Shown here: positions 1-64,000 of the stretch, in pieces
Position numbering within the stretch: position 1 is the first letter of the stretch
How the letters are laid out: each line of letters opens with the position of its first letter
Origin: Peristeroidobacter soli
GTDB taxonomy: Bacteria; Pseudomonadota; Gammaproteobacteria; Steroidobacterales; Steroidobacteraceae
Assembly (NCBI RefSeq): GCF_004138485.1
Contig: NZ_RYEV01000005.1
Span: 62,001 to 126,000, forward strand
DNA: 64,000 bases
Reading direction: 5' to 3'
Notes under the pieces: generated by a model
The model's input: only the letters and a program-made list of their open reading frames with translations
Database searches by the model: none
What the model was told of the DNA's origin: nothing
Translations under genes and position numbers: made by a program

Positions 1-103
1 CCGCGCGGTAGCCGAGCTTCGCGGCACGCTCCACGAGTTCCTCGGGGAACGAGCTCGATCTCAGGAATGAGAAGTTGCTCAAGGCATACAGCTCGGCGTA
101 CAT
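1..103 (-). CDS. dnaE2: Error-prone DNA polymerase DnaE2 (ImuC), N-terminal fragment
   Basis: The reverse complement from 103 reads [15 protein letters not shown], then a [13 protein letters not shown]-like stretch, and runs off the window edge. This is the N-terminus of the PHP domain of DnaE2/ImuC, the C-family polymerase that performs damage-induced translesion synthesis with ImuA and ImuB. Only 34 codons are visible. The ATG lies one codon after the imuB stop, so the genes are translationally close and form the usual imuA-imuB-dnaE2 cassette. Identity rests on the start motif plus context. Confidence 0.85.
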
Positions 104-106
104 CGT

Positions 107-1702
107 TCATCCGAAGAGTCCGTGCACGAACCACTGATACCGGGTGCTCAGGTCGCGAAAGATCCAGCATTCGATGCCGTCGCGCATGCGCGCTCGATAG
201 TACGCGCGCCTTACGCTGCCGCTTTCCCAGGCTTCGGCCTCGATGGTCTCTGGGCTCGACGCGATTTGAAACTCGCCCGCTTCATACTCTCGCGTGGCGA
301 GCTTTGGTTCACGCAATAGCCAGAATGGCCTGCGAGGTAAGTGCGCGGGAACCTGCGCGGATCTCGATGATTGCAGCGTCGAGCTCACTCGTTGGGCTCG
401 TTCTGGGATGTGATCGGGGCGCACTGAGAGCGCCCGGATCGCGTGTGTGCCAAATCGACTTTGCAACTGTTCGAGCAGCCGTGCCTTGAGCTCCGGTGCG
501 CTGCGTGGATCGGTGCGCGTGGCCGGGTCCATACCGAGCGACCGTGTATGTGGGCTGGCAACGAGCAGCCTCGGGGCATCGACCAGCACTTCACGAATCG
601 GTGCCCGGAGGACGAGTCGGTCCAGATGTTCATGCAGGAGTCCTGCAAGATGATCAGTATCGGCAGTCGCCTGCTGTAATCGTAAGGCGAGTTTCGTTGC
701 GCCCTCACGATGTTTGAGGGTGAGGTCCAACTCGTCTATCGCCCGGTCACTTTCAATGAGGTTGCGTTTCAGACGAGCCAGGGGGCGCTTCAGCATTTTC
801 TCGAGCAGAGACGTCGTTTCAATCTCGAAGTCGAGCACCACTCGATCGCGATAACTTGGCGGTGTGGACCAGCCTCGATGAAGCCAACTTGTTCGACCCA
901 GGGCCTGTTGTAGCTCTCGAACCGGGCCGGCACCGATGCGCCGCGCCAGGTCCTTCCGCGAAAGGCGCATCAGGTCCCCGATAGTGGTGATGCCGAAGCG
1001 AGCGAGTTGCAGCTCGACCGGGAGCGGCCATGCGAGGCTCGCGACAGGTAAGGTGCTGAGCGTATCTGCCAGTTCGCGCGGAAGGCACACGCGTGGCGTC
1101 GTTGAGGCTCGTGCGAGCCACTGAGCACTGCGGGCAGTAGGTGCAAGCGCTAGTTGCAGGCCGGCGTTCAGCGCACCAAGGTCCGACTGAATGCGCTCGA
1201 TGAGCCGGGTGGGGCCGCCGAACAGTCGGAAGCTACCACGCAACTCGAGCAGCACTTCGTTCGGCGGTTGGAGGCTGACGGCCGATGTATATTTCAGGCA
1301 GTCGGTCGCGACTCGCTCGAGCAGCTGTTTCTCCCCTCTCATCCGTCGTGCGACCAAGGTGAGTGAGGCGCACAGTGCGATGGCCGCATTCATGCGATGG
1401 CCGGGGCGCACGCCGTACTGCCATGCTCGTTCATTGCACGCGACAACATGTTTCAATCGGTCCTCTTCGACGACCGCCCACGGTGTCGCGTCAAGCGTAG
1501 CGCGTTGGGCTGGCGATACACCTTGGTACGCCGCTGCAAGTGCCAGGTCCGCGAAATGCAATGCCAGCCACGCTTGCGAGCGGCGCGGAGAGCAGGCCGC
1601 AGAAGTGGGTGAGGGCGACAGCTCGACCGACTTGAGTGCTGACTTGGAAGCGATCGTCTGTGCTGGTACGTCGAACAGCAATAATTGAGCAGCGGTTGCC
1701 AT
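107..1702 (-). CDS. imuB: Y-family polymerase-like protein ImuB
   Basis: This 531-residue protein has the Y-family polymerase fold in degenerate form. The N-terminal segment LALHFADLALAAAY replaces the DxD-containing catalytic strand of DinB, as expected for ImuB, which is catalytically dead and acts as the hub linking ImuA, DnaE2 and the beta clamp. The palm and fingers occupy about residues 45-280, followed by a little-finger-like region and a C-terminal tail carrying aromatic residues. Its ATG overlaps the imuA stop (TAATG), which indicates coupled translation. Length and gene order fit the family. Confidence 0.92.
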   Translation of the reverse strand: MATAAQLLLFDVPAQTIASKSALKSVELSPSPTSAACSPRRSQAWLALHFADLALAAAYQGVSPAQRATLDATPWAVVEEDRLKHVVACNERAWQYGVRPGHRMNAAIALCASLTLVARRMRGEKQLLERVATDCLKYTSAVSLQPPNEVLLELRGSFRLFGGPTRLIERIQSDLGALNAGLQLALAPTARSAQWLARASTTPRVCLPRELADTLSTLPVASLAWPLPVELQLARFGITTIGDLMRLSRKDLARRIGAGPVRELQQALGRTSWLHRGWSTPPSYRDRVVLDFEIETTSLLEKMLKRPLARLKRNLIESDRAIDELDLTLKHREGATKLALRLQQATADTDHLAGLLHEHLDRLVLRAPIREVLVDAPRLLVASPHTRSLGMDPATRTDPRSAPELKARLLEQLQSRFGTHAIRALSVRPDHIPERAQRVSSTLQSSRSAQVPAHLPRRPFWLLREPKLATREYEAGEFQIASSPETIEAEAWESGSVRRAYYRARMRDGIECWIFRDLSTRYQWFVHGLFG

Positions 1703-2346
1703 TACTCACCCGGTGATTGGTCCACGTCGGTTGGAGTAATGCGTACGATGCTCGGCCGACGCCCCTGAATTTTCAGTATCGATAGATCGAGCGCGGGGGC
1801 CTGCGCTCGGAGCGCTATTCTTAACGTTGCCGGCGAGGCGATGCGCGCCTCACTCATCGGCCGAAACAATACGCCAACACCACGGCCGGTCATGGCTGCA
1901 AGCTTGAGCGTGCGCAGCGCTGCAGTCTTCAGGCGTTGAGCCCATGCGACAACCGCAAGACATGCGCCCGAGCGTAGTGCCTGTGTCATGGCCCACTGCA
2001 GATCCGCAGGCCGTGACACTGAACAGACCCAATGATCTTCAGGCACCAAGCGATACTGAGCGAGAGCGACGGCATGCAGTTCGAAGGGTGGCGAGAGCCA
2101 CAGCACAACCTTTCGAACCGGCGGGTCCAAAGGTGACGGTTCCTGTCGCAACAGGCCCAGGAGCAGTCTCAGTTCGCCAACACCATACTCTTCACAAAGC
2201 AGCTCGATGAGCGATGGTGCCGGCCACCCGCCGCCGAGCGCACGATCGAGCTCTTCGTAACCCGTGGGGACGCAGCTCGATTGAACCGACGCAAGCGACT
2301 GCGCACGCCAGAGCAGCGGAATATCCGTGAGCGTGACCCTGTTCAT
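1702..2346 (-). CDS. imuA: Translesion synthesis-associated protein ImuA
   Basis: A 214-residue RecA/SulA-like protein. Residues 27-70 contain the family pattern GYEELDRALGGGWP, then a degenerate P-loop (CEEYGVGELRL lacks the GKT of RecA). ImuA interacts with RecA and ImuB during induced mutagenesis. The gene lies between the small cysteine protein (4-bp gap) and imuB (1-bp overlap), so all appear to be one transcript leading into dnaE2. Induction by the SOS response is expected from the family and is consistent with the candidate LexA site upstream. Confidence 0.88.
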   Translation of the reverse strand: MNRVTLTDIPLLWRAQSLASVQSSCVPTGYEELDRALGGGWPAPSLIELLCEEYGVGELRLLLGLLRQEPSPLDPPVRKVVLWLSPPFELHAVALAQYRLVPEDHWVCSVSRPADLQWAMTQALRSGACLAVVAWAQRLKTAALRTLKLAAMTGRGVGVLFRPMSEARIASPATLRIALRAQAPALDLSILKIQGRRPSIVRITPTDVDQSPGE

Positions 2347-2349
2347 TGA

Positions 2350-2607
2350 TCAACCGCGCTCCCGCCGCCGTCCATTGATCCTCGACCACGCTTGGATGGA
2401 CGGACTGTTGCTTGCGGGTCTCCGGACTGTCGGCCGATCCTCAAACGCGCGCGTTAGTGCGACTGGGTCGAGGCAGACGACTGTGCAGTTGGCACAATGG
2501 AACAGCTGGAGGACTGCACTCGAGCCGCTCGGCGGGTCCGCCATGACCGGCTGGAATACGGTGCCGTTGCAGATTGGGCAGCAGATGTGGTCGGGCCGGT
2601 CCGGCAT
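2350..2607 (-). CDS. Small cysteine-rich protein heading the imu operon
   Basis: An 85-residue protein with CPIC at residues 10-13 and a second HCANC group at 37-41 (plus C45), spaced like a small zinc ribbon. It ends 4 bp before imuA, on the same strand, and starts 14 bp from a LexA-like palindrome, so it is probably the first gene of the SOS mutagenesis operon. I do not recognise a named family. A zinc-dependent nucleic-acid or protein contact is a guess from the cysteines. Coding status is supported by the spacing and the paired cysteines rather than by homology. Confidence 0.55.
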   Translation of the reverse strand: MPDRPDHICCPICNGTVFQPVMADPPSGSSAVLQLFHCANCTVVCLDPVALTRAFEDRPTVRRPASNSPSIQAWSRINGRRRERG

Positions 2608-2620
2608 GGCGAATCAATGG

Positions 2621-2636
2621 CTGTACGGATGTACAT
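2621..2636 (-). promoter_or_regulatory. Candidate LexA (SOS) box upstream of the imu operon
   Basis: CTGTACGGATGTACAT matches the CTGT-N8-ACAG LexA consensus with one mismatch. It sits 14 bp upstream of the first imu-operon gene, where repressor would block transcription. LexA specificity in this organism is not known, so this is an inference from the palindrome and the operon it precedes. Confidence 0.45.
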
Positions 2637-2808
2637 ATCCTAGATCGCTTTGGCGGGCGGTGGAAGAAGTCAGACCGGCAAATTCGACCGTCTGACCCCT
2701 CCTGCATGGCTAACAGACTGATCGCCCGTCGAATAAATTTTCTCGTTGGGAGCGTGAAGACACGCTTGGCGAAGTGTTGGCCTCGTCTCGGAGTAGCAAA
2801 CAGGTATA

Positions 2809-2832
2809 CTGTACATAATCCCAGGTTAACCT
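2809..2832 (+). promoter_or_regulatory. CTGT-N8-CCAG sequence and AGGTTAACCT palindrome before the VRR-NUC gene
   Basis: A second CTGTAC-containing sequence (CTGTACATAATCCCAG, 2809-2824) overlaps a perfect 10-bp palindrome AGGTTAACCT (2823-2832), about 30-50 bp upstream of the VRR-NUC start codon. One half-site matches LexA and the other is off by one base. It could be an SOS operator shared in style with the imu site, but the evidence is only sequence similarity. Confidence 0.3.
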
Positions 2833-2860
2833 ATGATCATGAGTGGCTCCGCGCTACCCG

Positions 2861-3461
2861 ATGCCTTCTATTATCTCCGCCCGCCGCGTCGAAACAATAG
2901 TGCAGGCACACTTGTCGAGTGCCGACACGCCGGTGTACTACGTCGAGAATAGCCTGATCTGCTCAATGTTCGGCTTGCTGTGTTAGGAAGCTATCTTCCA
3001 CCCCATTTCGGGGTGCATTTTTTCATCCGTTTCAGTCGGGCCCAGCCGATCTTGGCTGCAGTGACTTCGTAGGGCGACGACGTTCTGTATTCGACGCATA
3101 TCTGCAGTGGCTCGAATCGGAGGAGCACGCCCAAGTCATTCTGCGAACCTTTGTGGAGAAGCACGGAACCAGTGCACCGTTCGTGCATTGGTCTGCCCTC
3201 GAGGAATCCACGTTGCAGCTCGCACTTGCCTGCATCCCCGTCGAGCATCTGAAGTTGTCCTTCGCCAGGCTGCTCGACGACTTGGGCGCGAACAGCACCG
3301 GTTTTCCCGATTTGGTTCAGTTCTTCGTTGCTGCCCGCACGTACAAGTTCATTGAGGTAAAGGGGCCGGGCGATCGCGTACGGGACAACCAGCGTCGATG
3401 GTTGCAATTCTGCGCTCGGCATCGGCTGCCCGTGGAAGTCTGTCACGTCAGTTGGGCTTGA
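2861..3461 (+). pseudogene. VRR-NUC domain nuclease, broken by a stop and a frameshift
   Basis: Reading from ATG 2861 gives a good VRR-NUC N-terminus (YYVENSLICSMFGLLC) that meets TAG at 2984-2986 exactly where the family has tryptophan (LLCWEAIF). After the stop the frame continues EAIFHPISG, then needs one base removed near 3014 to restore the family motif GAFFHPFQSGPADL. The rest, including the nuclease signature TGFPDLVQFF and KFIEVKGPGDRVRDNQ, is intact to TGA 3459-3461. VRR-NUC proteins are PD-(D/E)xK nucleases related to FAN1. Two independent lesions make this a pseudogene unless one is a sequencing error. A separately translated C-terminal piece from ATG 3153 is possible but has no evident start signal. 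Confidence 0.85.
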
Positions 3462-3541
3462 ATGGCGCGCGATGTCCTTGGCGGTTGTCACCAGTCCCAG
3501 GCATGGCATGATGCCTCCAGGTTTGTGACTTAGGTGATCTC

Positions 3542-4507
3542 ATGTGTTACGCAGCCCTCGTTTCTGCGGACTTGCGTCGATTAGAACGCGAGCTGGGCGC
3601 GCGCATCGAATTTGCCGCTTTTCAGCGGGCCTATGAGGCACGCCTTGTCGAGCCCAAGGCGTTCAGAATTCCGATTGCGCTCGACCGGCAGTTTCTAGGA
3701 ATGACTGATTCGGCGGCAGCGCCCATCGTCGAAGCCATCGAGAAATTCCGCAAGCAGCATACGACGGAATGGGAAGCGGAAATCTTCGAGCAGCGCCGGC
3801 GCCATGCGGACGCCGAGCGTAAACTTGCGCAGAATGTGACCAAGTCGGCGCAGAAGGATTTCCAGGTTTCAACCGATAAGATCGAGCAACGGTTGAAGTG
3901 GCTCAAAGACTTTCGCGATGCCGAGACGAGCGAAGAAGATATCGTGATGTACCCGATGCACTATGGCCCGCTCGTGACCGAGGTAGATGGAGAGCGGAGA
4001 GTCACGCCCATGCGTTACCACTGTAGATTGCCGGGACATGCGCCAGACATGGACAAGCGATTGATGGGAAATTACAACGCGCGCATCGATTCCCTGGAAG
4101 ATTGGTGGCGACCTATCTTCGGAAAGAATCACGGGCTGCTCGTACTGGACGGATTTCGGGAGAACGTCAAGGTTCATGATATGCAAGGGCGTGAACTCAA
4201 GGAGGGGGAGCGACCCGAGAACGTTGTACTCCAGTTCAACCCGAAGGACGAGACTCCGATGCTCGTGCCCTGCATCTGGGCCCGCTGGGAGAGAGGAGGG
4301 GAAGTACTAAATTCGATGGCCCTCATCACGGACGACCCGCCCGTCGAGGTTGCTCAGGCGGGTCACAACCGGTGCCCGATCAATCTGACGCATGACTCAG
4401 CGCTTGCCTGGCTGGCACCCAAAGGCCGCAGTTCGGCCGAGTTGTTTGAGATCCTCGCTCAGCGGCATCGCCCTTATTATGAGCATCGAGTTGCTGAGGC
4501 TGCTTGA
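3542..4507 (+). CDS. SRAP-family protein (YedK/HMCES-like), SOS-associated
   Basis: This 321-residue SRAP protein forms covalent DNA-protein crosslinks with abasic sites in single-stranded DNA. The catalytic Cys2 follows Met1 (MCYA). The other active-site positions are visible as N179 in NYNAR, E207 in DGFREN and H275 in GHNRCPI. Residues 62-125 form a long charged, helical insertion that makes the protein longer than E. coli YedK (about 220 residues), so this is the larger SRAP subtype. It lies just downstream of the broken VRR-NUC gene and near the imu operon, consistent with a DNA-damage cluster. Confidence 0.88.
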   Translation: MCYAALVSADLRRLERELGARIEFAAFQRAYEARLVEPKAFRIPIALDRQFLGMTDSAAAPIVEAIEKFRKQHTTEWEAEIFEQRRRHADAERKLAQNVTKSAQKDFQVSTDKIEQRLKWLKDFRDAETSEEDIVMYPMHYGPLVTEVDGERRVTPMRYHCRLPGHAPDMDKRLMGNYNARIDSLEDWWRPIFGKNHGLLVLDGFRENVKVHDMQGRELKEGERPENVVLQFNPKDETPMLVPCIWARWERGGEVLNSMALITDDPPVEVAQAGHNRCPINLTHDSALAWLAPKGRSSAELFEILAQRHRPYYEHRVAEAA

Positions 4508-4558
4508 GCGAGCAGGTTTCGGCGTCTGTCTGCGCTCCTGTAAAATGTCAGTTTCCGA

Positions 4559-4576
4559 CTGCGGTTTAATCCGCAG
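4559..4576. terminator. Hairpin after the SRAP gene
   Basis: CTGCGG-TTTAAT-CCGCAG is a perfect 6-bp stem with a 6-nt loop, about 50 bp past the SRAP stop and before the convergent membrane gene. No T-run follows, so termination is only suggested by position. Confidence 0.35.
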
Positions 4577-4635
4577 CCGAAAGAGGATGTCGCTTCATAA
4601 TGGAATGGCAGGATCGCGAACCGCACTCGATGTCT

Positions 4636-5046
4636 TTAGTCGGTGTGCGGCTCCGCATGTTTCTTCTCTGTGCTGAATCGCAGGCCTTCGATGACCTCCG
4701 CAATGAGTTGCGCATAGCGCTGCTGCTTCACGGCAGCCGGTATCGGGGCTTGTTTGATGAGCTTGATGGCAACGTCAATCTGCTCATTGCCGACCGTCTC
4801 GTCCCTCACTGCGGAGAGAATGGTGCGAACGTTCATCACAACGATACCCAGGACGGGCCAGCTCCAAAACGGCAATTGAGTTAGGTTCAGATAGGTGAGC
4901 GTTTTCAGTGCAGGTTCGAAGATGAGCATGAGAGCATGCACTGCTAGCCCCATCGAGACGCCAAGACCCGTGCGCGTGGGGGAGTTCGCCAGCAATAGAT
5001 CGAGCGTCTTGTCGATAAGCTGCGTCCAGCGGTCGAGGGGGTTCAT
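4636..5046 (-). CDS. Small membrane protein of unknown function
   Basis: A 136-residue protein with hydrophobic segments at about residues 28-46 and 58-75, followed by a charged, helical C-terminal half. I recognise no family. Its start overlaps the stop of the upstream DUF4880-like gene by 4 bp (ATGA), so the two are almost certainly co-translated and may act together at the membrane. Confidence 0.6.
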   Translation of the reverse strand: MNPLDRWTQLIDKTLDLLLANSPTRTGLGVSMGLAVHALMLIFEPALKTLTYLNLTQLPFWSWPVLGIVVMNVRTILSAVRDETVGNEQIDVAIKLIKQAPIPAAVKQQRYAQLIAEVIEGLRFSTEKKHAEPHTD

Positions 5047-5684
5047 TCGGTGACAGCTCCTACGGCAAGCGTCTCAGACGCATCCGGCGGTGCAGGCTCG
5101 AATGCGGGACGACGTCTGCCATTGAAATCGTCGAAGTCGATGTGATCGGACTGCTCTACGAGAAACCGAATGAGTGTTCGGGCTTCAGAATCAGTACGGC
5201 CGAAGAAGCCGCGGGACACGCGGTAGCCAACCACAACTTCTTTGAGCACCACGAGGAGAAAGAAAGCGGCCGCGAAAGTGGCGGCGGATATCATGGCAAC
5301 AAGTCCAAGCCAGGTACCTGCGAATAGCGCGAGCGAGACACTACCGAGCACTACCTTTGTCAGGCGATTGTGCTTGCGGAAGTGTGCGAAGTACGTCGAG
5401 CTGAGCGCGATGCCGCTTAAGTGCGACTCAATCGTTCTGCGAAGGGCGGCTGGCGAGGCTGGGGACGCCGTCGCAGCCAAACTGTCGTCCGCATGCTCTC
5501 GCAGAAGTTGATCAAGGCTAACGAGCTCAAGCATCTCTCGTACGTGTGCGGGACTTTGTTTGAGCCATCGCACATACGCAGCTTGCTCTTTAGGCGAAAT
5601 GCCTTCCCCAAGCTTGACGAACCAAGCCTGAGCGCTTCCGTCTTGCGAGCTGCCTTCAGAAGGTTTGGTGCGCTGCCCTCCCAT
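5043..5684 (-). CDS. FecR N-terminal (DUF4880)-like domain with membrane helices
   Basis: Residues 16-65 (from the ATG at 5684) resemble the DUF4880 domain that opens FecR anti-sigma factors (AQAWFVKLGEGISP, then SPAHVREMLEL). The usual periplasmic FecR domain is absent. Two adjacent hydrophobic stretches follow (about residues 105-150), then a cytoplasmic tail. No sigma gene is adjacent. The family fold suggests contact with an ECF sigma factor, but function is unknown. An in-frame GTG at 5747 would add 21 residues; I prefer the internal ATG because the domain begins just after it. Confidence 0.6.
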   Translation of the reverse strand: MGGQRTKPSEGSSQDGSAQAWFVKLGEGISPKEQAAYVRWLKQSPAHVREMLELVSLDQLLREHADDSLAATASPASPAALRRTIESHLSGIALSSTYFAHFRKHNRLTKVVLGSVSLALFAGTWLGLVAMISAATFAAAFFLLVVLKEVVVGYRVSRGFFGRTDSEARTLIRFLVEQSDHIDFDDFNGRRRPAFEPAPPDASETLAVGAVTE

Positions 5685-5747
5685 ATTGCGGAAGACCGGT
5701 CGAGGGCACGGAGTGATCCGCCATTCGCGCGCAAAGCGGCAATGCAC

Positions 5748-6146
5748 ACGACGAGATACAAAACGTGTTCGCTTGATTTACTCGCAAATTTGGTGATCTG
5801 AGTGAAATTCCATGGACATTCTTGGTTTCTTTGCGAGTCCACGTCGACAGGAATTTTACATTCAGCGTTCCAGCTGGAGTCTCTGTCTCCACCGCTCCGG
5901 CTCGGTTCCCCATAGATCGTCGACAGCCTTGTCCATCGCCTTCATGAAAAGCGCACCAGACTGGGCGCGCACGCGAGTAGCTAAGTGGCAGTGTTGATCT
6001 GACCGGACAGGGCTGTGATCTTATGTCCGCTTCTGGCCCGAAAGCGGACATGGGCTGCCTGCGGGCGTGGATTTGATGGGCCTTCCTCGCGGTGGTTATA
6101 TGCAGACTGGCGCCAAGCGGTGGCTCATCGTTCCTATCCGGGACCA
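5748..6146. other. Intergenic stretch with a palindromic repeat core
   Basis: About 400 bp without a convincing gene separate the DUF4880-like gene from the FlhC-like gene. The only structure I see is a 10-bp inverted repeat at 6023-6051 (listed separately). Open frames through here are short and show no protein-like conservation. Confidence 0.5.
6023..6051. repeat. Palindrome of the MSAFGPKADI-type interspersed repeat
   Basis: ATGTCCGCTT and AAGCGGACAT form a perfect 10-bp inverted repeat around a 9-nt loop. On the minus strand the surrounding frame reads MSAFGPEADIRS, which I recognise as the peptide often found in spurious ORFs of proteobacterial genomes that carry this dispersed repeat. 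The match is from memory. It is probably a repeat relic and not a gene. Confidence 0.5.
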
Positions 6147-6746
6147 TCAAGTGTCGTCTCGCGTTCCAAGAACATTTCGTTGTTTGCTCCACGAACCAGC
6201 GCGTTGGTCCGAACGGGCACAAAAGGGACATTCCAACCGTCCGTACGAGAGCCGATCCGAAAGAATCAAGCCGCCGCACAAACGGCAACCGGCGAGCTCG
6301 ATCTGCTCACCGCGCGCAAGTTCGTTGAGTACGAGCATTCCATGTTCGATTGTCAGCTTGGCCGCTGGTACGTCATGCTGAAACCACTCAAAGGCATCGC
6401 AAAGCAGATCTCCGCGCTCCACGCTCGGGAGCATGCGCTCGGGTTCGACCAGAACGTGGTTCGGTAGCACATGCACCGATTTGCAGATCGCCGCAAAGAT
6501 CGCTGACTCCAATCGAAAGCGGGCGGAGTGCATGATCGTCTCCAAACTAAACGGTGAAACACCTCGGTGTCTGATCAGCTGTTCGCGGTGGCCGGGTGCG
6601 TAGCTCTTGTACAGTGCGCGAATTCGATGATCTGAGAGGCGCGTCCAGGATGAGATTGTTCGAGTGCGGGCTTCGTGCTTGATGAGCCGCCACGCCAAGT
6701 CGAGGCGCTGACGATCCTTCATGTAGCGATCATCGGTAATGCGCAT
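6147..6746 (-). CDS. FlhC-like transcriptional regulator
   Basis: A 199-residue protein with the FlhC layout. The N-terminal helical segment (MKDRQRLDLAWRLIKHEART) leads into a DNA-binding motif (TRLSDHRIRALYKSY), and a C-terminal zinc site has CRLCGG (C154, C157) and CPFC (C173, C176), matching the CxxC-CxxC of FlhC. In conjugative elements such relatives (SetC of SXT, AcaC of IncC, BisC of ICEclc) switch on transfer genes together with an FlhD-type partner. The partner candidate lies 480 bp upstream, with an AlpA-like gene in between. The start at 6746 is chosen because homology begins there; ATG 6722 is the alternative. Confidence 0.7.
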   Translation of the reverse strand: MRITDDRYMKDRQRLDLAWRLIKHEARTRTISSWTRLSDHRIRALYKSYAPGHREQLIRHRGVSPFSLETIMHSARFRLESAIFAAICKSVHVLPNHVLVEPERMLPSVERGDLLCDAFEWFQHDVPAAKLTIEHGMLVLNELARGEQIELAGCRLCGGLILSDRLSYGRLECPFCARSDQRAGSWSKQRNVLGTRDDT

Positions 6747-6777
6747 AGTTGGGTGATCCTCGATCTGTCCAGGTTGG

Positions 6778-6954
6778 TCAGCGACCCGGCTCGTCGCTTG
6801 CGCCATCCGCCAGCCACCGTTCGATGTCGGACCTTCGCCAGCCTTTGGAGGAGTGCTGCTTGGGAAACGTGCCGGCACGCATACGTCGATAGATCGTGCA
6901 GCGATGACAGCGAGTGATTCGGACGACATCTTTGGTCCGCAAAATCTGGTCCAT
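6778..6954 (-). CDS. AlpA-family helix-turn-helix protein
   Basis: A 58-residue MerR/excisionase-like winged-helix protein. MDQILRTKDVVRITRCHRCT fits the first helices and KGWRRSDIERWLAD fits the conserved wing. AlpA proteins act as excisionases or transcription activators in integrative elements. It lies 31 bp before the FlhC-like gene on the same strand, probably in the same transcript. A longer frame reaches 7128, but the conserved domain begins at the chosen ATG, which is preceded by a weak GGA-type ribosome site. Confidence 0.75.
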   Translation of the reverse strand: MDQILRTKDVVRITRCHRCTIYRRMRAGTFPKQHSSKGWRRSDIERWLADGASDEPGR

Positions 6955-7225
6955 ATGAGGTTCCTGCTCCCGCTTGAGCATGGATCTGCTGGGCGCCAGA
7001 GGAGGTGGATTGGCTGCGGCATCCGCACTCAATGTCGTTGCACCCAGTGGTAACGAGAATTGCCGATCGGCGCCATCGTGGGCGGATTTGTTCGGTCGGC
7101 GACGGCTCGGCTGGCGACGCAAGCGCATACGGGTGCAACGGATTTCGACTGATTCCGACTGTGCAGCGGCGTAGTGGGCGCAGCAAGGCGGCGTTCGTGC
7201 CGGGCTTAGTCAAAAAGGCGGGCTA

Positions 7226-7834
7226 CTACGGTTCTTGATCTTGGGCGAGCAGATCCCAGAGGAAGAACTGCAGGCCGTGTGCGGTTACTGGTGCAACCCG
7301 CGCATACTCCGAAGATCTCGCGACGTAAATCAATCGATGCCACACGTCCGGCCGGTCGTGCCATCGTGGTCTCACCTGACCTCTATGAACCTCGCACGTC
7401 GCGATCTGCAGCAAGTCTGGAAGTGAGAGGCGGGCAATAGTCGCGGCGGTCTGGGCTGTAGCGCCCAAAGCCAGTCGCGCCGCAATCGCATCATTGCGAG
7501 CAAGGTGCCAGGCGAGGAAACACGCGGCGCGCGCCAGGTTCTCTAGCCGCGTTTGCAGCGGATCGGTCGCGACTGGCAGCACGGCCCGAGTCATCGCCAC
7601 CCGATCATCTTCGGAGATCTGCCATCGGGTGGGATCGTTGAAGGCGATATCCAGCAGCAGGAACGGGCAGTGGGCGATCTGCGCGAGCAATGGCGCATCT
7701 ACGTCATGTAGCTCGCTCCCAAGAGCATGCCATTCGGGCCAAGCCGCATCCGCCGCGTCGGAGTTCGCCACGTCCACGAGCAGCGCTAGCATTTCGGAGT
7801 TGATGCCATATATCGGTGCGAATGGCTCCGACAC
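7226..7834 (-). CDS. FlhD/DUF2857 (BisD)-like regulator
   Basis: A 202-residue protein. Residues 105-165 follow the FlhD pattern of helices: ARAACFLAWHLARNDAIAAR, a LALG element, then ARLSLPDLLQIATCE, comparable to the YLLLAQRL and LTLPQMVKLAET segments of FlhD. The N-terminal 90 residues are an extension. Start is GTG 7834 with GAGG 9 nt upstream. Together with the FlhC-like gene downstream it probably forms a heteromeric transfer activator of the BisDC/SetCD type. Similarity is weak and is judged by eye. Confidence 0.55.
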   Translation of the reverse strand: MSEPFAPIYGINSEMLALLVDVANSDAADAAWPEWHALGSELHDVDAPLLAQIAHCPFLLLDIAFNDPTRWQISEDDRVAMTRAVLPVATDPLQTRLENLARAACFLAWHLARNDAIAARLALGATAQTAATIARLSLPDLLQIATCEVHRGQVRPRWHDRPDVWHRLIYVARSSEYARVAPVTAHGLQFFLWDLLAQDQEP

Positions 7835-7974
7835 TGCAACATCCTCTTCTCAATAGCCCACTACAGCGTGCGTTCTGGACGCGGTTCGGCATGTCGGGCT
7901 CCACACTTTGGCTCTGCCGTCCGGGATCCGCTTGGCCGGCCGATCTTTGCCTCTGTCAGCGGGCGAGATGATTG

Positions 7975-10590
7975 CTACCAGTCCTTGATGACCTGGAGGG
8001 CCACGAAACGGCCCAGTGCGCTCGCGTTCTCTGTGTCGTACCCAGGGTCTCCGAATGCTCCGCGCCGATCGACAATTCGCGGCGGAGCCTTGTCCATCGC
8101 GTTGAGGACGCTGCCTTTCAGCGTCAATCCGCGCAGCAGTCCCGTTGTGCTTCTGAATACGTATGCGGTGCTGGCGTCGATGGTGCTCCACGAAGCAACT
8201 CTACGAGACGACGTGGTCTGATTGTCTCTATAGGAGTCGACGTAGTTGATCGAAGCCGATATCGACCATTCCGGACGCGACCACGTCAGCTGTCCCCGGG
8301 CTCGGAGAGCTACTGGATTGAAGACAGTATCGAGGATACTCACCCTCGGCGAAGAACGGTTCACCCATGTGTCGAAGGAGTGCAGGTAAGTTGCATCGAT
8401 GTTCGACTTGACAACGCCCGCATCAGTCTGAAGTTCGTGCGAAAGCACGAGATCGAGTCCCGAAACCTTTGCCCTCGATTGATTGCGGGTGCGGGCATCG
8501 AGCGTTCCTTGCACGCGGCCAAAGTCCTGACCGCTCCGACTTGAGCCAACCGGGGCTATACGCACGAACTCGAGAACTTCTGGGTCCGCTGGCACAGAGA
8601 TCAGCGGTACCTGGGCCGGATCTGAGAAGGGCATGCTAGTGACCCCAGGCGTCACGATCCTGTCCTTATAGTCGATGTGGAAGTATGTCGCCGTGATTCT
8701 TGTTCTCGGCAACATGTCAGGTCTGATGCTGAAGCCGGTCGTCCAGGTCGTAGCATGTTCGGGCCCAAGATCCGGATGCGGCGCTTGTGTAGCGATGGCA
8801 AGGAAAGTCGTGCCTGTCGGTGATGCGGGGTTGGGTGCGTTGAGGAGAATGCCGGTGCCGAATGTCGTATCGAACTGCTGAAGGTATGGCGCGCGAAAGG
8901 ACGTTCCCCACGTCGTGTGGAGCGAGATGCTCGGCAAAGGCGCCCACGTCGCGCCAACCTTAACAGTATCGGTATCCCCCACGTCGCTGTAATCTTCATA
9001 TCGGACAGCAGCAGTAACGTCGAGGCGATTGCGGCTCTCCCTAGTCATCAAGGGAACGTGGAGTTCAACAAACGCAGCGTCAACACTTCGGCTGAGTCCA
9101 TTGGAGGTGTCCGGTGCGCCAGAAATATCGACTCGTCGGAGATCCAGGCTTTCCTCGCGTCGCTCGACTCCTAGAGCTACCTGGGACATGCCGCCCGGAG
9201 CCTCGAACGCCATTCCCGCAGCCTTGATTTCTGTGGCGGAGACCGCCAGCTCCAAATTCACCGTATTGTGAGGTGGCTGGACGTTGCCGAGATGGTTGGA
9301 TCGCACGTTGTCGGAATCGCTGTATGTGTGGGCAAGCTCCACTTTCCAATCCTTGGCGAGACTCCATGCAAGCTCGAAGGTGCCGGCGATCGATTCGCTT
9401 TCCGAGTCTGACGACAGTTGATTCTGAGTGAAGCTCTGGAAGTGCTGAACATGCGAGTCCCGTCGGTTCGCATAGATGTCGACGGATGCGCTCAAGCTAT
9501 CGAGGATTCTATAGTGAGCCCGCGCGAGGGCGCTCAATCGCTCCTCGTCTGGCAGCAGATCATTCCTTCCGCCCCAGAGGCCACGGGCAAAGGGTCGGTC
9601 CGAAGCTGCCAGTGAATCGCGCTCGCCGTAATCAGCGTTCAAGACGATCGATCCACGTTCCCATGTCTTGCCAAACAGCTGATTCACGGACCAGTCGCTC
9701 AGGTCTCCGCTGGTCACTGTGCCATAGCGTAGGCTCGTTTCCGCGCCGTCAATGTTGTCCCGGAGGATGATGTTGACGACTCCGGCCAGCGCGTCTGATC
9801 CGTAGATCGCGGATGCTCCATCAGGAACGATATCAATCCTCTCTATCGCGCTGAGCGGGATGGTCGATAGATCATAGAAGCCTCCCGACCCACCGGCGGC
9901 CATGCGTCTGCCATTGATCAGAACGAGTGTCGCCTCATTGCCAAGCCCGCGGAGATTGACTCCGGCTCCGTGCGTCAGATTGTCTCTGCCGCCATTGCGA
10001 AAGGACATTACTGCTGCGCTGGCCTCGCTGCGTCCGCCTGCAAAATTCTGAGGCAGTGCGCGAAGAAACTCCTGGGTTGACGTGGAGCCGGCGTTCGAAA
10101 AATCCATTCGATCAAAGGAGAGCGTGAGCGCGTGGTCGATAACATTTCTGCGGATATGACTTCCTGTGACAACCACTTCCTGCTCCTCCTGTGCAGTCTC
10201 GTTGCCCGTGTCGCTCACAGGACGCTTTTCGCCTGGCCGGGGGCTCAGAGTGGCTCGCACGGGTACGATCACGACAGAGCCAGCATCGATCACTTCGAAG
10301 CTGAGTGTAGTTCCCTCCAAGAGCTTGGCGAGTGCTTCGCGGGCGGGGAGTTGTCCAATCACGCCTTGTGATTTCTTCTGCTCCACAAGTCTGCTCGAGC
10401 TCGTAACCTGCACGCCTGACTGCTCCGAGTACCGTGTCAATGCCGACGGCAGCGGTTGGGGAGAGATCTCAAAGGATAAGACGCTATTCATCGGCGACTG
10501 TGCCAATGCTGTTCGAATCAAGAGGCCAATACACAGAAGTAGCATGGCTACCACCTGAATGCAGGCTTTCAATATATCCTTGACCGTCAT
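7975..10590 (-). CDS. TonB-dependent receptor with STN signalling domain
   Basis: An 871-residue outer-membrane receptor. Residues 1-30 are a signal peptide. Residues 38-112 form the secretin/TonB short N-terminal (STN) domain of transducing receptors. A TonB box-like VVVTGSHI stands at about 139-146. The plug follows, with NLRGLGNEATLVLINGRR and the IYGSDALAGVVNII motif, then a beta-barrel ending in a C-terminal tryptophan. It is divergent from the adjacent ECF sigma-fecR pair, so it probably senses its ligand and signals through FecR. The substrate is unknown. A Shine-Dalgarno (AGGAG) precedes the ATG. Confidence 0.93.
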   Translation of the reverse strand: MTVKDILKACIQVVAMLLLCIGLLIRTALAQSPMNSVLSFEISPQPLPSALTRYSEQSGVQVTSSSRLVEQKKSQGVIGQLPAREALAKLLEGTTLSFEVIDAGSVVIVPVRATLSPRPGEKRPVSDTGNETAQEEQEVVVTGSHIRRNVIDHALTLSFDRMDFSNAGSTSTQEFLRALPQNFAGGRSEASAAVMSFRNGGRDNLTHGAGVNLRGLGNEATLVLINGRRMAAGGSGGFYDLSTIPLSAIERIDIVPDGASAIYGSDALAGVVNIILRDNIDGAETSLRYGTVTSGDLSDWSVNQLFGKTWERGSIVLNADYGERDSLAASDRPFARGLWGGRNDLLPDEERLSALARAHYRILDSLSASVDIYANRRDSHVQHFQSFTQNQLSSDSESESIAGTFELAWSLAKDWKVELAHTYSDSDNVRSNHLGNVQPPHNTVNLELAVSATEIKAAGMAFEAPGGMSQVALGVERREESLDLRRVDISGAPDTSNGLSRSVDAAFVELHVPLMTRESRNRLDVTAAVRYEDYSDVGDTDTVKVGATWAPLPSISLHTTWGTSFRAPYLQQFDTTFGTGILLNAPNPASPTGTTFLAIATQAPHPDLGPEHATTWTTGFSIRPDMLPRTRITATYFHIDYKDRIVTPGVTSMPFSDPAQVPLISVPADPEVLEFVRIAPVGSSRSGQDFGRVQGTLDARTRNQSRAKVSGLDLVLSHELQTDAGVVKSNIDATYLHSFDTWVNRSSPRVSILDTVFNPVALRARGQLTWSRPEWSISASINYVDSYRDNQTTSSRRVASWSTIDASTAYVFRSTTGLLRGLTLKGSVLNAMDKAPPRIVDRRGAFGDPGYDTENASALGRFVALQVIKDW

Positions 10591-10726
10591 ATATGTAATC
10601 TCCTATACATGTTTGGTGCTTCTGGCACCTATACAGACGGGCTGTTGGCGTATTTTTGGAACACCGATTGAGTCGCCAAAATAGATTCAAAATTATAGGG
10701 TGTTGATCGTCTTAGATAGAGGGGCA
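10591..10726. promoter_or_regulatory. Divergent promoter region between TonB receptor and ECF sigma gene
   Basis: This 136-bp AT-rich interval must hold the promoters of the receptor (minus) and the sigma-fecR pair (plus). TTGAGT (10668-10673) and ATTATA (10692-10697) are possible -35 and -10 elements for the plus strand with 18-bp spacing. I cannot define the sigma-specific promoter for the receptor. Confidence 0.35.
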
Positions 10727-11281
10727 ATGGACGTGCAGGAGTCGGTGCATCGAGAGGCGGTGACGGAAGAGCATCGCGCACGCGTGGAGGACCTGTTTCG
10801 TCGATACAATAAGCAGCTGATTGGTTTTTTGGAGATCCGCTGGCTCTCGAGGCAGGAGGCGCGCGAGGTGGCGCAGGAGGCTTACGTGCGACTCTTGAGT
10901 GTCGATGTGCGAGGGGTCAAATCCCTGGAGAGCTACCTGTTCAAAACCGCCGCCAATATTGCCATTGATCGCCGGCGACGCGACGGTTTGCGTGAACGCC
11001 GTGCCGAAGAATTGCCTGTTTTCTCGGATCTCGTGGACAACCGCACGCCGGAGAGGAGAATTTCCGGGGAGCAGGCACTGCTGAGGTTGCAACACCTGAT
11101 CTCGGCGTTACCGGCCAAGTGTCAACTGGCATTTGTGCTGAATCAAATAGTGGGAGAGGACTTCCAGCAGGTTGCAGAGCGAATGGGTTTGTCCGAGGAC
11201 ATGGTGCGCAAGTACGTCAAACGAGCTTGGTTGCACTGTCGTGCGCGCATAGACCAGGAGGTCATCAATGCGAAGCGATAA
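10727..11281 (+). CDS. ECF RNA polymerase sigma factor, FecI type
   Basis: A 184-residue sigma-70 factor. Region 2 lies around residues 20-85 (RRYNKQLIGFLEIRW, EAREVAQEAYVRLL, SYLFKTAANIAIDRRRR) and region 4 around 125-180 (ALPAKCQLAFVLNQI, QVAERMGLSEDMVRKYVKRA). ATG 10727 is preferred over the upstream GTG 10700 because AGAGGGG precedes it. The stop overlaps the fecR start by 14 bp. It should direct transcription of the divergent TonB receptor when released by FecR. Confidence 0.92.
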   Translation: MDVQESVHREAVTEEHRARVEDLFRRYNKQLIGFLEIRWLSRQEAREVAQEAYVRLLSVDVRGVKSLESYLFKTAANIAIDRRRRDGLRERRAEELPVFSDLVDNRTPERRISGEQALLRLQHLISALPAKCQLAFVLNQIVGEDFQQVAERMGLSEDMVRKYVKRAWLHCRARIDQEVINAKR

Positions 11282-12368
11282 CGTGCTTAGTTTCGGTTCG
11301 AAGACTTCGACCAAGCGGCGTTGGTGGAAGGACGCGGAGACCGATCCTATACATCTTGCGGCCACAGAATGGTTGATGCGAATGCAAGTCCCCGATGTGG
11401 CTCAGGAAGAGATATCAGCTTGGCTCGACTGGATGCAGAGGGATGCCAGGCACGCGGCGGCATTTGATCGAATCCAGGAGCTTTCAGTTTCACTGAAGGC
11501 GGTGCCGGCTCCACCTGAGCCGGATGCGGGCAAGCTCGTCGCGGATCACTACGACGCGGCGGTACCTCTCGGTGATTGGTACGCCACGCGAAATCGGCGC
11601 CGAGTTGCTGTCGGTGTTGTTGCCGCGGTGTCGACGGCAGTTGTTCTGGCAGGTGCGCTGTTGCACATCGAGACCGCCAAAAATGAGCCGACGGTCGCGG
11701 AGCAGGTGCTCGATACGTCAGTTGGCGAGAACCGAAGGGTGACGTTGTCGGACGGATCTCTTGTGGTGCTTGGGGGAAGTACGGGGCTTGCAGTGGCCTT
11801 CTCCGAGCGGCAGCGTGTAGTCAGACTCGATCGAGGTGAAGCGTACTTCCAGGTCGCTAAAGATTCTTCGCGACCCTTCATCGTGCAGGCCGGAGCGGCC
11901 TCCGTTACCGCAGTTGGTACGGCATTCAATGTAAACCAGCGCGAGGACAGATCGATTGTGACCGTAACCGAGGGGCGTGTGCTCGTGGAGCTGGCCAAAC
12001 TTTCGACAGCGGTCTCGCCACGCACCGGTGTGCATCTCAATGCAGGCGAGCAAGCCACTGCGGACCATGCGGGCATCGGTGCTCCCGCTACAGTCAGTGA
12101 CCTGGCTTCGATACTCTCGTGGCAATCGGGACGCTTGTCCTTCAACAAGCAATCGCTGCGTGATGCTGTACGAGATGTGAATCGCTATGCCTCGAAGCCG
12201 ATACGGCTCGCGACTGAGGAAATCGGCGATATTCCGATTACTGGCACGGTGACTACTAGCAACATAAGCGGTTGGGTCACTAGCGTGGAGCGTGCATTCG
12301 GGTTAGCGGCTGATGAGACGCCAGATGTTGTCATGCTCCACGTAGCAGAGACTGAGCATGCTCGATGA
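11268..12368 (+). CDS. FecR-family anti-sigma/sigma regulator
   Basis: A 366-residue inner-membrane protein with AGGAGG before its ATG. Residues 25-75 are the DUF4880 cytoplasmic domain (AATEWLMRMQVPDVAQEEI, DARHAAAFDRI). A membrane helix lies at about 108-128 (AVGVVAAVSTAVVLAGALL). The periplasmic FecR domain (DGSLVVLGGSTGLAV, RGEAYFQVAKD, VTAVGTAFNV) follows at 145-240, and a C-terminal DUF4974-like domain at 285-360. It transmits the receptor signal to the overlapping sigma factor gene product. Confidence 0.92.
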   Translation: MRSDNVLSFGSKTSTKRRWWKDAETDPIHLAATEWLMRMQVPDVAQEEISAWLDWMQRDARHAAAFDRIQELSVSLKAVPAPPEPDAGKLVADHYDAAVPLGDWYATRNRRRVAVGVVAAVSTAVVLAGALLHIETAKNEPTVAEQVLDTSVGENRRVTLSDGSLVVLGGSTGLAVAFSERQRVVRLDRGEAYFQVAKDSSRPFIVQAGAASVTAVGTAFNVNQREDRSIVTVTEGRVLVELAKLSTAVSPRTGVHLNAGEQATADHAGIGAPATVSDLASILSWQSGRLSFNKQSLRDAVRDVNRYASKPIRLATEEIGDIPITGTVTTSNISGWVTSVERAFGLAADETPDVVMLHVAETEHAR

Positions 12369-12631
12369 CAGGCCTCCACTGGAGATGTTGTTCATTGTTT
12401 GCCTTGACAGGCTTGGCTTGCAGGCGGATGGTAATCAGGAGGGGGAGTGTTCTACGTTATCGCAAGGAGGCTATGCATGATCAAGTTAGGAAGGGTCTCG
12501 ATGGAGACTCGGGAGAGCAAATTTTTGGATCTTCCGGAACCCGAGGGGATACCCTGGTATCCATTGTAGTTCGCGACGCTGATGGCAGAGTGCGGTCGAG
12601 AATGGCGCACTCTGTCACTCTACAGCTCCGT
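12369..12631. other. Short gene-poor interval with hairpins
   Basis: About 260 bp between convergent genes. An open frame from 12365 overlaps the fecR stop (ATGA) but its 109-residue product has no recognisable features. GGATACC-CT-GGTATCC (12547-12562) and the stem at 12586-12614 suggest transcription end signals. Confidence 0.4.
12586..12614. terminator. Hairpin between fecR and the convergent small membrane gene
   Basis: CAGAGTGCG (12586-12594) and CGCACTCTG (12606-12614) form a perfect 9-bp stem with an 11-nt loop in the gap between convergent genes. There is no T-run on either side, so it is terminator-like only by position. Confidence 0.4.
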
Positions 12632-12913
12632 TCACTGGGGACGAAACAAGCGCATGAGCAGGTAGTACACGGCCAGGAGTACGCCGAATCCTAGCGCCGT
12701 GGCAAGCAGCGTCCAGAAGGGAGCATCCGGAAGCGTCAGCTTCACGCCGATCGCCGTCAACACGCCAAGCACGGTGAGGGCGCCCAACAAGAAGCCGATA
12801 AAAGGTTCCAGAATCGCCAGCACGAAATAGATCGGAACGCATACTGCTCGCCACGCGAGCTTCACGCCGACTAAAGACAATTGGATCGGTCGAGTGTGCG
12901 GTTCGGAGATCAT
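12632..12913 (-). CDS. Small multi-helix membrane protein next to the trb operon
   Basis: A 93-residue, very hydrophobic protein with about three membrane segments (residues 22-40, 42-57, 66-88) and a basic end (MRLFRPQ). It is transcribed divergently from trbC. I recognise no family. Position next to a mating-pair gene cluster makes an exclusion or transfer accessory role conceivable, but the sequence gives no direct evidence. Confidence 0.6.
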   Translation of the reverse strand: MISEPHTRPIQLSLVGVKLAWRAVCVPIYFVLAILEPFIGFLLGALTVLGVLTAIGVKLTLPDAPFWTLLATALGFGVLLAVYYLLMRLFRPQ

Positions 12914-13138
12914 CGCTCATGCTCCTCTGTCGAGATGTGCGCATTCCTGTCGCAACCTGTTGCGTCCGGTCGCAGCGTGTCACGTCGCCGGTGAATCGTT
13001 CCTGAACCGTACATCCATTCCGAACATTTTTGAACAAACACGGCAATTTCGTTGCTCACGGCAAGCGTTGATCCGGTGATTTGATGCTGTCTCACGAGGC
13101 GACCGACGGTCGCCGGCACTCAGTGGAGGCAGATTGTC
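12914..13138. promoter_or_regulatory. Divergent promoter region upstream of trbC with a GGCGACC hairpin
   Basis: This 225-bp region separates trbC (plus) from the small membrane gene (minus) and should contain the main transfer-operon promoter. GGCGACC (13098-13104) and GGTCGCC (13108-13114) make a 7-bp stem with a 3-nt loop in the trbC leader, ending 24 bp before its ATG. Related GGTCGC and TTGCG words recur at 12950-12980. It is a plausible target for the FlhDC-like activator, which is inference only. Confidence 0.4.
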
Positions 13139-13447
13139 ATGACCAGCTCCGATCTTGCCGCACCAAGTATCGTTTCGTTGCCCGCAGTCGCATGCGGTTG
13201 CGCGCTGTTGCTGGCCCCACCTGTGTGGGCGCAGACCTCGCCCTTCCACGTCGGGGCGCAGAGCCTCGTCACCAACATCGTCGCGATCGCCACTCCTATT
13301 GCCATCATTCTCATCATGGTTCTCGGCATCGTTGCGGCGACCGGCCGGATCTCCTGGGGCTGGCCAATTGGGGTGCTAGTCGGGGTGGCCGTGATCTTCG
13401 GTGCTCCTCAGGTGGTGGCCTGGATCCGTGGCCTCTTCGGTGTCTGA
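13139..13447 (+). CDS. trbC: TrbC/VirB2 conjugal pilin
   Basis: A 102-residue pilin precursor: a signal peptide ending near residue 31 (PPVWAQTS), then two hydrophobic helices (ATPIAIILIMVLGIVAA and WPIGVLVGVAVIFG) joined by a short basic loop, the standard VirB2/TrbC hairpin. It is the first gene of the trb operon, with TGGAGG before the ATG. The processed product polymerises into the conjugative pilus. Confidence 0.88.
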   Translation: MTSSDLAAPSIVSLPAVACGCALLLAPPVWAQTSPFHVGAQSLVTNIVAIATPIAIILIMVLGIVAATGRISWGWPIGVLVGVAVIFGAPQVVAWIRGLFGV

Positions 13448-13459
13448 GGATAACCCATC

Positions 13460-13822
13460 ATGAGCGAACGGAATGCCGGTCTCACGTTGGATCCATTGTT
13501 TGTCGCTGCGACGAGGCCGCCGATGCGATGGGGCGTGACGTATCTCGCGCTGCTCGGCGAGATGGTGATCACGATGGAGATCTTCCTGCTGAGCAAGAAT
13601 TTGCTCACGTTGCTGCTTGCCATTCCATTGCACGGTATTGCCGCGCTCCTTTGTGAGCGAGATTCCCGCTTCTTTGACTTGGCGGCGTTGTGGCTGAGGA
13701 CGCGCTTGCCGGCGCTGATGGGAACCCTGCGGTACTGGCACGGCACGAGCTACAGCCCGCTCGTGCTCGACCTTCCCAGTAGCAAAGGACGGCGGCGGCG
13801 CGTGCCGCACGTCTGCGTGTGA
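13460..13822 (+). CDS. trbD: TrbD/VirB3 mating-pair formation protein
   Basis: A 120-residue inner-membrane protein with the VirB3 opening (DPLFVAATRPPMRWGVTYLAL), two close hydrophobic segments around residues 32-65, and the conserved tail RYWHGTSYSP. VirB3 works with VirB4 at the base of the type IV secretion channel, and the gene ends 9 bp before trbE. Confidence 0.88.
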   Translation: MSERNAGLTLDPLFVAATRPPMRWGVTYLALLGEMVITMEIFLLSKNLLTLLLAIPLHGIAALLCERDSRFFDLAALWLRTRLPALMGTLRYWHGTSYSPLVLDLPSSKGRRRRVPHVCV

Positions 13823-13831
13823 GGACGCTAT

Positions 13832-16276
13832 ATGCATGATCTGCTCTCCATTGCGCGCGCGAAGCGGGAGTCCGGCCTCGCCGATCGCATTCCGTACACC
13901 GCCCATGTCGCGCCCCACGTGGTGCGCACGGAGGCGGGCGACTATGTACAAACAATGCGCTTGAGCGGCGCGAGTTTCGATACTGCCGACGATGTGGATC
14001 TCAACGTTCGCCACGAACGCCTGAACGTACTATGGCGCACGATTGCGAGTCCTCACTTGGCGGTCTGGACGCATGTGATCCGCCGGGCCGTTAGCGTCGA
14101 GCCCCCGGGCGAGTTCCCGCCAGGATTTGCCGCGCAGCTGCTCGATGCCTACCGACGACGCGTGCGCGGCCGGTTGATGTGCAATGAGCTGTACGTCTCG
14201 CTCGTGTATCGACCTGCCGCGGGCCGCGCCACCGGATTGGCGACGCGCCTGCTCAAGCGAACGCATGGCAATGGCTCGGCGTTGGAGCTCACGGACTCCC
14301 TCGACCAGTGCGCGCAGTTGCGAAGGACAGTAATGGAGCATTTGGTGGCATACGATCCGGAGCTGCTCGGAGTGGTCGAGCGCGACGGCCGACGATTCTC
14401 GACACTGCTCGAGTTCTTCACCCTGTTGCTCGATACCGAGCCTCGACCTGTCGCTCTGCCGAGAGCGCCGTTAAACGAGGTGCTCGGCACCACGCGTCCC
14501 ATCTTCGGGGCCGAGGCGATCGAGTATCGGATGCCTTCATCAACGCGCGTTGCCGGCATGCTCGGTATCCGTGAGTACGCGTCGCCCACGAGTCCGGGGA
14601 TGTTCGATGCGCTTCTCGCAGCGCCTTTTCCATTCCTGTTGACTCAGTCATTCACCTTCCTGAGCCGCGTAACGGCTCAGGGGCTGTTGGTGCGTCAGCA
14701 CAATCAGATGCGAAATGCCGGTGACTTTGCGATTTCGCAAGCGGATGCCCTGCATGTGGCGCTCGATGAGCTCTCGGGCGGCGAGTGGGTAATGGGGGAC
14801 CATCACTGGTCGCTGCAAGTGTTGGCCGATCTGAACGCTGACACGGCGGATAAGGACGTGGCGCGTAGGTTGAAGCCGCTGAATGATCGACTCGCCATGG
14901 CGACCGGGATGCTGGTCGATACGCAATTCGCCGTGGCGCGCGAGGATCTCGGCATGGAAGCCGCGTGGTGGTCGCAACTGCCAGGCTACTTCGCGATGCG
15001 TCCCCGCAAGGCTCCGGTGAGTTCGCGCAACTTTGCCGCCTTCGCTTCGTTCGACAACTATCCGATAGGGCGGGCGACGGGCAATCACTGGGGCGAGGCT
15101 GCCGCGCTGCTCGTGACGCCGGTAGGTTCACCGGTCCACTTCTCGTTACACGCGAGCGACCCACGCGCTACAGACGGGGGCGCTCGACGCGATATCGGCC
15201 ACACGCTGATTCTCGGGCCAACCGGTTCTGGCAAGACTGTGTGGATCGGCTTTCTATTGACGATGCTCACGCGCTTTCGCACCACACAGATCGTCATCGA
15301 TAAAGATCGAGGCCTCGAGATCCTGATTCGCGCACTGGGCGGTTCTTACGCACCGCTGCGAAATGGCGTGGCCACCGGTTTCAATCCGCTGCAGCTCTCA
15401 CCGACGCCCGGCAACATCGACTTTCTTCGCCAGTGGCTCCGCGTGCTCGTGAGGCGGCCCGATCGACCTCTCTCGGCCCGCGAGGAGAGCGATCTGGACC
15501 ACGCGTTGCGCGGCGTGATGGCGCTCGATCCCTCGACGCGACGTTTATCGCGCGTGCTCGAGTTTCTGGATGTCACGGACGCCGAGGGCATCTGTGCACG
15601 ACTCGCCTCCTGGTGCGCCGATACAGGAGAGGATGCCTGGGTGTTCGACAACCCCGAGGATGCATTTCTGCCAGGACTGACTGGCCACGCAGTGATGGGG
15701 TTTGACATCACGGATTTCCTAGACAACGTGCGCGTACGCACGCCGATCACGATGTATCTATTCCATCTGGTCCGCAGTCTGGTTGGCAACGGACGCGTGG
15801 TGTGTTGGGCGGATGAGTTTTCCCGACAACTCGATGATGAGGCGTTCAGCGAGTTCGCCAAGAACGGACTGCAGACCTATCGCAAGTTGGATGCCGCGCT
15901 GGTCGCCGCGGCACAAAGCCCGAGCAACGTGTTGGGCAGCCGGATCGCCCGAACCATTCTCGAACAGACGGCGACTAAATTGTTTCTTCCGAATCCAGAT
16001 GCCACACGCGAAGACTATACCGAGGGATGCAGCTTGACCGAACGTGAGTTCCTGTTGGTCAAGTTCGAGCTGCGGCCGGGCAGCTGCCTCATCAAGCAGG
16101 GACATCACAGCGTGGTGTGCTCGCTTGATCTACGCGGATGCACCGATGAACTCGCCGTGCTGTCCGGACGCGCGGCGACCGGGACGCTGATGCGTGAGTT
16201 GATCGAGCGCCACGGCCCGGCGCCGGAGGCATGGTTACCCCTGTTTCTTTCGCAGTACCGATCTATCGGAGCCTGA
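13832..16276 (+). CDS. trbE: TrbE/VirB4 type IV secretion ATPase
   Basis: An 814-residue ATPase. The N-terminal CagE/TrbE/VirB domain is followed by a Walker A motif GPTGSGKT at about residue 463 and Walker B VVCWADEF at about 655, then the QSPSNVLGSRIARTILEQT segment typical of VirB4. It energises pilus assembly and substrate transfer at the inner membrane. Length is usual for TrbE (about 800-830). Confidence 0.95.
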   Translation: MHDLLSIARAKRESGLADRIPYTAHVAPHVVRTEAGDYVQTMRLSGASFDTADDVDLNVRHERLNVLWRTIASPHLAVWTHVIRRAVSVEPPGEFPPGFAAQLLDAYRRRVRGRLMCNELYVSLVYRPAAGRATGLATRLLKRTHGNGSALELTDSLDQCAQLRRTVMEHLVAYDPELLGVVERDGRRFSTLLEFFTLLLDTEPRPVALPRAPLNEVLGTTRPIFGAEAIEYRMPSSTRVAGMLGIREYASPTSPGMFDALLAAPFPFLLTQSFTFLSRVTAQGLLVRQHNQMRNAGDFAISQADALHVALDELSGGEWVMGDHHWSLQVLADLNADTADKDVARRLKPLNDRLAMATGMLVDTQFAVAREDLGMEAAWWSQLPGYFAMRPRKAPVSSRNFAAFASFDNYPIGRATGNHWGEAAALLVTPVGSPVHFSLHASDPRATDGGARRDIGHTLILGPTGSGKTVWIGFLLTMLTRFRTTQIVIDKDRGLEILIRALGGSYAPLRNGVATGFNPLQLSPTPGNIDFLRQWLRVLVRRPDRPLSAREESDLDHALRGVMALDPSTRRLSRVLEFLDVTDAEGICARLASWCADTGEDAWVFDNPEDAFLPGLTGHAVMGFDITDFLDNVRVRTPITMYLFHLVRSLVGNGRVVCWADEFSRQLDDEAFSEFAKNGLQTYRKLDAALVAAAQSPSNVLGSRIARTILEQTATKLFLPNPDATREDYTEGCSLTEREFLLVKFELRPGSCLIKQGHHSVVCSLDLRGCTDELAVLSGRAATGTLMRELIERHGPAPEAWLPLFLSQYRSIGA

Positions 16277-16295
16277 ACGCTCATCAGGAGATTAT

Positions 16296-17006
16296 ATGAG
16301 ATCGCTTCTGAGTCGACTCTTAGTAATCGTGGCGACGTCGTTGTTGTCGCTGTCGGCCGCCCATGCGCAGTGGGCGGTGGTCGATGTCGGCGCGATCGCC
16401 CAACTGGTGGAGCAGTTGCAGACTCTGCAGCAGCAGCTGAGCACGGCTCGCGCTCAGCTCGCTGAGCAGCGAGCTCAATACACTGCCATCACCGGCTCTC
16501 GAGGCATGCAGCGCCTCTTGCGGGGAGCCAACCGAAACTACTTGCCGCAGGACTGGGCGACGTTAGTGGCGGCCGCTCGGGGGACCGAGGGTGCTTACAG
16601 TGCACTGGCTGCCGAGATCGAAGCGGCAACCCGCACGAATGCGGTGCTATCTGCAACGCAGCTCGCCGCACTCTCTCCGTCGGCGCGTGCAGATATCGAA
16701 GCCTCGCGACGCATCGCGGCACTGATGCAGGGATTGGCACGCCAGGCGTTGCAAGAGACCAGCCACCGGTTCGCGAGCATCGAACAGCTCATCGATTTTA
16801 TTGGTACAGCAGGTGACCAAAAAGCCGTGCTCGATCTGCAGGCACGCATCGGCGCTGAGGCAGCGATGCTCGCCAATGAGCAAAGCAAACTCGAAGTATT
16901 GCGTGCGACCGCTCACGCGGAATCTGAAGCGCAGCGGCAGCGCTTGCTCGAGCGCGCGATCACGGACATCGGCTCGTTGCGGCAGTTGCCACCGCTGCGT
17001 TTCTAA
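16296..17006 (+). CDS. trbJ: TrbJ/VirB5-like protein
   Basis: A 236-residue secreted protein with a signal peptide (cleavage after SAAHAQ, residue about 24) and a long alpha-helical body rich in Q, A and R (QLVEQLQTLQQQLSTARAQL), as in TrbJ/VirB5 minor pilus components. A good Shine-Dalgarno (AGGAG) precedes the ATG. Position between trbE and trbL supports the call. Confidence 0.88.
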   Translation: MRSLLSRLLVIVATSLLSLSAAHAQWAVVDVGAIAQLVEQLQTLQQQLSTARAQLAEQRAQYTAITGSRGMQRLLRGANRNYLPQDWATLVAAARGTEGAYSALAAEIEAATRTNAVLSATQLAALSPSARADIEASRRIAALMQGLARQALQETSHRFASIEQLIDFIGTAGDQKAVLDLQARIGAEAAMLANEQSKLEVLRATAHAESEAQRQRLLERAITDIGSLRQLPPLRF

Positions 17007-17030
17007 TTCACTCATAACAGGAGCGTCACC

Positions 17031-18056
17031 GTGGGATTCTTCGCTCAGTTCTATGCCTGGCTGAACGACCTGCTGCTTGACTACATCGCTCAAACGGTCG
17101 TGCGTGTGGCCACGACACTCGAGCCTGCGGTGGCTACGTTGGCAGTGTTGTACGTGATGGTCTGGGGCGCTCTCCATCTGACTGGGCGCATCGAGGAGCC
17201 GCTCACCGAAGGACTGAAGCGGATCGGCATTCTCGCCCTGATCCTCGGGGTGAGTCTGCGTTTGTGGCTCTATCACGACGTGATCGTCGATACGTTCTAT
17301 GACGCGCCCTCGCAGCTTGCCGCAGCGGTAGTCGGTGCGAACGATCCGGTCGGCATTGCCGACGAAGTCATGTTTCAGGGTGCGGATGCGGCGCAATCGC
17401 TGCTCGCAAAGGGATCGATCTTCGGAGGAAATATCTCATATTACATGGCTGGAATGATCGTCTTCATGATGGTCGGCCTGACGGCGGTGTACACCATGTT
17501 CTTACTCTCGTTGTCGCATATCGCACTGGCGGTGCTGCTGAGTATCGGCCCGATGTTCCTCGTACTCGCACTCTTTGAGGCCACCCGTCGTTTTCTCGAA
17601 GCATGGCTCGCGCAGCTCGCGAACTACGCATTCATCGCGCTGCTCTCCGTGATGGTCGCGGCAGTCATGCTCACCATGCTCATCGCAACGACTCGCCAAG
17701 TGGCCGCGGTGGGCACGGGGATTCAAATTGTCGATGCCGTGCGAGTAGGGCTCGCCTCCGGATTGACGCTACTCATCATGCGGCAGGTGATGCCGATGGC
17801 GTCGGGTCTTGCGAGCGGCGTCGCGCTTTCGAGCTTCGGTGCGATGAGTGCCGTCATCGCGTGGGGGATGGGCCACGCCTCCAATTCTGCACGGCAATTT
17901 ACGCGCGGTGCGCTGCTGGATAAAGAGACCACACGCTGGGATCCGTTATCGCGCATGGCGGGCTTTCAAGCACGGCGCGCAGTGCTCGGCGGTGGCCGCC
18001 GGACGTTACGTGCGCTCGCGAGCGATAACACCGTGAGTCCTTCGGCACGCGGGTGA
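17031..18056 (+). CDS. trbL: TrbL/VirB6 polytopic channel protein
   Basis: A 341-residue inner-membrane protein starting at GTG 17031 after CAGGAG. It has at least six hydrophobic segments (including GMIVFMMVGLTAVYTMFLL and FIALLSVMVAAVMLTMLI) and a basic cytoplasmic tail from about residue 285. This is the TrbL/VirB6 pattern of the secretion-channel core. Confidence 0.9.
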   Translation: MGFFAQFYAWLNDLLLDYIAQTVVRVATTLEPAVATLAVLYVMVWGALHLTGRIEEPLTEGLKRIGILALILGVSLRLWLYHDVIVDTFYDAPSQLAAAVVGANDPVGIADEVMFQGADAAQSLLAKGSIFGGNISYYMAGMIVFMMVGLTAVYTMFLLSLSHIALAVLLSIGPMFLVLALFEATRRFLEAWLAQLANYAFIALLSVMVAAVMLTMLIATTRQVAAVGTGIQIVDAVRVGLASGLTLLIMRQVMPMASGLASGVALSSFGAMSAVIAWGMGHASNSARQFTRGALLDKETTRWDPLSRMAGFQARRAVLGGGRRTLRALASDNTVSPSARG

Positions 18057-18063
18057 TTTCAGA

Positions 18064-18255
18064 ATGAACATCGTCAAATCGCATCGTACAAGGGCCGGAA
18101 TAGCATCAGCAATGGCGGGGTTGCTCGTCGGGTGCGCGGGCAACCGGGCCGTTCCTGTCGACTGTGATCGACGCCTGTCTCCGATCAATGTTCCGGCCGT
18201 GATAGCCGAACCGGTGAGGCGCGAGCCGCGGGTTCCGAAGGAGCCGGAGCGATGA
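18064..18255 (+). CDS. Small lipoprotein of the trb cluster (VirB7/TrbK-like position)
   Basis: A 63-residue protein with a basic start, a hydrophobic stretch and lipobox LLVGC (Cys at residue 24), then a proline-rich mature part. It lies between trbL and trbF and overlaps the trbF start by 4 bp (ATGA). VirB7 outer-membrane lipoproteins and the TrbK entry-exclusion lipoprotein are both this size; the sequence alone does not separate them. Confidence 0.7.
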   Translation: MNIVKSHRTRAGIASAMAGLLVGCAGNRAVPVDCDRRLSPINVPAVIAEPVRREPRVPKEPER

Positions 18256-18989
18256 GCACTGATTCGTCATTGGCCGACTACTACGCGGAGGCTGCCAGTT
18301 GGGATCGTGATCGTGCTGGCGAGCTCGAACGTCGCGCGCGAACAGCGTGGATCGTTGCCGGCGTGAGCCTCATCTGTTTACTGGCTTGCGTGACCGCGTT
18401 GGTGGTGTTGATGCCGCTCAAGTCGGTCGAGCCGTTCCTGGTGCGCGTGGATTCGCGTAGCGGCATTGTCGACTTCGTTCCACCGTACGACGGACGCGGA
18501 ACGTTGGACGAGACCATCACGCGTTATCTACTCACTCACTACGTCACGGTTTGCGAACGCTTCTCCTGGTCCACGGCCGAGAGTGACTACGAAGAGTGTG
18601 CCGCATTCAACTCGGCGCAGCGCAACCAAGTGTGGGCCGAGGCATGGGCAACCGCGAATCCCGCGTCACCGCTGAATGCCTACAAGGACGGATCGACACT
18701 GCACGCTGACGTCCAGAGCGTTACGTTCTTTACGCGCAGCTCTGGACTCGCAGACCTTGCGCAGGTCCGATTCGTGAAGGCATTGCGTCGGGGCAACGGC
18801 GCGGATGAACAGCGTACGTACTGGATCGCGACTATTCAGTACGCGTATGCCAAGCCATCCGTCGATCCGAGCGTTCGCCGCTGGAATCCGCTTGGACTTC
18901 GAATCATCGACTACCGCCCCGAAGCGGAATCCACTGGCGCTCGCGGCGAGGCCGCGAGCGGGGCACGCAATCCAGTGGAAAAGGAATGA
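18252..18989 (+). CDS. trbF: TrbF/VirB8 assembly factor
   Basis: A 245-residue bitopic protein: a short cytoplasmic N-terminus with YYAEAASWDRDRAGELERRAR, one helix (IVAGVSLICLLACVTALVVL, about 33-55) and a periplasmic VirB8 domain (VEPFLVRVDSRSGIVDFVPPY onward). The C-terminus carries the NPLGLRIIDYRPEAE motif typical of TrbF. Overlaps both neighbours by 4 bp. Confidence 0.93.
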   Translation: MSTDSSLADYYAEAASWDRDRAGELERRARTAWIVAGVSLICLLACVTALVVLMPLKSVEPFLVRVDSRSGIVDFVPPYDGRGTLDETITRYLLTHYVTVCERFSWSTAESDYEECAAFNSAQRNQVWAEAWATANPASPLNAYKDGSTLHADVQSVTFFTRSSGLADLAQVRFVKALRRGNGADEQRTYWIATIQYAYAKPSVDPSVRRWNPLGLRIIDYRPEAESTGARGEAASGARNPVEKE

Positions 18990-19822
18990 CCGACATGCGT
19001 GGCCAGATCATGCGCATTGGGTGGTTGTGCATTGTGAGCGGCACTGTGTTCGCCGATGTCCCGCCGGCACGAGAAGTCGAGGCGGAGCGCCTTCCGGGTG
19101 TGGTCGATAGTCGCGTGCGCGTTGTGTCTTACGTGGCCGATCAAGTCTATCGCCTCAATGGCGCGGTGGGCTATGTCATTCACATCGAGCTCGAACCCGG
19201 GGAGCAATACCGAGGTATCGGTGCTGGAGACAGCGAGGCGATTGCGGTGGACGTGCAAGACCACCATGTCTTCCTGAAACCGCGCGCGTCTGGCATCGAC
19301 ACGAACCTCATTCTGGTGACGGATCGCCGTCGCTATCAGTTCGACTATCACGCCGATCCTTCGATGCTCGGGCGCGAAGTTGAGCCGCCGCCTATCTATT
19401 CGTTGCGCTTTGTGTATCCACCGGCGCCGGCGTCCGAAGTGTCTCGTCTGGAGCAGGCACTGTCGACTGCATCGTCTACGCTCGCGCGACGTGTGAATGT
19501 CGATTACTGGTATTGCGGTCATCCGGCGCTCAAGCCCGAGTCGGTGACCGATGATGGGGTCCACACCCGCATTCGCTTCGGGTCTCGCAGTGAGATCCCG
19601 GCCGTGTTTGTGCGACATTCGGACGGCACGGAAGCACTCACGAATTTCAGCGTGGAGGACGGCTACGTGGTCCTCCACCGCTTGGCGCCGCAGCTAATCC
19701 TGCGGCGAGGACGCTTGGTTGGATGCATCGTCAACCGTGGATATGCGGGTAGTGGGGAGCGGCTGCCGAACGGAACGATCTCACCCGACGTCGTACGTGA
19801 CGTGAGACAGGTGCAGCCATGA
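18986..19822 (+). CDS. trbG: TrbG/VirB9 outer-membrane complex protein
   Basis: A 278-residue periplasmic protein with a signal peptide ending near ADVPPA and the VirB9 domain (VYRLNGAVGYVIHIELEPGEQY, then FLKPRASGIDTNLILVTDRR). The C-terminal half has the conserved NVDYWYCG and FRSEIPAVFV-like elements (seen as FGSRSEIPAVFVRHSDG). It forms the outer-membrane ring with TrbI and the lipoprotein. Confidence 0.92.
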   Translation: MTDMRGQIMRIGWLCIVSGTVFADVPPAREVEAERLPGVVDSRVRVVSYVADQVYRLNGAVGYVIHIELEPGEQYRGIGAGDSEAIAVDVQDHHVFLKPRASGIDTNLILVTDRRRYQFDYHADPSMLGREVEPPPIYSLRFVYPPAPASEVSRLEQALSTASSTLARRVNVDYWYCGHPALKPESVTDDGVHTRIRFGSRSEIPAVFVRHSDGTEALTNFSVEDGYVVLHRLAPQLILRRGRLVGCIVNRGYAGSGERLPNGTISPDVVRDVRQVQP

Positions 19823-21123
19823 GCGTCTCACGCCATGACGGGGGGAGCGACGACGCGAGCGAGCTCGAACCTACGGCGATGCCCGAGACACCGAGCAGCG
19901 ACGCGCAGCAGGGGCGTTCAAAACAGAGTTCGGCGTCGAGCGTAGGAGTAGCGGGCGAACGCGGCATTCCCTCTGTCAATCGCGTCCGCTCCATGCAAAG
20001 CCGCGTGAGTAGCGCGCTCGCTATCGGATTGATGGCGGTCATAGGACTCGGATTTCTGGGGTGGTACTACTCACACGCGCTTGGTCGGGGCGAGCGCGTC
20101 CAAGCGAATGCGGAGCGTGCCACTCGTGAGCGTGCTCAGACCGAGATGATTGTGCCGCCGCTCGGCCCCATCCAACCGCCCCGCGTCGTTCCGCCCGACA
20201 CGTCGGTTGAACCGGAGACGTCATGGATGGAACACGCCATGGGCGAGCCGCCGCCAATGCCTGGTGGTGTGAGATGGAGGGCCGCTCAAGGATTCGCTAC
20301 AGAAACCAGTCACGAGGTTGCGGGCTCACCAGACGGCGCTGCTCATCCCGCATCGGTCGATCGGAGACTGACCGGCGCTGTACTCATTGGGCGCAGTCGT
20401 GCTGCAGATGATGGCCGCGCACCTGTCTTGCCGACGCCTCGGGCGGCTGACGTCGGCCAGGAAGGGGATCTCGCCGTCACGGCAGGGCGGTCCACACTCG
20501 AACATACGCTTACGCCCAGTGTGTTGCCGGCGACAGAGGCGCGCGTACTGCCGTCGCGGCACCTCTTATTGTCCAAGGGCACAGCGGTCGACTGTACGTT
20601 GATCACGGCAATCGATACCAGTCTCGAGGGCATTGTTACCTGCGTGACCGCGACCGACACCTTCAGTGCAGACGGTCGTGTCGTGCTGATCGAACGTGGC
20701 AGCACGCTTGTCGGTGAAACCCGTGGGGAAGTTCGTCAGGGCAATGCGCGCGTCTTCGTGCTATGGGGTGAGGCACGAACGCCGAACGGCATCGTCGTTC
20801 CGCTCGAATCGCCTGGCACAGACGCACTCGGGCGTTCCGGATTGCCTGGCTACGTGCACCGGCATTTCGTCGAGCGCTTCGGAGCCGCGATCCTGGTGTC
20901 CGTCATCGACGGCGCCGTGCAGGCCGCCTCGCAATCTCAACGGGGCAACGGCTCTGTTCTCGTTCAACCCTCGACGTCCAGCGGCGTGCTCACCGACGTG
21001 CTCCGTCAGACTATCGGTATCCCACCGACCGTCCTCGTGCACCAGGGTGATCGCGTCCAGATCCTGGCGGCACGCGATGTCGATTTTCGGAGGATCTATG
21101 AGCTTCGCCTCACGCGGCAGTAG
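19819..21123 (+). CDS. trbI: TrbI/VirB10 channel scaffold protein
   Basis: A 434-residue bitopic protein with a cytoplasmic N-terminus of about 70 residues, one membrane helix (SALAIGLMAVIGLGFLGWYY) and a proline-rich periplasmic linker. The VirB10 domain starts near residue 240 (LLLSKGTAVDCTLITAIDT, VLIERGSTLVGE, RVFVLWGEARTPNG). The last 26 bp overlap trbB. Confidence 0.93.
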   Translation: MSVSRHDGGSDDASELEPTAMPETPSSDAQQGRSKQSSASSVGVAGERGIPSVNRVRSMQSRVSSALAIGLMAVIGLGFLGWYYSHALGRGERVQANAERATRERAQTEMIVPPLGPIQPPRVVPPDTSVEPETSWMEHAMGEPPPMPGGVRWRAAQGFATETSHEVAGSPDGAAHPASVDRRLTGAVLIGRSRAADDGRAPVLPTPRAADVGQEGDLAVTAGRSTLEHTLTPSVLPATEARVLPSRHLLLSKGTAVDCTLITAIDTSLEGIVTCVTATDTFSADGRVVLIERGSTLVGETRGEVRQGNARVFVLWGEARTPNGIVVPLESPGTDALGRSGLPGYVHRHFVERFGAAILVSVIDGAVQAASQSQRGNGSVLVQPSTSSGVLTDVLRQTIGIPPTVLVHQGDRVQILAARDVDFRRIYELRLTRQ

Positions 21124-22192
21124 TGTCATCGCCTTGAACAGTGACGCCGGGCAAACTGAGCCGGCTACTCCCGGTGCGCGAGAAACTCAAACGACTCTCG
21201 CAATGACGCTACGTCCGCTTGCGCCGTGGTTGTCGCAACCGGACGTCACGGAAATTTGTATCAATCGACCTGGCGAACTGTTCGTCGAATCGTCGTCCGG
21301 CTGGCGGCGCGAGGCCCTGCCGATCGCAACGTTTGACTGGTGTATGCGCCTTGCCAAATTGGTTGCGCACGCGACGCACCAACGAATTGCCGAGGACGCG
21401 CCGTTGTTATCGGCGACGCTGCCCGGCGGGGAGCGTATCCAGATCGTCTTGCCGCCGGCGGTCGCGTCCGGCACAGTCACGATGGCGATTCGACGCTCGC
21501 CACCAAGTACCTGGTCGCTCGAGGAACTCGGCGCGCAGGGACTCTTTCGTCGCACGCGTAGTGCGTGTGGTTCTCTGGACAGCAGCGAAGAGACGCTGAT
21601 GCGTCTGCTCGCGGATCGCGACTATGAACAGTTCCTGAGATTCGCCGTCCAGACGCGACGGAACATTGTCGTCTCAGGTGCAACGGGCACTGGCAAGACG
21701 ACGTTCACGCGTGCGCTCATCAGCGACATCTCCGTGCACGAGAGACTGATCACGATCGAAGACGCCGCTGAGCTCACGCTCGACCGTCACCCGAATCATG
21801 TGAGGTTGTTCTATTCGAAGGGCGGGCAGAGCGGTGCGTCGGTCACGCCGAAGCAGCTCCTCGAATGTTCCTTACGCCTGCGGCCCGATCGAATCCTGCT
21901 CGCGGAGCTGCGCGCCGAGGAAGCCTGGGACTATGTGCGCTCGGTCGCCTCAGGTCATCCTGGTTCCATCACGAGCATTCACGCATCCAGCGCGACATTG
22001 GCCTTTGAACAACTGACGCTGCTGGTCCAGCAGAGCCGTGCCGGTGCAGCGCTCGAGCCAGGTGACATCAAACGACTGCTCTATCAGTTGGTCGATGTCG
22101 TCGTGCAATTCGGGCGAAGTGGGGGAGATCGTTACATCTCGGAGGTGTGGTATGAGCCAGCACGGAAACGCAGTCAGGACTACCGCGCGTAG
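21098..22192 (+). CDS. trbB: TrbB/VirB11 traffic ATPase
   Basis: A 364-residue hexameric secretion ATPase. GATGTGKTT (Walker A) stands at about residue 193, an aspartate box near ITIEDAAEL, Walker B-like RILLAELR at about 266 and the HPGSITSIHA histidine box after it. I chose ATG 21098 because it has GGAGGA upstream and starts the family-like region; the frame is open further upstream inside trbI. Placement after trbI differs from IncP plasmids, where trbB is first. Confidence 0.93.
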   Translation: MSFASRGSSVIALNSDAGQTEPATPGARETQTTLAMTLRPLAPWLSQPDVTEICINRPGELFVESSSGWRREALPIATFDWCMRLAKLVAHATHQRIAEDAPLLSATLPGGERIQIVLPPAVASGTVTMAIRRSPPSTWSLEELGAQGLFRRTRSACGSLDSSEETLMRLLADRDYEQFLRFAVQTRRNIVVSGATGTGKTTFTRALISDISVHERLITIEDAAELTLDRHPNHVRLFYSKGGQSGASVTPKQLLECSLRLRPDRILLAELRAEEAWDYVRSVASGHPGSITSIHASSATLAFEQLTLLVQQSRAGAALEPGDIKRLLYQLVDVVVQFGRSGGDRYISEVWYEPARKRSQDYRA

Positions 22193-24128
22193 TCGCCCGA
22201 GCTCACTCGCGACCTGGGGGCTGCTAGCTGCGGCGGCTGGAGTTGTCATTGCGCAGTGGCTCGCGGGCTACTACTTTCTGTGGTCTCTCGGTTTACCGCC
22301 GATCAATGCCACGCCGCTGACGACGGCGAGATATCTCTATCACTACGGTGATCGACCGCAGGTTCAGCGGCGAGTAATTGTGTGCTCGGTAGTCAGCTTC
22401 AGCGTCGTTGGTGCTGCATCCGCGGCTGCAGCGTGGCCGAGGCCGCGACCGTTGTATGGGGCGGCTCAGTTCGAGCATCGACGCGCGATCAAGCGTGCGG
22501 GGCTACTCGGAGACGACGGGATTCTCCTCGGCGAGCTGTTCGGCCGATACCTCATTCTGCCCGGACAGCAAGGCGTTGCGCTTGCAGCGCGTCCAAGAGG
22601 AGGCAAAGGCGTCGCTGTCGTTGTACCGAATCTGTTGAACTGGCCTGGCAGTTCAGTCAGCGTCGACATTAAACGAGAGAATTGGACGATTACCGCCGGC
22701 TACCGCGCAGCGCAAGGTCACGATTGTTTCCTGTTTGATCCGTTGTCGGAGTCGGGGTTCACCGCGGCGTGGAATCCGCTGGACTATGTGAGTTCCAATC
22801 CCCACCTGCGTGTGAATGATCTCCAGCGCATAGGCAGCATGCTCTATCCCGAGGTGCCAGGCACCGATCCGTTTTGGATTGCCTCGGCGAGATCGCTGTT
22901 CCTCGGGATCGCTCTATATCTATTCGAGTCGCCATCACTGCCAAAGACGGTGGGAGAGATTCTGCGGCAGGGCATGGCATCCGACGATGAGGGCTTCGGC
23001 GCCCACTGGAGACGCATCATCCAAGGCCGCAACAGCGGCCGGTTCCCATTGTCGTCGGCATGCGTTCGCGCGCTCTACGATGTGATCGATCTGGCACCCG
23101 TCACCGCGTCGTCGGTTCGGAAGACTTTCACGAGCCGCTTGGATCTGTGGTTGAACCCACTCCTGGATCGAGCGACCTCTAGTAGTGATTTTGATTTGCG
23201 CGATCTACGACGGCGACCCATGAGCATCTACGTCGCGGTCAATCCCGACGATCTGCACCGGTTACGCCCGGTGCTATCGCTGTTCTTCGAACAGGCGATC
23301 GGATTGCAAACGCGCGTGTTACCTCAGCACGACCCGTCGCTGAAATTTCAGGTCCTGATGTTGCTCGATGAATGTCCAGCACTTGGGCGTATACCGATCC
23401 TCTCTGAAGCCATCAGCTACGTCCCCGGTTACAACGTGCGCGTGGTGATGGTGTTTCAAGCTCCTTCGCAACTGCGTGAGGTGTACGGTCAGGAGAACAG
23501 CCGGACGATGATGAAAAGCTTAGGCGCTCGTATCGTGTTCGCGCCAAAGGATTTTGAAGACGCGCGAGAGATCTCTGAGGAACTCGGGGACACGACCGTG
23601 CGTGTGCGCTCTCGGTCGCGTCCTGAATTTGGTGGCTGGGGGCTTCCGTCACGCGGCGCAACGATTTCGGTGAGTGAGCAGAAGCGACCATTGTTGCTGC
23701 CGCAGGAAGTTAAAGAACTGGGTGGCGACGAAGAGATCGTGTTCTGCGAGGAGCTACGCCCGATTCGCGCACAGAAGATTTGCTACTGGCGCGATCCGCG
23801 CTTTGTATCTCGGCTGTTGCCCGCCCCAACGCTGCCCCAGCCCGCGAGGTGCGCATCGCTATCGTCTGCCGAGGCGCACCTTCCGATCTCTGATTCCCGA
23901 CCAGAGAGTGTTCTCATGGATTCATCCATCGCCCTTTTTCCGGTTCCGGCGGACGGCAGTGCACGTTCGACCGCGTCCGCTGATCGCGACCGACCCGATA
24001 ACCTAACGCTAGAAGACTTTGGATGCGACTTCTCGCAGGTGGAGTTCCCCACGCACGATGGTCCATGGAGCGATGCGGAGATGCAGACCGCGGTCGACAG
24101 CTTCATGGCTGCGCTCGAGACGAGGTGA
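22152..24128 (+). CDS. traG: TraG/VirD4 coupling protein
   Basis: A 658-residue T4SS coupling ATPase that brings the relaxase-DNA complex to the channel. Two N-terminal membrane helices (LATWGLLAAAAGVVIAQWLAG, then about 55-80) precede PRGGKGVAVVVPNLL (P-loop, residue about 147) and the Walker B LMLLDECPALGRI (about 402). ATG 22152 follows CGGAGG and overlaps trbB by 41 bp. The acidic C-terminal tail (about 560-658) is a likely substrate-contact extension. Confidence 0.93.
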   Translation: MSQHGNAVRTTARSRPSSLATWGLLAAAAGVVIAQWLAGYYFLWSLGLPPINATPLTTARYLYHYGDRPQVQRRVIVCSVVSFSVVGAASAAAAWPRPRPLYGAAQFEHRRAIKRAGLLGDDGILLGELFGRYLILPGQQGVALAARPRGGKGVAVVVPNLLNWPGSSVSVDIKRENWTITAGYRAAQGHDCFLFDPLSESGFTAAWNPLDYVSSNPHLRVNDLQRIGSMLYPEVPGTDPFWIASARSLFLGIALYLFESPSLPKTVGEILRQGMASDDEGFGAHWRRIIQGRNSGRFPLSSACVRALYDVIDLAPVTASSVRKTFTSRLDLWLNPLLDRATSSSDFDLRDLRRRPMSIYVAVNPDDLHRLRPVLSLFFEQAIGLQTRVLPQHDPSLKFQVLMLLDECPALGRIPILSEAISYVPGYNVRVVMVFQAPSQLREVYGQENSRTMMKSLGARIVFAPKDFEDAREISEELGDTTVRVRSRSRPEFGGWGLPSRGATISVSEQKRPLLLPQEVKELGGDEEIVFCEELRPIRAQKICYWRDPRFVSRLLPAPTLPQPARCASLSSAEAHLPISDSRPESVLMDSSIALFPVPADGSARSTASADRDRPDNLTLEDFGCDFSQVEFPTHDGPWSDAEMQTAVDSFMAALETR

Positions 24129-24134
24129 GGCGTC

Positions 24135-24929
24135 ATGGCGGATCCGCACGATCGCTCACCCTCCGCATCAAAGGGTGCGGGTGCGCGGCGAAGCGCGGCG
24201 GACGCCGCAGCCGAGGCGTTCGATACTCCGCGCCCCGAAGCAGATCGCGTCACCTTCGGTCGCCTCGTTGATCATGGTCCCGGGCGGCACGAGGGTAAGC
24301 CTGGTGCGCCGCCGTCGTACTTTGTGAAGCTTGCGACCGAGCGTGGTGAGAGTGTGTTCTGGTCGCCCGCGCTTAAGACTGCGCTCGCACGGTCGCGTAC
24401 GCAGCCGACGATCGGGGAGCAGGTCGGGGTGCGAGAGAACAGTATTCTGCCGGCGACAGTCCTCTTCAACAGCCGAGACAGGGCCGGGAAGGTCGTTGAG
24501 CGACGCCGCTTCGAGTCGGCGCGCACCCATTGGGCAATCGAGCAGCGAGCATTCTATGACGAGGCGCTGCTCGCGGCGGAAGCCCTGCGGAGCGAGCGGC
24601 TCCACCCACGCGATGCAATCAAGACCTTTCCTCAACTTCTGCCTGCGTACCTTGCCCTCGATTCCGCGCGGCGTGTCGCTAAAGAGCGCGTATCCCCGAC
24701 GCAGCGAGAACGATTCGTCTCGCTGGTGCGTGAGACCTTGGCGCACGCTGTCGAGCGCGGTATGCCGATGCCCGCCCTTGAGAAACGAGTGGCCGAAATG
24801 GCGCAGTCGGGGAATCCGACACCGCCCGCGCGCAGATCGTCGTCCCTCTCTACATCCTCGTCGAAATCGCCGTATTCCACCGCCGTCGGTCCTCGTGTGA
24901 CCACGCGACCGAGTGCACGTTCCCGTTAG
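24135..24929 (+). CDS. Conjugation accessory protein with HG-YF domain (paralogue 1)
   Basis: A 264-residue soluble protein. Residues 41-105 (FGRLVDHGPG, YFVKLATERGESVFW, ALKTALARS) form a small beta-rich domain also present in the next large gene and in the gene at 26819. Residues 170-225 carry a second shared helical segment (ALDSARRVAKERVSPTQRERF). The same pair of domains occurs in the C-terminal parts of large relaxase/LPD proteins, so a DNA-processing role in transfer is likely. No catalytic motif is evident. Confidence 0.65.
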   Translation: MADPHDRSPSASKGAGARRSAADAAAEAFDTPRPEADRVTFGRLVDHGPGRHEGKPGAPPSYFVKLATERGESVFWSPALKTALARSRTQPTIGEQVGVRENSILPATVLFNSRDRAGKVVERRRFESARTHWAIEQRAFYDEALLAAEALRSERLHPRDAIKTFPQLLPAYLALDSARRVAKERVSPTQRERFVSLVRETLAHAVERGMPMPALEKRVAEMAQSGNPTPPARRSSSLSTSSSKSPYSTAVGPRVTTRPSARSR

Positions 24930-24939
24930 GAGATTCCCC

Positions 24940-26454
24940 ATGGTAGACCATGCTCCGTCGTCGCCGATGCCAGGCCCTGGCGCGTCCGCGGGCAAGCGTG
25001 CTCGTTCGGCGCCATCGATCAACGAGCTGCGACCATCGCCTGCTATCGTGAGTTGGATCGATCGCGCGGTTCAACGCATTACTTCGGATCCCCCATGGAC
25101 ATATCAAGCTGATTCTCCGGTTGCGGCACGCCTTGACGCACGCCGTCTGTCGGAGCGTGAGCTGGAGCCGGAAGAATTTGCGCCACGAACGCGAGCGCAG
25201 TCACCGGTTGGAATACCAGTCATCGCGGCGGCGCGACCTCCGGCGCTGGATGTACGCTCGGTGCCCGAGGATGTACGTGAGCGCTTTACGCGCATGGGGC
25301 GTTACTACTATTTTCCCGGCGGCGAGGTGGCGTTCGAGGATAAGGGAAAGAAGGTAGTCACGCGTTCTGAGAACACCGAGGTAGTACGCAGTTTGGTTGA
25401 GATTGCTCTGGCGCGCGGTTGGAATGACATCACGGTTTCTGGCACCGACCGCTTCAGGCGCGAGGCTTGGCGACAGGCGACGTATGTGGGGCTCATTGTG
25501 CGCGGCTATCAGCCCTCCGAAGTTGATAAGCGTCAGTTTGTGCGCGACCTGGCCAAAGCGCGGGCACCACAGGAGTCCCCTGAACCGTTGATTGATCCTC
25601 CACGACCGACAATCGCGCCACCGCATCGAGTAGCGTCTGCGCCGACGGCAGAAGCTGCCTTTAAACGAGGAGCTGATATGCGTGGGCAGCCGCAGGCGGC
25701 ATCTGAACGTGAAGTGGAGCCGGGGCGCGAACGGACATCGATGGCATCGAAGGGGCGAAGTGTTCGTGCACGCCGCGGCGCGCGGAAATCTGCGGCATCG
25801 ACATCCGAGCCAGAGAAGGCACCCAGCGAACCGCGCCGAGAAGCTCGCGATAAGTCGTCGCGTCCGCGTGTGTATGCAGGTCGGCTGATCGAGCATGGAG
25901 AGGCACGCTACAAATTTCGCGATGATAAGGAGCAATCCTATTTCGTTCGTCTCGAGACGGTGGACGGGCCGAAAGAACTCTGGGGCGTCGATTTTCCTCG
26001 CGCCTTGAGTCAATCCGGCGTGAAGAACGGGGATCTCATCGAAGTGGAGCTCACGGGGCGGAAGAGCGTCGCCGTGATGCGCCCAGCGCGCGATGCGGAC
26101 GGACGTGTGCTCGGCGAAGAGGAAGTTCCCGCTCACCGAAACCAGTGGGACGTGCGTCAGAGAGAGGCCGGTGAGAAAGAAGGCTCTCGGAGCCAAGCAT
26201 TGCATGAACCGACCGCGACGTCGCGTGAATCAGCGCATAACAACTCGGCGCTCACCAATGCGTTGGCATCGCTTCGCGCAGCGGAGTTGCTTGCAGAGGC
26301 TCGTATTCCCGACGCTGCCCAGCGAAGTCGATTCGTCGAGGGCGTGCGTGCGGAGCTGGCGCGGGTGTTGGATAGCGGAGTGGGGTCTCCAGCGCCAACG
26401 GTACCAGCGCGTGCAGCCGAACGCGTTCGAACGTCGGCTCGCGTCTTGAGCTGA
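24940..26454 (+). CDS. LPD7 domain conjugation protein (paralogue 2)
   Basis: A 504-residue protein starting at ATG 24940 after TAGGAG. Residues 110-205 match the large polyvalent protein-associated domain LPD7 (RMGRYYYFPGGEVAFEDKGKK, RGWNDITVSGTDRFRREAW, GYQPSEVD). A basic, low-complexity linker follows. The shared HG-YF domain (GRLIEHGEARYKFRD, QSYFVRLETVDGPKELWG) lies at 312-380, and the helical tail at about 440-485. LPD7 is found in plasmid and ICE relaxase-associated polyproteins. Here it is separate from the relaxase, 11 kb away. Confidence 0.75.
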   Translation: MVDHAPSSPMPGPGASAGKRARSAPSINELRPSPAIVSWIDRAVQRITSDPPWTYQADSPVAARLDARRLSERELEPEEFAPRTRAQSPVGIPVIAAARPPALDVRSVPEDVRERFTRMGRYYYFPGGEVAFEDKGKKVVTRSENTEVVRSLVEIALARGWNDITVSGTDRFRREAWRQATYVGLIVRGYQPSEVDKRQFVRDLAKARAPQESPEPLIDPPRPTIAPPHRVASAPTAEAAFKRGADMRGQPQAASEREVEPGRERTSMASKGRSVRARRGARKSAASTSEPEKAPSEPRREARDKSSRPRVYAGRLIEHGEARYKFRDDKEQSYFVRLETVDGPKELWGVDFPRALSQSGVKNGDLIEVELTGRKSVAVMRPARDADGRVLGEEEVPAHRNQWDVRQREAGEKEGSRSQALHEPTATSRESAHNNSALTNALASLRAAELLAEARIPDAAQRSRFVEGVRAELARVLDSGVGSPAPTVPARAAERVRTSARVLS

Positions 26455-26466
26455 GCGGGCTCTCCC

Positions 26467-26826
26467 ATGCCAACAGATCTTGAAGGGACGCAGCATCTCT
26501 ATGACGTTGAGCTGCTACGGATCGATACGAGCGCCGGGACTCTATACTTTTCGAGTGGCCATTTAGTCACGCTTGGGCGTCGCGAGGAGCTTCGTTGGTG
26601 GCAGGTCGGCGAGATCGGTGTGTTGCGACTCGGGCCGGTAGTCTCCGACTGGGGGTGGCAGCCCTATCCAAACCAACGATTGCGACGGGCACCCGAGCGT
26701 GATGATCCCGCAGCTGAGCGATGGGGATGGAGCGTCGGGAATGTCTACCTCTCAACGAAGGTCGGTGTGATCCCTGACAAGACGGAAGCCGGCTCCAACA
26801 CGCAATCGAGCGGGTTCCATGAGTGA
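26467..26826 (+). CDS. Hypothetical protein within the transfer gene run
   Basis: A 119-residue protein rich in tryptophan and beta-strand-like segments (YDVELLRIDTSAGTLYFSSG, WGWQPYPNQRL). I recognise no family. It overlaps the start of the next gene by 8 bp and follows the LPD7 gene by 12 bp, so it is part of the operon. Confidence 0.55.
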   Translation: MPTDLEGTQHLYDVELLRIDTSAGTLYFSSGHLVTLGRREELRWWQVGEIGVLRLGPVVSDWGWQPYPNQRLRRAPERDDPAAERWGWSVGNVYLSTKVGVIPDKTEAGSNTQSSGFHE

Positions 26827-27577
26827 GAAGCCAAGATCTGAGGGCGGCGCAGCTACGCTTGCGGACGTTTGGCCAGCAGGGGCGACAGACGCGAGCGGTC
26901 GTATCGTTTCACCACCAAGCTCACAGACCAAAGCTGACACGCCGCAACTGCAGCCCGGGGCTCAGCGAACCGACCTGGCGCGTGAAGTTCGCGTCGACGA
27001 ACGCGATCTGCGACCTCTTGGAACCGAACACAATAACTTGCCACGGCAACCGCGCTTTAGCACGGAGACGGTTGCAGGAAAATTACTAAAGCACGGGAGT
27101 GCGCCCTACCTCTTCGAGAGAAACCAGCGTCAGAGCTACTACGCGACGATCTTGACCTCGGAAGGGTATCGAACGCTGTGGGGCCCGGGGCTGCGAAAGG
27201 CAATCGAGCAGTCTCAGACTCGGATCCGGGTTGGAGACCGGGTGATGGTCCGACGCGTAGCGAATGCGTCGGCCCCTCGGCGCGTGAGATGGCAAGCCGA
27301 GAAGCCGGAATGGTTCGGAACGCGAGGAAACGAAGCTCGACGTTTGCGCGACGATCATGTCGCCGCTCTGCGGATCTCGCGTGGAGATTCGGAGTTGTTT
27401 CAGACGATGCTGGCGATGCAGGCAGCAGAGCGGGTTGCCGACCAACGACTGAGTGACCCAAAGAAGCGCTTGAATTTCATTGCGGGCGTCGCCAAACGCC
27501 TCCAGGAAAAAACTCAGCAGAACCAATCGGTACCTTCGCCGAAATTGCGCAACCGACGCGACGAGCGCAGCCGCTGA
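26819..27577 (+). CDS. Conjugation accessory protein with HG-YF domain (paralogue 3)
   Basis: A 252-residue protein. Residues 84-150 repeat the domain seen in the two upstream paralogues (VAGKLLKHGSAPYLF, QSYYATILTSEGYRTLWG), and residues 195-240 repeat the helical tail (MLAMQAAERVADQRLSDPKKR). The N-terminal third is polar and probably disordered. It ends the collinear transfer block; the cassette array begins about 30 bp later. Confidence 0.65.
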   Translation: MSEKPRSEGGAATLADVWPAGATDASGRIVSPPSSQTKADTPQLQPGAQRTDLAREVRVDERDLRPLGTEHNNLPRQPRFSTETVAGKLLKHGSAPYLFERNQRQSYYATILTSEGYRTLWGPGLRKAIEQSQTRIRVGDRVMVRRVANASAPRRVRWQAEKPEWFGTRGNEARRLRDDHVAALRISRGDSELFQTMLAMQAAERVADQRLSDPKKRLNFIAGVAKRLQEKTQQNQSVPSPKLRNRRDERSR

Positions 27578-27605
27578 AGCAGGCGGGATTGCTGAGTTCA
27601 ATCCT

Positions 27606-27720
27606 ATCACGGCGATCCCTCCGTCAAGGACGAGTGCGATGACGCACTCGCCGCCTGAGGCGGTTGGGATCCTTGACTCCGAGATGCGCCGCGATGGATT
27701 GCATTCGGGCAATCCCGCCC
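27606..27720 (+). promoter_or_regulatory. Structured leader L1 (before DUF932 fragment)
   Basis: Stems: ATCACGGCG/CGCCGCGAT (27606-27614 with 27687-27695, one mismatch), GTCAAGG/CCTTGAC (27623-27629 with 27671-27677), inner hairpin CGAGTGCG-ATGA-CGCACTCG (27631-27650), inner hairpin CCGCC-TGA-GGCGG (27651-27663), and final GGGC-AATCCC-GCCC (27707-27720). The Shine-Dalgarno GAGGGA and ATG 27745 follow. It is one of seven related leaders and probably a cis-acting RNA. Confidence 0.75.
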
Positions 27721-27744
27721 AAGCAAATCAATTGAGGGATCGTC

Positions 27745-28227
27745 ATGAAAACCATCCAGACACTTCTGGGCGATATCGATTGCGACAGCGCGTTCGTCGG
27801 CGGGCTCGATCGCATGCAACTCGAGAAGCTGACACCAGCTGTCTACGCACAGGCTCCCCATGAGAAGCTGAGTGCGAAGTATGCCTTCTTGCCGACCTCA
27901 GTCGTCATTGCAACGATGGGTGAGGCGGGGTTCAACGTAGTTCAGGCCGCTCAATCACGATCCCGCCGTGATTTGCCGGCGTTCGCCCGTCACGCGCTGC
28001 GATTCCGCAGAGCCAAGTCCGAAGTCTATGTCGGGGAGGTTGTCCCGGAGATTCTGATCCTCAACTCCCACGATGGCTCGAGCGCATATCTTATGTTTGG
28101 ATGTATTTGTCACCGGACGTGGGGGAAATGCTTGAAATCCAGTATTTGCAACGCTGGGACCCAGCGCAACAAGAAAGGTGACAGTTATGGTGCTCGCGGG
28201 GTGTCGAGGCGCTTTTCCATTCGGTAG
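27745..28227 (+). pseudogene. DUF932 (antirestriction-type) gene, truncated
   Basis: The first 117 residues match the DUF932 family common on plasmids and ICEs (YAFLPTSVVIATMGEAGF, SRSRRDLPAFARHALRFR, VGEVVPEILILNSHDGSSAY). Homology stops abruptly at about 28098 after SSAYLMFG, and an unrelated tail runs to a stop at 28227, overlapping the 3' end of the opposite GNAT gene. Full-length relatives are about 270 residues or more, so the 3' half is lost, perhaps when the GNAT gene arrived. Its leader L1 is fully preserved. Confidence 0.75.
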
Positions 28228-28661
28228 TTCGTCATGAATTCGCCTCGTACAGTGACTGTCTGCGGAACGATGACGCGAAATCCCATCGCCTCAAAGAGCG
28301 GGCGTGCCGTAATGCTCGCCTCTGTGTATAGACGACGCAAATCTTGGATGCGGGCCGCCTCTTCAATCTGCTGAAGTAAAGCACGGGCCACGCTACGACG
28401 CTGAAAATCGGGGTGGACGTAGAGCATGTCGACATGTCCATCGGGCTCGAGGTCGGAGAATCCAGCGATTTGGTCTTCGATCTCGGCGACCCATGTTGAT
28501 TTACTCTCGCATCGCTTTCCAAAGCTCCTCACATCGATGACGTCAGGCGCCCGAGCCTCGATTTGAGATGGGCTGTAATCGCGCCCTGCGATGCGTCGAA
28601 CGGAGGCAACTACGGCTGCGGAATCAGCCGCTCGATAGGTTCGAATGACGATCCCTGGCAT
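28185..28661 (-). CDS. GNAT-family N-acetyltransferase
   Basis: A 158-residue acetyltransferase. The acetyl-CoA site is visible as VDMLYVHPDFQRRSVARALLQQ (motif A with the Q/RxxGxG/A-type loop, here QRRSVA), and motif B lies at RLYTEASITARPLFEAMGF. It is the only cassette gene on the minus strand and has no leader of the L1-L7 type. A CGCTGGG-A-CCCAGCG hairpin lies just past its stop (28152-28166). The substrate is unknown. Confidence 0.8.
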   Translation of the reverse strand: MPGIVIRTYRAADSAAVVASVRRIAGRDYSPSQIEARAPDVIDVRSFGKRCESKSTWVAEIEDQIAGFSDLEPDGHVDMLYVHPDFQRRSVARALLQQIEEAARIQDLRRLYTEASITARPLFEAMGFRVIVPQTVTVRGEFMTNYRMEKRLDTPRAP

Positions 28662-28703
28662 GTCGGAGGAAGAGGCGGGCGAGATTGCGGGATGGCTAGG
28701 ATA

Positions 28704-28821
28704 CCAACGCCGGTCTCGCGGTCAATGGCTACGCGCGAAGCGCGCTTGCGGCCCGCTGGGCCGGCTTCGCCCATTGACCGCTGCGCTGCGGCGTGGAGCG
28801 GGAGCGCGGGCAATCTCGCCC
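28704..28821 (+). promoter_or_regulatory. Structured leader L2 (before ardB)
   Basis: CGGTCAATGG/CCATTGACCG is a perfect 10-bp stem (28719-28728 with 28771-28780). Inside are CGCGC-GAA-GCGCG (28732-28744) and GGCCC-GCT-GGGCC (28750-28762). CCAACGCCG/CGGCGTGG closes the base with one bulge. GGGC-AATCTC-GCCC (28808-28821) precedes AAGGA and ATG 28843. The fold is the same as in L1 with different stem sequence. Confidence 0.75.
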
Positions 28822-28842
28822 CAATCGAAAAGGATCCCGCTC

Positions 28843-29268
28843 ATGAATACCTCCACTGATCTGATGTCGCAGTCGATCCAAGCGCGCCGAGTTGCCGAAG
28901 CTGAGCGACTTGAGATGCTGCCTCGGCACTTCGGTCGTCACATGCTTACCGTGGAAGATGCAGTGTATACCTTCATGCGAAGGCTCGCTCCTCAGTATGC
29001 CGGCGGTTACTGGAATTTCATCGAGCTCTCAAACGGCGGGGTTTACCTTGCGCCGCACGGGGAGACAATCTTCCGGATCGACGTCGAAGGTAACGGCTTC
29101 TCGGGTGAGATGAGTGCGGATGCTGCAGGCATCACGGCTTGTCTTTTTGCACTGAGTCATCTGTCGTTCCAGATCGCGGACGAGTGCATCGCGGATCACT
29201 TCCATTACCTGCGGGAGTTCGCGCTGTCGCACGCCGAAGCCGGAACAATCCTGGCAGCGATCGACTGA
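28843..29268 (+). CDS. ardB: Antirestriction protein, ArdB/KlcA family
   Basis: A 141-residue antirestriction protein. The family hallmarks are LPRHFGRHMLTVEDAVYTFM, YAGGYWNFIELSNGGVYLAP, MSADAAGITACLFALSHLSF and HYLREFALSHAEAGTILAAID. ArdB/KlcA proteins inhibit type I restriction enzymes without mimicking DNA, protecting an incoming element after conjugation. ATG 28843 lies after leader L2; a strong terminator follows. It is the best-recognised gene of the cassette array and hints that its neighbours also counter host defences. Confidence 0.92.
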   Translation: MNTSTDLMSQSIQARRVAEAERLEMLPRHFGRHMLTVEDAVYTFMRRLAPQYAGGYWNFIELSNGGVYLAPHGETIFRIDVEGNGFSGEMSADAAGITACLFALSHLSFQIADECIADHFHYLREFALSHAEAGTILAAID

Positions 29269-29280
29269 TCCGCCGCGTGG

Positions 29281-29311
29281 CCCGGGCGCAGCGATGCGCT
29301 CGGGTCTTTTT
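29281..29311 (+). terminator. Intrinsic terminator of ardB
   Basis: CCCGGGCGCA-GCGA-TGCGCTCGGG (29281-29304, one G-T pair) followed by TCTTTTT. The GGGCGCAG core recurs in hairpins after three other cassette genes. Confidence 0.85.
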
Positions 29312-29323
29312 AAGTACGACACC

Positions 29324-29753
29324 TCAGTGCCGGTGCGCGCCGCGCGGGGTGGAAGAAACGACCGTCAGCCGCGCGGGCAACTGCTTGCGAAGCTGCGCGA
29401 GCTCTCGGTCGCGGCGCTCAAGGAGTGTGCTGGTCTCGCGATAGGCGGTGAAATAATGGTCCACGAGGGGCGAGCTGCGCCACGCGCTCGCGCAAGACCG
29501 CGCTCTCGCGCTGGCGATGCGCGGCCGCACGTCGGGCTTGGGTGCGCGCAGACTTGCGAGGTTGATGACGACGCAGCCGCGCAAGAATCGAAGCATGATA
29601 GCGATATAGCGAGTTGCGGGAGACGTCGGCGAGCCGGCACAGTTCGCTCACCGTCACGCGCGGTGGACGATGGCGAGTGTCCGCCGTCAGTCGCTCGAGC
29701 GCATCGCTGAGCCGTGCGCGAGCAGGACGCTCAGTACGTGGTGTTGGAGGCAT
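29324..29753 (-). pseudogene. DUF6262/TnpC-like recombinase accessory protein, frameshifted
   Basis: From ATG 29753 the frame gives PRVTVSELCRLADVSRNSLYRYH, a helix-turn-helix like that of the small third protein of Tn554-type recombinase modules, followed by a coiled region (RRAAAHRQRESAVLRERVAQL). A run of four G (29467-29470) shifts the frame; removing one base joins ALVDHYFTAYRETSTLLERRD and a stop at 29324. It lies directly downstream of a truncated integrase remnant, matching such modules. Family name is from memory. Confidence 0.6.
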
Positions 29754-29972
29754 GTGACTCTCCTGGGGATGAATCGAGCGCGCGAAGCATCCGTTGGGCT
29801 TCCGACAGGCGTTCGCGCGCGATCTTGAGGGTCTGTGTCGGCAGCGCCGGGATGTTGAGCAGATGCTCGTACCGTTGCTGCTGTTCTTGCCAGTAGGGTC
29901 GATGCGATACTGAAACCACGAAGTTGAGGCAGCGACGTCACCCCACCTTTCAGTAGCACGGTGATTTAGAGT
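29731..29972 (-). pseudogene. C-terminal remnant of a site-specific integrase
   Basis: The minus strand encodes HRPYWQEQQQRYEHLLNIPALP and LSEAQRMLRALD, resembling the C-terminal tail of integrases from Tn554-like modules, with its end overlapping the DUF6262-like start. Upstream, FQYRIDP joins it after a one-base shift, then the sequence is cut by the IS3 element. No catalytic residues remain. Confidence 0.5.
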
Positions 29973-29999
29973 CCGACCCCAGAGACGGATGTTGGACGG

Positions 30000-30263
30000 G
30001 TGAAGAAGCGTTTTTCTGAAGAACAGATCATTGGTTTTCTGCGGGAAGTGGATGCCGGCGTGCCGGTCAAAGAGCTGTGTCGCAAGCACGGCTTCTCGGA
30101 GGCGAGTTACTACCTCTGGCGCAACAAGTTCGGCGGCATGGAGGTCTCCGATGCGAAGCGGCTGAAGGCGTTGGAGGCCGAGAACGCGCGCCTGAAGAAG
30201 CTGCTGGCGGAGTCGATGCTAGAGAACGAGGTGACGCGCGAGGCGTTGCGAAAAAAGTGGTAG
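30000..30263 (+). CDS. IS3-family transposase OrfA
   Basis: An 87-residue HTH_Tnp_1 protein from GTG 30000 ([44 protein letters not shown]) with a leucine-zipper-like C-terminus ([17 protein letters not shown]). The A AAA AAG slippery site at 30251-30257 near its end allows -1 frameshifting into orfB. Confidence 0.92.
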
Positions 30264-31105
30264 GCGCACCAGCTCGACGCGAGGTGGTGCGCTGGATGAC
30301 GCCACAAGGCCTGTCCGAACGCCGGGCGCTGCAGATCATCGGGATGAGCGCGAGCTCGTTGCGATATCAGCCAGCGCCGGATCGCAACGGCGAGCTGCGC
30401 GAGCAGATCGTGCATCTGGCGCAGCGCCATCGCCGCTACGGCGCCGGGATGATCTACCTGAAGCTGCGTCAGGCCGGCCATCGCGTGAATCACAAGCGCG
30501 TGGAACGGCTCTACGCGCAGGAGAAGCTGCAGGTCCGCCGGCGCCGACGGAAGAAGATACCGATGTCGGAACGACAGCCGTTGGAGCGCCCGTCGGAGGC
30601 TAATTCCGTGTGGTCGATGGATTTTGTCTTCGATCGCGTCGCTGGTGGCCGTGCGATCAAGAATCTCGCGGTCGTGGACGATGCCACACACGAGGCGATC
30701 GCCGTCATTCCAGAGCACAACATCAGCGGTCGTCAGCTCGTGCGTATGCTCGAAGATATCTGTAGCCGCCGCGGCTACCCCAAGGTGGTTCGCACCGACA
30801 ACGGCAAAGAATTTTGCGGCCGAGCGATGCTGGCGTGGGCGCATGAGAAGCACATACTGCTGCGGCTGATCGAGCCAGGCAAGCCGAACCAGAACGCCTA
30901 CATCGAATCGTTCAACGGGCGCCTTCGAGACGAATGCCTCAACGAGCACTGGTTCACCAGCCTGGCGCACGCAAGAACGGTCATCGAAGCCTGGCGGCGT
31001 GAATATAACGAGGAGCGTCCAAAGCGAGCACTCGGCGGGCTCACGCCATCACAGTACGCAACGCAATTGGCAGAGAAGGCGGTTACAGTAACGGCCGGGC
31101 TCTAG
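30251..31105 (+). CDS. IS3-family transposase OrfB (DDE integrase)
   Basis: Read from the frameshift site, this part is about 285 residues. The HTH_21 region ([32 protein letters not shown]) is followed by the rve core with D in WSMDFVFD, D in VRTDNGKEF and E in [14 protein letters not shown]. The frame is also open upstream to 30077, but the protein is normally made as an OrfAB fusion. Looks intact. Confidence 0.92.
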
Positions 31106-31208
31106 AATCATCTGCTACTCAAAACGGGGTCACGTCGGTCCGTCTGCACTGTGAGTGCTTGGCTCGGCGCAGGAGTGATAGGCGGCGAACTTGCCGGACG
31201 CGAACGGT

Positions 31209-31327
31209 ACCGCCAGAGATTCGGTCCCCAAAGAGGCGCGCAGACGCGCGCCCGCCGCAGACGGCGGCTTCGCTCTTTGCGGGCCGAATCTCTGGCGGTC
31301 GCCCGATCGCGGGCAATTTCGCCCGCG
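31209..31327 (+). promoter_or_regulatory. Structured leader L3 (longest stem)
   Basis: ACCGCCAGAGATTCGG (31209-31224) pairs perfectly with CCGAATCTCTGGCGGT (31284-31299). The stem continues through an imperfect stretch to CAAAGAG/CTCTTTG (31229-31235 with 31273-31279), about 29 bp in all. Inner hairpins are GCGCG-CAGA-CGCGC (31236-31249) and CCGCCG-CAGA-CGGCGG (31252-31267). CGCGGGC-AATTTC-GCCCGCG (31308-31327) is the terminal hairpin, 15 nt before ATG 31343. Confidence 0.75.
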
Positions 31328-31342
31328 ACGGTGAGACTTATC

Positions 31343-31720
31343 ATGAATGATTCAGCCAACAATGAGAGTCCTTCTGGCGACCGGGGCTCCAGCATCCGTG
31401 CTGGGCAGATGCTGCACCTGAGAGAGCTGTCAGCTCAACTTCGTGAGACTGGCCTCGTGCGATTGAAGGCTTTATACGAGATGGTGGATGGCAGGGCCAT
31501 AGTCGGAATCGTCTGTCTCGATGCCAATGATCAGCCTGTTTTACCGCGTTGCCCGATGGGTACTCTGGCAGAGGCTCTTAAAACATTTGAAACTCTCTTG
31601 AACGAGAGGGTTCGTGAACTAGGAGGCGGGGCGGTCGATGGTGCTGGGGAGTTTGACTGGGATGTTGTCGATAACAATGTCATTCACAAGCACGTGATCA
31701 CTTATAACAACTTCGACTAA
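31343..31720 (+). CDS. DUF6878-like small protein, paralogue A
   Basis: A 125-residue soluble protein. The C-terminal pattern DGAGEFDWDVVDNNVIHKHVITYNNFD aligns with the other two paralogues (GEFEWELVRDELTHVHG and GRIDWNLARNELVHKHH) and with the DUF6878 type, which has a GWENNDGAYGEF-like core. Function is unknown. It sits behind leader L3, with a GTCCGGGC hairpin downstream. Start ATG 31343 follows GGTGAG. Confidence 0.65.
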   Translation: MNDSANNESPSGDRGSSIRAGQMLHLRELSAQLRETGLVRLKALYEMVDGRAIVGIVCLDANDQPVLPRCPMGTLAEALKTFETLLNERVRELGGGAVDGAGEFDWDVVDNNVIHKHVITYNNFD

Positions 31721-31732
31721 ATAACTCGTGGT

Positions 31733-31758
31733 GTCCGGGCGCAGAGATGTGCCCGGAC
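31733..31758 (+). terminator. Hairpin after DUF6878-like gene A
   Basis: GTCCGGGCGC-AGAGAT-GTGCCCGGAC is a 10-bp stem (one G-T pair), 13 bp past the stop. It contains GGGCGCAG like the ardB terminator but has only a short T-run downstream. Confidence 0.6.
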
Positions 31759-31986
31759 GCCGCGTTTACTATAGCCACACATTACCTCGTCTGATGACCG
31801 GAATTGTTGGATTGCCTGAGCTCACGAGCGTAGCACGCCTTATGTTTTGATCACGCGATGCTCGGGGTTGCACGTACGCAACGCCGTGGGCCGGGCTTGT
31901 CCTACGAATGAGATTGAGCCAGTCCGCCTGAACTACGGAGGGAAAGCAGAGGAAGAGAGTGACGAATTGCCTACCGATCCAGCCTA
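31759..31986. other. Gap between cassettes without a clear gene
   Basis: About 230 bp between the hairpin of cassette A and leader L4. Open frames here are short and lack recognisable features; a promoter for the next cassette could lie here but I cannot place one. Confidence 0.4.
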
Positions 31987-32101
31987 CCACCCCGTGCTCG
32001 CTGTCAACATCGCGCGCAGGCGCGCGACCCGGCGAAGACGCCGGGCGTTGCGTTGACAGCTTGCGCGCGCGGTGGAGCAGCGGTCGCGGGCAAATTCGCC
32101 C
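31987..32101 (+). promoter_or_regulatory. Structured leader L4
   Basis: GCTGTCAAC/GTTGACAGC (32000-32008 with 32052-32060) is a perfect 9-bp stem. It encloses CGCGCG-CAGG-CGCGCG (32011-32026) and CCCGGCG-AAGA-CGCCGGG (32028-32045). CCACC/GGTGG (31987-31991 with 32071-32075) closes the base. GGGC-AAATTC-GCCC (32088-32101) precedes GGAG and ATG 32125. Confidence 0.75.
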
Positions 32102-32124
32102 AGCAAAGAAATGCGGAGCTCACC

Positions 32125-32406
32125 ATGGGCGCCTTGTTTGAATTTTATTTCGGGGAAAATATTCCTAATGATGAGGTCGCAGTAAGAGTGGCTGAAGCGG
32201 CAATCCGAAGAAGTCGAGAAAACGAGGGATCGGGGCCCTACACAGGTGCGCTGGCTGAGTGCACCCGAGTCGAACTTATAAAAGAAGTCGCCGAAAGCAT
32301 TGACGACGCCCAAGCGCGATTGACTCAAATGCCGACGCGGGATGTGCTTCACATCATGCGCCTGAGGTCCGGGGGCTATGCCTTCGGGGCTTGGTGTAGT
32401 TGGTAG
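32125..32406 (+). CDS. Cassette protein of unknown function
   Basis: A 93-residue protein (MGALFEFYFGENIPNDEVAV, ECTRVELIKEVAESIDDAQAR). I do not recognise a family. Support comes from leader L4 and a GGAG Shine-Dalgarno at normal spacing. The middle is helical and acidic; the last 15 residues are glycine- and aromatic-rich. Confidence 0.55.
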   Translation: MGALFEFYFGENIPNDEVAVRVAEAAIRRSRENEGSGPYTGALAECTRVELIKEVAESIDDAQARLTQMPTRDVLHIMRLRSGGYAFGAWCSW

Positions 32407-32570
32407 CGCAGTGACATAGATCTCGGGGCTGCGGCGTTTGGTTAAGTGCTGCAGCCTCGCGTCTCTCTAAGGCGTGTGCGCATTCGCTTGGCCATGCCGG
32501 CTCGCCTCTCGTCATCTCGACCGAAGAGGAAGGGAGGGGAGTGGGGCTTGCATATGCGATTCCAGCGTAC

Positions 32571-32680
32571 CACGTCGTGCTCGCCGTCAAGAGTCGCGCG
32601 AAGGCACGACCGCCGAAACGGCGGCTGCGCTCTTGACGGCTGCGCGCGCCGTGCTGCTAGCGTCGTGGGCAATCCCGCCC
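32571..32680 (+). promoter_or_regulatory. Structured leader L5
   Basis: GCCGTCAAGAG/CTCTTGACGGC (32583-32593 with 32630-32640) is a perfect 11-bp stem. Inside are an imperfect GTCG/CGAC hairpin and CGCCG-AAA-CGGCG (32611-32623). GGGC-AATCCC-GCCC (32667-32680) ends 15 nt before ATG 32696, with GGAG between. Confidence 0.75.
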
Positions 32681-32695
32681 AGGCGGAGAACGATC

Positions 32696-33094
32696 ATGAC
32701 GGAGCGTAATAACGGAGAGCAGCTGGACGTAACCGAACCTCACCCCAGGATGCAACGCGTATCGCAACGTATGCCGGCTGTCGCAGCGATGTTGAAACGA
32801 GCCGACGTGTCTTACGTGCGAATCACTTACCAGGGTGAGTGGGATTCCGGCCGAGTGAACGATGCACTATTTCACGGTGCGAATGGCGAACTCATCAACC
32901 CATCCTTACCGGGAAGAGCACGACGAGCGCTCTGGGCATTCTTCCATGAGTTGCTCGAAGTGCGTCATCCTGGCTGGAAGAATGCCGAGGGCTCGCGCGG
33001 GGAGTTCGAGTGGGAACTCGTGCGTGACGAATTAACGCACGTTCACGGTTGGCGAAATTACAGTTACGACTTCGACTCCATGCGCGGGCTATAA
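32696..33094 (+). CDS. DUF6878-like small protein, paralogue B
   Basis: A 132-residue protein with the best family match of the three paralogues: YVRITYQGEWDSGRVND, then LLEVRHPGWKNAEGSRGEF and WELVRDELTHVHGWRNYSYDF. DUF6878-type proteins have no established function. It lies between leader L5 and a perfect 13-bp hairpin. Confidence 0.7.
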   Translation: MTERNNGEQLDVTEPHPRMQRVSQRMPAVAAMLKRADVSYVRITYQGEWDSGRVNDALFHGANGELINPSLPGRARRALWAFFHELLEVRHPGWKNAEGSRGEFEWELVRDELTHVHGWRNYSYDFDSMRGL

Positions 33095-33100
33095 CGTTGA

Positions 33101-33129
33101 CTGGGCGCAGATGTGGCATCTGCGCCCAG
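33101..33129 (+). terminator. Perfect 13-bp hairpin after DUF6878-like gene B
   Basis: CTGGGCGCAGATG-TGG-CATCTGCGCCCAG starts 6 bp past the stop. It has the GGGCGCAG core of the other cassette hairpins but no T-run, so it may terminate with Rho, stabilise the 3' end or be a cassette boundary mark. Confidence 0.6.
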
Positions 33130-33325
33130 ATCAAGCATTGATGCTCGGCTCAGCTGTCGTAGTTCGGCTCTTCCTCGTGGTTCCGGCTGATGCCTGCCAT
33201 CGATATTCGGTCGAGCCTGACTGCCTGCCCTCGCCAGTTGATCAAATCGCGCTCGCATTCAATCGCAACTCCAGCGGTGACTTCGATCCAACGAACTGGA
33301 GGCGGGTTGCAGACTGTTTGTATTC

Positions 33326-33441
33326 TATCACGCTGCGCTCGCCGTCAAGGGCGAGTGCTCGCGCACTCGCCGCCTGCGGCGGTCTTTGCCCCCTGACTGG
33401 CGAGCACAGCGTGATAAGCGCCCCTCCGGGCAATCCCGCCA
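33326..33441 (+). promoter_or_regulatory. Structured leader L6
   Basis: TATCACGCTGCGCTCGCC (33326-33343) pairs with GGCGAGCACAGCGTGATA (33399-33416), 17 of 18 positions. GTCA/TGAC and GGG/CCC continue it. Inner hairpins are GCGAGTGC-TCGC-GCACTCGC (33351-33370) and CCGCC-TGC-GGCGG (33370-33382). GGGC-AATCCC-GCC(A) ends at 33441. L6 is closest in sequence to L1. ATG 33464 follows GGAGAAGG. Confidence 0.75.
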
Positions 33442-33463
33442 TCAGATTGATCGGAGAAGGGCC

Positions 33464-33902
33464 ATGACCGACTTGTCTCACGTTTCATTGGAACAGCGAG
33501 TGTGTCTCGTCTGCGGATACAAGTATGAGACTGGCAGCATACTGCTGGATCGCCGACTGCGTGCATCAATGACGCGCCATAAAGTGGACTGGCTGGGGAC
33601 TATGCCCCGAGCATCTACGGCTTCACGAGGAGGGATACGTCGCCTTGGTGGAGTGTGACCCGGAGAGGAGTGACCTTGCTGGCACGGGCGACAGGGTTCT
33701 TCCGGAGAAAGTATTCCGAACCGGGCCGATCGCTCATGTCAAGCGAGAGATCTTCTCCGCCATCTTCGATATCCCTGTAACAAAAGATCAACCATGTATG
33801 TACGTCGAGCCTGGGGTCATCGAGAAGCTCCAGAGGGTCACGCAGAATCAACGTAGAGGCATTGGATGTCGCGAGAGGATACTTCGGTGTCCTCTCTTTT
33901 GA
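33464..33902 (+). pseudogene. Cysteine-containing cassette gene with a frameshift
   Basis: The frame from ATG 33464 encodes VCLVCGYKYETGSILLDRRLR and fails after KVDWLG. Removing one base near 33590 (gacTggctgg) restores GWGLCPEHLRLHEEGYVALVE and runs through PIAHVKREIFSAIFDIPV to a stop at 33902. This joined protein of about 145 residues resembles small plasmid proteins I recall with the same CLVC and GLCP pairs; their function is unknown. The leader L6 is intact although the gene is broken. Confidence 0.7.
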
Positions 33903-34030
33903 TGAGAGAAAGCTTCGTGATGAACTGGGAACGCGAACGAGCCCCGCTTGGCATAGCGGTTCGGGATGACGAGCAGCAGCTGCTTTCCCTCGGTTGGTGT
34001 CGGATTGGGATCGCTGTGCGTGCCATTCTA

Positions 34031-34155
34031 ACACGTCGTCCTCGCCCTCCAGACCCTGCGCACGCGAAGACGCGTGCTTGGCGAGTCGCGCATGGAACAC
34101 GCGAGTCTGGATGGCTGCGCTGCGACGTGTGCCGCTCGCGCGGGCGATCCCGCCC
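34031..34155 (+). promoter_or_regulatory. Structured leader L7
   Basis: ACACGTCG/CGACGTGT (34031-34038 with 34123-34130) and TCCAGAC/GTCTGGA (34048-34054 with 34105-34111) form the long stem. Inner hairpins are GCACGCG-AAGA-CGCGTGC (34060-34077) and TCGCG/CGCGA (34086-34104). GGGC-GATCCC-GCCC (34142-34155) ends 16 nt before ATG 34172, with GGAG between. Confidence 0.75.
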
Positions 34156-34171
34156 AGGATGGAGAATGCTC

Positions 34172-34561
34172 ATGACTCACCAGAGTGATAACTCGACACC
34201 CCGTACGGGCGGACCTTCCAGCCCAGAACTGATCGCGACTGTAGCTCCTCTCTACTGGCGTCTTCTGGCGGTGGGAGCGACGGAGCTGCGCATAGAATAC
34301 AACGGTCGGGAGGACGCCGGCGATGTTAGCTGCCACGCGAGCAATGCATTTGGGAAGAGGTTGGCTTCCGAATTCAATGAAGACCTCGCTAAGGAGATTA
34401 CGGTAGTTGTGCTGAAGCTGGTCGACCTGCGACATCCGAAGTGGTCGAAGGGCGAGGGGGCCTACGGTCGCATCGACTGGAATCTCGCTCGCAATGAGCT
34501 CGTCCACAAACACCATCGACGAACGGTCACGATCACGACGACCGAGCATCGAGGCCTCTAG
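34172..34561 (+). CDS. DUF6878-like small protein, paralogue C
   Basis: A 129-residue paralogue of A and B: ELRIEYNGREDAGDV, VDLRHPKWSKGEGAYGRIDW and NLARNELVHKHHRRT mark the family. An in-frame ATG two codons earlier (34166) is possible; GGAG fits 34172 better. Leader L7 precedes it and a terminator-like hairpin follows. Confidence 0.7.
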   Translation: MTHQSDNSTPRTGGPSSPELIATVAPLYWRLLAVGATELRIEYNGREDAGDVSCHASNAFGKRLASEFNEDLAKEITVVVLKLVDLRHPKWSKGEGAYGRIDWNLARNELVHKHHRRTVTITTTEHRGL

Positions 34562-34571
34562 CTCGTGTTTC

Positions 34572-34612
34572 ATCTCGGGCTCGCGCGCAGCGTAGCGTGG
34601 GTCCGAGATTTT
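34572..34612 (+). terminator. Terminator after DUF6878-like gene C
   Basis: ATCTCGGGCTCGCGC/GCGTGGGTCCGAGAT is a 15-bp stem with three G-T pairs and an 8-nt loop, running into TTTT. The loop-side GCGCAG word matches the other cassette hairpins. Confidence 0.7.
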
Positions 34613-34686
34613 CGCCCTCAACGTTCAGGACGCGAACGCGTAGCTCGGCGCTGCCGCAGGGCTTCGATTGGCGGCAGATCCGGCAG

Positions 34687-34730
34687 AAAAATCCGTGCCA
34701 GCGCGCAAAGCCGCCCTCGCACGGATTTTT
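34687..34730. terminator. 12-bp inverted repeat, terminator-like in both directions
   Basis: AAAAATCCGTGC (34687-34698) and GCACGGATTTTT (34719-34730) are perfect inverted copies around 20 nt. The T-runs at both ends suit bidirectional termination. It replaces the L-type leader before the next small gene; further short hairpins (GGCTCC-CCCT-GGAGCC at 34747-34762) follow. Confidence 0.5.
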
Positions 34731-34836
34731 CGAGTGCAGCCAGTACGGCTCCCCCTGGAGCCAGGGCTAAGAAAGCTCCCCATGGGGGTGAGTGGGCCGC
34801 GAAGTGTGGCTCGTGCCAACGCGGGAGCTGCGTGCC

Positions 34837-35133
34837 ATGGGTAAGTGGAAGATCGAGTTAATCAGTCAGGATCGCGTTCTTGTGAAATACCAATGTGCGC
34901 GGGGCAGATATTCCATAGAAATCGGATTGACGGAAGAGAGGGACGAGGAGGGCCGTCGCATGTGGGGTGACTTGTACAGTTGGCGCACGATGAGCGTCAT
35001 GACTCGCGATGAGGCGATAGCATTTGCGCGAGCCTCTCTGCTCAGGCAGGCGTGGGAGTGTCCGCCGTGCCAGAACTGCAAACGAAAGGGATCGTGGTGC
35101 GGTGAGTGCGTGTTTGAGCACGTGCCGTTCTGA
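34837..35133 (+). CDS. Small protein with C-terminal cysteine cluster
   Basis: A 98-residue protein: beta-rich N-terminal part (WKIELISQDRVLVKYQC), then SVMTRDEAIAFARASLLRQ, ending with CPPCQNCKRKGSWCGEC, which looks like a small zinc knuckle. I recognise no family. The ATG at 34837 is the most downstream in-frame start before the conserved-looking part; no strong Shine-Dalgarno is visible. Confidence 0.5.
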   Translation: MGKWKIELISQDRVLVKYQCARGRYSIEIGLTEERDEEGRRMWGDLYSWRTMSVMTRDEAIAFARASLLRQAWECPPCQNCKRKGSWCGECVFEHVPF

Positions 35134-35305
35134 GTGGCCAGGGCCGAGCTGGGACTGCGGCACCTCTTGTTCTTGTTCCCGAATCTACGCTGCACAGTGG
35201 CCTACAAATCAACGATCTGGCGCCAACCGATCTGGGGCGCGGCATTGGGTTGCAAGCGGAACCTTCTCGAACATCACAATCACGCGGGCCTTTTTGCACA
35301 AAGAG

Positions 35306-35340
35306 ATGGAATAGGCAGGATAGCCTTTCGGCTGCTCATG
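35306..35340 (-). other. Candidate origin of transfer with IncP-like nick site
   Basis: On the minus strand AGCC-GAAA-GGCT (35333-35322) is followed by TATCCTG|CC, identical to the IncP/RP4 nick core (CTATCCTG|CC), so nicking would fall between 35316 and 35315. A hairpin just 5' of nic is typical. The site lies 15-50 bp upstream of mobC and near the MOBP relaxase gene, the usual place for oriT. Inferred from motif and position. Confidence 0.6.
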
Positions 35341-35355
35341 GGCCACAGTCGTCCC

Positions 35356-35889
35356 ATGAGTCACACGCGCATCCTTCGCACCCGCCTGCCGGCGACGACA
35401 CACGCAGTCGTCGAAGCGATCGCGCGTCAGCAACAGCTCACAGAATCTGCGTGGCTGCGGCGCTTGATCGAGACGACGCTCCAGTCTTCGGGTGTGGTGC
35501 TCGAGGCGGGCTTGAGGGACGAGCCGCCACGCCAGGCGAGATTGATGGTCCGGCTTCTGGCGGATGATCAGGCGCTGCTCCATGCACGCGCCAAGGCGCG
35601 GGGAATGCCAATGGCGACGTATGCATCGGTGGTGATTCGGAGTCATCTACGAGGCGTGGCTCCTCTTCCCAAGGAGGAGCGGTTGTTGCTTACCCAATCG
35701 CTCGGGGCGCTAAGTTCCATCGGTCGCAACCTCAACCAACTCGCCCGACATGCGAACCAAGGGGGCAGGGTGACCGGCCCGAGCCGGGAAGATTTGAAGA
35801 CGCTGTTGCGTGCATGCGAAGGTTTGAGGAACCACGTCAGGCAATTGATCGACGCGAACCTGCGTAGTTGGGAGACGGGCCACGGGTAA
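35356..35889 (+). CDS. mobC: MobC relaxosome protein
   Basis: A 177-residue protein. The N-terminal half is ribbon-helix-helix-like (ILRTRLPATTHAVVEAIARQQ), and the C-terminal half matches the MobC family (LSSIGRNLNQLARHANQGGRV, LLRACEGLRNHVRQLID). MobC binds oriT and assists strand opening for the relaxase. It lies between the candidate oriT and the relaxase. An in-frame ATG at 35338 would extend it by six residues. Confidence 0.88.
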   Translation: MSHTRILRTRLPATTHAVVEAIARQQQLTESAWLRRLIETTLQSSGVVLEAGLRDEPPRQARLMVRLLADDQALLHARAKARGMPMATYASVVIRSHLRGVAPLPKEERLLLTQSLGALSSIGRNLNQLARHANQGGRVTGPSREDLKTLLRACEGLRNHVRQLIDANLRSWETGHG

Positions 35890-35932
35890 GCGCACGATCG
35901 ACCTTCGCAGCCAGAAACCACTCCTGGACATA

Positions 35933-36880
35933 GTGAGCTATGGCCGGCGTTCGCCAGGACGCGGTCGAACCTTCACTCCGGCCGAGCGGGAGCAGATCGG
36001 TCGAACTGTGGCCCGCGTTCCCGAGGTCATGATCAAGGTGACGGGCGGCGGGCGAACTGTGGGCGCCGTGTGGAGACATCTTCGGTACATTGACCGGCGC
36101 GGTGAGCTTGAGCTTGAAACGGACGATGGGGAGAGGCTCCGATTGAAGGGAGCGGAGAAGGCGCTGCTGGAAGATTGGGGGCTTGCGCTGCAGGAGCGCG
36201 AAGACAAGGCGGTCTACACGGGCTTGCCAGGGAGAAAGCCGGCGAAGCTGGTGCATAACCTAATGTTCTCGATGCCGAAGGGAACGCCGCCACATAAGCT
36301 GCTGGCGGCCGTTCGTCACTTTGCTCAGGAGACGTTCGCGCTTCAGCATCGCTACGCGATGGTGCTGCACACTGATCAGGATCACCCCCATGTGCATCTC
36401 GTCCTGAAGGCAGTGAGCGAGCTGGGCACGCGTCTAAACATCCGCAAGGACACGTTACGGCAATGGCGGCGCGACTTTGCGGGAGCACTACGTGCCCAGG
36501 GTGTCGCCGCTAACGCGACGGAACGGGCGGTGCGCGGCGTGAGCAGAACGCATCAGAAGGACGGGATCTACCGGGCCATGCGCCGAGGGCAGTCGACGCG
36601 CTTCGAGGAGCGAGTGCAATCTGTGGCGGGCGAGCTGCGGAGCGGGCGAGTCGATTCGGGCGATGGCAAGGAAAAGCTCCTCGCGACTAGGCGTGATGTG
36701 GAGCGAGGATGGTACTCCGTAAGCGCGCTGCTAAGCCGCGATGGCGACTTAGATCTCGCGAGCCAAGTCCGGCAGTTCACAAAGGAGATGCAGCCGGCCT
36801 ACGTTGATCGTGAATGGATAGCCGCGGAATTCATGCGTCGATTGAGAGCCCCGACCCTGCAGCAGCCGAGGGCTCGCTAG
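35933..36880 (+). CDS. MOBP-type relaxase (VirD2/TraI-like)
   Basis: A 315-residue relaxase that nicks oriT and pilots the strand into the recipient. Motif III is clear: VLHTDQDHPHVHLVLKA (three-histidine metal site). The N-terminal part contains the helical region HLRYIDRRG and LVHNLMFSMPKGTPP. The first canonical start is GTG 35933, but codons just upstream, in frame, read RSQKPLLDIVSYG, which resembles the N-terminus of relatives, so the true start may be a non-standard codon further up. The protein lacks the large C-terminal domains of IncP TraI; those LPD7-type parts are encoded separately at 24-27.6 kb. Confidence 0.88.
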   Translation: MSYGRRSPGRGRTFTPAEREQIGRTVARVPEVMIKVTGGGRTVGAVWRHLRYIDRRGELELETDDGERLRLKGAEKALLEDWGLALQEREDKAVYTGLPGRKPAKLVHNLMFSMPKGTPPHKLLAAVRHFAQETFALQHRYAMVLHTDQDHPHVHLVLKAVSELGTRLNIRKDTLRQWRRDFAGALRAQGVAANATERAVRGVSRTHQKDGIYRAMRRGQSTRFEERVQSVAGELRSGRVDSGDGKEKLLATRRDVERGWYSVSALLSRDGDLDLASQVRQFTKEMQPAYVDREWIAAEFMRRLRAPTLQQPRAR

Positions 36881-36960
36881 AAGTATCGATCATCAATCTT
36901 GGCCAGGGTGAGGGGCGAATCTTGCATCGAAATACGACGCAGCTTTCTTCGCTCATGTCT

Positions 36961-38385
36961 CTACATGAAGAAGCGATAATCGTAGATTTCGTTGATGATT
37001 TCCGGTGATTGTTTGACGACTTGGGAAAAGACCTGCGAGTAATGTATGGTCACCGGCAAAGTGCTGTACAGCGTATTGTTGTTCCAGTTCACCTTGGTCA
37101 AAGAGAGTACGCTGGAGCACGTGGCATGCCATCCGCCTTCGCCTGTGAATCTGCGAAGCATGATCGGGCTAGGCAGTGGCTTTAGTGCCGCTTCCTTGAA
37201 TACGGGCTGGTTCGAACGCTGCTGATTAACGCCATCAACACTCCCTTGCGTCCAGAGTAAGCACTCATCTTTTGTTAACGGCTGATAGAGGCCGCGACCA
37301 ACGGGGTACATTGCCGGCCCCGGGGGATTACCTTGACGCGACGGTGCATCGACCTTTAGGCCGTACCAATTGTTTGTTCGGACGACTTGGATAAGTTCAA
37401 TATCGGTCTTTGACCCGAAGGCGTCGAAGGCTCCTTGGATCTCGTCGTCTGTGAAGTGCGTGGTCTTGTGCACATAGATCTTTTTGGGCATGCGTCCGCC
37501 ATGTCCGTTCTGGTAGAGCAGTAGGCTCTTCGACATGATCGATTGCATCTCTTGGTAGCTGAGATATGGGTTCCCTTTCTTGTCGGTCACATATTCGCGT
37601 GTGTCGTATGCGATGAATTCGAAGCCCGTTCCGTCCGGGTCGAATACTTGACTGCAGCATGTGCTGTACTCGGCACCATCCGGCTGTTTCTTGATCGCAT
37701 AGCTTAGCCCGATGTACGCCTCATCCTTATCCCAGTCGGCAAGCTTCCACGGAATCCCGCCAGCTTTTGCATACAAGGCTACGCTCATTCCCCACATTAC
37801 GTTCGCGCGGCACTCTCGCGTGAATGCGGTTTCATTCACGATCTGAATCGGTATGTTGAGAGGCGCGAGCTTGGCCTTTATGCGATCATGAAGATCGAAG
37901 CCGTCATACTGATAAGAAGCCTTCCAAGCATCAGGAAGGTAAACAATTAGCACGTCGAAGGTGTGCTTGATACGCATGAGCGCGCCAAGCCCCTGAAGAA
38001 TTGCGTTCACAAGGCCATTGCCATTGCCCGCAGCCGCAAGCGCAGTGCACTCCGGCGGCGTTGCCACGCGTAACGCGGCCGTCGCGGGTATAAGGGTGCT
38101 TCTAAATACCTTGTCGAAACCTTCATAGGCGATGTAGTAGTTCACAGCATCCTTCGGCTGCTGCTTCTTTCGCAGTTCGTCCACGATCGAGTCGATCTTT
38201 TCGAGGAGTTCAGTGGGGGCAAGATAGGCAAGTCGGACCTGAGAAACGATGCCCAGGCCGGCGCTGTACGGGCCAAGGTCGTTGAGACCACGCAACGGGT
38301 GCTTGTGCGTTTTACTGTTGGCGAACAGTAGGTCGGGCTCTGGAAGCGAAAAGTTGCTGGCGAACTCGTTGGGGTTATCAGCCAT
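36961..38385 (-). CDS. Short prokaryotic Argonaute (MID-PIWI), SPARSA component
   Basis: A 474-residue short pAgo. The MID part lies near residues 130-215 ([27 protein letters not shown]) and the PIWI part beyond ([57 protein letters not shown]). Short pAgos lack the DEDX slicer residues and N-PAZ domains and use guide-directed target sensing to activate a partner. The start overlaps the upstream SIR2-APAZ stop by 8 bp, giving a two-gene SPARSA operon. It converges with the relaxase gene. Confidence 0.88.
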
Positions 38386-40147
38386 GTGCGGCGTTCCGTT
38401 TGCTATAGGCCGTGCGCGTGCTGATCTCGAACTTCGCGCTGTAATCGGATGCGGGGAAAGCGCTAATGGCTACCGTCTGACCCTGGCCTATGTTGCCGAG
38501 TAATATCTGTATCCAGGCGCTAAGCATGTCGAATGCTTGAGTGTTGTATCTCTTGAGCTTTCGCGCGCGAAGGAAGTCCTCTGCATTCTCACGCTCCTTA
38601 AGCGGAGAGATCCAAACGTCAGGCCGCAACATCAGCCAGAGAGCACCATTTCTTTCCTCGATACGCATGGAAACTGATTCGGCCCAATAGACATCTTGCA
38701 GGCCGAAGACTTTGCCTGATACTGGAGCAAGTGATCCTCTGTATCCGAGTGCTTTCCGCAGGGGCTCGTAGATGTCCTGAGTTGCCGCGTCATGCTTAAC
38801 GACGGCGTACCATGTGCGGTCATCTTTGCGAAGATATACTGGCTTGTCCCTTACGGCGGCTATCGCGATGGTCTCTTCGACAAAGGACTTCATCGTCCCT
38901 GAGTTATCAACAGAATCAATCAGATTCTCGAATTCATAGTTTTCCACCTTACGAATCTTTGTTGCATCCAAAACTTTCGCGAGTTCGCCGGCCCCTCCCC
39001 AGAATAGCAGGCGGTCGGTATAGGCTAGCGTGCAATCCGGTCTGGCGTTGAAGGCCGCGGATCTCACGTCACCCATGACAATTTCGCCATCGTACTCAAT
39101 GGTGCCGCATGACTCTGGAAGCTTCGCTATTCGCAGCGCATTGGTGCGCAGCATCGGATATCGACTTCCTGGAGTTGGCAAGGCAATCGAGACCGGCTTT
39201 GCAATCGCGGTTCGGACTTTCTCATCAAGCTCCTTCGGCCTCTTCTCTATATTCTTCCAAATCTTCGACAGCATCTCGTCGAACGTTCCTGTTTGAACCA
39301 GGCCGCATTTGATTCCTCTACTGTGTGCGTAGTCCATCAGCTCACGGACGTTCTGCGCAACTCCGGAGATCTTTGGCGCCGTCCAAAACAGGCCGTGAGG
39401 AAAAGCATTGTTTTGGTCTATGGCAGCCCTGAGCATCGACATCACATTGCCATCGCGCCCGCTATAGCCAGCCATGATCAATCCAAATCGGGTGGCAGCA
39501 GCGACGAGGCACTTTTGAAGCTCCTGGTCATTGCTTAGGAGGTCCTTGCTAAGGTTCTTAACACTTTGATATCTGAAGTCGCCATGCACTTTTGCATAGA
39601 ATGGAAATTGATCGCCATTCAGAGCTTCAAGGGCGGCATAGGAGCCTTCAAGATGAAAGGTCGCCAGATTCTTCCCGGCCATTGCGGAATAAGCGGTCTC
39701 GACGACTTCATCGAAGTTTGTCGTAAAGACGAGTCGAGCGCGATCCATGCATAGCAGCGCGGCAAGTGCACGATGCCCGATTGTGGATGATATCCTTTGA
39801 GTTGAAAGAGCATCGTTCAAATATTTCTGCTGCGCGGCGTAGTCATTGCCAAAGGTCCTTTCAAAGTAAAAGGAGTACTCGCGGGGATCCCACAGCGGCG
39901 GAAATCCTCTGCTGTCCATGTAGCCCTGAATGCGCGTCTGAACGGCCTTATTGGCGGCGTCATGATCCCGAACGTCCTGGTTCTGTTCCAGACAATAGAG
40001 TTTCCGCTTCAGGTCCCAAATGATGTCGGTCGCTGTTGGTAGGCCGGAGCTTCGAGATGCACCGGCGCCGAGAAACCACATGAGATGCGGGCCGGCTTGA
40101 ATGACATGTCGAAGGAATTCGATCTCTGTAAGCTCGGGAGCCGCCAT
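38378..40147 (-). CDS. SIR2-APAZ NADase, SPARSA component
   Basis: A 589-residue protein. The N-terminal SIR2 domain (1-290) shows [31 protein letters not shown] with the catalytic-type Asn, and AKVHGDF with the His. The C-terminal part (about 320-589) is the APAZ region that substitutes for the N, L1 and PAZ regions of Argonaute and binds the short pAgo. In characterised SPARSA systems, invader nucleic acid recognition triggers NAD+ depletion and abortive infection. It is transcribed first, divergent from the Hachiman-like genes. Confidence 0.88.
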
Positions 40148-40388
40148 GCCTTACTATCCGTCGTGCTGGTGTTTGTGCTTGTTTATGCGAGCTATACGAG
40201 AAATCCTTCACAGTTGCAAGAGGTGAGATAACTCACCCATCGGATGCTTTGTGGATGCAACGGAAAGTGACCGCGAGCAGTCCGGGAGACGCGGCTGTCC
40301 ACGTTTTGTCAAGTGCGTCACAGGCCCACGCAGTCACTTCGTTATAAAATGTCTTCCCTCAGTGACTAGCGGCGAAAGGCAAGAAGCC
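40148..40388. promoter_or_regulatory. Divergent promoter region between the two defence systems
   Basis: This 241-bp interval must carry promoters for SPARSA (minus) and the Hachiman-like pair (plus). I see no clear operator. An in-frame extension of the HamA-like gene back to 40251 is possible but lacks a convincing start. Confidence 0.35.
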
Positions 40389-41276
40389 ATGAGTGTTACG
40401 GGCGCCAAGATCGGAGTGGAGGCGGCCGCACAAGAGGAGCCGGGGTTGCGCCATGGTCTCGATACAGAGGCACCAACGCACCTGCAGTATCTGAGCAAGA
40501 CGAATGAGAAGCTCGTTACGTTGGATGGCAGGGCCATCGACGTCTGGCGTCTTGCGCCTTCCACCAACGACGCCCACTTGAGTGAGTGGGCAACGCGCTT
40601 TCGCGAGCACTATTGTCTGGATCGAGAGATCGATGCATTAAGAGACGGCACCGGCCTATCGAGAGCGCAGTACCTCGCTGAACTGGTCTTTCCCGATAAG
40701 AGCGCGGCTCCCGGGCCCTCGATAAGGGCGGGGGACTTCGCAGAGATCCTGGTCGCCGATTACGTCGAGTATTTGCTCGGCTATTGGGTACCACGATGCC
40801 GATACGCCGAGAAAGCGGTTCGTAATGAGTCAGTGAAAGGTGTGGACATCTTGGGATTTAAGATGCCGGACCCTTCGAGCGAGTCTCCCTCGGACGAGTT
40901 GTTCGCCTTCGAGGTCAAGGCGCAACTGGCAGATGGAAAGTACAGCGGCCGTCTCCAGGTGGCGATCGATGACTCGCGCGCCGACTACTTCCGGAGGGCC
41001 ATGACGCTGAACGCAACCAAACGACGGCTCATGCATCAGCAGGATGCCCGAGCGGGCATAGTCCAGCGCTTTCAGAATCCCAGCGATCGACCTTACCTGT
41101 ATCGATCTGGCGCCGCGGCCATTCTCGTCGATGGAGTATACGACCGCGCGGAAATTGAGCTCTCCACGACGGCCGAACATCCGAATCAGCAGTACCTTTC
41201 GCTGATTGTGATACGCGGCGCCGATCTCATGTCTCTGGTTCACGCTATGTATGAGCGCGCGGCCAATGAAGCCTGA
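40389..41276 (+). CDS. HamA/AbpA-like (DUF1837-type) nuclease of a two-gene defence system
   Basis: A 295-residue protein with a PD-(D/E)xK-like arrangement: RAGDFAEILVADYVEYLLGYW (Glu), KGVDILGFK (Asp), then FAFEVKAQLAD (Glu-x-Lys). This is the DUF1837 core of HamA and AbpA. In Hachiman, HamA is a DNase held in check by the helicase HamB. The gene overlaps the helicase start by 26 bp. The family assignment is by motif and neighbour; other helicase-nuclease pairs are possible. Confidence 0.65.
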   Translation: MSVTGAKIGVEAAAQEEPGLRHGLDTEAPTHLQYLSKTNEKLVTLDGRAIDVWRLAPSTNDAHLSEWATRFREHYCLDREIDALRDGTGLSRAQYLAELVFPDKSAAPGPSIRAGDFAEILVADYVEYLLGYWVPRCRYAEKAVRNESVKGVDILGFKMPDPSSESPSDELFAFEVKAQLADGKYSGRLQVAIDDSRADYFRRAMTLNATKRRLMHQQDARAGIVQRFQNPSDRPYLYRSGAAAILVDGVYDRAEIELSTTAEHPNQQYLSLIVIRGADLMSLVHAMYERAANEA

Positions 41277-44200
41277 GTTTAATAGCCGGCGCCTGTTTGG
41301 CATCACACGCTCGACCGGCAAGATGTATGAGTTTGACCTGCCGAAGGAATCGCACGTCGTCGTGCCACCGCACGACGAGCCGGAATCACTATTCGTCCTT
41401 ACCGTAGGCAATCTGGGGGATGCCGCGGCCAGTCTCAACGAAGGTCAGCTGAACGAAACCCAGGCGCCGAGTACCTTGCCGGTCGCTTCCGACGATTTGC
41501 AATTTGCCGCCAGCTTCTTCGATGCCTTTCTGGCATCACGCTTTCGCGACGAGATTTCGCGTGATGTCACGCTTCTGGCAGCTTCCGCATACTACCTGGC
41601 GCATCGGCCTGGGAGCAGCTTCGTGCTTGCGGAGCGATTACCCGATGGCTCCGATGATGCCCCCGTGACGCAGGTGCTGAGGTGGATTCTGCGCGGTCGT
41701 TGGGAAAGCTACCCGACGATCCAGCACCAACTGTTCGGCGATGGGCTGCAATCGCTGGTCAGACTCATTGCCTACCACTTTTACGACGGCTCCGGGAGGA
41801 TGGAAACATTTGCCAGGCTCGCAGCGCTCCGGGCCCAGGCGTATGCGCGGGCTTCAGCTCGGGAGCTATTGTTCATTGATCTGATTGCCTCAATTGCAAG
41901 AATTCGGCTCACGCGCTCGGCATGGACCACGCTGCCTGTCTACACAGGAATTGCGGTAGAAGCCTGGAGACCCATCATTGGAAGAACCGGGTTCCCGAAG
42001 GAGCTCTGGCCGGCGCAAGTCCGCCTCGGAGAGCAGGGAATATTTGCTGGGCGCTCCGGAGTGATACAGATGCCGACCAGTGCCGGCAAGACCAAGTCGG
42101 TCGAGATTATTCTGAGAGCCGCGTTCCTAGCCGGGAGAACGCAACTCGCGGTTGTTGTCGCGCCTTTCCGCGCCTTGTGTCACGAGATTGCGGCCTCCCT
42201 GCACGGTGCGTTTAAAGCAGACGGCGTGACCGTGAACGAGCTGTCCGATGTACTGCAACGTGACTTCCTGAGCGAGTTCGCAGAGTTGCTCGGGCCGGGT
42301 TACGTGACCGAGAGTCGGATCCTGGTGCTCACGCCAGAGAAGTTTCTGTATGTGCTGCGGCAGGTGCCGGAGATCGTCGACCGGATCGGCGTGGTCGTTT
42401 ACGATGAAGGACATCAATTCGATACTGGCAGCCGTGGCATCACATACGAGTTGTTGCTCACGCAGATCAAATCCTTGTTGCCTTCTGGCGCCCAGACGAT
42501 TCTCATTTCGGCGGTCGTCAGAAATGCTCAGGCATTGTCTCAATGGCTGATTGGCGATGGAGCGACAGTAGTCGATGGGGCAGGGCTGCACCCCACGAGC
42601 AAGGCGTATGCGTTTGCCAGTTGGATGGATCAGCTTGGGCAGCTGATGTTTTTCGAGTCCACCAACTTTACCAACAGAGACTACTTCGTTCCACGGGCCA
42701 TCGAGCAGCAGCAACTTGCCAAGCTAAGCTCGAGGGAGAAGGACAGGTACTTCCCGGATCGCGGCAGCTCGACGGAAACTGCCAAGGACGTGTCGCTGTA
42801 CCTCGCTATCCGATTGGCATCGAAAGGAGCATGCGCCATTTTCTGCGGACGCAAGGACACGGCGGCGGGAATGGCGCGCCGGATCGTCGAGATCTATAAA
42901 CGCGGCTACTCGCTGCCCGCGCCGGCAATCCATGCCGATCAGAACGAGCTCGGGCGACTTGTATTTTTAATCGACCGGCACTTTGGTGACCAGTCAATGG
43001 AAGCCCAAGGCGCTCGCCGCGGGCTTTTCGTTCACCACAACAATACGCCGCACGGCTTGCGCCTGGCCATCGAGCATGCCATGCAACACCGGCTCATACC
43101 GCTGGTAGCCTGCACATCGACGCTGGCGCAGGGAGTGAATCTACCCATTCGTTACCTGATCGTATCTGGTATTTATCAGGGAGCCGAGCGCATCAAGACG
43201 CGCGACTTTCAGAATCTGGTCGGGCGGGCCGGGCGAGCCGGCATTCATACCGAAGGGGTGATTATTTTTTCGGACCCGAGTGTCTACGACAGGCGTCGCT
43301 CGCGAGATGACGGCTGGCGATTCAAAATTTCGTGTGAGCTGCTCTCAGGGGACAACGCCGAGGATACCAGCAGCTCGCTGCTCGGGCTGGTCGCCCCCAT
43401 CGGAACTCCGGATGACAAGAGCGAGCTGCTGGTCCCGGCGGATAATCTGTGTCAGCTGATTTACTCGTCGGAGCCCGAATGGGTCGCCTGGGCAGCTGAA
43501 GTCGTTCGGCTCAATCCGGCACATAGCTTCACCGTCGATAACGTCGTTGCTGAGTTGCGCCGACGCCGGGTAGATATCGTCGCGATCGAGAGTTACTTGA
43601 TGGCCAACCGCGGTCAGACTTCCTTCCCGGAATTCGCCGCCACCGTCGAACAGCTTGCCAGAGGCACGCTTGCATACCATCTGGCAAACGACGACCAAAA
43701 GTCTGCCCTCACTGTGCTATTTCAATGGGTGGCTCGATACATTGAAGCGCAGGCCTCGGCGGTCGAGAGGCAGGCGGTTTATGGGAAAACCTTGTTGGGT
43801 GTTATCGATGCCAGACTGATAGAGCAATGGGTGGCTGAACGGCGCGACCGCTTGCTCGAGCTTACGTCTCCGGAGGAATGGCTCGCGGCTGTGTGGCCGA
43901 TGTTCGCTGCCTTCAATAGAGATAAGTTTTTTCATACCGTCACTCCCGCGGCGCTCGCGTTCCAGCTCACCGGATTGTGGATGCAGGGAAAGAGTTTTCG
44001 AGAAATCCTGCAATATTGCCGCGCTCAGAAGGGTAGCAAGCCGTGGGGCGAAGAGCAGCGGCGCGCTCTGGCCGAAAGCGACGTTTTGGACTTCCTTCAG
44101 AACACTCTGTCCTTTGAATGTTCGTTGATCGTTGCGGCGATCGAGCAGTTCCTGTTTGAGTCGGCTTCCGAATCCAGTCCAGTGCGGGCCGGATTTCGGC

Positions 44201-44427
44201 TGTTCCAGAAGTCTATGACCTATGGATTGCCCGACGAGCTGGCGATTGCGGCATTTGAGTATGGCTTCTCGGATCGCATGCTGGCTCAGGACCTGCGGGA
44301 CGTGCTAGGGATCAATGAATCCAAAACGAATATCCGCGCTCTGGTTGCGGCTAAGGTTGACACTGTTCGTCAGAAACTCCTGGAGTATCCCAGCTACTTC
44401 GAGGCTGTTTTAAACGGTCGCATTTGA
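41251..44427 (+). CDS. HamB/AbpB-like superfamily 2 helicase
   Basis: A 1058-residue helicase. Walker A is MPTSAGKTKSVEI (about residue 275), the DExH box is VVYDEGHQF (about 383), motif III ILISAVV, and motif VI FQNLVGRAGRAG (about 655). The N-terminal 230 residues are helical, without a known domain, and the C-terminal 300 residues are unassigned. Size and pairing with a DUF1837-type nuclease match HamB. The start could also be ATG 41266. Confidence 0.8.
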   Translation: MSARPMKPEFNSRRLFGITRSTGKMYEFDLPKESHVVVPPHDEPESLFVLTVGNLGDAAASLNEGQLNETQAPSTLPVASDDLQFAASFFDAFLASRFRDEISRDVTLLAASAYYLAHRPGSSFVLAERLPDGSDDAPVTQVLRWILRGRWESYPTIQHQLFGDGLQSLVRLIAYHFYDGSGRMETFARLAALRAQAYARASARELLFIDLIASIARIRLTRSAWTTLPVYTGIAVEAWRPIIGRTGFPKELWPAQVRLGEQGIFAGRSGVIQMPTSAGKTKSVEIILRAAFLAGRTQLAVVVAPFRALCHEIAASLHGAFKADGVTVNELSDVLQRDFLSEFAELLGPGYVTESRILVLTPEKFLYVLRQVPEIVDRIGVVVYDEGHQFDTGSRGITYELLLTQIKSLLPSGAQTILISAVVRNAQALSQWLIGDGATVVDGAGLHPTSKAYAFASWMDQLGQLMFFESTNFTNRDYFVPRAIEQQQLAKLSSREKDRYFPDRGSSTETAKDVSLYLAIRLASKGACAIFCGRKDTAAGMARRIVEIYKRGYSLPAPAIHADQNELGRLVFLIDRHFGDQSMEAQGARRGLFVHHNNTPHGLRLAIEHAMQHRLIPLVACTSTLAQGVNLPIRYLIVSGIYQGAERIKTRDFQNLVGRAGRAGIHTEGVIIFSDPSVYDRRRSRDDGWRFKISCELLSGDNAEDTSSSLLGLVAPIGTPDDKSELLVPADNLCQLIYSSEPEWVAWAAEVVRLNPAHSFTVDNVVAELRRRRVDIVAIESYLMANRGQTSFPEFAATVEQLARGTLAYHLANDDQKSALTVLFQWVARYIEAQASAVERQAVYGKTLLGVIDARLIEQWVAERRDRLLELTSPEEWLAAVWPMFAAFNRDKFFHTVTPAALAFQLTGLWMQGKSFREILQYCRAQKGSKPWGEEQRRALAESDVLDFLQNTLSFECSLIVAAIEQFLFESASESSPVRAGFRLFQKSMTYGLPDELAIAAFEYGFSDRMLAQDLRDVLGINESKTNIRALVAAKVDTVRQKLLEYPSYFEAVLNGRI

Positions 44428-44696
44428 GCCATTGTCGCGGCGCGCAACAGAGTAGAAATGTTGAAACAGGACGCGATATTGTGCGACAAGTTGCGCTCCA
44501 TTTGGGAGGCCCGTCAAAGGGTTGAGCCGGACGCGACACGCTAAGACGACGCGACGAATTTTCACACTTGGCTCGCATAAGCCTGAGACAAGTGTTTTTC
44601 ATCAAAGGCGTAAAAAACGAAGACTTGTGAATCTTGTCGTGCTTCACGCATCGTGTGCCCGTGTGAGCCGAGTTGCGTGCTGTGAGGGCCTGTCAG
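44428..44696. other. Intergenic region before the PrtN-like gene
   Basis: About 270 bp without a gene. GACGCGA/GCGACA-type words recur (near 44473, 44491, 44532 and 44546), and ACAAGT/ACTTGT with GTTTTT/AAAAAC forms an imperfect inverted structure at 44589-44630. These may be regulator or integrase arm sites; nothing decides between them. Confidence 0.35.
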
Positions 44697-44927
44697 ATGA
44701 GCAATACGTTCTTTGGCCTCCTCGCGGAGTTTGGTGAAGCGAATATCCCGCTGGATAAAATTGCTCCGAAGTATTTCGGATTGAGCTACGAGGAAGCTCG
44801 GCGTCGTGCCCCTGCGAAGCTACTCCCCTGCAAGGTGTTCAGGCTTGGTGGGCAGAAGTCTCCCTGGCTCGTCAGTGCGGTCGATCTTGCAGACCTGATT
44901 GATCGACAGCGGCAGAAGGCTGGTTAA
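44697..44927 (+). CDS. PrtN-family (pyocin activator-like) small regulator
   Basis: A 76-residue protein with the PrtN pattern: FFGLLAEFGEANIPLDKIAPKYF, EEARRRAPAKLLPCKVFRL and GGQKSPWLVSAVDLADLIDRQR. PrtN activates pyocin genes. Small relatives beside integrases can act as regulators or directionality factors. GTGAGGG precedes the ATG. Its 3' end overlaps the convergent integrase gene by 56 bp, so the two transcripts are antisense there. Confidence 0.8.
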   Translation: MSNTFFGLLAEFGEANIPLDKIAPKYFGLSYEEARRRAPAKLLPCKVFRLGGQKSPWLVSAVDLADLIDRQRQKAG

Positions 44928-46038
44928 CCGCTTCGCGTGCGGTCGATCGACGTTTCTGTCTCGGGACCTCAGTGTTGCCCTCAACTGCCTCTGGGAGCTC
45001 TCGCACCTTTTCCGGTCGCAAGTTTGTGTAGCGCTTCAGCTCATTCCAGGACTCGTGAAGTGTGAATTGCGCAACTTCATGGATCTGGTATCCGCGCTCA
45101 AACAGCCGACTGGTCGCTTCGTGGCGCATGTCGTGAAAGCGGAGATTCTCGATACCAAGAACGTGACAGGCGCGAGTGAACGCGTCGCAGATGCTTTTCG
45201 GTTCGTAGGGAAATATATACTCACTGGTTTTAGGTTGGCGCTCAGCGATCGCCCAGGCTTCCGGCGTGTACTTGAACCGTCTGTGGTTTCCTTCCTTGGC
45301 GGTCGGGTGCTTCGCATCGCGAACCAGGCCTGTGCGCGCCTTTGCATCGTTGTCGTTCCACTCCAATCGGCAGATCTCGCTCTCGCGCCGAGCAGAGTGA
45401 ATGGCAAACCAAAGGATATCGAGCATCGGTATGCGTGCTCGTCGATCCCTCCGCCGGAAGTGGTCGTCCAGTTTCTTAAGTTCCTCGAGGGTAGGGCGCC
45501 GATCCCTTCGGCGGCTCTTGCCGATCAACCGGAATTCCCGACAGGCGGTTCTCGCTTCTTCGACGACCTCTGGCTTGACCAGAACGCCTTTCACGCTCTT
45601 GGCCGCGCGAAGCACGACCGAAAGCCATGTAAGGTCATTTCCCACCGTAGCCGGTCCGGCGCCATTTGCCCGCCGAGATCGGGCGTGATCGATCAATGCG
45701 GAAGGCGTCAGCTTCAGGGCATCCGACTGTCCTATTGGATGCTTTTCCAGGAATTCGAGCTGACACTGCTTTGTTCGTTGCCATTTCGACAGGCTCTGGA
45801 ACGAATCGATGTACCAACGGATCAAGCTCGCCAAGGTGACGTCGCCGTCCTGGGCGCGAACCAGAGCTGTAGGGTCTTCAAGCTCGACTTCGCGTGCCCG
45901 AGCCCACTTTTCGGCAGCGGCGCGACGGGAGAAGGTCTTCGCCTCCTGGTGGACGAGGCTCTTGCCATGATGCATACGGATCTGCGCTGTGTACCCGCAT
46001 GACCCATCGGCTCGCTTTCGCACTATAATTCGTGCCAT
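44872..46038 (-). CDS. int: Tyrosine site-specific integrase, DusA-associated
   Basis: A 388-residue tyrosine recombinase. SAM-like core-binding domain at about 65-160, catalytic domain with Arg in SARRESEICRLEW (about 215), HDMRHEATSRLFERG (about 300) and the nucleophile region ELKRYTNLRPEKV (Tyr about 336). ATG 46038 (MARIIVRKRADGS) is chosen over an upstream start inside dusA because homology begins there. It lies head-to-head with dusA, 101 bp away, as in the known group of integrases that target the 5' end of dusA. Confidence 0.92.
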   Translation of the reverse strand: MARIIVRKRADGSCGYTAQIRMHHGKSLVHQEAKTFSRRAAAEKWARAREVELEDPTALVRAQDGDVTLASLIRWYIDSFQSLSKWQRTKQCQLEFLEKHPIGQSDALKLTPSALIDHARSRRANGAGPATVGNDLTWLSVVLRAAKSVKGVLVKPEVVEEARTACREFRLIGKSRRRDRRPTLEELKKLDDHFRRRDRRARIPMLDILWFAIHSARRESEICRLEWNDNDAKARTGLVRDAKHPTAKEGNHRRFKYTPEAWAIAERQPKTSEYIFPYEPKSICDAFTRACHVLGIENLRFHDMRHEATSRLFERGYQIHEVAQFTLHESWNELKRYTNLRPEKVRELPEAVEGNTEVPRQKRRSTAREAVNQPSAAVDQSGLQDRPH

Positions 46039-46054
46039 CGTGAAGTCTCCGAGC

Positions 46055-46077
46055 TGGTACAGGCCATTCTTGTACCA
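46055..46077. promoter_or_regulatory. Inverted repeat between int and dusA
   Basis: TGGTACA (46055-46061) and TGTACCA (46071-46077) form a perfect 7-bp inverted repeat, and a related TTTTGTGCCA follows at 46079-46088. Located just upstream of the integrase start, it may be an operator of int or an integrase arm site. Confidence 0.45.
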
Positions 46078-46139
46078 ATTTTGTGCCAGCTGCAAGTGGA
46101 AAATGGCACCGAATTCGCAGAAATCCCGCAGAAACAGGT

Positions 46140-47171
46140 ATGACGGAAAAGGCTGAAAAAATAGGCGTTTCGCTCGGTAAATCCAGCCTTTCAGTGGCTC
46201 GACGCGTGTCGGTCGCACCAATGATGGACTACACCGACAGGCACTGTAGGTATTTCCTGCGCCTGCTCAGTCCCAACACTCTCTTATATACAGAGATGCT
46301 GACCTCGGCCGCCCTGGTCCGGGGCGATGGCGCGCGCCTGCTGACTTATGACAATGCCGAGCACCCCGTGGCTTTGCAGCTGGGCGGTAGCGATCCGAAG
46401 GAGCTGGCGGTTGCGGCGAAGATGGGCGAGGACGTCGGTTACGACGAGATCAACCTGAATTGCGGCTGCCCGAGTGATCGGGTGCAGAGCGGGCGCTTCG
46501 GCGCTTGTTTGATGGGCGAGCCTGAGCTGGTGGCTGAGTGCGTGAGCGCGATGCGTGCGGTGGTGAGTGTGCCGGTGACGGTGAAGTGCCGGATCGGCAT
46601 CGAGCCGATGCCGCAGGCGGCGGATGAATATGAGTTCTTGCGTAACTTCATCGCGACGGTACATGCGGCAGGTTGTGACGTGTTCGTCGTGCATGCCCGC
46701 AAGGCCATCCTGAAAGGGCTGAGCCCGAAAGAGAACCGCGAGATCCCGCCGCTGAAGTACCACGTCGCGGCGGCCTTGCGAGCTGAGTTTCCGAAACTCA
46801 CATTCGTACTCAACGGCGGCATCAAGACCGTCGCAGAAGTGCAGACCCATTTGCAAACATTCGATGGCGTGATGATCGGGCGCGAGGCCTACTCGAATCC
46901 ATATCTGCTGGCGCAACTCGAGCAAGCCGTGTTCGATCCGAGCTGGAGCCTGCCGGCGCGTGAGCTGGTGATTCAGCAGTACGCAGACTATGTGCGGACC
47001 CGGCTGGCCGAGGGGCATCGGCTGCGAAGCATGGTGAAGCACGTGCAGGGTCTGTACGCCGGTCTGCCGAGAGTGCGGTCGTGGCGGCGCTATCTTTCCG
47101 AAGGTGCAGGTCAGCCCACGGCCGGTGCGGACCTGCTGCTCGATGCCTTGCGTATCGTGCAGGCCGCCTAG
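46140..47171 (+). CDS. dusA: tRNA-dihydrouridine synthase A
   Basis: A 343-residue flavoenzyme that reduces uridine at positions 20/20a of tRNA. Hallmarks: RRVSVAPMMDYTDRHCRYFLR, EMLTSAALVRGD, NLNCGCPSDRVQSGRFGACLM (catalytic Cys about 110) and VFVVHARKAILKGLSPKENR. ATG 46140 leaves about 20 poorly conserved residues before the domain, which may derive from the inserted element rather than the native gene. The gene is intact after insertion. Confidence 0.95.
   Translation: MTEKAEKIGVSLGKSSLSVARRVSVAPMMDYTDRHCRYFLRLLSPNTLLYTEMLTSAALVRGDGARLLTYDNAEHPVALQLGGSDPKELAVAAKMGEDVGYDEINLNCGCPSDRVQSGRFGACLMGEPELVAECVSAMRAVVSVPVTVKCRIGIEPMPQAADEYEFLRNFIATVHAAGCDVFVVHARKAILKGLSPKENREIPPLKYHVAAALRAEFPKLTFVLNGGIKTVAEVQTHLQTFDGVMIGREAYSNPYLLAQLEQAVFDPSWSLPARELVIQQYADYVRTRLAEGHRLRSMVKHVQGLYAGLPRVRSWRRYLSEGAGQPTAGADLLLDALRIVQAA
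46185..46260. other. Probable attachment site at the dusA 5' end
   Basis: DusA-associated integrases are known to insert at the start of dusA, in the codons around APMMDYTDRHCR, leaving dusA functional. That segment lies at about 46200-46250 here. I found no second copy in the window, so the exact core and the far end are not established. Confidence 0.4.
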
Positions 47172-47283
47172 TCTCGATTCAAAGAAAACACCTAAAAGCA
47201 AAATGCACGCCTTCCACGGATAGTGCATGACGCCGGCAGGCGCGGTAAGTTCGCGCTTGCGTCTCACTCATCCAAGGCTAGAC

Positions 47284-49401
47284 ATGACGTTCACTCGTTA
47301 CGCGCGCGGGCTCACGCTCGCGCTGATCTGCACCTTGTTGCCCCTCGCTCAAGCGTGGAGCTTCACCATCGAGCAGGTGCGCAGTTATGCGTTCCCCGAG
47401 TCGCTGATCGCGGCCAGACAAGGCTCGCAAGTGGCCTGGCTCGTCAACGATCACGGCCGGAACAACATCTGGGTGGCGAACGGGGCGGACTTCGCGGCGC
47501 GCCAGCTCACCAGCTACGCAGTCGACGACGGACAAGAAATCAGCAGTTTGTTGTTGACGGATGATGGTTCGCGGATCGTCTACGTAAGAGGCGGAGAACA
47601 CGGCGCGAACTGGGACAAAGGGTTGCCGGTGAACGTGTTGTCGCATCCCGCCGGTACGAAGGTGGAGGTGTGGAGCGTCGCGGTGTCGGGCGGTCAACCC
47701 GTGCGCCTCGCGGAAGGCGACTATCCGGCGGTCTCACCTGACGGCCGCAAGGTTGCGTATATCAAAGATGACGCCGCGTGGATCGTTCCTTCCGATGGCA
47801 GCGCCGAGGCGAAGAAACTGTTTACGGCCCGCGGCCGAACCGGATCTCTGCAGTGGTCGCCGGATGGCACGCGACTGGCGTTTACATCGTCGCGCGACGC
47901 CACCACGTACATCGGCATCTACTCCGACGAGAACACTCCGATTCGCTGGATCGCAGCCGACGTCTATCGCGACGGCACTCCGACCTGGTCGCCGGACGGC
48001 AAGCAGATCGCCTTCATTCGTCGCTTGGGCGACGGGGGCGTGCCGCCGCTGGCGCTGGAGTTCGAGGCGCGGCCGTGGTCGATCTGGATCGGCGATGCGC
48101 AGACGGGAACGGCGCGGGCGGTTTGGAACAGCGGTACGACGTTGCGCGAGACCATGTTCCAGGGATTCCTGGAATGGGCAGCCGGCGACAGGCTGGTGTT
48201 CAATTCATATGCCGATGGTTGGCAACATTTGTATTCGGTGGCGACCAAGGGCGGGACGCCGGAGTTGCTCACACCGGGCAACTACATGGTCGAGGACGCG
48301 ACGCTCAGCCCCGATCGCAAACGTCTGGTGTTCGCGGCCAACACGGGCAGCGACAAGGACGATATCGAGCGTCGTCATCTGTTCCAGACGCCGGTCGATC
48401 GTGCCAAGGTCACGCCGCTCACGTCGGGTGCCGGCTTGGAATGGGCGCCGGTGCTCACCGGCGACGATCGTTTGTTGTTCCTCAGTGGCACGGCCACGCG
48501 TCCGCCGGTGCCGGCCACGCTGGCGAAGGATGGCAAGCCGAAGCTGATTGCGCCGGAGCTGGTGCCGGCGAAGTTTCCGATGGATGAACTGGTGACGCCG
48601 AAGCGCGTGACGTTCCAGTCGGCGGACGGCGTGACGGTGCACGGTCAGTTGTTCGTACCGAAGAAGGTCAAGGGCAAGCGGCCGGCAATCGTTTATCTGC
48701 ACGGTGGCCCGCAGCGGCAGATGGTGCTCGGCTGGCACATGATGGGTTACTACTCGAACGATTACTCCATCAATCAATACCTGGCGCAGCAGGGTTTCGT
48801 GGTGCTGGCGGTGAACTATCGGCTGGGCCCGGGTTACGGCTTCGACTTCCATTTCCCCGCGAAGGCCGGGCAGCGCGGCGCGTCCGAATATCAGGACGTG
48901 AAGGCTGCGGGTCAGTACCTGCAATCGCTGTCCAATGTGGACCCGAACCGGGTGGGAATCTACGGCGGCTCCTATGGTGGCTATCTCACCGCGATGGGGC
49001 TGGCGCATGACTCGGCGTTGTTCAAAGCCGGCGTGGACATCCATGGCGTGCACGACTGGATTCTCCAGTACGGCCTGAAAGACCTGCTGACGCGCAAGAG
49101 CTATCAGATGCCGGCCGATGCCGAGCAGGCGCTGGAGGCGGGCTGGGCTTCGTCGCCGATCTCGGCGCTCGCCGGCTGGAAGTCGCCGGTGCTGTTCATC
49201 ACGGGCGACGACGATCGCAATGTCAGGGTGACGCACACGGTGGATCTGTGGCGTCGATTGCGAGACACGGGCGTGCATCAGGAGACACTGATCCTGGTCG
49301 ATGAGACGCACAGCCTGCAGCGTCATGAGAATGTGCTGAAGGCGAACGCGGCCACGGTAGAATTCCTCGAACGCTTCCTGGGGAAGCCAGCACAAGAGTG
49401 A
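47284..49401 (+). CDS. S9-family prolyl oligopeptidase-like peptidase
   Basis: A 705-residue exported peptidase: signal peptide (cleavage near LAQAWS, residue 25), beta-propeller repeats with WSPDGTRLAF and WSPDGKQIAF, and an alpha/beta-hydrolase domain. The catalytic Ser is in GGSYGG (about 562), Asp in TGDDDRNV (about 642) and His in DETHSLQRHEN (about 673). It resembles DPP-IV/acylaminoacyl-type enzymes that trim peptides in the periplasm. ATG 47284 gives a normal signal peptide; the frame is open 19 codons further upstream. Confidence 0.9.
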   Translation: MTFTRYARGLTLALICTLLPLAQAWSFTIEQVRSYAFPESLIAARQGSQVAWLVNDHGRNNIWVANGADFAARQLTSYAVDDGQEISSLLLTDDGSRIVYVRGGEHGANWDKGLPVNVLSHPAGTKVEVWSVAVSGGQPVRLAEGDYPAVSPDGRKVAYIKDDAAWIVPSDGSAEAKKLFTARGRTGSLQWSPDGTRLAFTSSRDATTYIGIYSDENTPIRWIAADVYRDGTPTWSPDGKQIAFIRRLGDGGVPPLALEFEARPWSIWIGDAQTGTARAVWNSGTTLRETMFQGFLEWAAGDRLVFNSYADGWQHLYSVATKGGTPELLTPGNYMVEDATLSPDRKRLVFAANTGSDKDDIERRHLFQTPVDRAKVTPLTSGAGLEWAPVLTGDDRLLFLSGTATRPPVPATLAKDGKPKLIAPELVPAKFPMDELVTPKRVTFQSADGVTVHGQLFVPKKVKGKRPAIVYLHGGPQRQMVLGWHMMGYYSNDYSINQYLAQQGFVVLAVNYRLGPGYGFDFHFPAKAGQRGASEYQDVKAAGQYLQSLSNVDPNRVGIYGGSYGGYLTAMGLAHDSALFKAGVDIHGVHDWILQYGLKDLLTRKSYQMPADAEQALEAGWASSPISALAGWKSPVLFITGDDDRNVRVTHTVDLWRRLRDTGVHQETLILVDETHSLQRHENVLKANAATVEFLERFLGKPAQE

Positions 49402-49411
49402 GGGGAAGACT

Positions 49412-51652
49412 ATGTGGCGATCCGTGGTCCTGGCTGCGGCATTGATGCCGGCCATTGCGACGGCGTCCACCAACATCGATGGGGGGTGGCAGCGGGCGGG
49501 CGAGGCGGCTCTGGTGGCCGCCGAGCAGGAGCGCGCTGCTCGCAATATCCCTTCGATCGCGGTCGGTATCGTTACGCGTGACGGGTTGGTGTGGTCGGGT
49601 GGCGTCGGTCACCCGGACGCCGAGGGTAAGCAGGCCGTCGATGCGAGCACCGTCTATCGCATCGGCGGACTGACTCAGGCGCTCACGGTCGAGTTGGTGC
49701 GATCGCTGGCGGCCGGCGGCAAGCTGGATCTCGACGCGCCCGTGACTCGCTATCTGCCTTCATTTCAGCCGCGCAATACGTTCGGCGGCGAGATCACGGT
49801 TCGACACCTGCTCGAACATCGCAGTGGGCTGGTTCGCATGCCGCCGAAAGGCCATCACGCGGACCTCGAAAGCGCGACGCTTGCGGAGACGGTCACGAGC
49901 TTGAACGCGACGGCGCTCGTGTCGCAGCCGGGGGCGGCGGTCAAATATTCCGATGCGGGCTACGCCGTGCTCGCTCATGTGGCCGAAGTGGCGGGTGGCA
50001 AACCGTTCGATCAGTTGCTGGCTGAAACGGTGCTCGCGCCGCGCTCCATGACGCAGACCTCGGTGCGAGCGGATAAGAATGCGCTGGCCGTCGCCACGAT
50101 GGCTCCATTCGACGGCGAGCGATTCGCGCCGGCCGTGTTCGATTCGGGCGTTGCCGCCTCGATGGGCGCGCAGTCCAGCACCAAAGATCTCGCCCGGTTC
50201 ACGCAGGATTTGCTCGGTCGTGAAGCGACTGCCCTGAGTGGCGAGCGAAGCACGCTGGATCGTCACGATCTGGTTTCGCTGAGCGGCGCGACCTACGGCT
50301 ACACCGCGGATTTGTCGGTCTTCCCAGCCGACGGTTTCGCGGTCATCACGTTGATGGCGATCGACAGCGCGCAGCCGGTGCTCAAACGCGTGCGCGACTT
50401 CACGGCGCGACAGGTCATCGCTGCGAAATCGAAGCAGCGTCGGCCGACGTCGGAGTCGAGCAACAAGGTCACCGTCGACACGGCGCATCGCCTGCAAGGT
50501 CATTACAGCGATGGTGCCCACAGCCTGGACATTCGTATCGTCGATCAGCGACTGTTCGTCGAAGCGCCAGGCGTGGCGGCCGAGTTACGTCAGCGTGGCA
50601 GTCGTCTCGTTGTTGACGACCTCGCCGTATCTGGCGACGAGCTGCAGGTCGACTCGAAAGCGCGCTCCGTGACCTTCCGCGGAGCGACCTATCAGCGCAC
50701 GAATTGGGAACGACCGTCTGAGCCGGCTGCGGATCTCGCGGGGCTCGTCGGCGAATACGGCTGGCCGCACAACATCCTGCGCATCTACGAACGCGACGGC
50801 GAGGTTTATGCGCGAGCCGAGTGGTCTCAGCACTACAAGCTCGAGCGGGCAGGGAAGGATGCTTATCGATTCCCGGCTGCGGGTTTGTATGCGAATGAAG
50901 AGTTGCGCTTCATGCGCGACGAACGAGGTCTGGGCGCGGCGGCGAACCTGAGTGGCGTCGTGATGCCTCGTCGCGATCTCGGCGCCGAGACGGAAATTCG
51001 TAGCCGCGCGAACGCGCCATTCATCGCCGCGCTCGTGGCGAATGCACGCAAGATGACGCCGCCGACGCAGCCCGCAAAGCTGCGCAAGCCCGACCTGGTC
51101 GAGGTCAACAAGCTCGAGCCGAGCACCAAGCTCGATGTGCGTTACGCGACGACCGAGAACTTCATGGGCGCGCCGTTCTACAACTCGCCGCGCTTTTTCA
51201 TGCAGCGTCCGGCGGCGGATGGATTGATTCGTGCGCATCGCAAGCTCGCCGAGCAAGGATTTGGCATCGTGCTGATCGATGGCTATCGGCCGTGGTACGC
51301 GACCCGAATGTTCTGGGACGCCGTACCGCCGGAGAGCCGGCCGTTCGTCGCCGATCCGTCGCAGGGCTCGCGACACAATCGGGGTTGCGCGGCGGACATC
51401 AGCATGTTCGATCTTGCGACCGGCCAGACTGTCGAGATGGCGGGACGCTATGACGAACCGTCGGCGCGCTCGTCACCGTTGTATGTGGGCGGCACCTCGT
51501 TGCAGCGCTGGCGCCGTGACCTGCTCAAGAACGCGATGGAAGCCGAAGGCTTCGATGTCTACGTCAACGAGTGGTGGCACTTCGACTATGGCGAATGGCG
51601 GAACTATCCCGTCATGAACGTCGATTTCAACGAGATCGGCAGCGCCAACTGA
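49412..51652 (+). CDS. Beta-lactamase-like domain fused to D-Ala-D-Ala dipeptidase (VanX/DdpX)
   Basis: A 746-residue exported fusion. Residues 25-335 resemble class C beta-lactamase-type serine hydrolases, but the SxxK motif reads GGLTQ (YRIGGLTQAL, about 84), with Gly for the catalytic Ser and Gln for Lys, and the YxN motif reads YSD. The C-terminal 200 residues are an intact M15D dipeptidase with SRHNRGCAADIS (SxHxxGxAxD zinc ligands) and EWWHFDY (Glu and His). The first domain is probably a non-catalytic binding module. It starts 10 bp after the S9 peptidase gene and is likely cotranscribed. Confidence 0.85.
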   Translation: MWRSVVLAAALMPAIATASTNIDGGWQRAGEAALVAAEQERAARNIPSIAVGIVTRDGLVWSGGVGHPDAEGKQAVDASTVYRIGGLTQALTVELVRSLAAGGKLDLDAPVTRYLPSFQPRNTFGGEITVRHLLEHRSGLVRMPPKGHHADLESATLAETVTSLNATALVSQPGAAVKYSDAGYAVLAHVAEVAGGKPFDQLLAETVLAPRSMTQTSVRADKNALAVATMAPFDGERFAPAVFDSGVAASMGAQSSTKDLARFTQDLLGREATALSGERSTLDRHDLVSLSGATYGYTADLSVFPADGFAVITLMAIDSAQPVLKRVRDFTARQVIAAKSKQRRPTSESSNKVTVDTAHRLQGHYSDGAHSLDIRIVDQRLFVEAPGVAAELRQRGSRLVVDDLAVSGDELQVDSKARSVTFRGATYQRTNWERPSEPAADLAGLVGEYGWPHNILRIYERDGEVYARAEWSQHYKLERAGKDAYRFPAAGLYANEELRFMRDERGLGAAANLSGVVMPRRDLGAETEIRSRANAPFIAALVANARKMTPPTQPAKLRKPDLVEVNKLEPSTKLDVRYATTENFMGAPFYNSPRFFMQRPAADGLIRAHRKLAEQGFGIVLIDGYRPWYATRMFWDAVPPESRPFVADPSQGSRHNRGCAADISMFDLATGQTVEMAGRYDEPSARSSPLYVGGTSLQRWRRDLLKNAMEAEGFDVYVNEWWHFDYGEWRNYPVMNVDFNEIGSAN

Positions 51653-51680
51653 AGCCGTGCCGTCATTCTACCGGGCCGCG

Positions 51681-52955
51681 CTACTCGAATAGCGCGGCTG
51701 AGAGAGTCCTGCGAGGCACTGGCTTACCATCTTTCATCACGAACGTGACAGCGGCCAACGCGCGGGCATCCGCCAGCGGGTTGGCCGCCGTCGCAATCAA
51801 ATCCGCGTATTGTCCTTTCGCAATCGAGCCGCGCTCGGCTTCCAGCTTCATCACTCGCGCGGCGTTGGTCGTCATCGCTTTGACGATGTAGTCGGAGGGA
51901 ATGCCGGCATCGATCCAGCCCTGGATGAAATCCAATGTCATGCGGCCACGATCCCGGCCGCCGAGATCCTCGGTGACGTCGGTGCCGAAGGCGAGCGGCA
52001 CGCCGATTTTATAAGCGCGTCGCAGGCGTTCCACCTTGGCGCGTGCGCTGGCTTCGGCGGCGGCAGGGTTGGGCAGATTCAGTAGCGGCACATGACTGAT
52101 CGGCCGGTCGGTGCTGACCAGATACACGCCGCGTTGTTTCATGAGTTTGAGCGTGGCATCCGAGACAGTGTAGCCATGCTCGATGCTGTCGGCGCCGCCG
52201 AGGATGGCAGGGATAGCGGTGAGATCTTCCTTGGCATGAACCGCGAGCGTCAAGCCAACGCGATGGGTCTCCTCAGCAGCGACGCGGATTTCCTCTTCGG
52301 TGTAGATGCCGTGCGTCTGGCCTCGTGGGTCGGAGACGAGTTTGATGACGCGTGCGCCATAGAAGATATTCGTGCGCACCGCTTTGCGAACCTCATCGAC
52401 ACCGTCGGCATCGATGTATTCGTAATGCCAGCACGGTCCGACTTCGACGGGCGCGCTGTCCTGTTGGGCGCCAAAGGGCGCGATGATCTTGCCCGCGTTG
52501 ACGATGGTCGGGCCGACGAATAAACCGGCCTCGATGGCCTTGCGCAAGTCGGTATCGACGTAATTGCCGGCGTTGCCCAGGTCCCGAACGGTCGTGAAGC
52601 CGGCGGCCAGCATATCTTCAGCTCGTCGCATTCCCATGAGCGCGCGATAGCCGTTGCCGTGCTCCACGTAGTTCGCGCACAGCGTGCCGCTGTAGTCGTA
52701 GCTCAAATGCGTATGCAGATCCATCAGGCCCGGCGATACCCAGCTGGTCGACAGGTCGATGACTGTCGCCGGCGCGGGTGAGGGCATGCGTTCCACAACA
52801 TCGACGATCTTCTTGCCGTCGATGAGCACGATGCGGTTGTCCATGACCGTGCCGTTGGCGGGGTCGACGAGATGACCGACCTTGACGGCGATCGTTTCCG
52901 CCGACGCGGAGGTGGCGAGCAGGAGCGAGGCGAGGGCGACTCGGAGCTGATTCAC
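51681..52955 (-). CDS. Secreted amidohydrolase (imidazolonepropionase/Xaa-Pro dipeptidase-like)
   Basis: A 424-residue metal-dependent hydrolase with a signal peptide (LLLATSASAE, residue about 20). Metal ligands appear in DLHTHLSYD (about 80), VIKLVSDPRG (carboxylated Lys), LAVHAKED, SIEHGYTV and AFGTDVTED. Related enzymes cleave prolyl or N-acyl dipeptides. It is separated from the TonB receptor gene upstream by a strong terminator, so it may have its own promoter. Confidence 0.88.
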   Translation of the reverse strand: MNQLRVALASLLLATSASAETIAVKVGHLVDPANGTVMDNRIVLIDGKKIVDVVERMPSPAPATVIDLSTSWVSPGLMDLHTHLSYDYSGTLCANYVEHGNGYRALMGMRRAEDMLAAGFTTVRDLGNAGNYVDTDLRKAIEAGLFVGPTIVNAGKIIAPFGAQQDSAPVEVGPCWHYEYIDADGVDEVRKAVRTNIFYGARVIKLVSDPRGQTHGIYTEEEIRVAAEETHRVGLTLAVHAKEDLTAIPAILGGADSIEHGYTVSDATLKLMKQRGVYLVSTDRPISHVPLLNLPNPAAAEASARAKVERLRRAYKIGVPLAFGTDVTEDLGGRDRGRMTLDFIQGWIDAGIPSDYIVKAMTTNAARVMKLEAERGSIAKGQYADLIATAANPLADARALAAVTFVMKDGKPVPRRTLSAALFE

Positions 52956-52967
52956 TCGGGAGACTCC

Positions 52968-52999
52968 AAAAAAGCGGGCCGGCGTGCAGCGCCGGCCCG
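52968..52999 (-). terminator. Intrinsic terminator of the TonB receptor gene
   Basis: On the minus strand CGGGCCGGCG-CTGCA-CGCCGGCCCG (10-bp stem) runs into CTTTTTT. It lies between the receptor stop (53020) and the amidohydrolase start (52955). Confidence 0.85.
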
Positions 53000-53019
53000 G
53001 TCTGACTGCGAGCAGATCG

Positions 53020-56000
53020 TTACAGGCTGGCGCGCAATCCCAGCGAGATGTAGCGACCGAGCAGGTCGTACAGGCCCGGATAGGTGCCGCCGTTGGAGTA
53101 CGAGAGGATGTAATTGGCGCCGATGATGGGGGGCGTGCGATCCAGGACGTTGTTGATCGACAGACTCACGTTCACCTTGTCGCGCATGCGCCAGTTGGCC
53201 GCCAGATCGAAATAGTTCTGGGCGCTGATCGACGCATCGACCGGCGGAATCACGCCACCGATTTCCGGCAGCGTGCGGTCCGACTTCACCGAGCCGATGT
53301 AACGCCAGCTCAACGACACATCGATGTCCATCGGCGTGTACCAGGTCGCGCGCAGCTTGTGTCGCCAGTTCGGCGAGGGCTGGCCGCATGTGGTGCCGAA
53401 GGTTTCGGCGCAGTCGTAGCTGCGAACATCGGGCAGGGCTTCGATCTCGCGCTTGTCCAGCTTGGTGCCGGATAACGCGAGTCCGATGCTGCCCATCGCG
53501 ATGGGACGCGTGTAACCCACGTTCACGTCCAGGCCGGACGTGCGCAGCGAGCCGGCGTTGGTCAGACGGCCGTCGATCACGCCTCGGTTGCCGATCCACA
53601 GCGAGCCGGATGTCGGATCACGCTGCACCAGATTGCAGTACACGGGATTGCCGGTGGCCACGCACTGGCTGAGCGACAACGCGCCGGGCACCGAGCTCAC
53701 ATAGCCTTCCACTTCGATGTCGAAATAATCGAGCGTGATGTTGAGACCCTCGAGCCATTCGTTCGGTGTGAACACCAAGCCGACGGTCGTCGTGTCCGCG
53801 ATCTCGGGCCGCAGGTTGGGATTGCCGCCGGAGACGAAGCTGTACTGGCCGCTCGGATTGGGAGCGATCGTGCCGTACTGTGCCGCCGTCACGCCCGAGT
53901 AGGCGCAGTTGGCAAGCGACGCAGTCGGTGTGGCACCAGCGCAGGGATCTTGCGTCGGTGTCAACGTGCGCGTCTGCGCTGTGAACAGTTCGACCAGCGT
54001 GGGCGCTCTCACTGCGCGGTTGTAACCGCCACGGAAACGCAGCGTGCGCGTCGGTGCCCACTCGCCAGCAAATTTATAGGCTTCGGCTTCACCGGCGGTG
54101 CTGTAGTCCGACTTGCGATAGCCGGTTTCCAGTGCGACCGAATGCATCAGGAAATGATCGGACACCAGCGGGATGCGCAGCTCGCCGAAATATTCCTTGA
54201 TGTCGATGGAGCCCGAAGTGCCACTGACGACAGTGCCTTCGATTTCGCCGCGGCGGAAGGCATCGTCCGGGCTGTGCACCAGTGCTTCACGACGATATTC
54301 GGGGCCGAACGCGATGGACACGCCTTGATCGGTCCAGGGCAATTGCACGCCGTACTCGCCGAGATTGCCTGAGATGGACGCTGCGATGATGCGCTCGGTG
54401 GTCGAGCCCGTCTGCAGCGCGGTCAACGACATGTATTCGAGCGCTTCTGGCGTCACGCCACCGATGGCGAACGGGTTGTAAACGACGCAACTCGGGTCGG
54501 CGCCGCTGAGCGTCGAGGCGCAGACAGCTTCACCTGTGAGCGGATCGGGAACGCTGTCGATGGCGCGGGCGATGCGTGACTGCGCCAGCATGTTGCCCAG
54601 TTCCAGGTCGTACTTCGTGCGACCGTATTGAGCGTACACATCGTAGTTCCAAGCGGTCGCGAACTCGCCTCGCGCACCGATGACGGCGCGGAACGATTCA
54701 TGCTGAATGTCGAACGGACGCAAGCCGCCCTCGACGTTGCGACGATACACGGTGACCGGGGCAGCGTCGTTAGCTCCGAATCCCTGCTGAGTACACAGCA
54801 CGTTGACCTGATCGGCGCTCAACAGAGGGCTGTCGCAGCTGATGTCGTAGGTTCCGTAGACGCCGTCGGGTGCCTGCTGGCGCAACGACTGATTCCGCAT
54901 GTAAGTGATATCGGAATACAGATCGACGCTCGGGTGCAACTGGTAGTGCATGAGTGCGCCGGCCACGTAGCGCGAGTCCTCACGCTGCAGGACGTTCGAA
55001 TCGGCGAAGTTATAGGAATCGCCGTCGGTATACGGACGGAGCAGCCCGCTGCCGGAGTCGATGGTCAGGAACCGTCCATCGACGGGAATCAACAGTGCCG
55101 GCGCCGTGCCTGCCGAGCCACCGCAGTAGTGACCGGCGGCATTGGATTGCACGACGCAGGAGCTGAAGTCGCGCTTGTCCCAGCTCACGCCATCGATATT
55201 TCTATAGCCGAGATACGCCGTGACGTTGCCGCGACCGTCGGCGGTGTTGGCGCCGAAGGTGATGTTGAAGTCCTTGGTCCAGCCGTCATAAGCGCTGCCG
55301 GTGGCGGGCGAGTCGCCACGAGCGCGCACCAGATTCTGGATGGAGCTGTCGTTCTTGTGATTGTAGACGCCGATCGAGGTGTCGAAGGCGATGCCTTCGA
55401 AATCGCGCTTCAGGATGAAGTTGACGACACCGGCCACGGCGTCGGAACCATAGACCGCGGACGCGCCGCCGGTCAGCACATCGATGCGCTCGACCAGTGC
55501 GGTGGGAACGTTGTTCAAATCGGGCGCCGGGGTCACCGGATCGCCGGGCAGCAGACGCTTGCCGTCGATCAGCACCAGGGTGCGTGACGGGCCGAGCTGT
55601 CGCAGGTCCACGGTCGCGGTGCCGTTGCCCAGACCGTTGACGTGGCCGTTCTGGCTCGGGCTGATGGCGGGCAGGGAGTTCAGCACATCTTCGATGCGCG
55701 TCGCGCCTTGCAGCTGAATTTCATCGGCGGAGATGCCGACCACCGGACTGATCGCCTCGCTGCCGGCGTGCCGAATGCGCGAGCCGGTCACTACGATCTC
55801 GGCGACTTCGGCTTGGTCGGCTTGCAACGAGTCACGACCGGTGACGCCCGGCTGAGTGGTCGCGTTGGAAACAGGTTTGACCGCGATGGTTTTCGCATCG
55901 ACCTTTTCATAGGTGAGGCCGGTATCGCGCAGCAGTTGAACGAGCGCTTCATCCGCCGTCAGCGTGCCGTGCACGGCCGGCGCCTGTTTGTTCTGTGCGT

Positions 56001-56187
56001 CCTGTGAGAAAACCAGAATCTGCAGATTGGTCTGCGCCGCCAGTTGCTGAAGCGCTGCGCCGACCGGTTGTGAATCGATGTTGATGGCGTGTCGTGCCGC
56101 GTCCTCCGCGTGCGCGCTCTGTGCGATCACGATCGCGACCGCGGCGCGTGCGGACATTGCGGCGAAGCTCGAAGCTCGTGTTCTCAT
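53020..56187 (-). CDS. TonB-dependent receptor with STN domain
   Basis: A 1055-residue receptor: signal peptide to about residue 27, STN domain at 35-108 (PVGAALQQLAAQTNLQILV), TonB box region EIVVTGSRI (about 130-138), plug with NGTATVDLRQLGPSRTLVLI and VYGSDAVAGVVNFIL, then a large barrel ending in GLRASL. The FecR and sigma genes lie upstream on the same strand, so this is a signalling receptor in an operon with its regulators. Neighbouring peptidases suggest peptide or proline-containing substrates, which is inference. Confidence 0.93.
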   Translation of the reverse strand: MRTRASSFAAMSARAAVAIVIAQSAHAEDAARHAINIDSQPVGAALQQLAAQTNLQILVFSQDAQNKQAPAVHGTLTADEALVQLLRDTGLTYEKVDAKTIAVKPVSNATTQPGVTGRDSLQADQAEVAEIVVTGSRIRHAGSEAISPVVGISADEIQLQGATRIEDVLNSLPAISPSQNGHVNGLGNGTATVDLRQLGPSRTLVLIDGKRLLPGDPVTPAPDLNNVPTALVERIDVLTGGASAVYGSDAVAGVVNFILKRDFEGIAFDTSIGVYNHKNDSSIQNLVRARGDSPATGSAYDGWTKDFNITFGANTADGRGNVTAYLGYRNIDGVSWDKRDFSSCVVQSNAAGHYCGGSAGTAPALLIPVDGRFLTIDSGSGLLRPYTDGDSYNFADSNVLQREDSRYVAGALMHYQLHPSVDLYSDITYMRNQSLRQQAPDGVYGTYDISCDSPLLSADQVNVLCTQQGFGANDAAPVTVYRRNVEGGLRPFDIQHESFRAVIGARGEFATAWNYDVYAQYGRTKYDLELGNMLAQSRIARAIDSVPDPLTGEAVCASTLSGADPSCVVYNPFAIGGVTPEALEYMSLTALQTGSTTERIIAASISGNLGEYGVQLPWTDQGVSIAFGPEYRREALVHSPDDAFRRGEIEGTVVSGTSGSIDIKEYFGELRIPLVSDHFLMHSVALETGYRKSDYSTAGEAEAYKFAGEWAPTRTLRFRGGYNRAVRAPTLVELFTAQTRTLTPTQDPCAGATPTASLANCAYSGVTAAQYGTIAPNPSGQYSFVSGGNPNLRPEIADTTTVGLVFTPNEWLEGLNITLDYFDIEVEGYVSSVPGALSLSQCVATGNPVYCNLVQRDPTSGSLWIGNRGVIDGRLTNAGSLRTSGLDVNVGYTRPIAMGSIGLALSGTKLDKREIEALPDVRSYDCAETFGTTCGQPSPNWRHKLRATWYTPMDIDVSLSWRYIGSVKSDRTLPEIGGVIPPVDASISAQNYFDLAANWRMRDKVNVSLSINNVLDRTPPIIGANYILSYSNGGTYPGLYDLLGRYISLGLRASL

Positions 56188-56220
56188 TCCGTCTCCCCGT
56201 TTTTGAAATCGTTCCGGGGG

Positions 56221-57306
56221 CTAATGACAGGTCGAGCTGCTGATTTGGTCCCCGCGGCCTTCGGTCAACTGGATCAGTAGCGAGCCGTCGGACTGACGGA
56301 TCGTTTGCAGATTGCCGGCGGCGGACAACGAATCGGTGAAAGTGCGGATGCTGTCGGAATCGAAGGTCGCTGTGATGCAGACGTGCGCCAGCTGCGGATC
56401 GGCGATCAGGATCGGCTGCGGGCTGTAACGGTTGAACTCGGCGACGACGTCGGTCAACGGCGTGTCTTCGAAAACCAGGCGACGTTTGGTCCAGGCGGTC
56501 ACGGTGTCGAGGTTCGCCTCGTGGGGCCGCGTTGCAACTTTCGTTGCCGCTGACAGCGTCAGCGCCTGTCCGGGCGTCAGCATGACAGGTGCGGAATCGT
56601 TGGAGCGATGGACGGCGACACTGCCTTCGAGCAGCGCGACAGTTGTTTCGCCATTCTTCACACGGACGTTGAACTGCGTGCCGAGCGCTTCGATGACGGC
56701 TTGCGGAGTCCGCACACGGAACACTCGCGACGTGTCCTTCGCGACTTCAAACAGCGCTTCGCCATCGTCCAGCTGGATTTCACGCAGCTTGTCGTCGATG
56801 CGAGTCGACAGCTCGGAGCGCACGTTGAGCTGGATGTGTGAACCGTCCTTGAGTACCAACGAGCGTTGTTCGCCCGTTTCGGTTCGATAGCGTTGCGAGC
56901 CGGAAAGTTTGGAAACGATAGGGTAGGCGATGATGGCGAGCGCCGCCGAGGCCGCCGCCGCGATCAACCACGGTCGCCGGCTCGTGCGCGGCTCTTCAAT
57001 CGTTTCGATCGCATCGACCGACTGACCGTACAGCGGCACGACATTCGGTGACTGCGTGGCGCTCGCGGCTTCTTCGATCAACGCTGCCACATCCACCGCG
57101 TTGAACTCGGGGGAACGTTTCAAGTCGCCGTACAGACCGGCGAGGCGCAAGAACTCCTCGACGTGCACCGGCGAACGGCGCAGCCAGTCGGCGAATTCGG
57201 CCTGGCGCTCGGGCGACACATGGCTCGCCTGCAGGTCGACAAACCACTCGGCGGCGGCCTCCGCGACGCCCGTATCCTGGGATCCGTCCTTTCGCTTGAA
57301 TCTCAC
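56221..57306 (-). CDS. FecR-family anti-sigma regulator
   Basis: A 361-residue protein from GTG 57306, chosen because AGGAG stands 8 nt upstream (GTG 57324, overlapping the sigma stop, is the alternative). The DUF4880 domain (AAAEWFVDLQASHVSPERQ, SPVHVEEFLRLAG) lies at 14-60, a membrane helix at about 112-130, the FecR domain (RSLVLKDGSHIQLNVRSEL, DDGEALFEVAKDTSRVF) at 140-235, and the C-terminal domain at 280-350. It should relay the signal from the downstream TonB receptor to the upstream sigma factor. Confidence 0.9.
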   Translation of the reverse strand: MRFKRKDGSQDTGVAEAAAEWFVDLQASHVSPERQAEFADWLRRSPVHVEEFLRLAGLYGDLKRSPEFNAVDVAALIEEAASATQSPNVVPLYGQSVDAIETIEEPRTSRRPWLIAAAASAALAIIAYPIVSKLSGSQRYRTETGEQRSLVLKDGSHIQLNVRSELSTRIDDKLREIQLDDGEALFEVAKDTSRVFRVRTPQAVIEALGTQFNVRVKNGETTVALLEGSVAVHRSNDSAPVMLTPGQALTLSAATKVATRPHEANLDTVTAWTKRRLVFEDTPLTDVVAEFNRYSPQPILIADPQLAHVCITATFDSDSIRTFTDSLSAAGNLQTIRQSDGSLLIQLTEGRGDQISSSTCH

Positions 57307-57320
57307 CGGCAATGCTCCTG

Positions 57321-57827
57321 TCACATGTCCTGCGGCAGCGTTGCGCGCAGGGTGGCGTAGGCCGTGAGCAGATAACGTTTCACCATCCTCGGTGTCACGG
57401 CCATTTCCTTCGCGATCTCTTCGTAGCTCAGCCCATCGCGAATTTGCAGCACCAGTGCCGCACGGACCGGGGCGGGCAGACGCGCCAGCTCGACGCCGAT
57501 CCGTTGCGAGCGCATCGATGCAAGCACGTGCCGCTCGGGATCGTCCGACGAGGTCAGCTTGTCGACTTCCTCGGAGTGATGCGGACGGACCTGCCGCGCC
57601 TTGAAGCGCCACTCATGCAGCAGGTTGGCGGCGATGCGTAGCAAATAGCTGCGCGGCCGGCGCACCAGATCGAGTCGATCGACGCGTGCCAGCCGCAAGT
57701 AGACCTCTTGTGCAAGATCCTGCGCGTCGGCCGGTGTCGCCATCCGCCGCGCCAGAAACTTGATCAGGTCGCCATGCCATTCGTCGGCCCAGGCGGCGAT
57801 CTGCCTGGACCACTCTGAAGATGTCAT
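57321..57827 (-). CDS. ECF RNA polymerase sigma factor, FecI type
   Basis: A 168-residue sigma factor. Region 2 (LIKFLARRMATPADAQDLAQE, YLRLARVDRLDLVRRPRSYL) spans about 20-80; region 4 (LPAPVRAALVLQIRDGLSY, EIAKEMAVTPRMVKRYLLTA) spans 115-160. It is the first gene of the sigma-fecR-receptor operon and is divergent from the CocE/NonD hydrolase gene. Confidence 0.92.
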   Translation of the reverse strand: MTSSEWSRQIAAWADEWHGDLIKFLARRMATPADAQDLAQEVYLRLARVDRLDLVRRPRSYLLRIAANLLHEWRFKARQVRPHHSEEVDKLTSSDDPERHVLASMRSQRIGVELARLPAPVRAALVLQIRDGLSYEEIAKEMAVTPRMVKRYLLTAYATLRATLPQDM

Positions 57828-57953
57828 GTAAGCCCCAGCCCCCCGTGAACCATGACGGGGGCAGGCGCGATTTCGGTCCCCAAATAAATTTGTTTACGCG
57901 GGCCGCCACGCCGTGAAAGCCTGCGCGCGCTTTTTTCGCTGCCGGGGGACGCG

Positions 57954-59669
57954 ATGATTCGACGATGCATGCTGACTGTGGTGCTGGCCGGATGTGCGCT
58001 GTTGGGCCTGTCCGCGCAGGTACATGCGGCCGCCGATTGGATGCGTCCTCAGTTCGACGTGCGCATTCCGATGCGTGACGGGGTGGAATTGTCGACCGAC
58101 TTGTGGATGCCGGCCAAGCAGGGAAAGTACCCGGTGATCCTGATGCGAACCCCGTATTTGAAGACCGAGACGGAATGGCTGATGGCGCCCGAGCTCGGCG
58201 AGCTCTTCAGCAAGCATGGCTATGTGCTGGCGGTTCAGGACACGCGCGGCCGTGGCGATTCCGACGGCAAGTTCGGGTATCTGTTCGTGGAAGGCGACGA
58301 CGGCTACGACAGCATCGCCTGGCTGGCCCGTCAGCCCTGGTCGAACGGCAAGGTGGCGACCATGGGGCCGTCGTATCTCGGCGCGGTTCAGTGGCTGACG
58401 GCGGCCAGACGCCCTCCGCAGCTCAAGTGCATGGTGTCGACGTCGGCCGTGGGCCGGCCATTCGATGAGCTGCCGTATGTTGGCGGAGCGTTCCGCATGG
58501 ACTGGGCCTTGCATTGGCTGAATCGGACCGCGGCGAAGGTGGCGCAGTTCGACAGCGATGCCGCCAAGCTCGACATGGATCGCATCGATGCGCATCGGCC
58601 GCTGCTGACGATGGACGATGCCTATGGCCGGCACATGCCCATGTATCGCGACTTCATGCAGCACTCCACCATGGACGATTACTGGAAACGGATCTATCTC
58701 ACGCCGGCGGATTTCGCGCGCATCGATCTGCCGGTGCTGCACATCACGGGTTGGTTCGACTCGGCGATTCCCGGCAGCATGTTTTATTGGCGCGGCATGG
58801 CGGAGCATTCGCCCGCGAAGGATCGTCAGTATCTGATCGCGGGGCCGTGGACCCATCGTCACACCACGACGGGTGGGGTGAGAAAGGTGGGCGAGTTGAA
58901 TTTCCCGGAGTCATCCATCGTCGACTTTCGCGAGCTGCATCTGAAGTTCTTCGATCATTGTCTGAAGGGCACCGCGCCGACGTTCAATTTCCCACGCACG
59001 CGGATCTACGACACGGGCACCAATCAGTGGCGCGATCTCGATGGCATCCCGCATTCCAAGAGCAAGTTGCAGCGGCTGTATCTGAGCGGTCGCACTCTGC
59101 AATGGCACAAGCCCGGCAATGAGACGCCGGACAGTTACGTGTTCGATCCGCTGAATCCGACGCCTGCGTTCGTCGATGGTTATCACTACGCGATCGACTA
59201 TCAGCACATCGAGAAGCGGCCCGACGTGCTGACGTATTCCAGCGAAGTGCTGACCAGGCCGGTGACCGCGACCGGGCCGGTGTTCATGAATTTGTTCGCG
59301 GCCACCGATGCTCGCGATACCGATTTCGTGGCGCGACTGATCGATGTGTGGCCCGATGGCCGGGCGGTCAAAGTGGGCGCGACGCCGGCGGGTGTGTTGC
59401 GGGCTCGCTATCGCAAGGGGTATGAGCGCGAGCAGTTGCTGGAGTCGTCAGCGCCGCAGGAATATCGCATCGAGCTGTTCGACATCGCGCACACGTTCGT
59501 GCCCGGTCATCGGATTCGTATCGAGGTGCTCAGTGGCGCGGTGCCTTACATCTATCCGAACTCGAACACGGGCAACCCCGTGGCGACCGACACTGAGTCG
59601 CGGCCAGCGAAGCAGACGATCTATCACGATCGCAAGCGGCCCTCGAATGTGGAGCTGTGGGTGGAGTAA
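57954..59669 (+). CDS. CocE/NonD-family serine hydrolase
   Basis: A 571-residue exported hydrolase with a signal peptide (residues 1-25, AQVHAAAD). The X-Pro dipeptidyl-peptidase S15-type core shows RIPMRDGVELSTDLWMP, QDTRGRGDSDG and the nucleophile in MGPSYLGAVQW (about 143). A galactose-binding-like C-terminal jelly roll follows (from about 370). Members cleave X-Pro peptides, glutaryl amides or esters such as cocaine; the substrate here is unknown. Confidence 0.88.
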   Translation: MIRRCMLTVVLAGCALLGLSAQVHAAADWMRPQFDVRIPMRDGVELSTDLWMPAKQGKYPVILMRTPYLKTETEWLMAPELGELFSKHGYVLAVQDTRGRGDSDGKFGYLFVEGDDGYDSIAWLARQPWSNGKVATMGPSYLGAVQWLTAARRPPQLKCMVSTSAVGRPFDELPYVGGAFRMDWALHWLNRTAAKVAQFDSDAAKLDMDRIDAHRPLLTMDDAYGRHMPMYRDFMQHSTMDDYWKRIYLTPADFARIDLPVLHITGWFDSAIPGSMFYWRGMAEHSPAKDRQYLIAGPWTHRHTTTGGVRKVGELNFPESSIVDFRELHLKFFDHCLKGTAPTFNFPRTRIYDTGTNQWRDLDGIPHSKSKLQRLYLSGRTLQWHKPGNETPDSYVFDPLNPTPAFVDGYHYAIDYQHIEKRPDVLTYSSEVLTRPVTATGPVFMNLFAATDARDTDFVARLIDVWPDGRAVKVGATPAGVLRARYRKGYEREQLLESSAPQEYRIELFDIAHTFVPGHRIRIEVLSGAVPYIYPNSNTGNPVATDTESRPAKQTIYHDRKRPSNVELWVE

Positions 59670-59754
59670 CGCCCCCACCTTCGCGACGATTCAATCGGTG
59701 GAACATGCGCCTCGAATGTGGGCGCTCGAAATGCAATCGGTTAGGAACGAGCGT

Positions 59755-59788
59755 GGAGCGGTGGGCCGGCTGACTGGCCCACCGCTCC
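59755..59788. terminator. Bidirectional hairpin between convergent genes
   Basis: GGAGCGGTGGGCC (59755-59767) and GGCCCACCGCTCC (59776-59788) form a perfect 13-bp stem with an 8-nt loop, between the CocE/NonD and M28 genes. No T-run, but position suits termination of both. Confidence 0.65.
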
Positions 59789-59796
59789 GCAGGGAA

Positions 59797-61251
59797 TCAA
59801 CGATCGAACGGCACCGGCGCGAGCCGGCCGAAGTCTCCTTGTTTGCTTGCCGCCAGGTAGGCGGCGACCGCGTAAGCCGCGACGCTTTGGTCGAGCATCT
59901 TGGCGTCGACCTTGGCGAGCGTGTCGTTCATCGTGTGGTGCACGTCGAAGTACAGGCTGGCATCGAGCACCGGATCCAGCACGGGCACGCCGAGCGCGCG
60001 GAGCGGGCCAATGTCGGCGCCACCCGATGCGGTGTTGATGCCGCCTTCGACAGGCACGGGCAATGGTTGCATCACTGCACGCATCTTTTCGACGGCGCCG
60101 AGCGATTCGGGCGCGACTTGAGTCTCGAGCCGAATCACCGGGCCGATGCCGGTGTCGGCTTCCATCGCCAGCACGTGCTTCGCCTGCTCATCGCCAATCA
60201 AGCGCGCATATTCCCTCGCGCCTGACAGCCCGAACTCCTCGTTGGCAAACAACACCACGCGAATCGTGCGCGACGGTTTGCGGTCCAGGCGTGAGATCAA
60301 ACGCGCTGCTTCGACGACGATGGCGACGCCCGCGCCATCGTCCAATGCGCCTTGGCCCAGATCCCACGAGTCCAGATGCGCGGCCAGCAGCACGATCTCA
60401 CCGGCGCGATCGGTGCCGGGAATCTCGCCGATCACGTTGGCCGACCAGGCGGGCGGCATTTCGCGCGCCGTGGACTTCACTCGCAGCCGCGTCTGTTTGT
60501 TTGTTTTCAACTGACGCGACAAGGCGTCGGCATCCGGATTCGACAACGAGAAGGCCGGGATGCGAGGGGCGCTCATGTCGTACACCATGCGACCGGTGTG
60601 AGCGAACCGTTCATCGGAGGTGCCGATCGATCGAATCACCAACGCGACGGCGCCGAGATTGCCGGCCGCGCTCGCGCCCAGCACCCGATTCTTCACGGTT
60701 GTGCCATAGGAGGAACCGTCTTTGGTTCGTTCCATGCGCTGGTTGATGAAGACGATCTTGTTCTTGATGTCGCCGGCTTGCATCGCGTTGAGTGCCTCCA
60801 GCGAGCCGACTTCGACGACCTGCGCTTCGATGCCTTCTTCCCCAGTGCCGATGCTGCCGCCCAAGGTGGCGGCGACCAATGTCTGTGCCGCCGGTCCGAG
60901 CATCGTGACTTCCGTGGTACCCCGGACCCAGCGGGGCACGAGCACGTCCTGGGTGCGCACGCCGGTGAAGCCCAATTTGCCGAGCCGGTTCATCGCCCAG
61001 CGCACAGCCGCTTCGTCGCCGGGGGAGCCGGCGAGGCGCGGACCGACTTCGGTGACCAGCGAGCTGACGTGGTCGTAAGCCGAGGTTCCTTTGAGGGCCC
61101 GGTCGCGCAGGGCCGCGGCCGTTGCCAGGTCAGCATCGGTCCAGTCGGTCACCGGTACGTTCTGGGCCCGCACGGGGAGTGCCGCCAGCTGAACGGCCAG
61201 GACCGCGAAGAGCGCCAGAATCCTGGCGGGTCGGGGAGCCATGTCGAGCAT
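59797..61251 (-). CDS. M28-family metallopeptidase
   Basis: A 484-residue exported zinc aminopeptidase. The signal peptide ends near PVRAQN (residue about 30). A PA domain insert occupies about 130-250. The catalytic domain has AAHLDSWDLGQGALDDGAG (His-Asp and bridging Asp), FANEEFGLSGAREYA (catalytic Glu-Glu) and MEADTGIGP. It belongs to the glutamate carboxypeptidase II-like M28 group. The start could be ATG 61242. Confidence 0.9.
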   Translation of the reverse strand: MLDMAPRPARILALFAVLAVQLAALPVRAQNVPVTDWTDADLATAAALRDRALKGTSAYDHVSSLVTEVGPRLAGSPGDEAAVRWAMNRLGKLGFTGVRTQDVLVPRWVRGTTEVTMLGPAAQTLVAATLGGSIGTGEEGIEAQVVEVGSLEALNAMQAGDIKNKIVFINQRMERTKDGSSYGTTVKNRVLGASAAGNLGAVALVIRSIGTSDERFAHTGRMVYDMSAPRIPAFSLSNPDADALSRQLKTNKQTRLRVKSTAREMPPAWSANVIGEIPGTDRAGEIVLLAAHLDSWDLGQGALDDGAGVAIVVEAARLISRLDRKPSRTIRVVLFANEEFGLSGAREYARLIGDEQAKHVLAMEADTGIGPVIRLETQVAPESLGAVEKMRAVMQPLPVPVEGGINTASGGADIGPLRALGVPVLDPVLDASLYFDVHHTMNDTLAKVDAKMLDQSVAAYAVAAYLAASKQGDFGRLAPVPFDR

Positions 61252-61414
61252 CCAAACTCCTAAATTGTGGATCCAGCAGGGTTATGTAGCGTTGTCGTAT
61301 ATACTGCCGCCCGTGCCCGGCCGTTCGGGTACAGGCCGGGAACCTCAAGCGGAACAGCAAGGATACCAATGGGGCGGCAACGAGGCGGGAGTTGACGATG
61401 AGCGCCAAGGGGTC

Positions 61415-62329
61415 ATGGGAAAGGACATCGAACTAGCCATCCTGTTTGCCGATGTGGTCGGCAGCACGCGAATCTACGAAGTCATGGGCGACCTGCGCGC
61501 GCGTGACATGGTTTTAACCTGCGTGGAAATCATGCGGGCCGCCACCGAGCAGAACCACGGCACCGTCATCAAGACCATCGGCGACGAGATCATGGCCACG
61601 TTCCCCACTGCGAACGACGCCATCAACGCCGGCAGCCGCATGCAGCACGATATCCGCATCCATGCCGAGCTGAAGGTCGAAGGCCAGCCCATCGCGATCC
61701 GCATCGGCGGTCACTTCGGCCCGGTGGTGCTCGAGAACCGCGACATCTTCGGCGCCGCCGTGCATACCGCGAATCGCATGACCAGCCAGGCCAAGGCCGG
61801 GCAGATCATGGTCACCAGCGCCATGGTCGAGCGCCTCGCGCCCGAGTGGCAGTCGGCCGTGCGTCAGATCGACGTGGCCACGCTCAAGGGCAAGACCAGC
61901 GAAGACGAATTGTTCGAGGTGCTGTGGCAGAAGGAAGATGCCACCAGCATGCTGCCGGCGATCGCGCTCGGCGCCACGGCGTCGAGCCGCGACAAGCAAC
62001 GGGCGCGGCGCTTGCGGTTGCGGTTCCAGGGGCAGGAAATCGTCGTCGACGAGAACCGTGCAAACATCGCGATCGGTCGCGCGGAAGAGAACGACATCGT
62101 GGTCAAGGGCAATCTGATCTCACGCCTGCACGCGAAGATCGAGCTGGTCCGCAATAAATTTCAGCTGGTCGATCAGAGTACCAATGGTACGTTCGTGACT
62201 ACGAGAGAAGGAGAAGAGGCCTTCGTGCGCCGGGATTCGATGCAGCTGAAGGGCGAGGGATTGATTGGCTTCGGCCGGGTGCCGGAGAACAATTCGTCGC
62301 TGACTGTTCGCTACGTCTGCGAAGACTAA
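61415..62329 (+). CDS. Class III adenylate/guanylate cyclase with FHA domain
   Basis: A 304-residue cytoplasmic protein from ATG 61415 after AAGGGG. The cyclase domain (1-180) has both metal aspartates, in LFADVVGSTR and TIGDEIMATF, and the FGAAVHTANRM segment with the Asn-x-x-x-Arg transition-state pair. Residues 205-295 are an FHA phosphothreonine-binding domain (IAIGRAEENDIVV, LISRLHAKIEL, STNGTFV). This order (cyclase then FHA) suggests a cyclase tethered to or controlled by a Ser/Thr-kinase substrate. Confidence 0.9.
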   Translation: MGKDIELAILFADVVGSTRIYEVMGDLRARDMVLTCVEIMRAATEQNHGTVIKTIGDEIMATFPTANDAINAGSRMQHDIRIHAELKVEGQPIAIRIGGHFGPVVLENRDIFGAAVHTANRMTSQAKAGQIMVTSAMVERLAPEWQSAVRQIDVATLKGKTSEDELFEVLWQKEDATSMLPAIALGATASSRDKQRARRLRLRFQGQEIVVDENRANIAIGRAEENDIVVKGNLISRLHAKIELVRNKFQLVDQSTNGTFVTTREGEEAFVRRDSMQLKGEGLIGFGRVPENNSSLTVRYVCED

Positions 62330-62352
62330 TAACGCCGCCGCCGTCTTTCTTT

Positions 62353-62600
62353 TTCAAGCGTCGCGCCGGTACGGAGTGGTGCTCAGGTCGTTCAAGTGTC
62401 GCGCCGTACGGAGTGACGCTCAGGTCGTTCAAGTCTCGCGCCGGTACGGAGTGATGCTCAGGTCGTTCAAGCGTCGCGCCGGTACGGAGTGACGCTCAGG
62501 TCGTTCAAGTCTCGCGCCGGTACGGAGTGATGCTCAGGTCGTTCAAGTGTCGCGCCGGTATGGAGTGACGCTCAGGTAGTTCAAGCGTCGCGGCGGAGCG
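62353..62600. repeat. 38-bp tandem repeat, six copies plus a partial one
   Basis: Units beginning TTCAAG start at 62353, 62391, 62428, 62466, 62504, 62542 and 62580 (partial). Spacing is 38 bp except one 37-bp unit. Each contains CGCGCCGGTACGGAGTG and CTCAGGTCG. Copies differ at a few positions, mostly C/T. There are no unique spacers, so this is a minisatellite, not a CRISPR array. It fills the gap between the cyclase and pckG. Confidence 0.92.
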
Positions 62601-62615
62601 GCGCGCAGGTGGCAT

Positions 62616-62651
62616 AAAAAAGCGGCGGTACCGTTAGGCACCGCCGCTTTT
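62616..62651. terminator. Bidirectional intrinsic terminator beside pckG
   Basis: AAAAAAGCGGCGGT and ACCGCCGCTTTTA form an 8-bp GC stem (62622-62629 with 62640-62647) with a 10-nt loop and A/T runs on both sides. It can terminate pckG on the minus strand and transcripts from the cyclase side. Confidence 0.85.
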
Positions 62652-62663
62652 ATTTGGCGGGTA

Positions 62664-64000
62664 TCAGGCCGCGTTGGCGGCTTCGAGGCGCTTGGCCACG
62701 CCCTTCAGTTCTTCGCGCAGCTGACTCGGCACGCGGCTGCCATATTCATCGAGGTACTTACCGATCGCATCGACTTCCTGGCGCCACGCGGCGGGGTCGA
62801 TGGACAGCAGGGTCTCGAGCGTGGACGCGTCCATGCCCAGGCCGCTGACATCGAGGTCCTGCTTGCGCGGCACGAAACCGATCGGGGTCTCGAGCGCCTC
62901 GGCCTTGCCTTCGCAACGATCGGCGATCCAACGCAGCACGCGCAGGTTCTCGCCGAAGCCCGGCCACATGAACTTGCCGTTGCGGTCCTGACGGAACCAG
63001 TTGACGTGGAACACCTTCGGCAGCTTGCTGGCGTTCTTGGCGTTGCCCAGTTTCAGCCAGTGGCTCCAATAGTCAGCGAAGTTGTAGCCGGCGAACGGCT
63101 TCATCGCCATCGAGTCACGGCGTACGACGCCCATCTGGCCCACGGCCGCGGCGGTCGTTTCGGACGCCATGCCCGCGCCGACCAGCACGCCATGCGCCCA
63201 GTCGCGCGCTTCATAAACCAGCGGCGCGACTTCGCGACGACGGCCGCCGAACAGGATCGCGGAAATCGGCACGCCTTCCGGCGCATCCGCGAGCGTGGAG
63301 TAGATCGGATTCTGTTTCGCCGACACGGTGAAACGTGAGTTCGGGTGAGCGGCCGGGCCGTTGCCGGTGTACGGCTTGCCCTGCCAATCCAGCGCCGGCT
63401 TGCCGGTCTCGAGACCTTCCCACCAGGGCTGGTTGTCTTCGGTCACCGCGACATTGGTGAAGATGGTGTCGCGCTGGATCATGTCGAAGGCGTTACGGTT
63501 GGTCTTGCGGTTCGTGCCCGGCACGACACCGAAGTAACCCGATTCAGGATTGATCGCGCGCAACTGACCCTCGGCATCGACGTGCAGCCAGCTGATGTCG
63601 TCGCCCAGCGTCCAGATCTTCCAGCCCGGCATGGAAGCGGGCGGAACCAGCATGGCGAGATTAGTCTTGCCGCACGCGGACGGGAAGGCCGCGGCGATGT
63701 AATGCGTCTTGCCTTCGGGGCTCTGCAGGCCCATGAGGAGCATGTGCTCGGCCAGCCAGCCTTCTTCGCGAGCCTGGTAGCTGGCGATGCGCAGCGCGTG
63801 ACACTTCTTGCCGAGCAGGGCGTTGCCGCCGTAACCCGAGCCGACGCTCTTGATGGTGAGCTCTTCGGGGAAGTGCATGATGAAACGGCGGTCGGGATTC
63901 AGATCGCCGATCGAGTGCAGGCCCTTCACATACGTGTCTTCGCGCTCGATGCGCTTGAGCGCCGCGTCGCCCATGCGGGTCATCAGTCGCATGTTGACGA
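62664..64000 (-). CDS. pckG: Phosphoenolpyruvate carboxykinase (GTP), C-terminal three-quarters
   Basis: The visible 445 codons cover the active site of GTP-dependent PEPCK, which converts oxaloacetate to PEP in gluconeogenesis. The P-loop AAFPSACGKTNLAML, the WEGLETGKPALDWQGKPYTG segment and the nucleotide-binding NWFRQDRNGKFMWPGFGEN are present. The frame stays open through VNMRLMTRMG at the window edge, so about 160 N-terminal residues are missing. The stop is just inside the terminator. Confidence 0.95.
   Translation of the reverse strand, partial: VNMRLMTRMGDAALKRIEREDTYVKGLHSIGDLNPDRRFIMHFPEELTIKSVGSGYGGNALLGKKCHALRIASYQAREEGWLAEHMLLMGLQSPEGKTHYIAAAFPSACGKTNLAMLVPPASMPGWKIWTLGDDISWLHVDAEGQLRAINPESGYFGVVPGTNRKTNRNAFDMIQRDTIFTNVAVTEDNQPWWEGLETGKPALDWQGKPYTGNGPAAHPNSRFTVSAKQNPIYSTLADAPEGVPISAILFGGRRREVAPLVYEARDWAHGVLVGAGMASETTAAAVGQMGVVRRDSMAMKPFAGYNFADYWSHWLKLGNAKNASKLPKVFHVNWFRQDRNGKFMWPGFGENLRVLRWIADRCEGKAEALETPIGFVPRKQDLDVSGLGMDASTLETLLSIDPAAWRQEVDAIGKYLDEYGSRVPSQLREELKGVAKRLEAANAA

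Follow-up and report, generated by a model that had tools for sequence, protein, structure and literature searches.

The closest described systems are the Frpo and ssi elements in the leading regions of the plasmids F and ColIb-P9. According to the available parts of the published accounts, they occur there in several copies, and Frpo of plasmid F is a hairpin which rebuilds a -35/-10 promoter in single-stranded DNA. Antirestriction and DUF932 genes are annotated in the leading region of F, and the stretches taken as Frpo1 and Frpo2 (89% alike) fold as hairpins of approximately 300 nt, standing upstream of a DUF932 pair and of ssb. At the M13 complementary-strand origin, as far as the excerpted descriptions go, RNA polymerase loads on single-stranded DNA via a downstream duplex, and -35/-10 boxes and sigma are not needed. 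The Rfam radC RNA (RF01754) of Proteobacteria precedes radC-type and antirestriction genes. Surveys for single-strand promoters were, in the accessible sections of the two reports, run as BLAST searches in which known and putative Frpo sequences served as queries (PMC11541004, PMC12826799). The STAXI motif, a structured element of repeated pseudoknots near antirestriction, SSB and integrase genes, was considered as single-stranded DNA by its authors, who then preferred RNA (available text of PMC2864571).

In the window, i.e., the whole 64-kb stretch of DNA analysed here, seven GGGC-RAnnyC-GCC tails were found, all on the plus strand (27707, 28808, 31311, 32088, 32667, 33428, and 34142), with ATGs 15-24 nt past the tail ends (27745, 28843, 31343, 32125, 32696, 33464, and 34172). 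The tail alone is unspecific, since a looser form has 66 matches in the genome (9.37 Mb), seven of them within the array. A covariance model built from four leaders recovered the remaining three, L2, L3 and L7, with 45.0-55.1 bits (E 1.4e-8 to 7e-11). This confirmed the seven leaders of one layout proposed in the preliminary description, and the closing stems quoted there are present in the sequence. Its account of the tail stands with regard to the motif itself; an upstream arm had been overlooked, which is present at 27581-27592 in L1 and at equivalent positions in the other leaders, and the GGGC..GCCC tail supplies one arm of a base stem beginning at about +2. In the predicted folds of L5 and L7 the tail stays a local hairpin and the base stem is absent. 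All leaders listed below are supported by matches of the covariance models R1 and R2, column mapping and folding, L2 additionally by a sigma-70 scan; L2, L3 and L7 are outside the R1 seed.

L1, 27578..27723, minus strand: candidate T-strand hairpin promoter before the DUF932 gene; -35 TTGACG 27627-27622, extended -10 TGATAGGAT 27609-27601, predicted start (+) 27707, base-stem arms 27720-27708 and 27592-27581
L2, 28674..28824, minus strand: candidate before ardB; -35 TTGACC 28725-28720, extended -10 TGGTATCCT 28706-28698, spacer 16, predicted start (+) 28808, base-stem arms 28821-28809 and 28688-28677
L3, 31180..31327, minus strand: divergent copy with a long stem; boxes TTGGGG 31231-31226 and CGGTACCGT 31212-31204, predicted start (+) 31311, base-stem arms 31324-31312 and 31194-31183
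L4, 31957..32104, minus strand: -35 TTGACA 32007-32002, extended -10 TGGTAGGCT 31989-31981, predicted start (+) 32088, base-stem arms 32101-32089 and 31971-31960
L5, 32538..32683, minus strand: -35 TTGACG 32590-32585, extended -10 TGGTACGCT 32572-32564, predicted start (+) 32667
L6, 33297..33444, minus strand: near-perfect long stem; -35 TTGACG 33348-33343, extended -10 TGATAGAAT 33330-33322, predicted start (+) 33428
L7, 34001..34158, minus strand: boxes TGGAGG 34051-34046 and extended -10 TGTTAGAAT 34033-34025, predicted start (+) 34142

For the comparison with related elements, an earlier search gave 46 matches, of which 43 were kept after removal of one truncated element and two opposite-strand echoes; 26 of these were aligned (alignment A5), and L095 was judged false by eye. 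The later R2 search yielded 105 rows, reduced to 88 without 17 opposite-strand echoes and to 84 without four identical copies. These 84 distinct elements derive from 40 loci, and omission of one truncated element leaves the set of 83 used below.

On its minus strand each leader carries TTGAC or a variant, followed after 15-16 nt by an extended -10 of the form TGnTAnnnT (CGG in L3); the -35 boxes of L3 and L7 are poor. Within the family the five -35 positions are conserved in 82/82, 78/82, 82/82, 79/82 and 77/82 elements, the TG of the extended -10 in 73/83 and 79/83, T-12 in 61/83, A-11 in 79/83 and T-7 in 79/82, and the three bases between A-11 and T-7 in at most 58/82, counts which come partly from matches picked by a sequence-structure model. 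The spacer is 15 nt in 76 of the 83 elements, compared with the usual 17, and the predicted start is a pyrimidine-purine step in 79/82. A generic sigma-70 scan of 27400-35400, restricted to spacers of 16-18, gave one site (L2) versus 2.0 expected. In duplex DNA the boxes of a leader face away from its gene. Judged by sequence and predicted fold, the minus strand would form a hairpin of the Frpo type, in which -35 and -10 lie opposite their complement.

The strand assignment relies on an oriT and a relaxase region beyond the array.

oriT core, 35315..35360, minus strand: nic motif TATCCTG|C (35322-35315; cleavage expected between 35316 and 35315) and an inverted repeat read from the sequence, CTCATGGG/CCCATGAG (35335-35342 and 35353-35360)
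Accessory protein, 35359..35889, plus strand: NikA-like/MobC
Relaxase, 35933..36880, plus strand: MobA/VirD2-like, PF03432, E 7.6e-13

The nic motif is the single match of YATCCTGY within 26-40 kb of the window and, as in a MOBP oriT, adjoins a MobA/VirD2-like relaxase; the available part of PMC7755788 prints TATCCTG|C for pMAS2027, typed P3. The orientation of this motif makes it very likely that the minus strand is the one transferred (the T strand). Because the motif adjoins mobC and the relaxase, the array is assigned to the leading region, and on the evidence of motif and relaxase side its genes are those transcribed off the T strand. Among 24 loci searched, window included, the motif lies on the T strand in 22 and on the opposite strand in one; it is absent from L047 and L050. 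In three Tn4371-like loci the T strand has no such motif up to 4 kb from the relaxase, and the other strand has one or two shorter nic-like matches.

In a first count all 61 elements of 24 loci fitted the same geometry relative to the relaxase. Since 17 of them lay in stretches that covered just the upstream side, and the relaxase chosen for L148, which has two, was the fitting one, the geometry was recounted by a nearest-relaxase rule in whole-genome searches. Of 39 elements in 10 genomes, 34 lay no more than 40 kb from a related relaxase (14 relaxase loci), and all 34 fitted. A later set, comprising all 45 matches of 18 chosen genomes, six of them without a relaxase within 40 kb, gave 38/39 (26 loci); the sole misfit, which has a relaxase on either side, agrees with the more distant of the two. 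With PF03432 as the sole class searched, no relaxase was found in six of 13 element-bearing genomes checked and, for the later set, in two of 18.

That the fold is selected, as the preliminary description had deduced from compensatory changes, holds in the 26 related elements: both-side changes that keep pairing amount to 62 cells versus 14.9 in shuffles, and 83.8% of cells are paired, compared with 77.6% after shuffling and no more than 45.1% after sliding. The base stem gave -14.3 kcal/mol with its own partner, -11.7 with the partners of other elements and -8.2 shuffled. The own partner beats the mean of the others in 77/83 elements; among the 40 elements with a non-consensus base-stem arm, it is no better than that mean in six. 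A downstream duplex from about +2, as at the M13 origin, is predicted, and appears in the predicted folds of five of the seven window elements.

Taking sequence and predicted structure together, we consider it highly probable that each leader is a promoter which exists only while the mobile element is single-stranded. The minus strand would be nicked at oriT and enter the recipient 5' end first with the array leading, and the leaders would fold during this entry. The 3' arm would provide the non-template strand, with -35 toward the tip of the closing stem and the extended -10 at its foot, and the 5' arm the template; the hairpin would thus redirect the promoter toward the gene. With the base stem from about +2 as downstream duplex and the unpaired segment from -13 to +1 as a bubble already open, the structure would mimic an RNA polymerase open complex, so that sigma-70 RNA polymerase could load and transcribe out through the base into the gene. 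The predicted product is a leader of 29-38 nt carrying the Shine-Dalgarno sequence. In this way self-protection genes could be switched on upon entry into a new cell, and second-strand synthesis would abolish the hairpin and switch the promoter off. Early expression after entry, already suggested in the preliminary description, is upheld as the likely use. The sequence itself shows pairing and covariation, conserved promoter-like positions, the strand and side with respect to nic and relaxase, and the ATG spacing; folding in vivo, use by the polymerase, the start site, early timing and single-strand transcription are what we infer.

The preliminary description had favoured a regulatory RNA leader, with single-stranded DNA as the alternative. 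In that case an upstream duplex promoter on the plus strand would be used and the RNA fold would control the gene, like an attenuator or riboswitch. The elements stand immediately before an ATG, and plus-strand RNA folds well too (z -1.4 to -8.2, 0-21 of 200 shuffles equally good; minus-strand DNA z -2.1 to -9.4, 0-5 of 200). However, wobble pairs in the main stem, counted on the minus strand in a structure-blind alignment of the 26 elements, are G.T in 21 cases and A.C in none, and a plus-strand RNA predicts the opposite. In the 83 elements the numbers are 54 and 7 for the main stem and 66 and 26 for the base stem; the inner hairpins, whose columns are poorly aligned between classes, have 26 and 35 and show no T-strand preference. 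In 59/83 the T strand has the lower DNA fold energy, which is weak evidence because the sequences are related. Moreover, the conserved unpaired bases read as an extended -10 of the minus strand, the strand is fixed relative to the relaxase, and the sense strand upstream has no sigma-70 excess (6.91 versus 7.06 shuffled, n=82). No Rfam family matches an element at gathering score in the window, in seven related loci or in L157. An RNA leader is accordingly very improbable, and the transferred DNA strand is the better fit to wobbles, conserved bases and strand geometry.

Nor did the suggested identity with radC RNA hold: the window has no match at the 40-bit gathering score, and 27400-35400 none at E <= 10. 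The leaders are probably neither RNA switches nor Rfam radC. Among 274 genomes of the class, radC RNA was found in one, with four copies; these have another sequence and fold, and by eye neither strand shows the -35/-10 layout. In Rfam searches of seven related loci, group II introns were matched three times and nhaA-I once, in no case overlapping an element; L157 gave no match.

The genes behind the leaders are as follows.

Gene 1, 27745..28227, plus strand: DUF932, 160 aa; 61% identical in alignment to a 275-aa relative in S. agaridevorans (locus L041)
Gene 2, 28843..29268, plus strand: antirestriction protein, Pfam PF03230 Antirestrict, E 1.6e-33, which we take to be ArdB-type
Gene 3, 31343..31720, plus strand: none found in the family search
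Gene 4, 32125..32406, plus strand: none above cut-off in the family search
Gene 5, 32696..33094, plus strand: DUF6878
Gene 6, 33464..33658, plus strand: 64 aa, start similar by eye to a Delftia element protein of 130 aa
Gene 7, 34172..34561, plus strand: DUF6878, with a further in-frame ATG at 34166

Several of these genes differ, in agreement with the preliminary description; the served genes are not all different, since DUF6878 is matched by gene 5 as well as by gene 7. Across the family an ATG open frame follows within 0-26 nt in 79/84 elements (other side 18/84), 75 of the 79 with a Shine-Dalgarno-like motif. This bears out a shared signal for several accessory genes and, together with the fixed side and strand relative to a nearby relaxase, speaks against leaders placed anywhere regardless of genes. 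The same spacing bears on ssi/sso sites like M13 ori(-), at which RNA polymerase would prime the second DNA strand instead of making mRNAs. A base stem predicted from about +2 would suit such a site; up to seven copies per mobile element, one for each gene, and the close ATGs with their Shine-Dalgarno-like motifs make priming as the sole function highly improbable, and both roles may coexist.

An ordinary duplex promoter reading leftward, with antisense RNA to the upstream cassette as product, would use the same boxes, which on the duplex do face left, and the L2 site passes the generic scan; it does not account for the pairing of the second arm, for the base stem or for the start dinucleotide on the other arm and is very remote as a full explanation. 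Less far-fetched, although still unlikely, is a strand-state switch in addition to the single-strand promoter: after conversion, the reversed duplex promoter would produce antisense RNA against the upstream cassette. If true, duplex conversion would go beyond ending transcription and would actively reverse it across the whole entry array. Recombination sites of a cassette array like attC, which tandem units of hairpin and ORF with differing genes at different loci recall, are a negligible candidate, as the conserved bases fit promoter boxes and the ATG comes directly after.

Compared with the systems introduced above, the single-strand promoter proposed here resembles Frpo/ssi in leading-region position, in several copies and in the hairpin-rebuilt -35/-10, and the gene content recalls that of F; the present elements are shorter (approximately 150-200 nt). 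Since R2 has no match in F 48-68 kb at E <= 0.001, they are regarded as Frpo-like in working and not filed as sequence members. By analogy, the family, which was not found in F, follows Frpo/ssi logic. Loading via a downstream duplex would be shared with the M13 origin, whereas here both boxes are conserved. With radC RNA the elements share radC-type genes downstream. STAXI is set apart by its description.

Surveys by Frpo-based BLAST would miss the present family, unless it is already among the published putative sequences. Because each element marks one gene, the family would offer a route to entry genes without known function, and its compact elements would be a small substrate for studying transcription initiation by RNA polymerase on single-stranded DNA. 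As the family illustrates, strong covariation in a presumed "leader RNA" can belong to a DNA structure of the opposite strand.

Only 12 of 31 sources with a related relaxase (the window, L041-L060, six further loci and four plasmids, with some overlap) carry an R2 match and 19 do not, and the elements are therefore dispensable to such mobile elements. Their distribution reaches Burkholderiales and Tn4371-like ICEs, and copies are also present on enterobacterial plasmids. Elements of different loci precede different genes, RadC-like, DUF932, ArdB and methylase genes among them. In the grouping of 77 of the 79 downstream proteins, from which one of 1739 aa and one longer-start duplicate were omitted, RadC is the commonest with 23/77.

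In the window, seven small genes lie between 27.6 and 34.6 kb with a structured leader ahead of each (L1 to L7, before genes 1 to 7), and the seven leaders claimed in the preliminary description were all confirmed by sequence reading, motif search and folding. Downstream of the array are a NikA/MobC-like gene and then a MobA/VirD2-like relaxase (family search), which is 87% identical to a relaxase of Steroidobacter agaridevorans; genes resembling T4SS genes (translations read by eye) are located to the left of the array. Motif search detected the leader tails nowhere else in the 64 kb. A looser form of the tail by itself has 66 occurrences across the whole 9.37-Mb genome, and specificity therefore resides in the complete structure and not in the tail.

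A covariance model built from four leaders (R1) recovered the remaining three and matched 10 of 60 related genomes. The second model (R2), based on 26 elements, matched 34 of 200 genomes of the own family, 6 of a class sample of 369, 10 of a phylum sample of 398 (one match weak and partial) and, for the family to which another hit-bearing genome, G165, belongs, 45 of 200; the own genome is included in all of these counts except the last, and the larger searches used stricter filters, by which weak matches were lost. The retained set comprises 84 distinct elements at 40 loci from 61 sources. The seven leaders are thus members of a family and not accidents. The own genome has eight R2 hits at two places with a relaxase near each; the second relaxase locus (L051, C1:1609194-1612244) carries one element, ahead of a DNA methylase-like gene. 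Comparison of a Delftia element with a plasmid collection by blastn listed 264 plasmid records, and a Hydrogenophaga plasmid record also holds a match. Salmonella plasmids account for 150 records, most among the matches listed being about 195-325 kb. A 5.4-kb contig filed as viral (L156) has two elements, before a DUF932-like gene (by eye) and a RadC-family gene, and is probably a fragment of some conjugative element.

In a structure-blind alignment of 26 elements, the named structure, which was drawn with sight of these same sequences, keeps 83.8% of cells paired, compared to 77.6% when shuffled and at most 45.1% when slid, and changes on both sides of a pair number 62 versus 14.9 when shuffled. 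Main-stem wobbles on the presumed transferred strand (minus in the window) are G.T 21 and A.C 0 in this alignment, and G.T 54 and A.C 7 in the model-fitted alignment of 83 elements (G.T 28 and A.C 7 without the single most variable pair). For the 83 elements the base stem gave G.T 66 and A.C 26, and the poorly aligned inner hairpins G.T 26 and A.C 35. All wobble figures are given as counts without probability because the sequences are related and not independent. For a plus-strand RNA the opposite bias would be expected in the main stem. The base stem consists of the GGCAATCCCGCC tail paired with an upstream arm. An element's own arm beats the mean of the others' arms in 77 of 83 cases (34 of 40 with a non-consensus arm), the stem is better than all 50 shuffles in 56 of 83, and it is present in the predicted fold of five of the seven window elements, being absent from L5 and L7.

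The invariant bases of the first alignment lie partly outside the stems described initially, and on the minus strand they form an extended -10, preceded in L1 to L7 by TTGAC or a variant at 15-16 nt.

Extended -10 sites of the window leaders
L1, minus strand: TGATAGGAT
L2, minus strand: TGGTATCCT
L3, minus strand: CGGTACCGT
L4, minus strand: TGGTAGGCT
L5, minus strand: TGGTACGCT
L6, minus strand: TGATAGAAT
L7, minus strand: TGTTAGAAT

Such a promoter faces away from its gene in duplex DNA. In a minus-strand hairpin it would constitute the 3' arm, running from tip to foot, and polymerase would exit at the foot, in the direction of the gene. TTGAC hardly varies, and the best-kept positions near the -10 are TG, the first A and the last T, the pattern expected of sigma-70, with conservation figures inflated by the selection of hits by the model. 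The unpaired template segment measures 12 nt in 48 of 83 elements; after it come a pyrimidine-purine pair (79 of 82) and the base stem, in that order. Counted from the -14 pair, the purine is +1 and the base stem begins at +2. This anatomy would be that of an open complex. Several observations count against a promoter: the 15-nt spacer is short, a generic scan picks up the L2 site alone, and the -35 boxes of L3 and L7 are weak. Transcription from hairpin promoters is a proposal from sequence and predicted fold. A longer class (about 170 nt) has a conserved insert above the -35, roughly GTGGAATAAATGG...GGCCGTTTATGCCGCGAAAG, which an UP element could occupy; it is also represented at L097.

Elements of the longer class
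L053, 15866-17155
L093, 14810-16880
L047, 16782-16953
L050, 2250-2422
L060, 3341-3508
L094, 1413-1579

On the presumed transferred strand, the 3' flank of many elements often shows a pyrimidine-rich run after the base stem (by eye).

The sole YATCCTGY in 26-40 kb is TATCCTG|C on the minus strand (35322-35315), which adjoins an 8-bp inverted repeat; an excerpt of PMC7755788 prints the identical nic for pMAS2027 of MOB group P3. The minus strand is therefore very likely the one transferred (T strand), which would make the array the leading region. Of 24 loci, the window among them, 22 have the motif on the corresponding strand at a distance of about 600-760 nt from the relaxase, and one has it on the other strand. 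All 61 elements of 24 loci lie upstream of a related relaxase and fold on the opposite strand, 17 of them in stretches fetched only on the upstream side; at one locus one of two relaxases had to be chosen. A fairer tally, using whole-genome hits and a nearest-relaxase rule, kept this geometry for 34 of 34 elements at 14 relaxase loci; from its sample of 39, five elements without a related relaxase within 40 kb were left out; two of these five lie opposite to a PF03432 relaxase, about 14 kb upstream of it. A later set of 18 genomes held 45 elements, 39 of them no more than 40 kb from a relaxase, and of these 38 kept the geometry (26 relaxase loci). Two findings count against the reading: no PF03432 relaxase was found in 6 of 13 hit-bearing genomes and 2 of 18 of the later set, and only 12 of 31 sources fetched for a related relaxase gave an R2 match.

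The copies in Delftia, Pseudomonas BYT-5 and E. coli pECO-109b are all accompanied by RepA, ParA, DUF2285 and a relaxase with DUF3363, the Delftia copy additionally by trb genes. By this gene set they look like parts of Tn4371-like ICEs. R2 detected four elements here (one, two and one, respectively), each lying upstream of the relaxase on the strand opposite to it. In the Tn4371 literature, passages of PMC2789088 count RadC-like ORFs with the variable genes that follow int.

The single-strand promoters Frpo/ssi of plasmid F and ColIb-P9 follow the same logic, as far as excerpts of PMC11541004 and PMC9849209 describe it, and the F leading region contains antirestriction and DUF932 genes, classes also found behind the present elements; R2 gave no match in the 48-68 kb stretch of plasmid F at E <= 0.001. 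In M13, according to part of PMC7430646, downstream duplex lets RNA polymerase recognise single-stranded origin DNA. Identity with Rfam's radC motif, considered in the preliminary description, was not borne out by Rfam searches of the window and comparison of radC copies, and at gathering score no Rfam match covered any element in the window or eight further loci. Among the open-access works listed, titles and passages showed none describing the family; priority is not certain.

For 79 of 84 elements an ATG frame (50 codons or more) begins 0-26 nt away (18 of 84 on the other side), 75 of the 79 with a Shine-Dalgarno-like motif. Among 77 downstream proteins scanned were RadC (23), DUF932 (16), Antirestrict (6) and DUF2958, N6_N4_Mtase and DUF6878 (four each). 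In the window, gene 1 (DUF932, 27745-28227) encodes 160 aa versus 275 aa in its S. agaridevorans relative and gene 6 (33464-33658) 64 aa versus 130 aa in Delftia; this copy of the array may therefore be decaying, and part of its cargo looks broken. Two overlapping ORFs between gene 2 and L3 (30000-31105) resemble an IS3-type transposase in translation, and the array thus seems to be interrupted by an insertion. Genes 2 and 3 are each followed by a terminator-like hairpin (29279-29306 and 31727-31764) with a common GGGCGCAG core, a hint that every cassette forms a unit of promoter, gene and terminator; terminator-like sites in the array region number six versus 6.3 expected. A minus-strand ORF at 28185-28661, like a GNAT acetyltransferase (by eye), is opposed to the array direction, and annotated N-acetyltransferases of the Delftia and Pseudomonas BYT-5 elements are likewise opposed to the cassettes.
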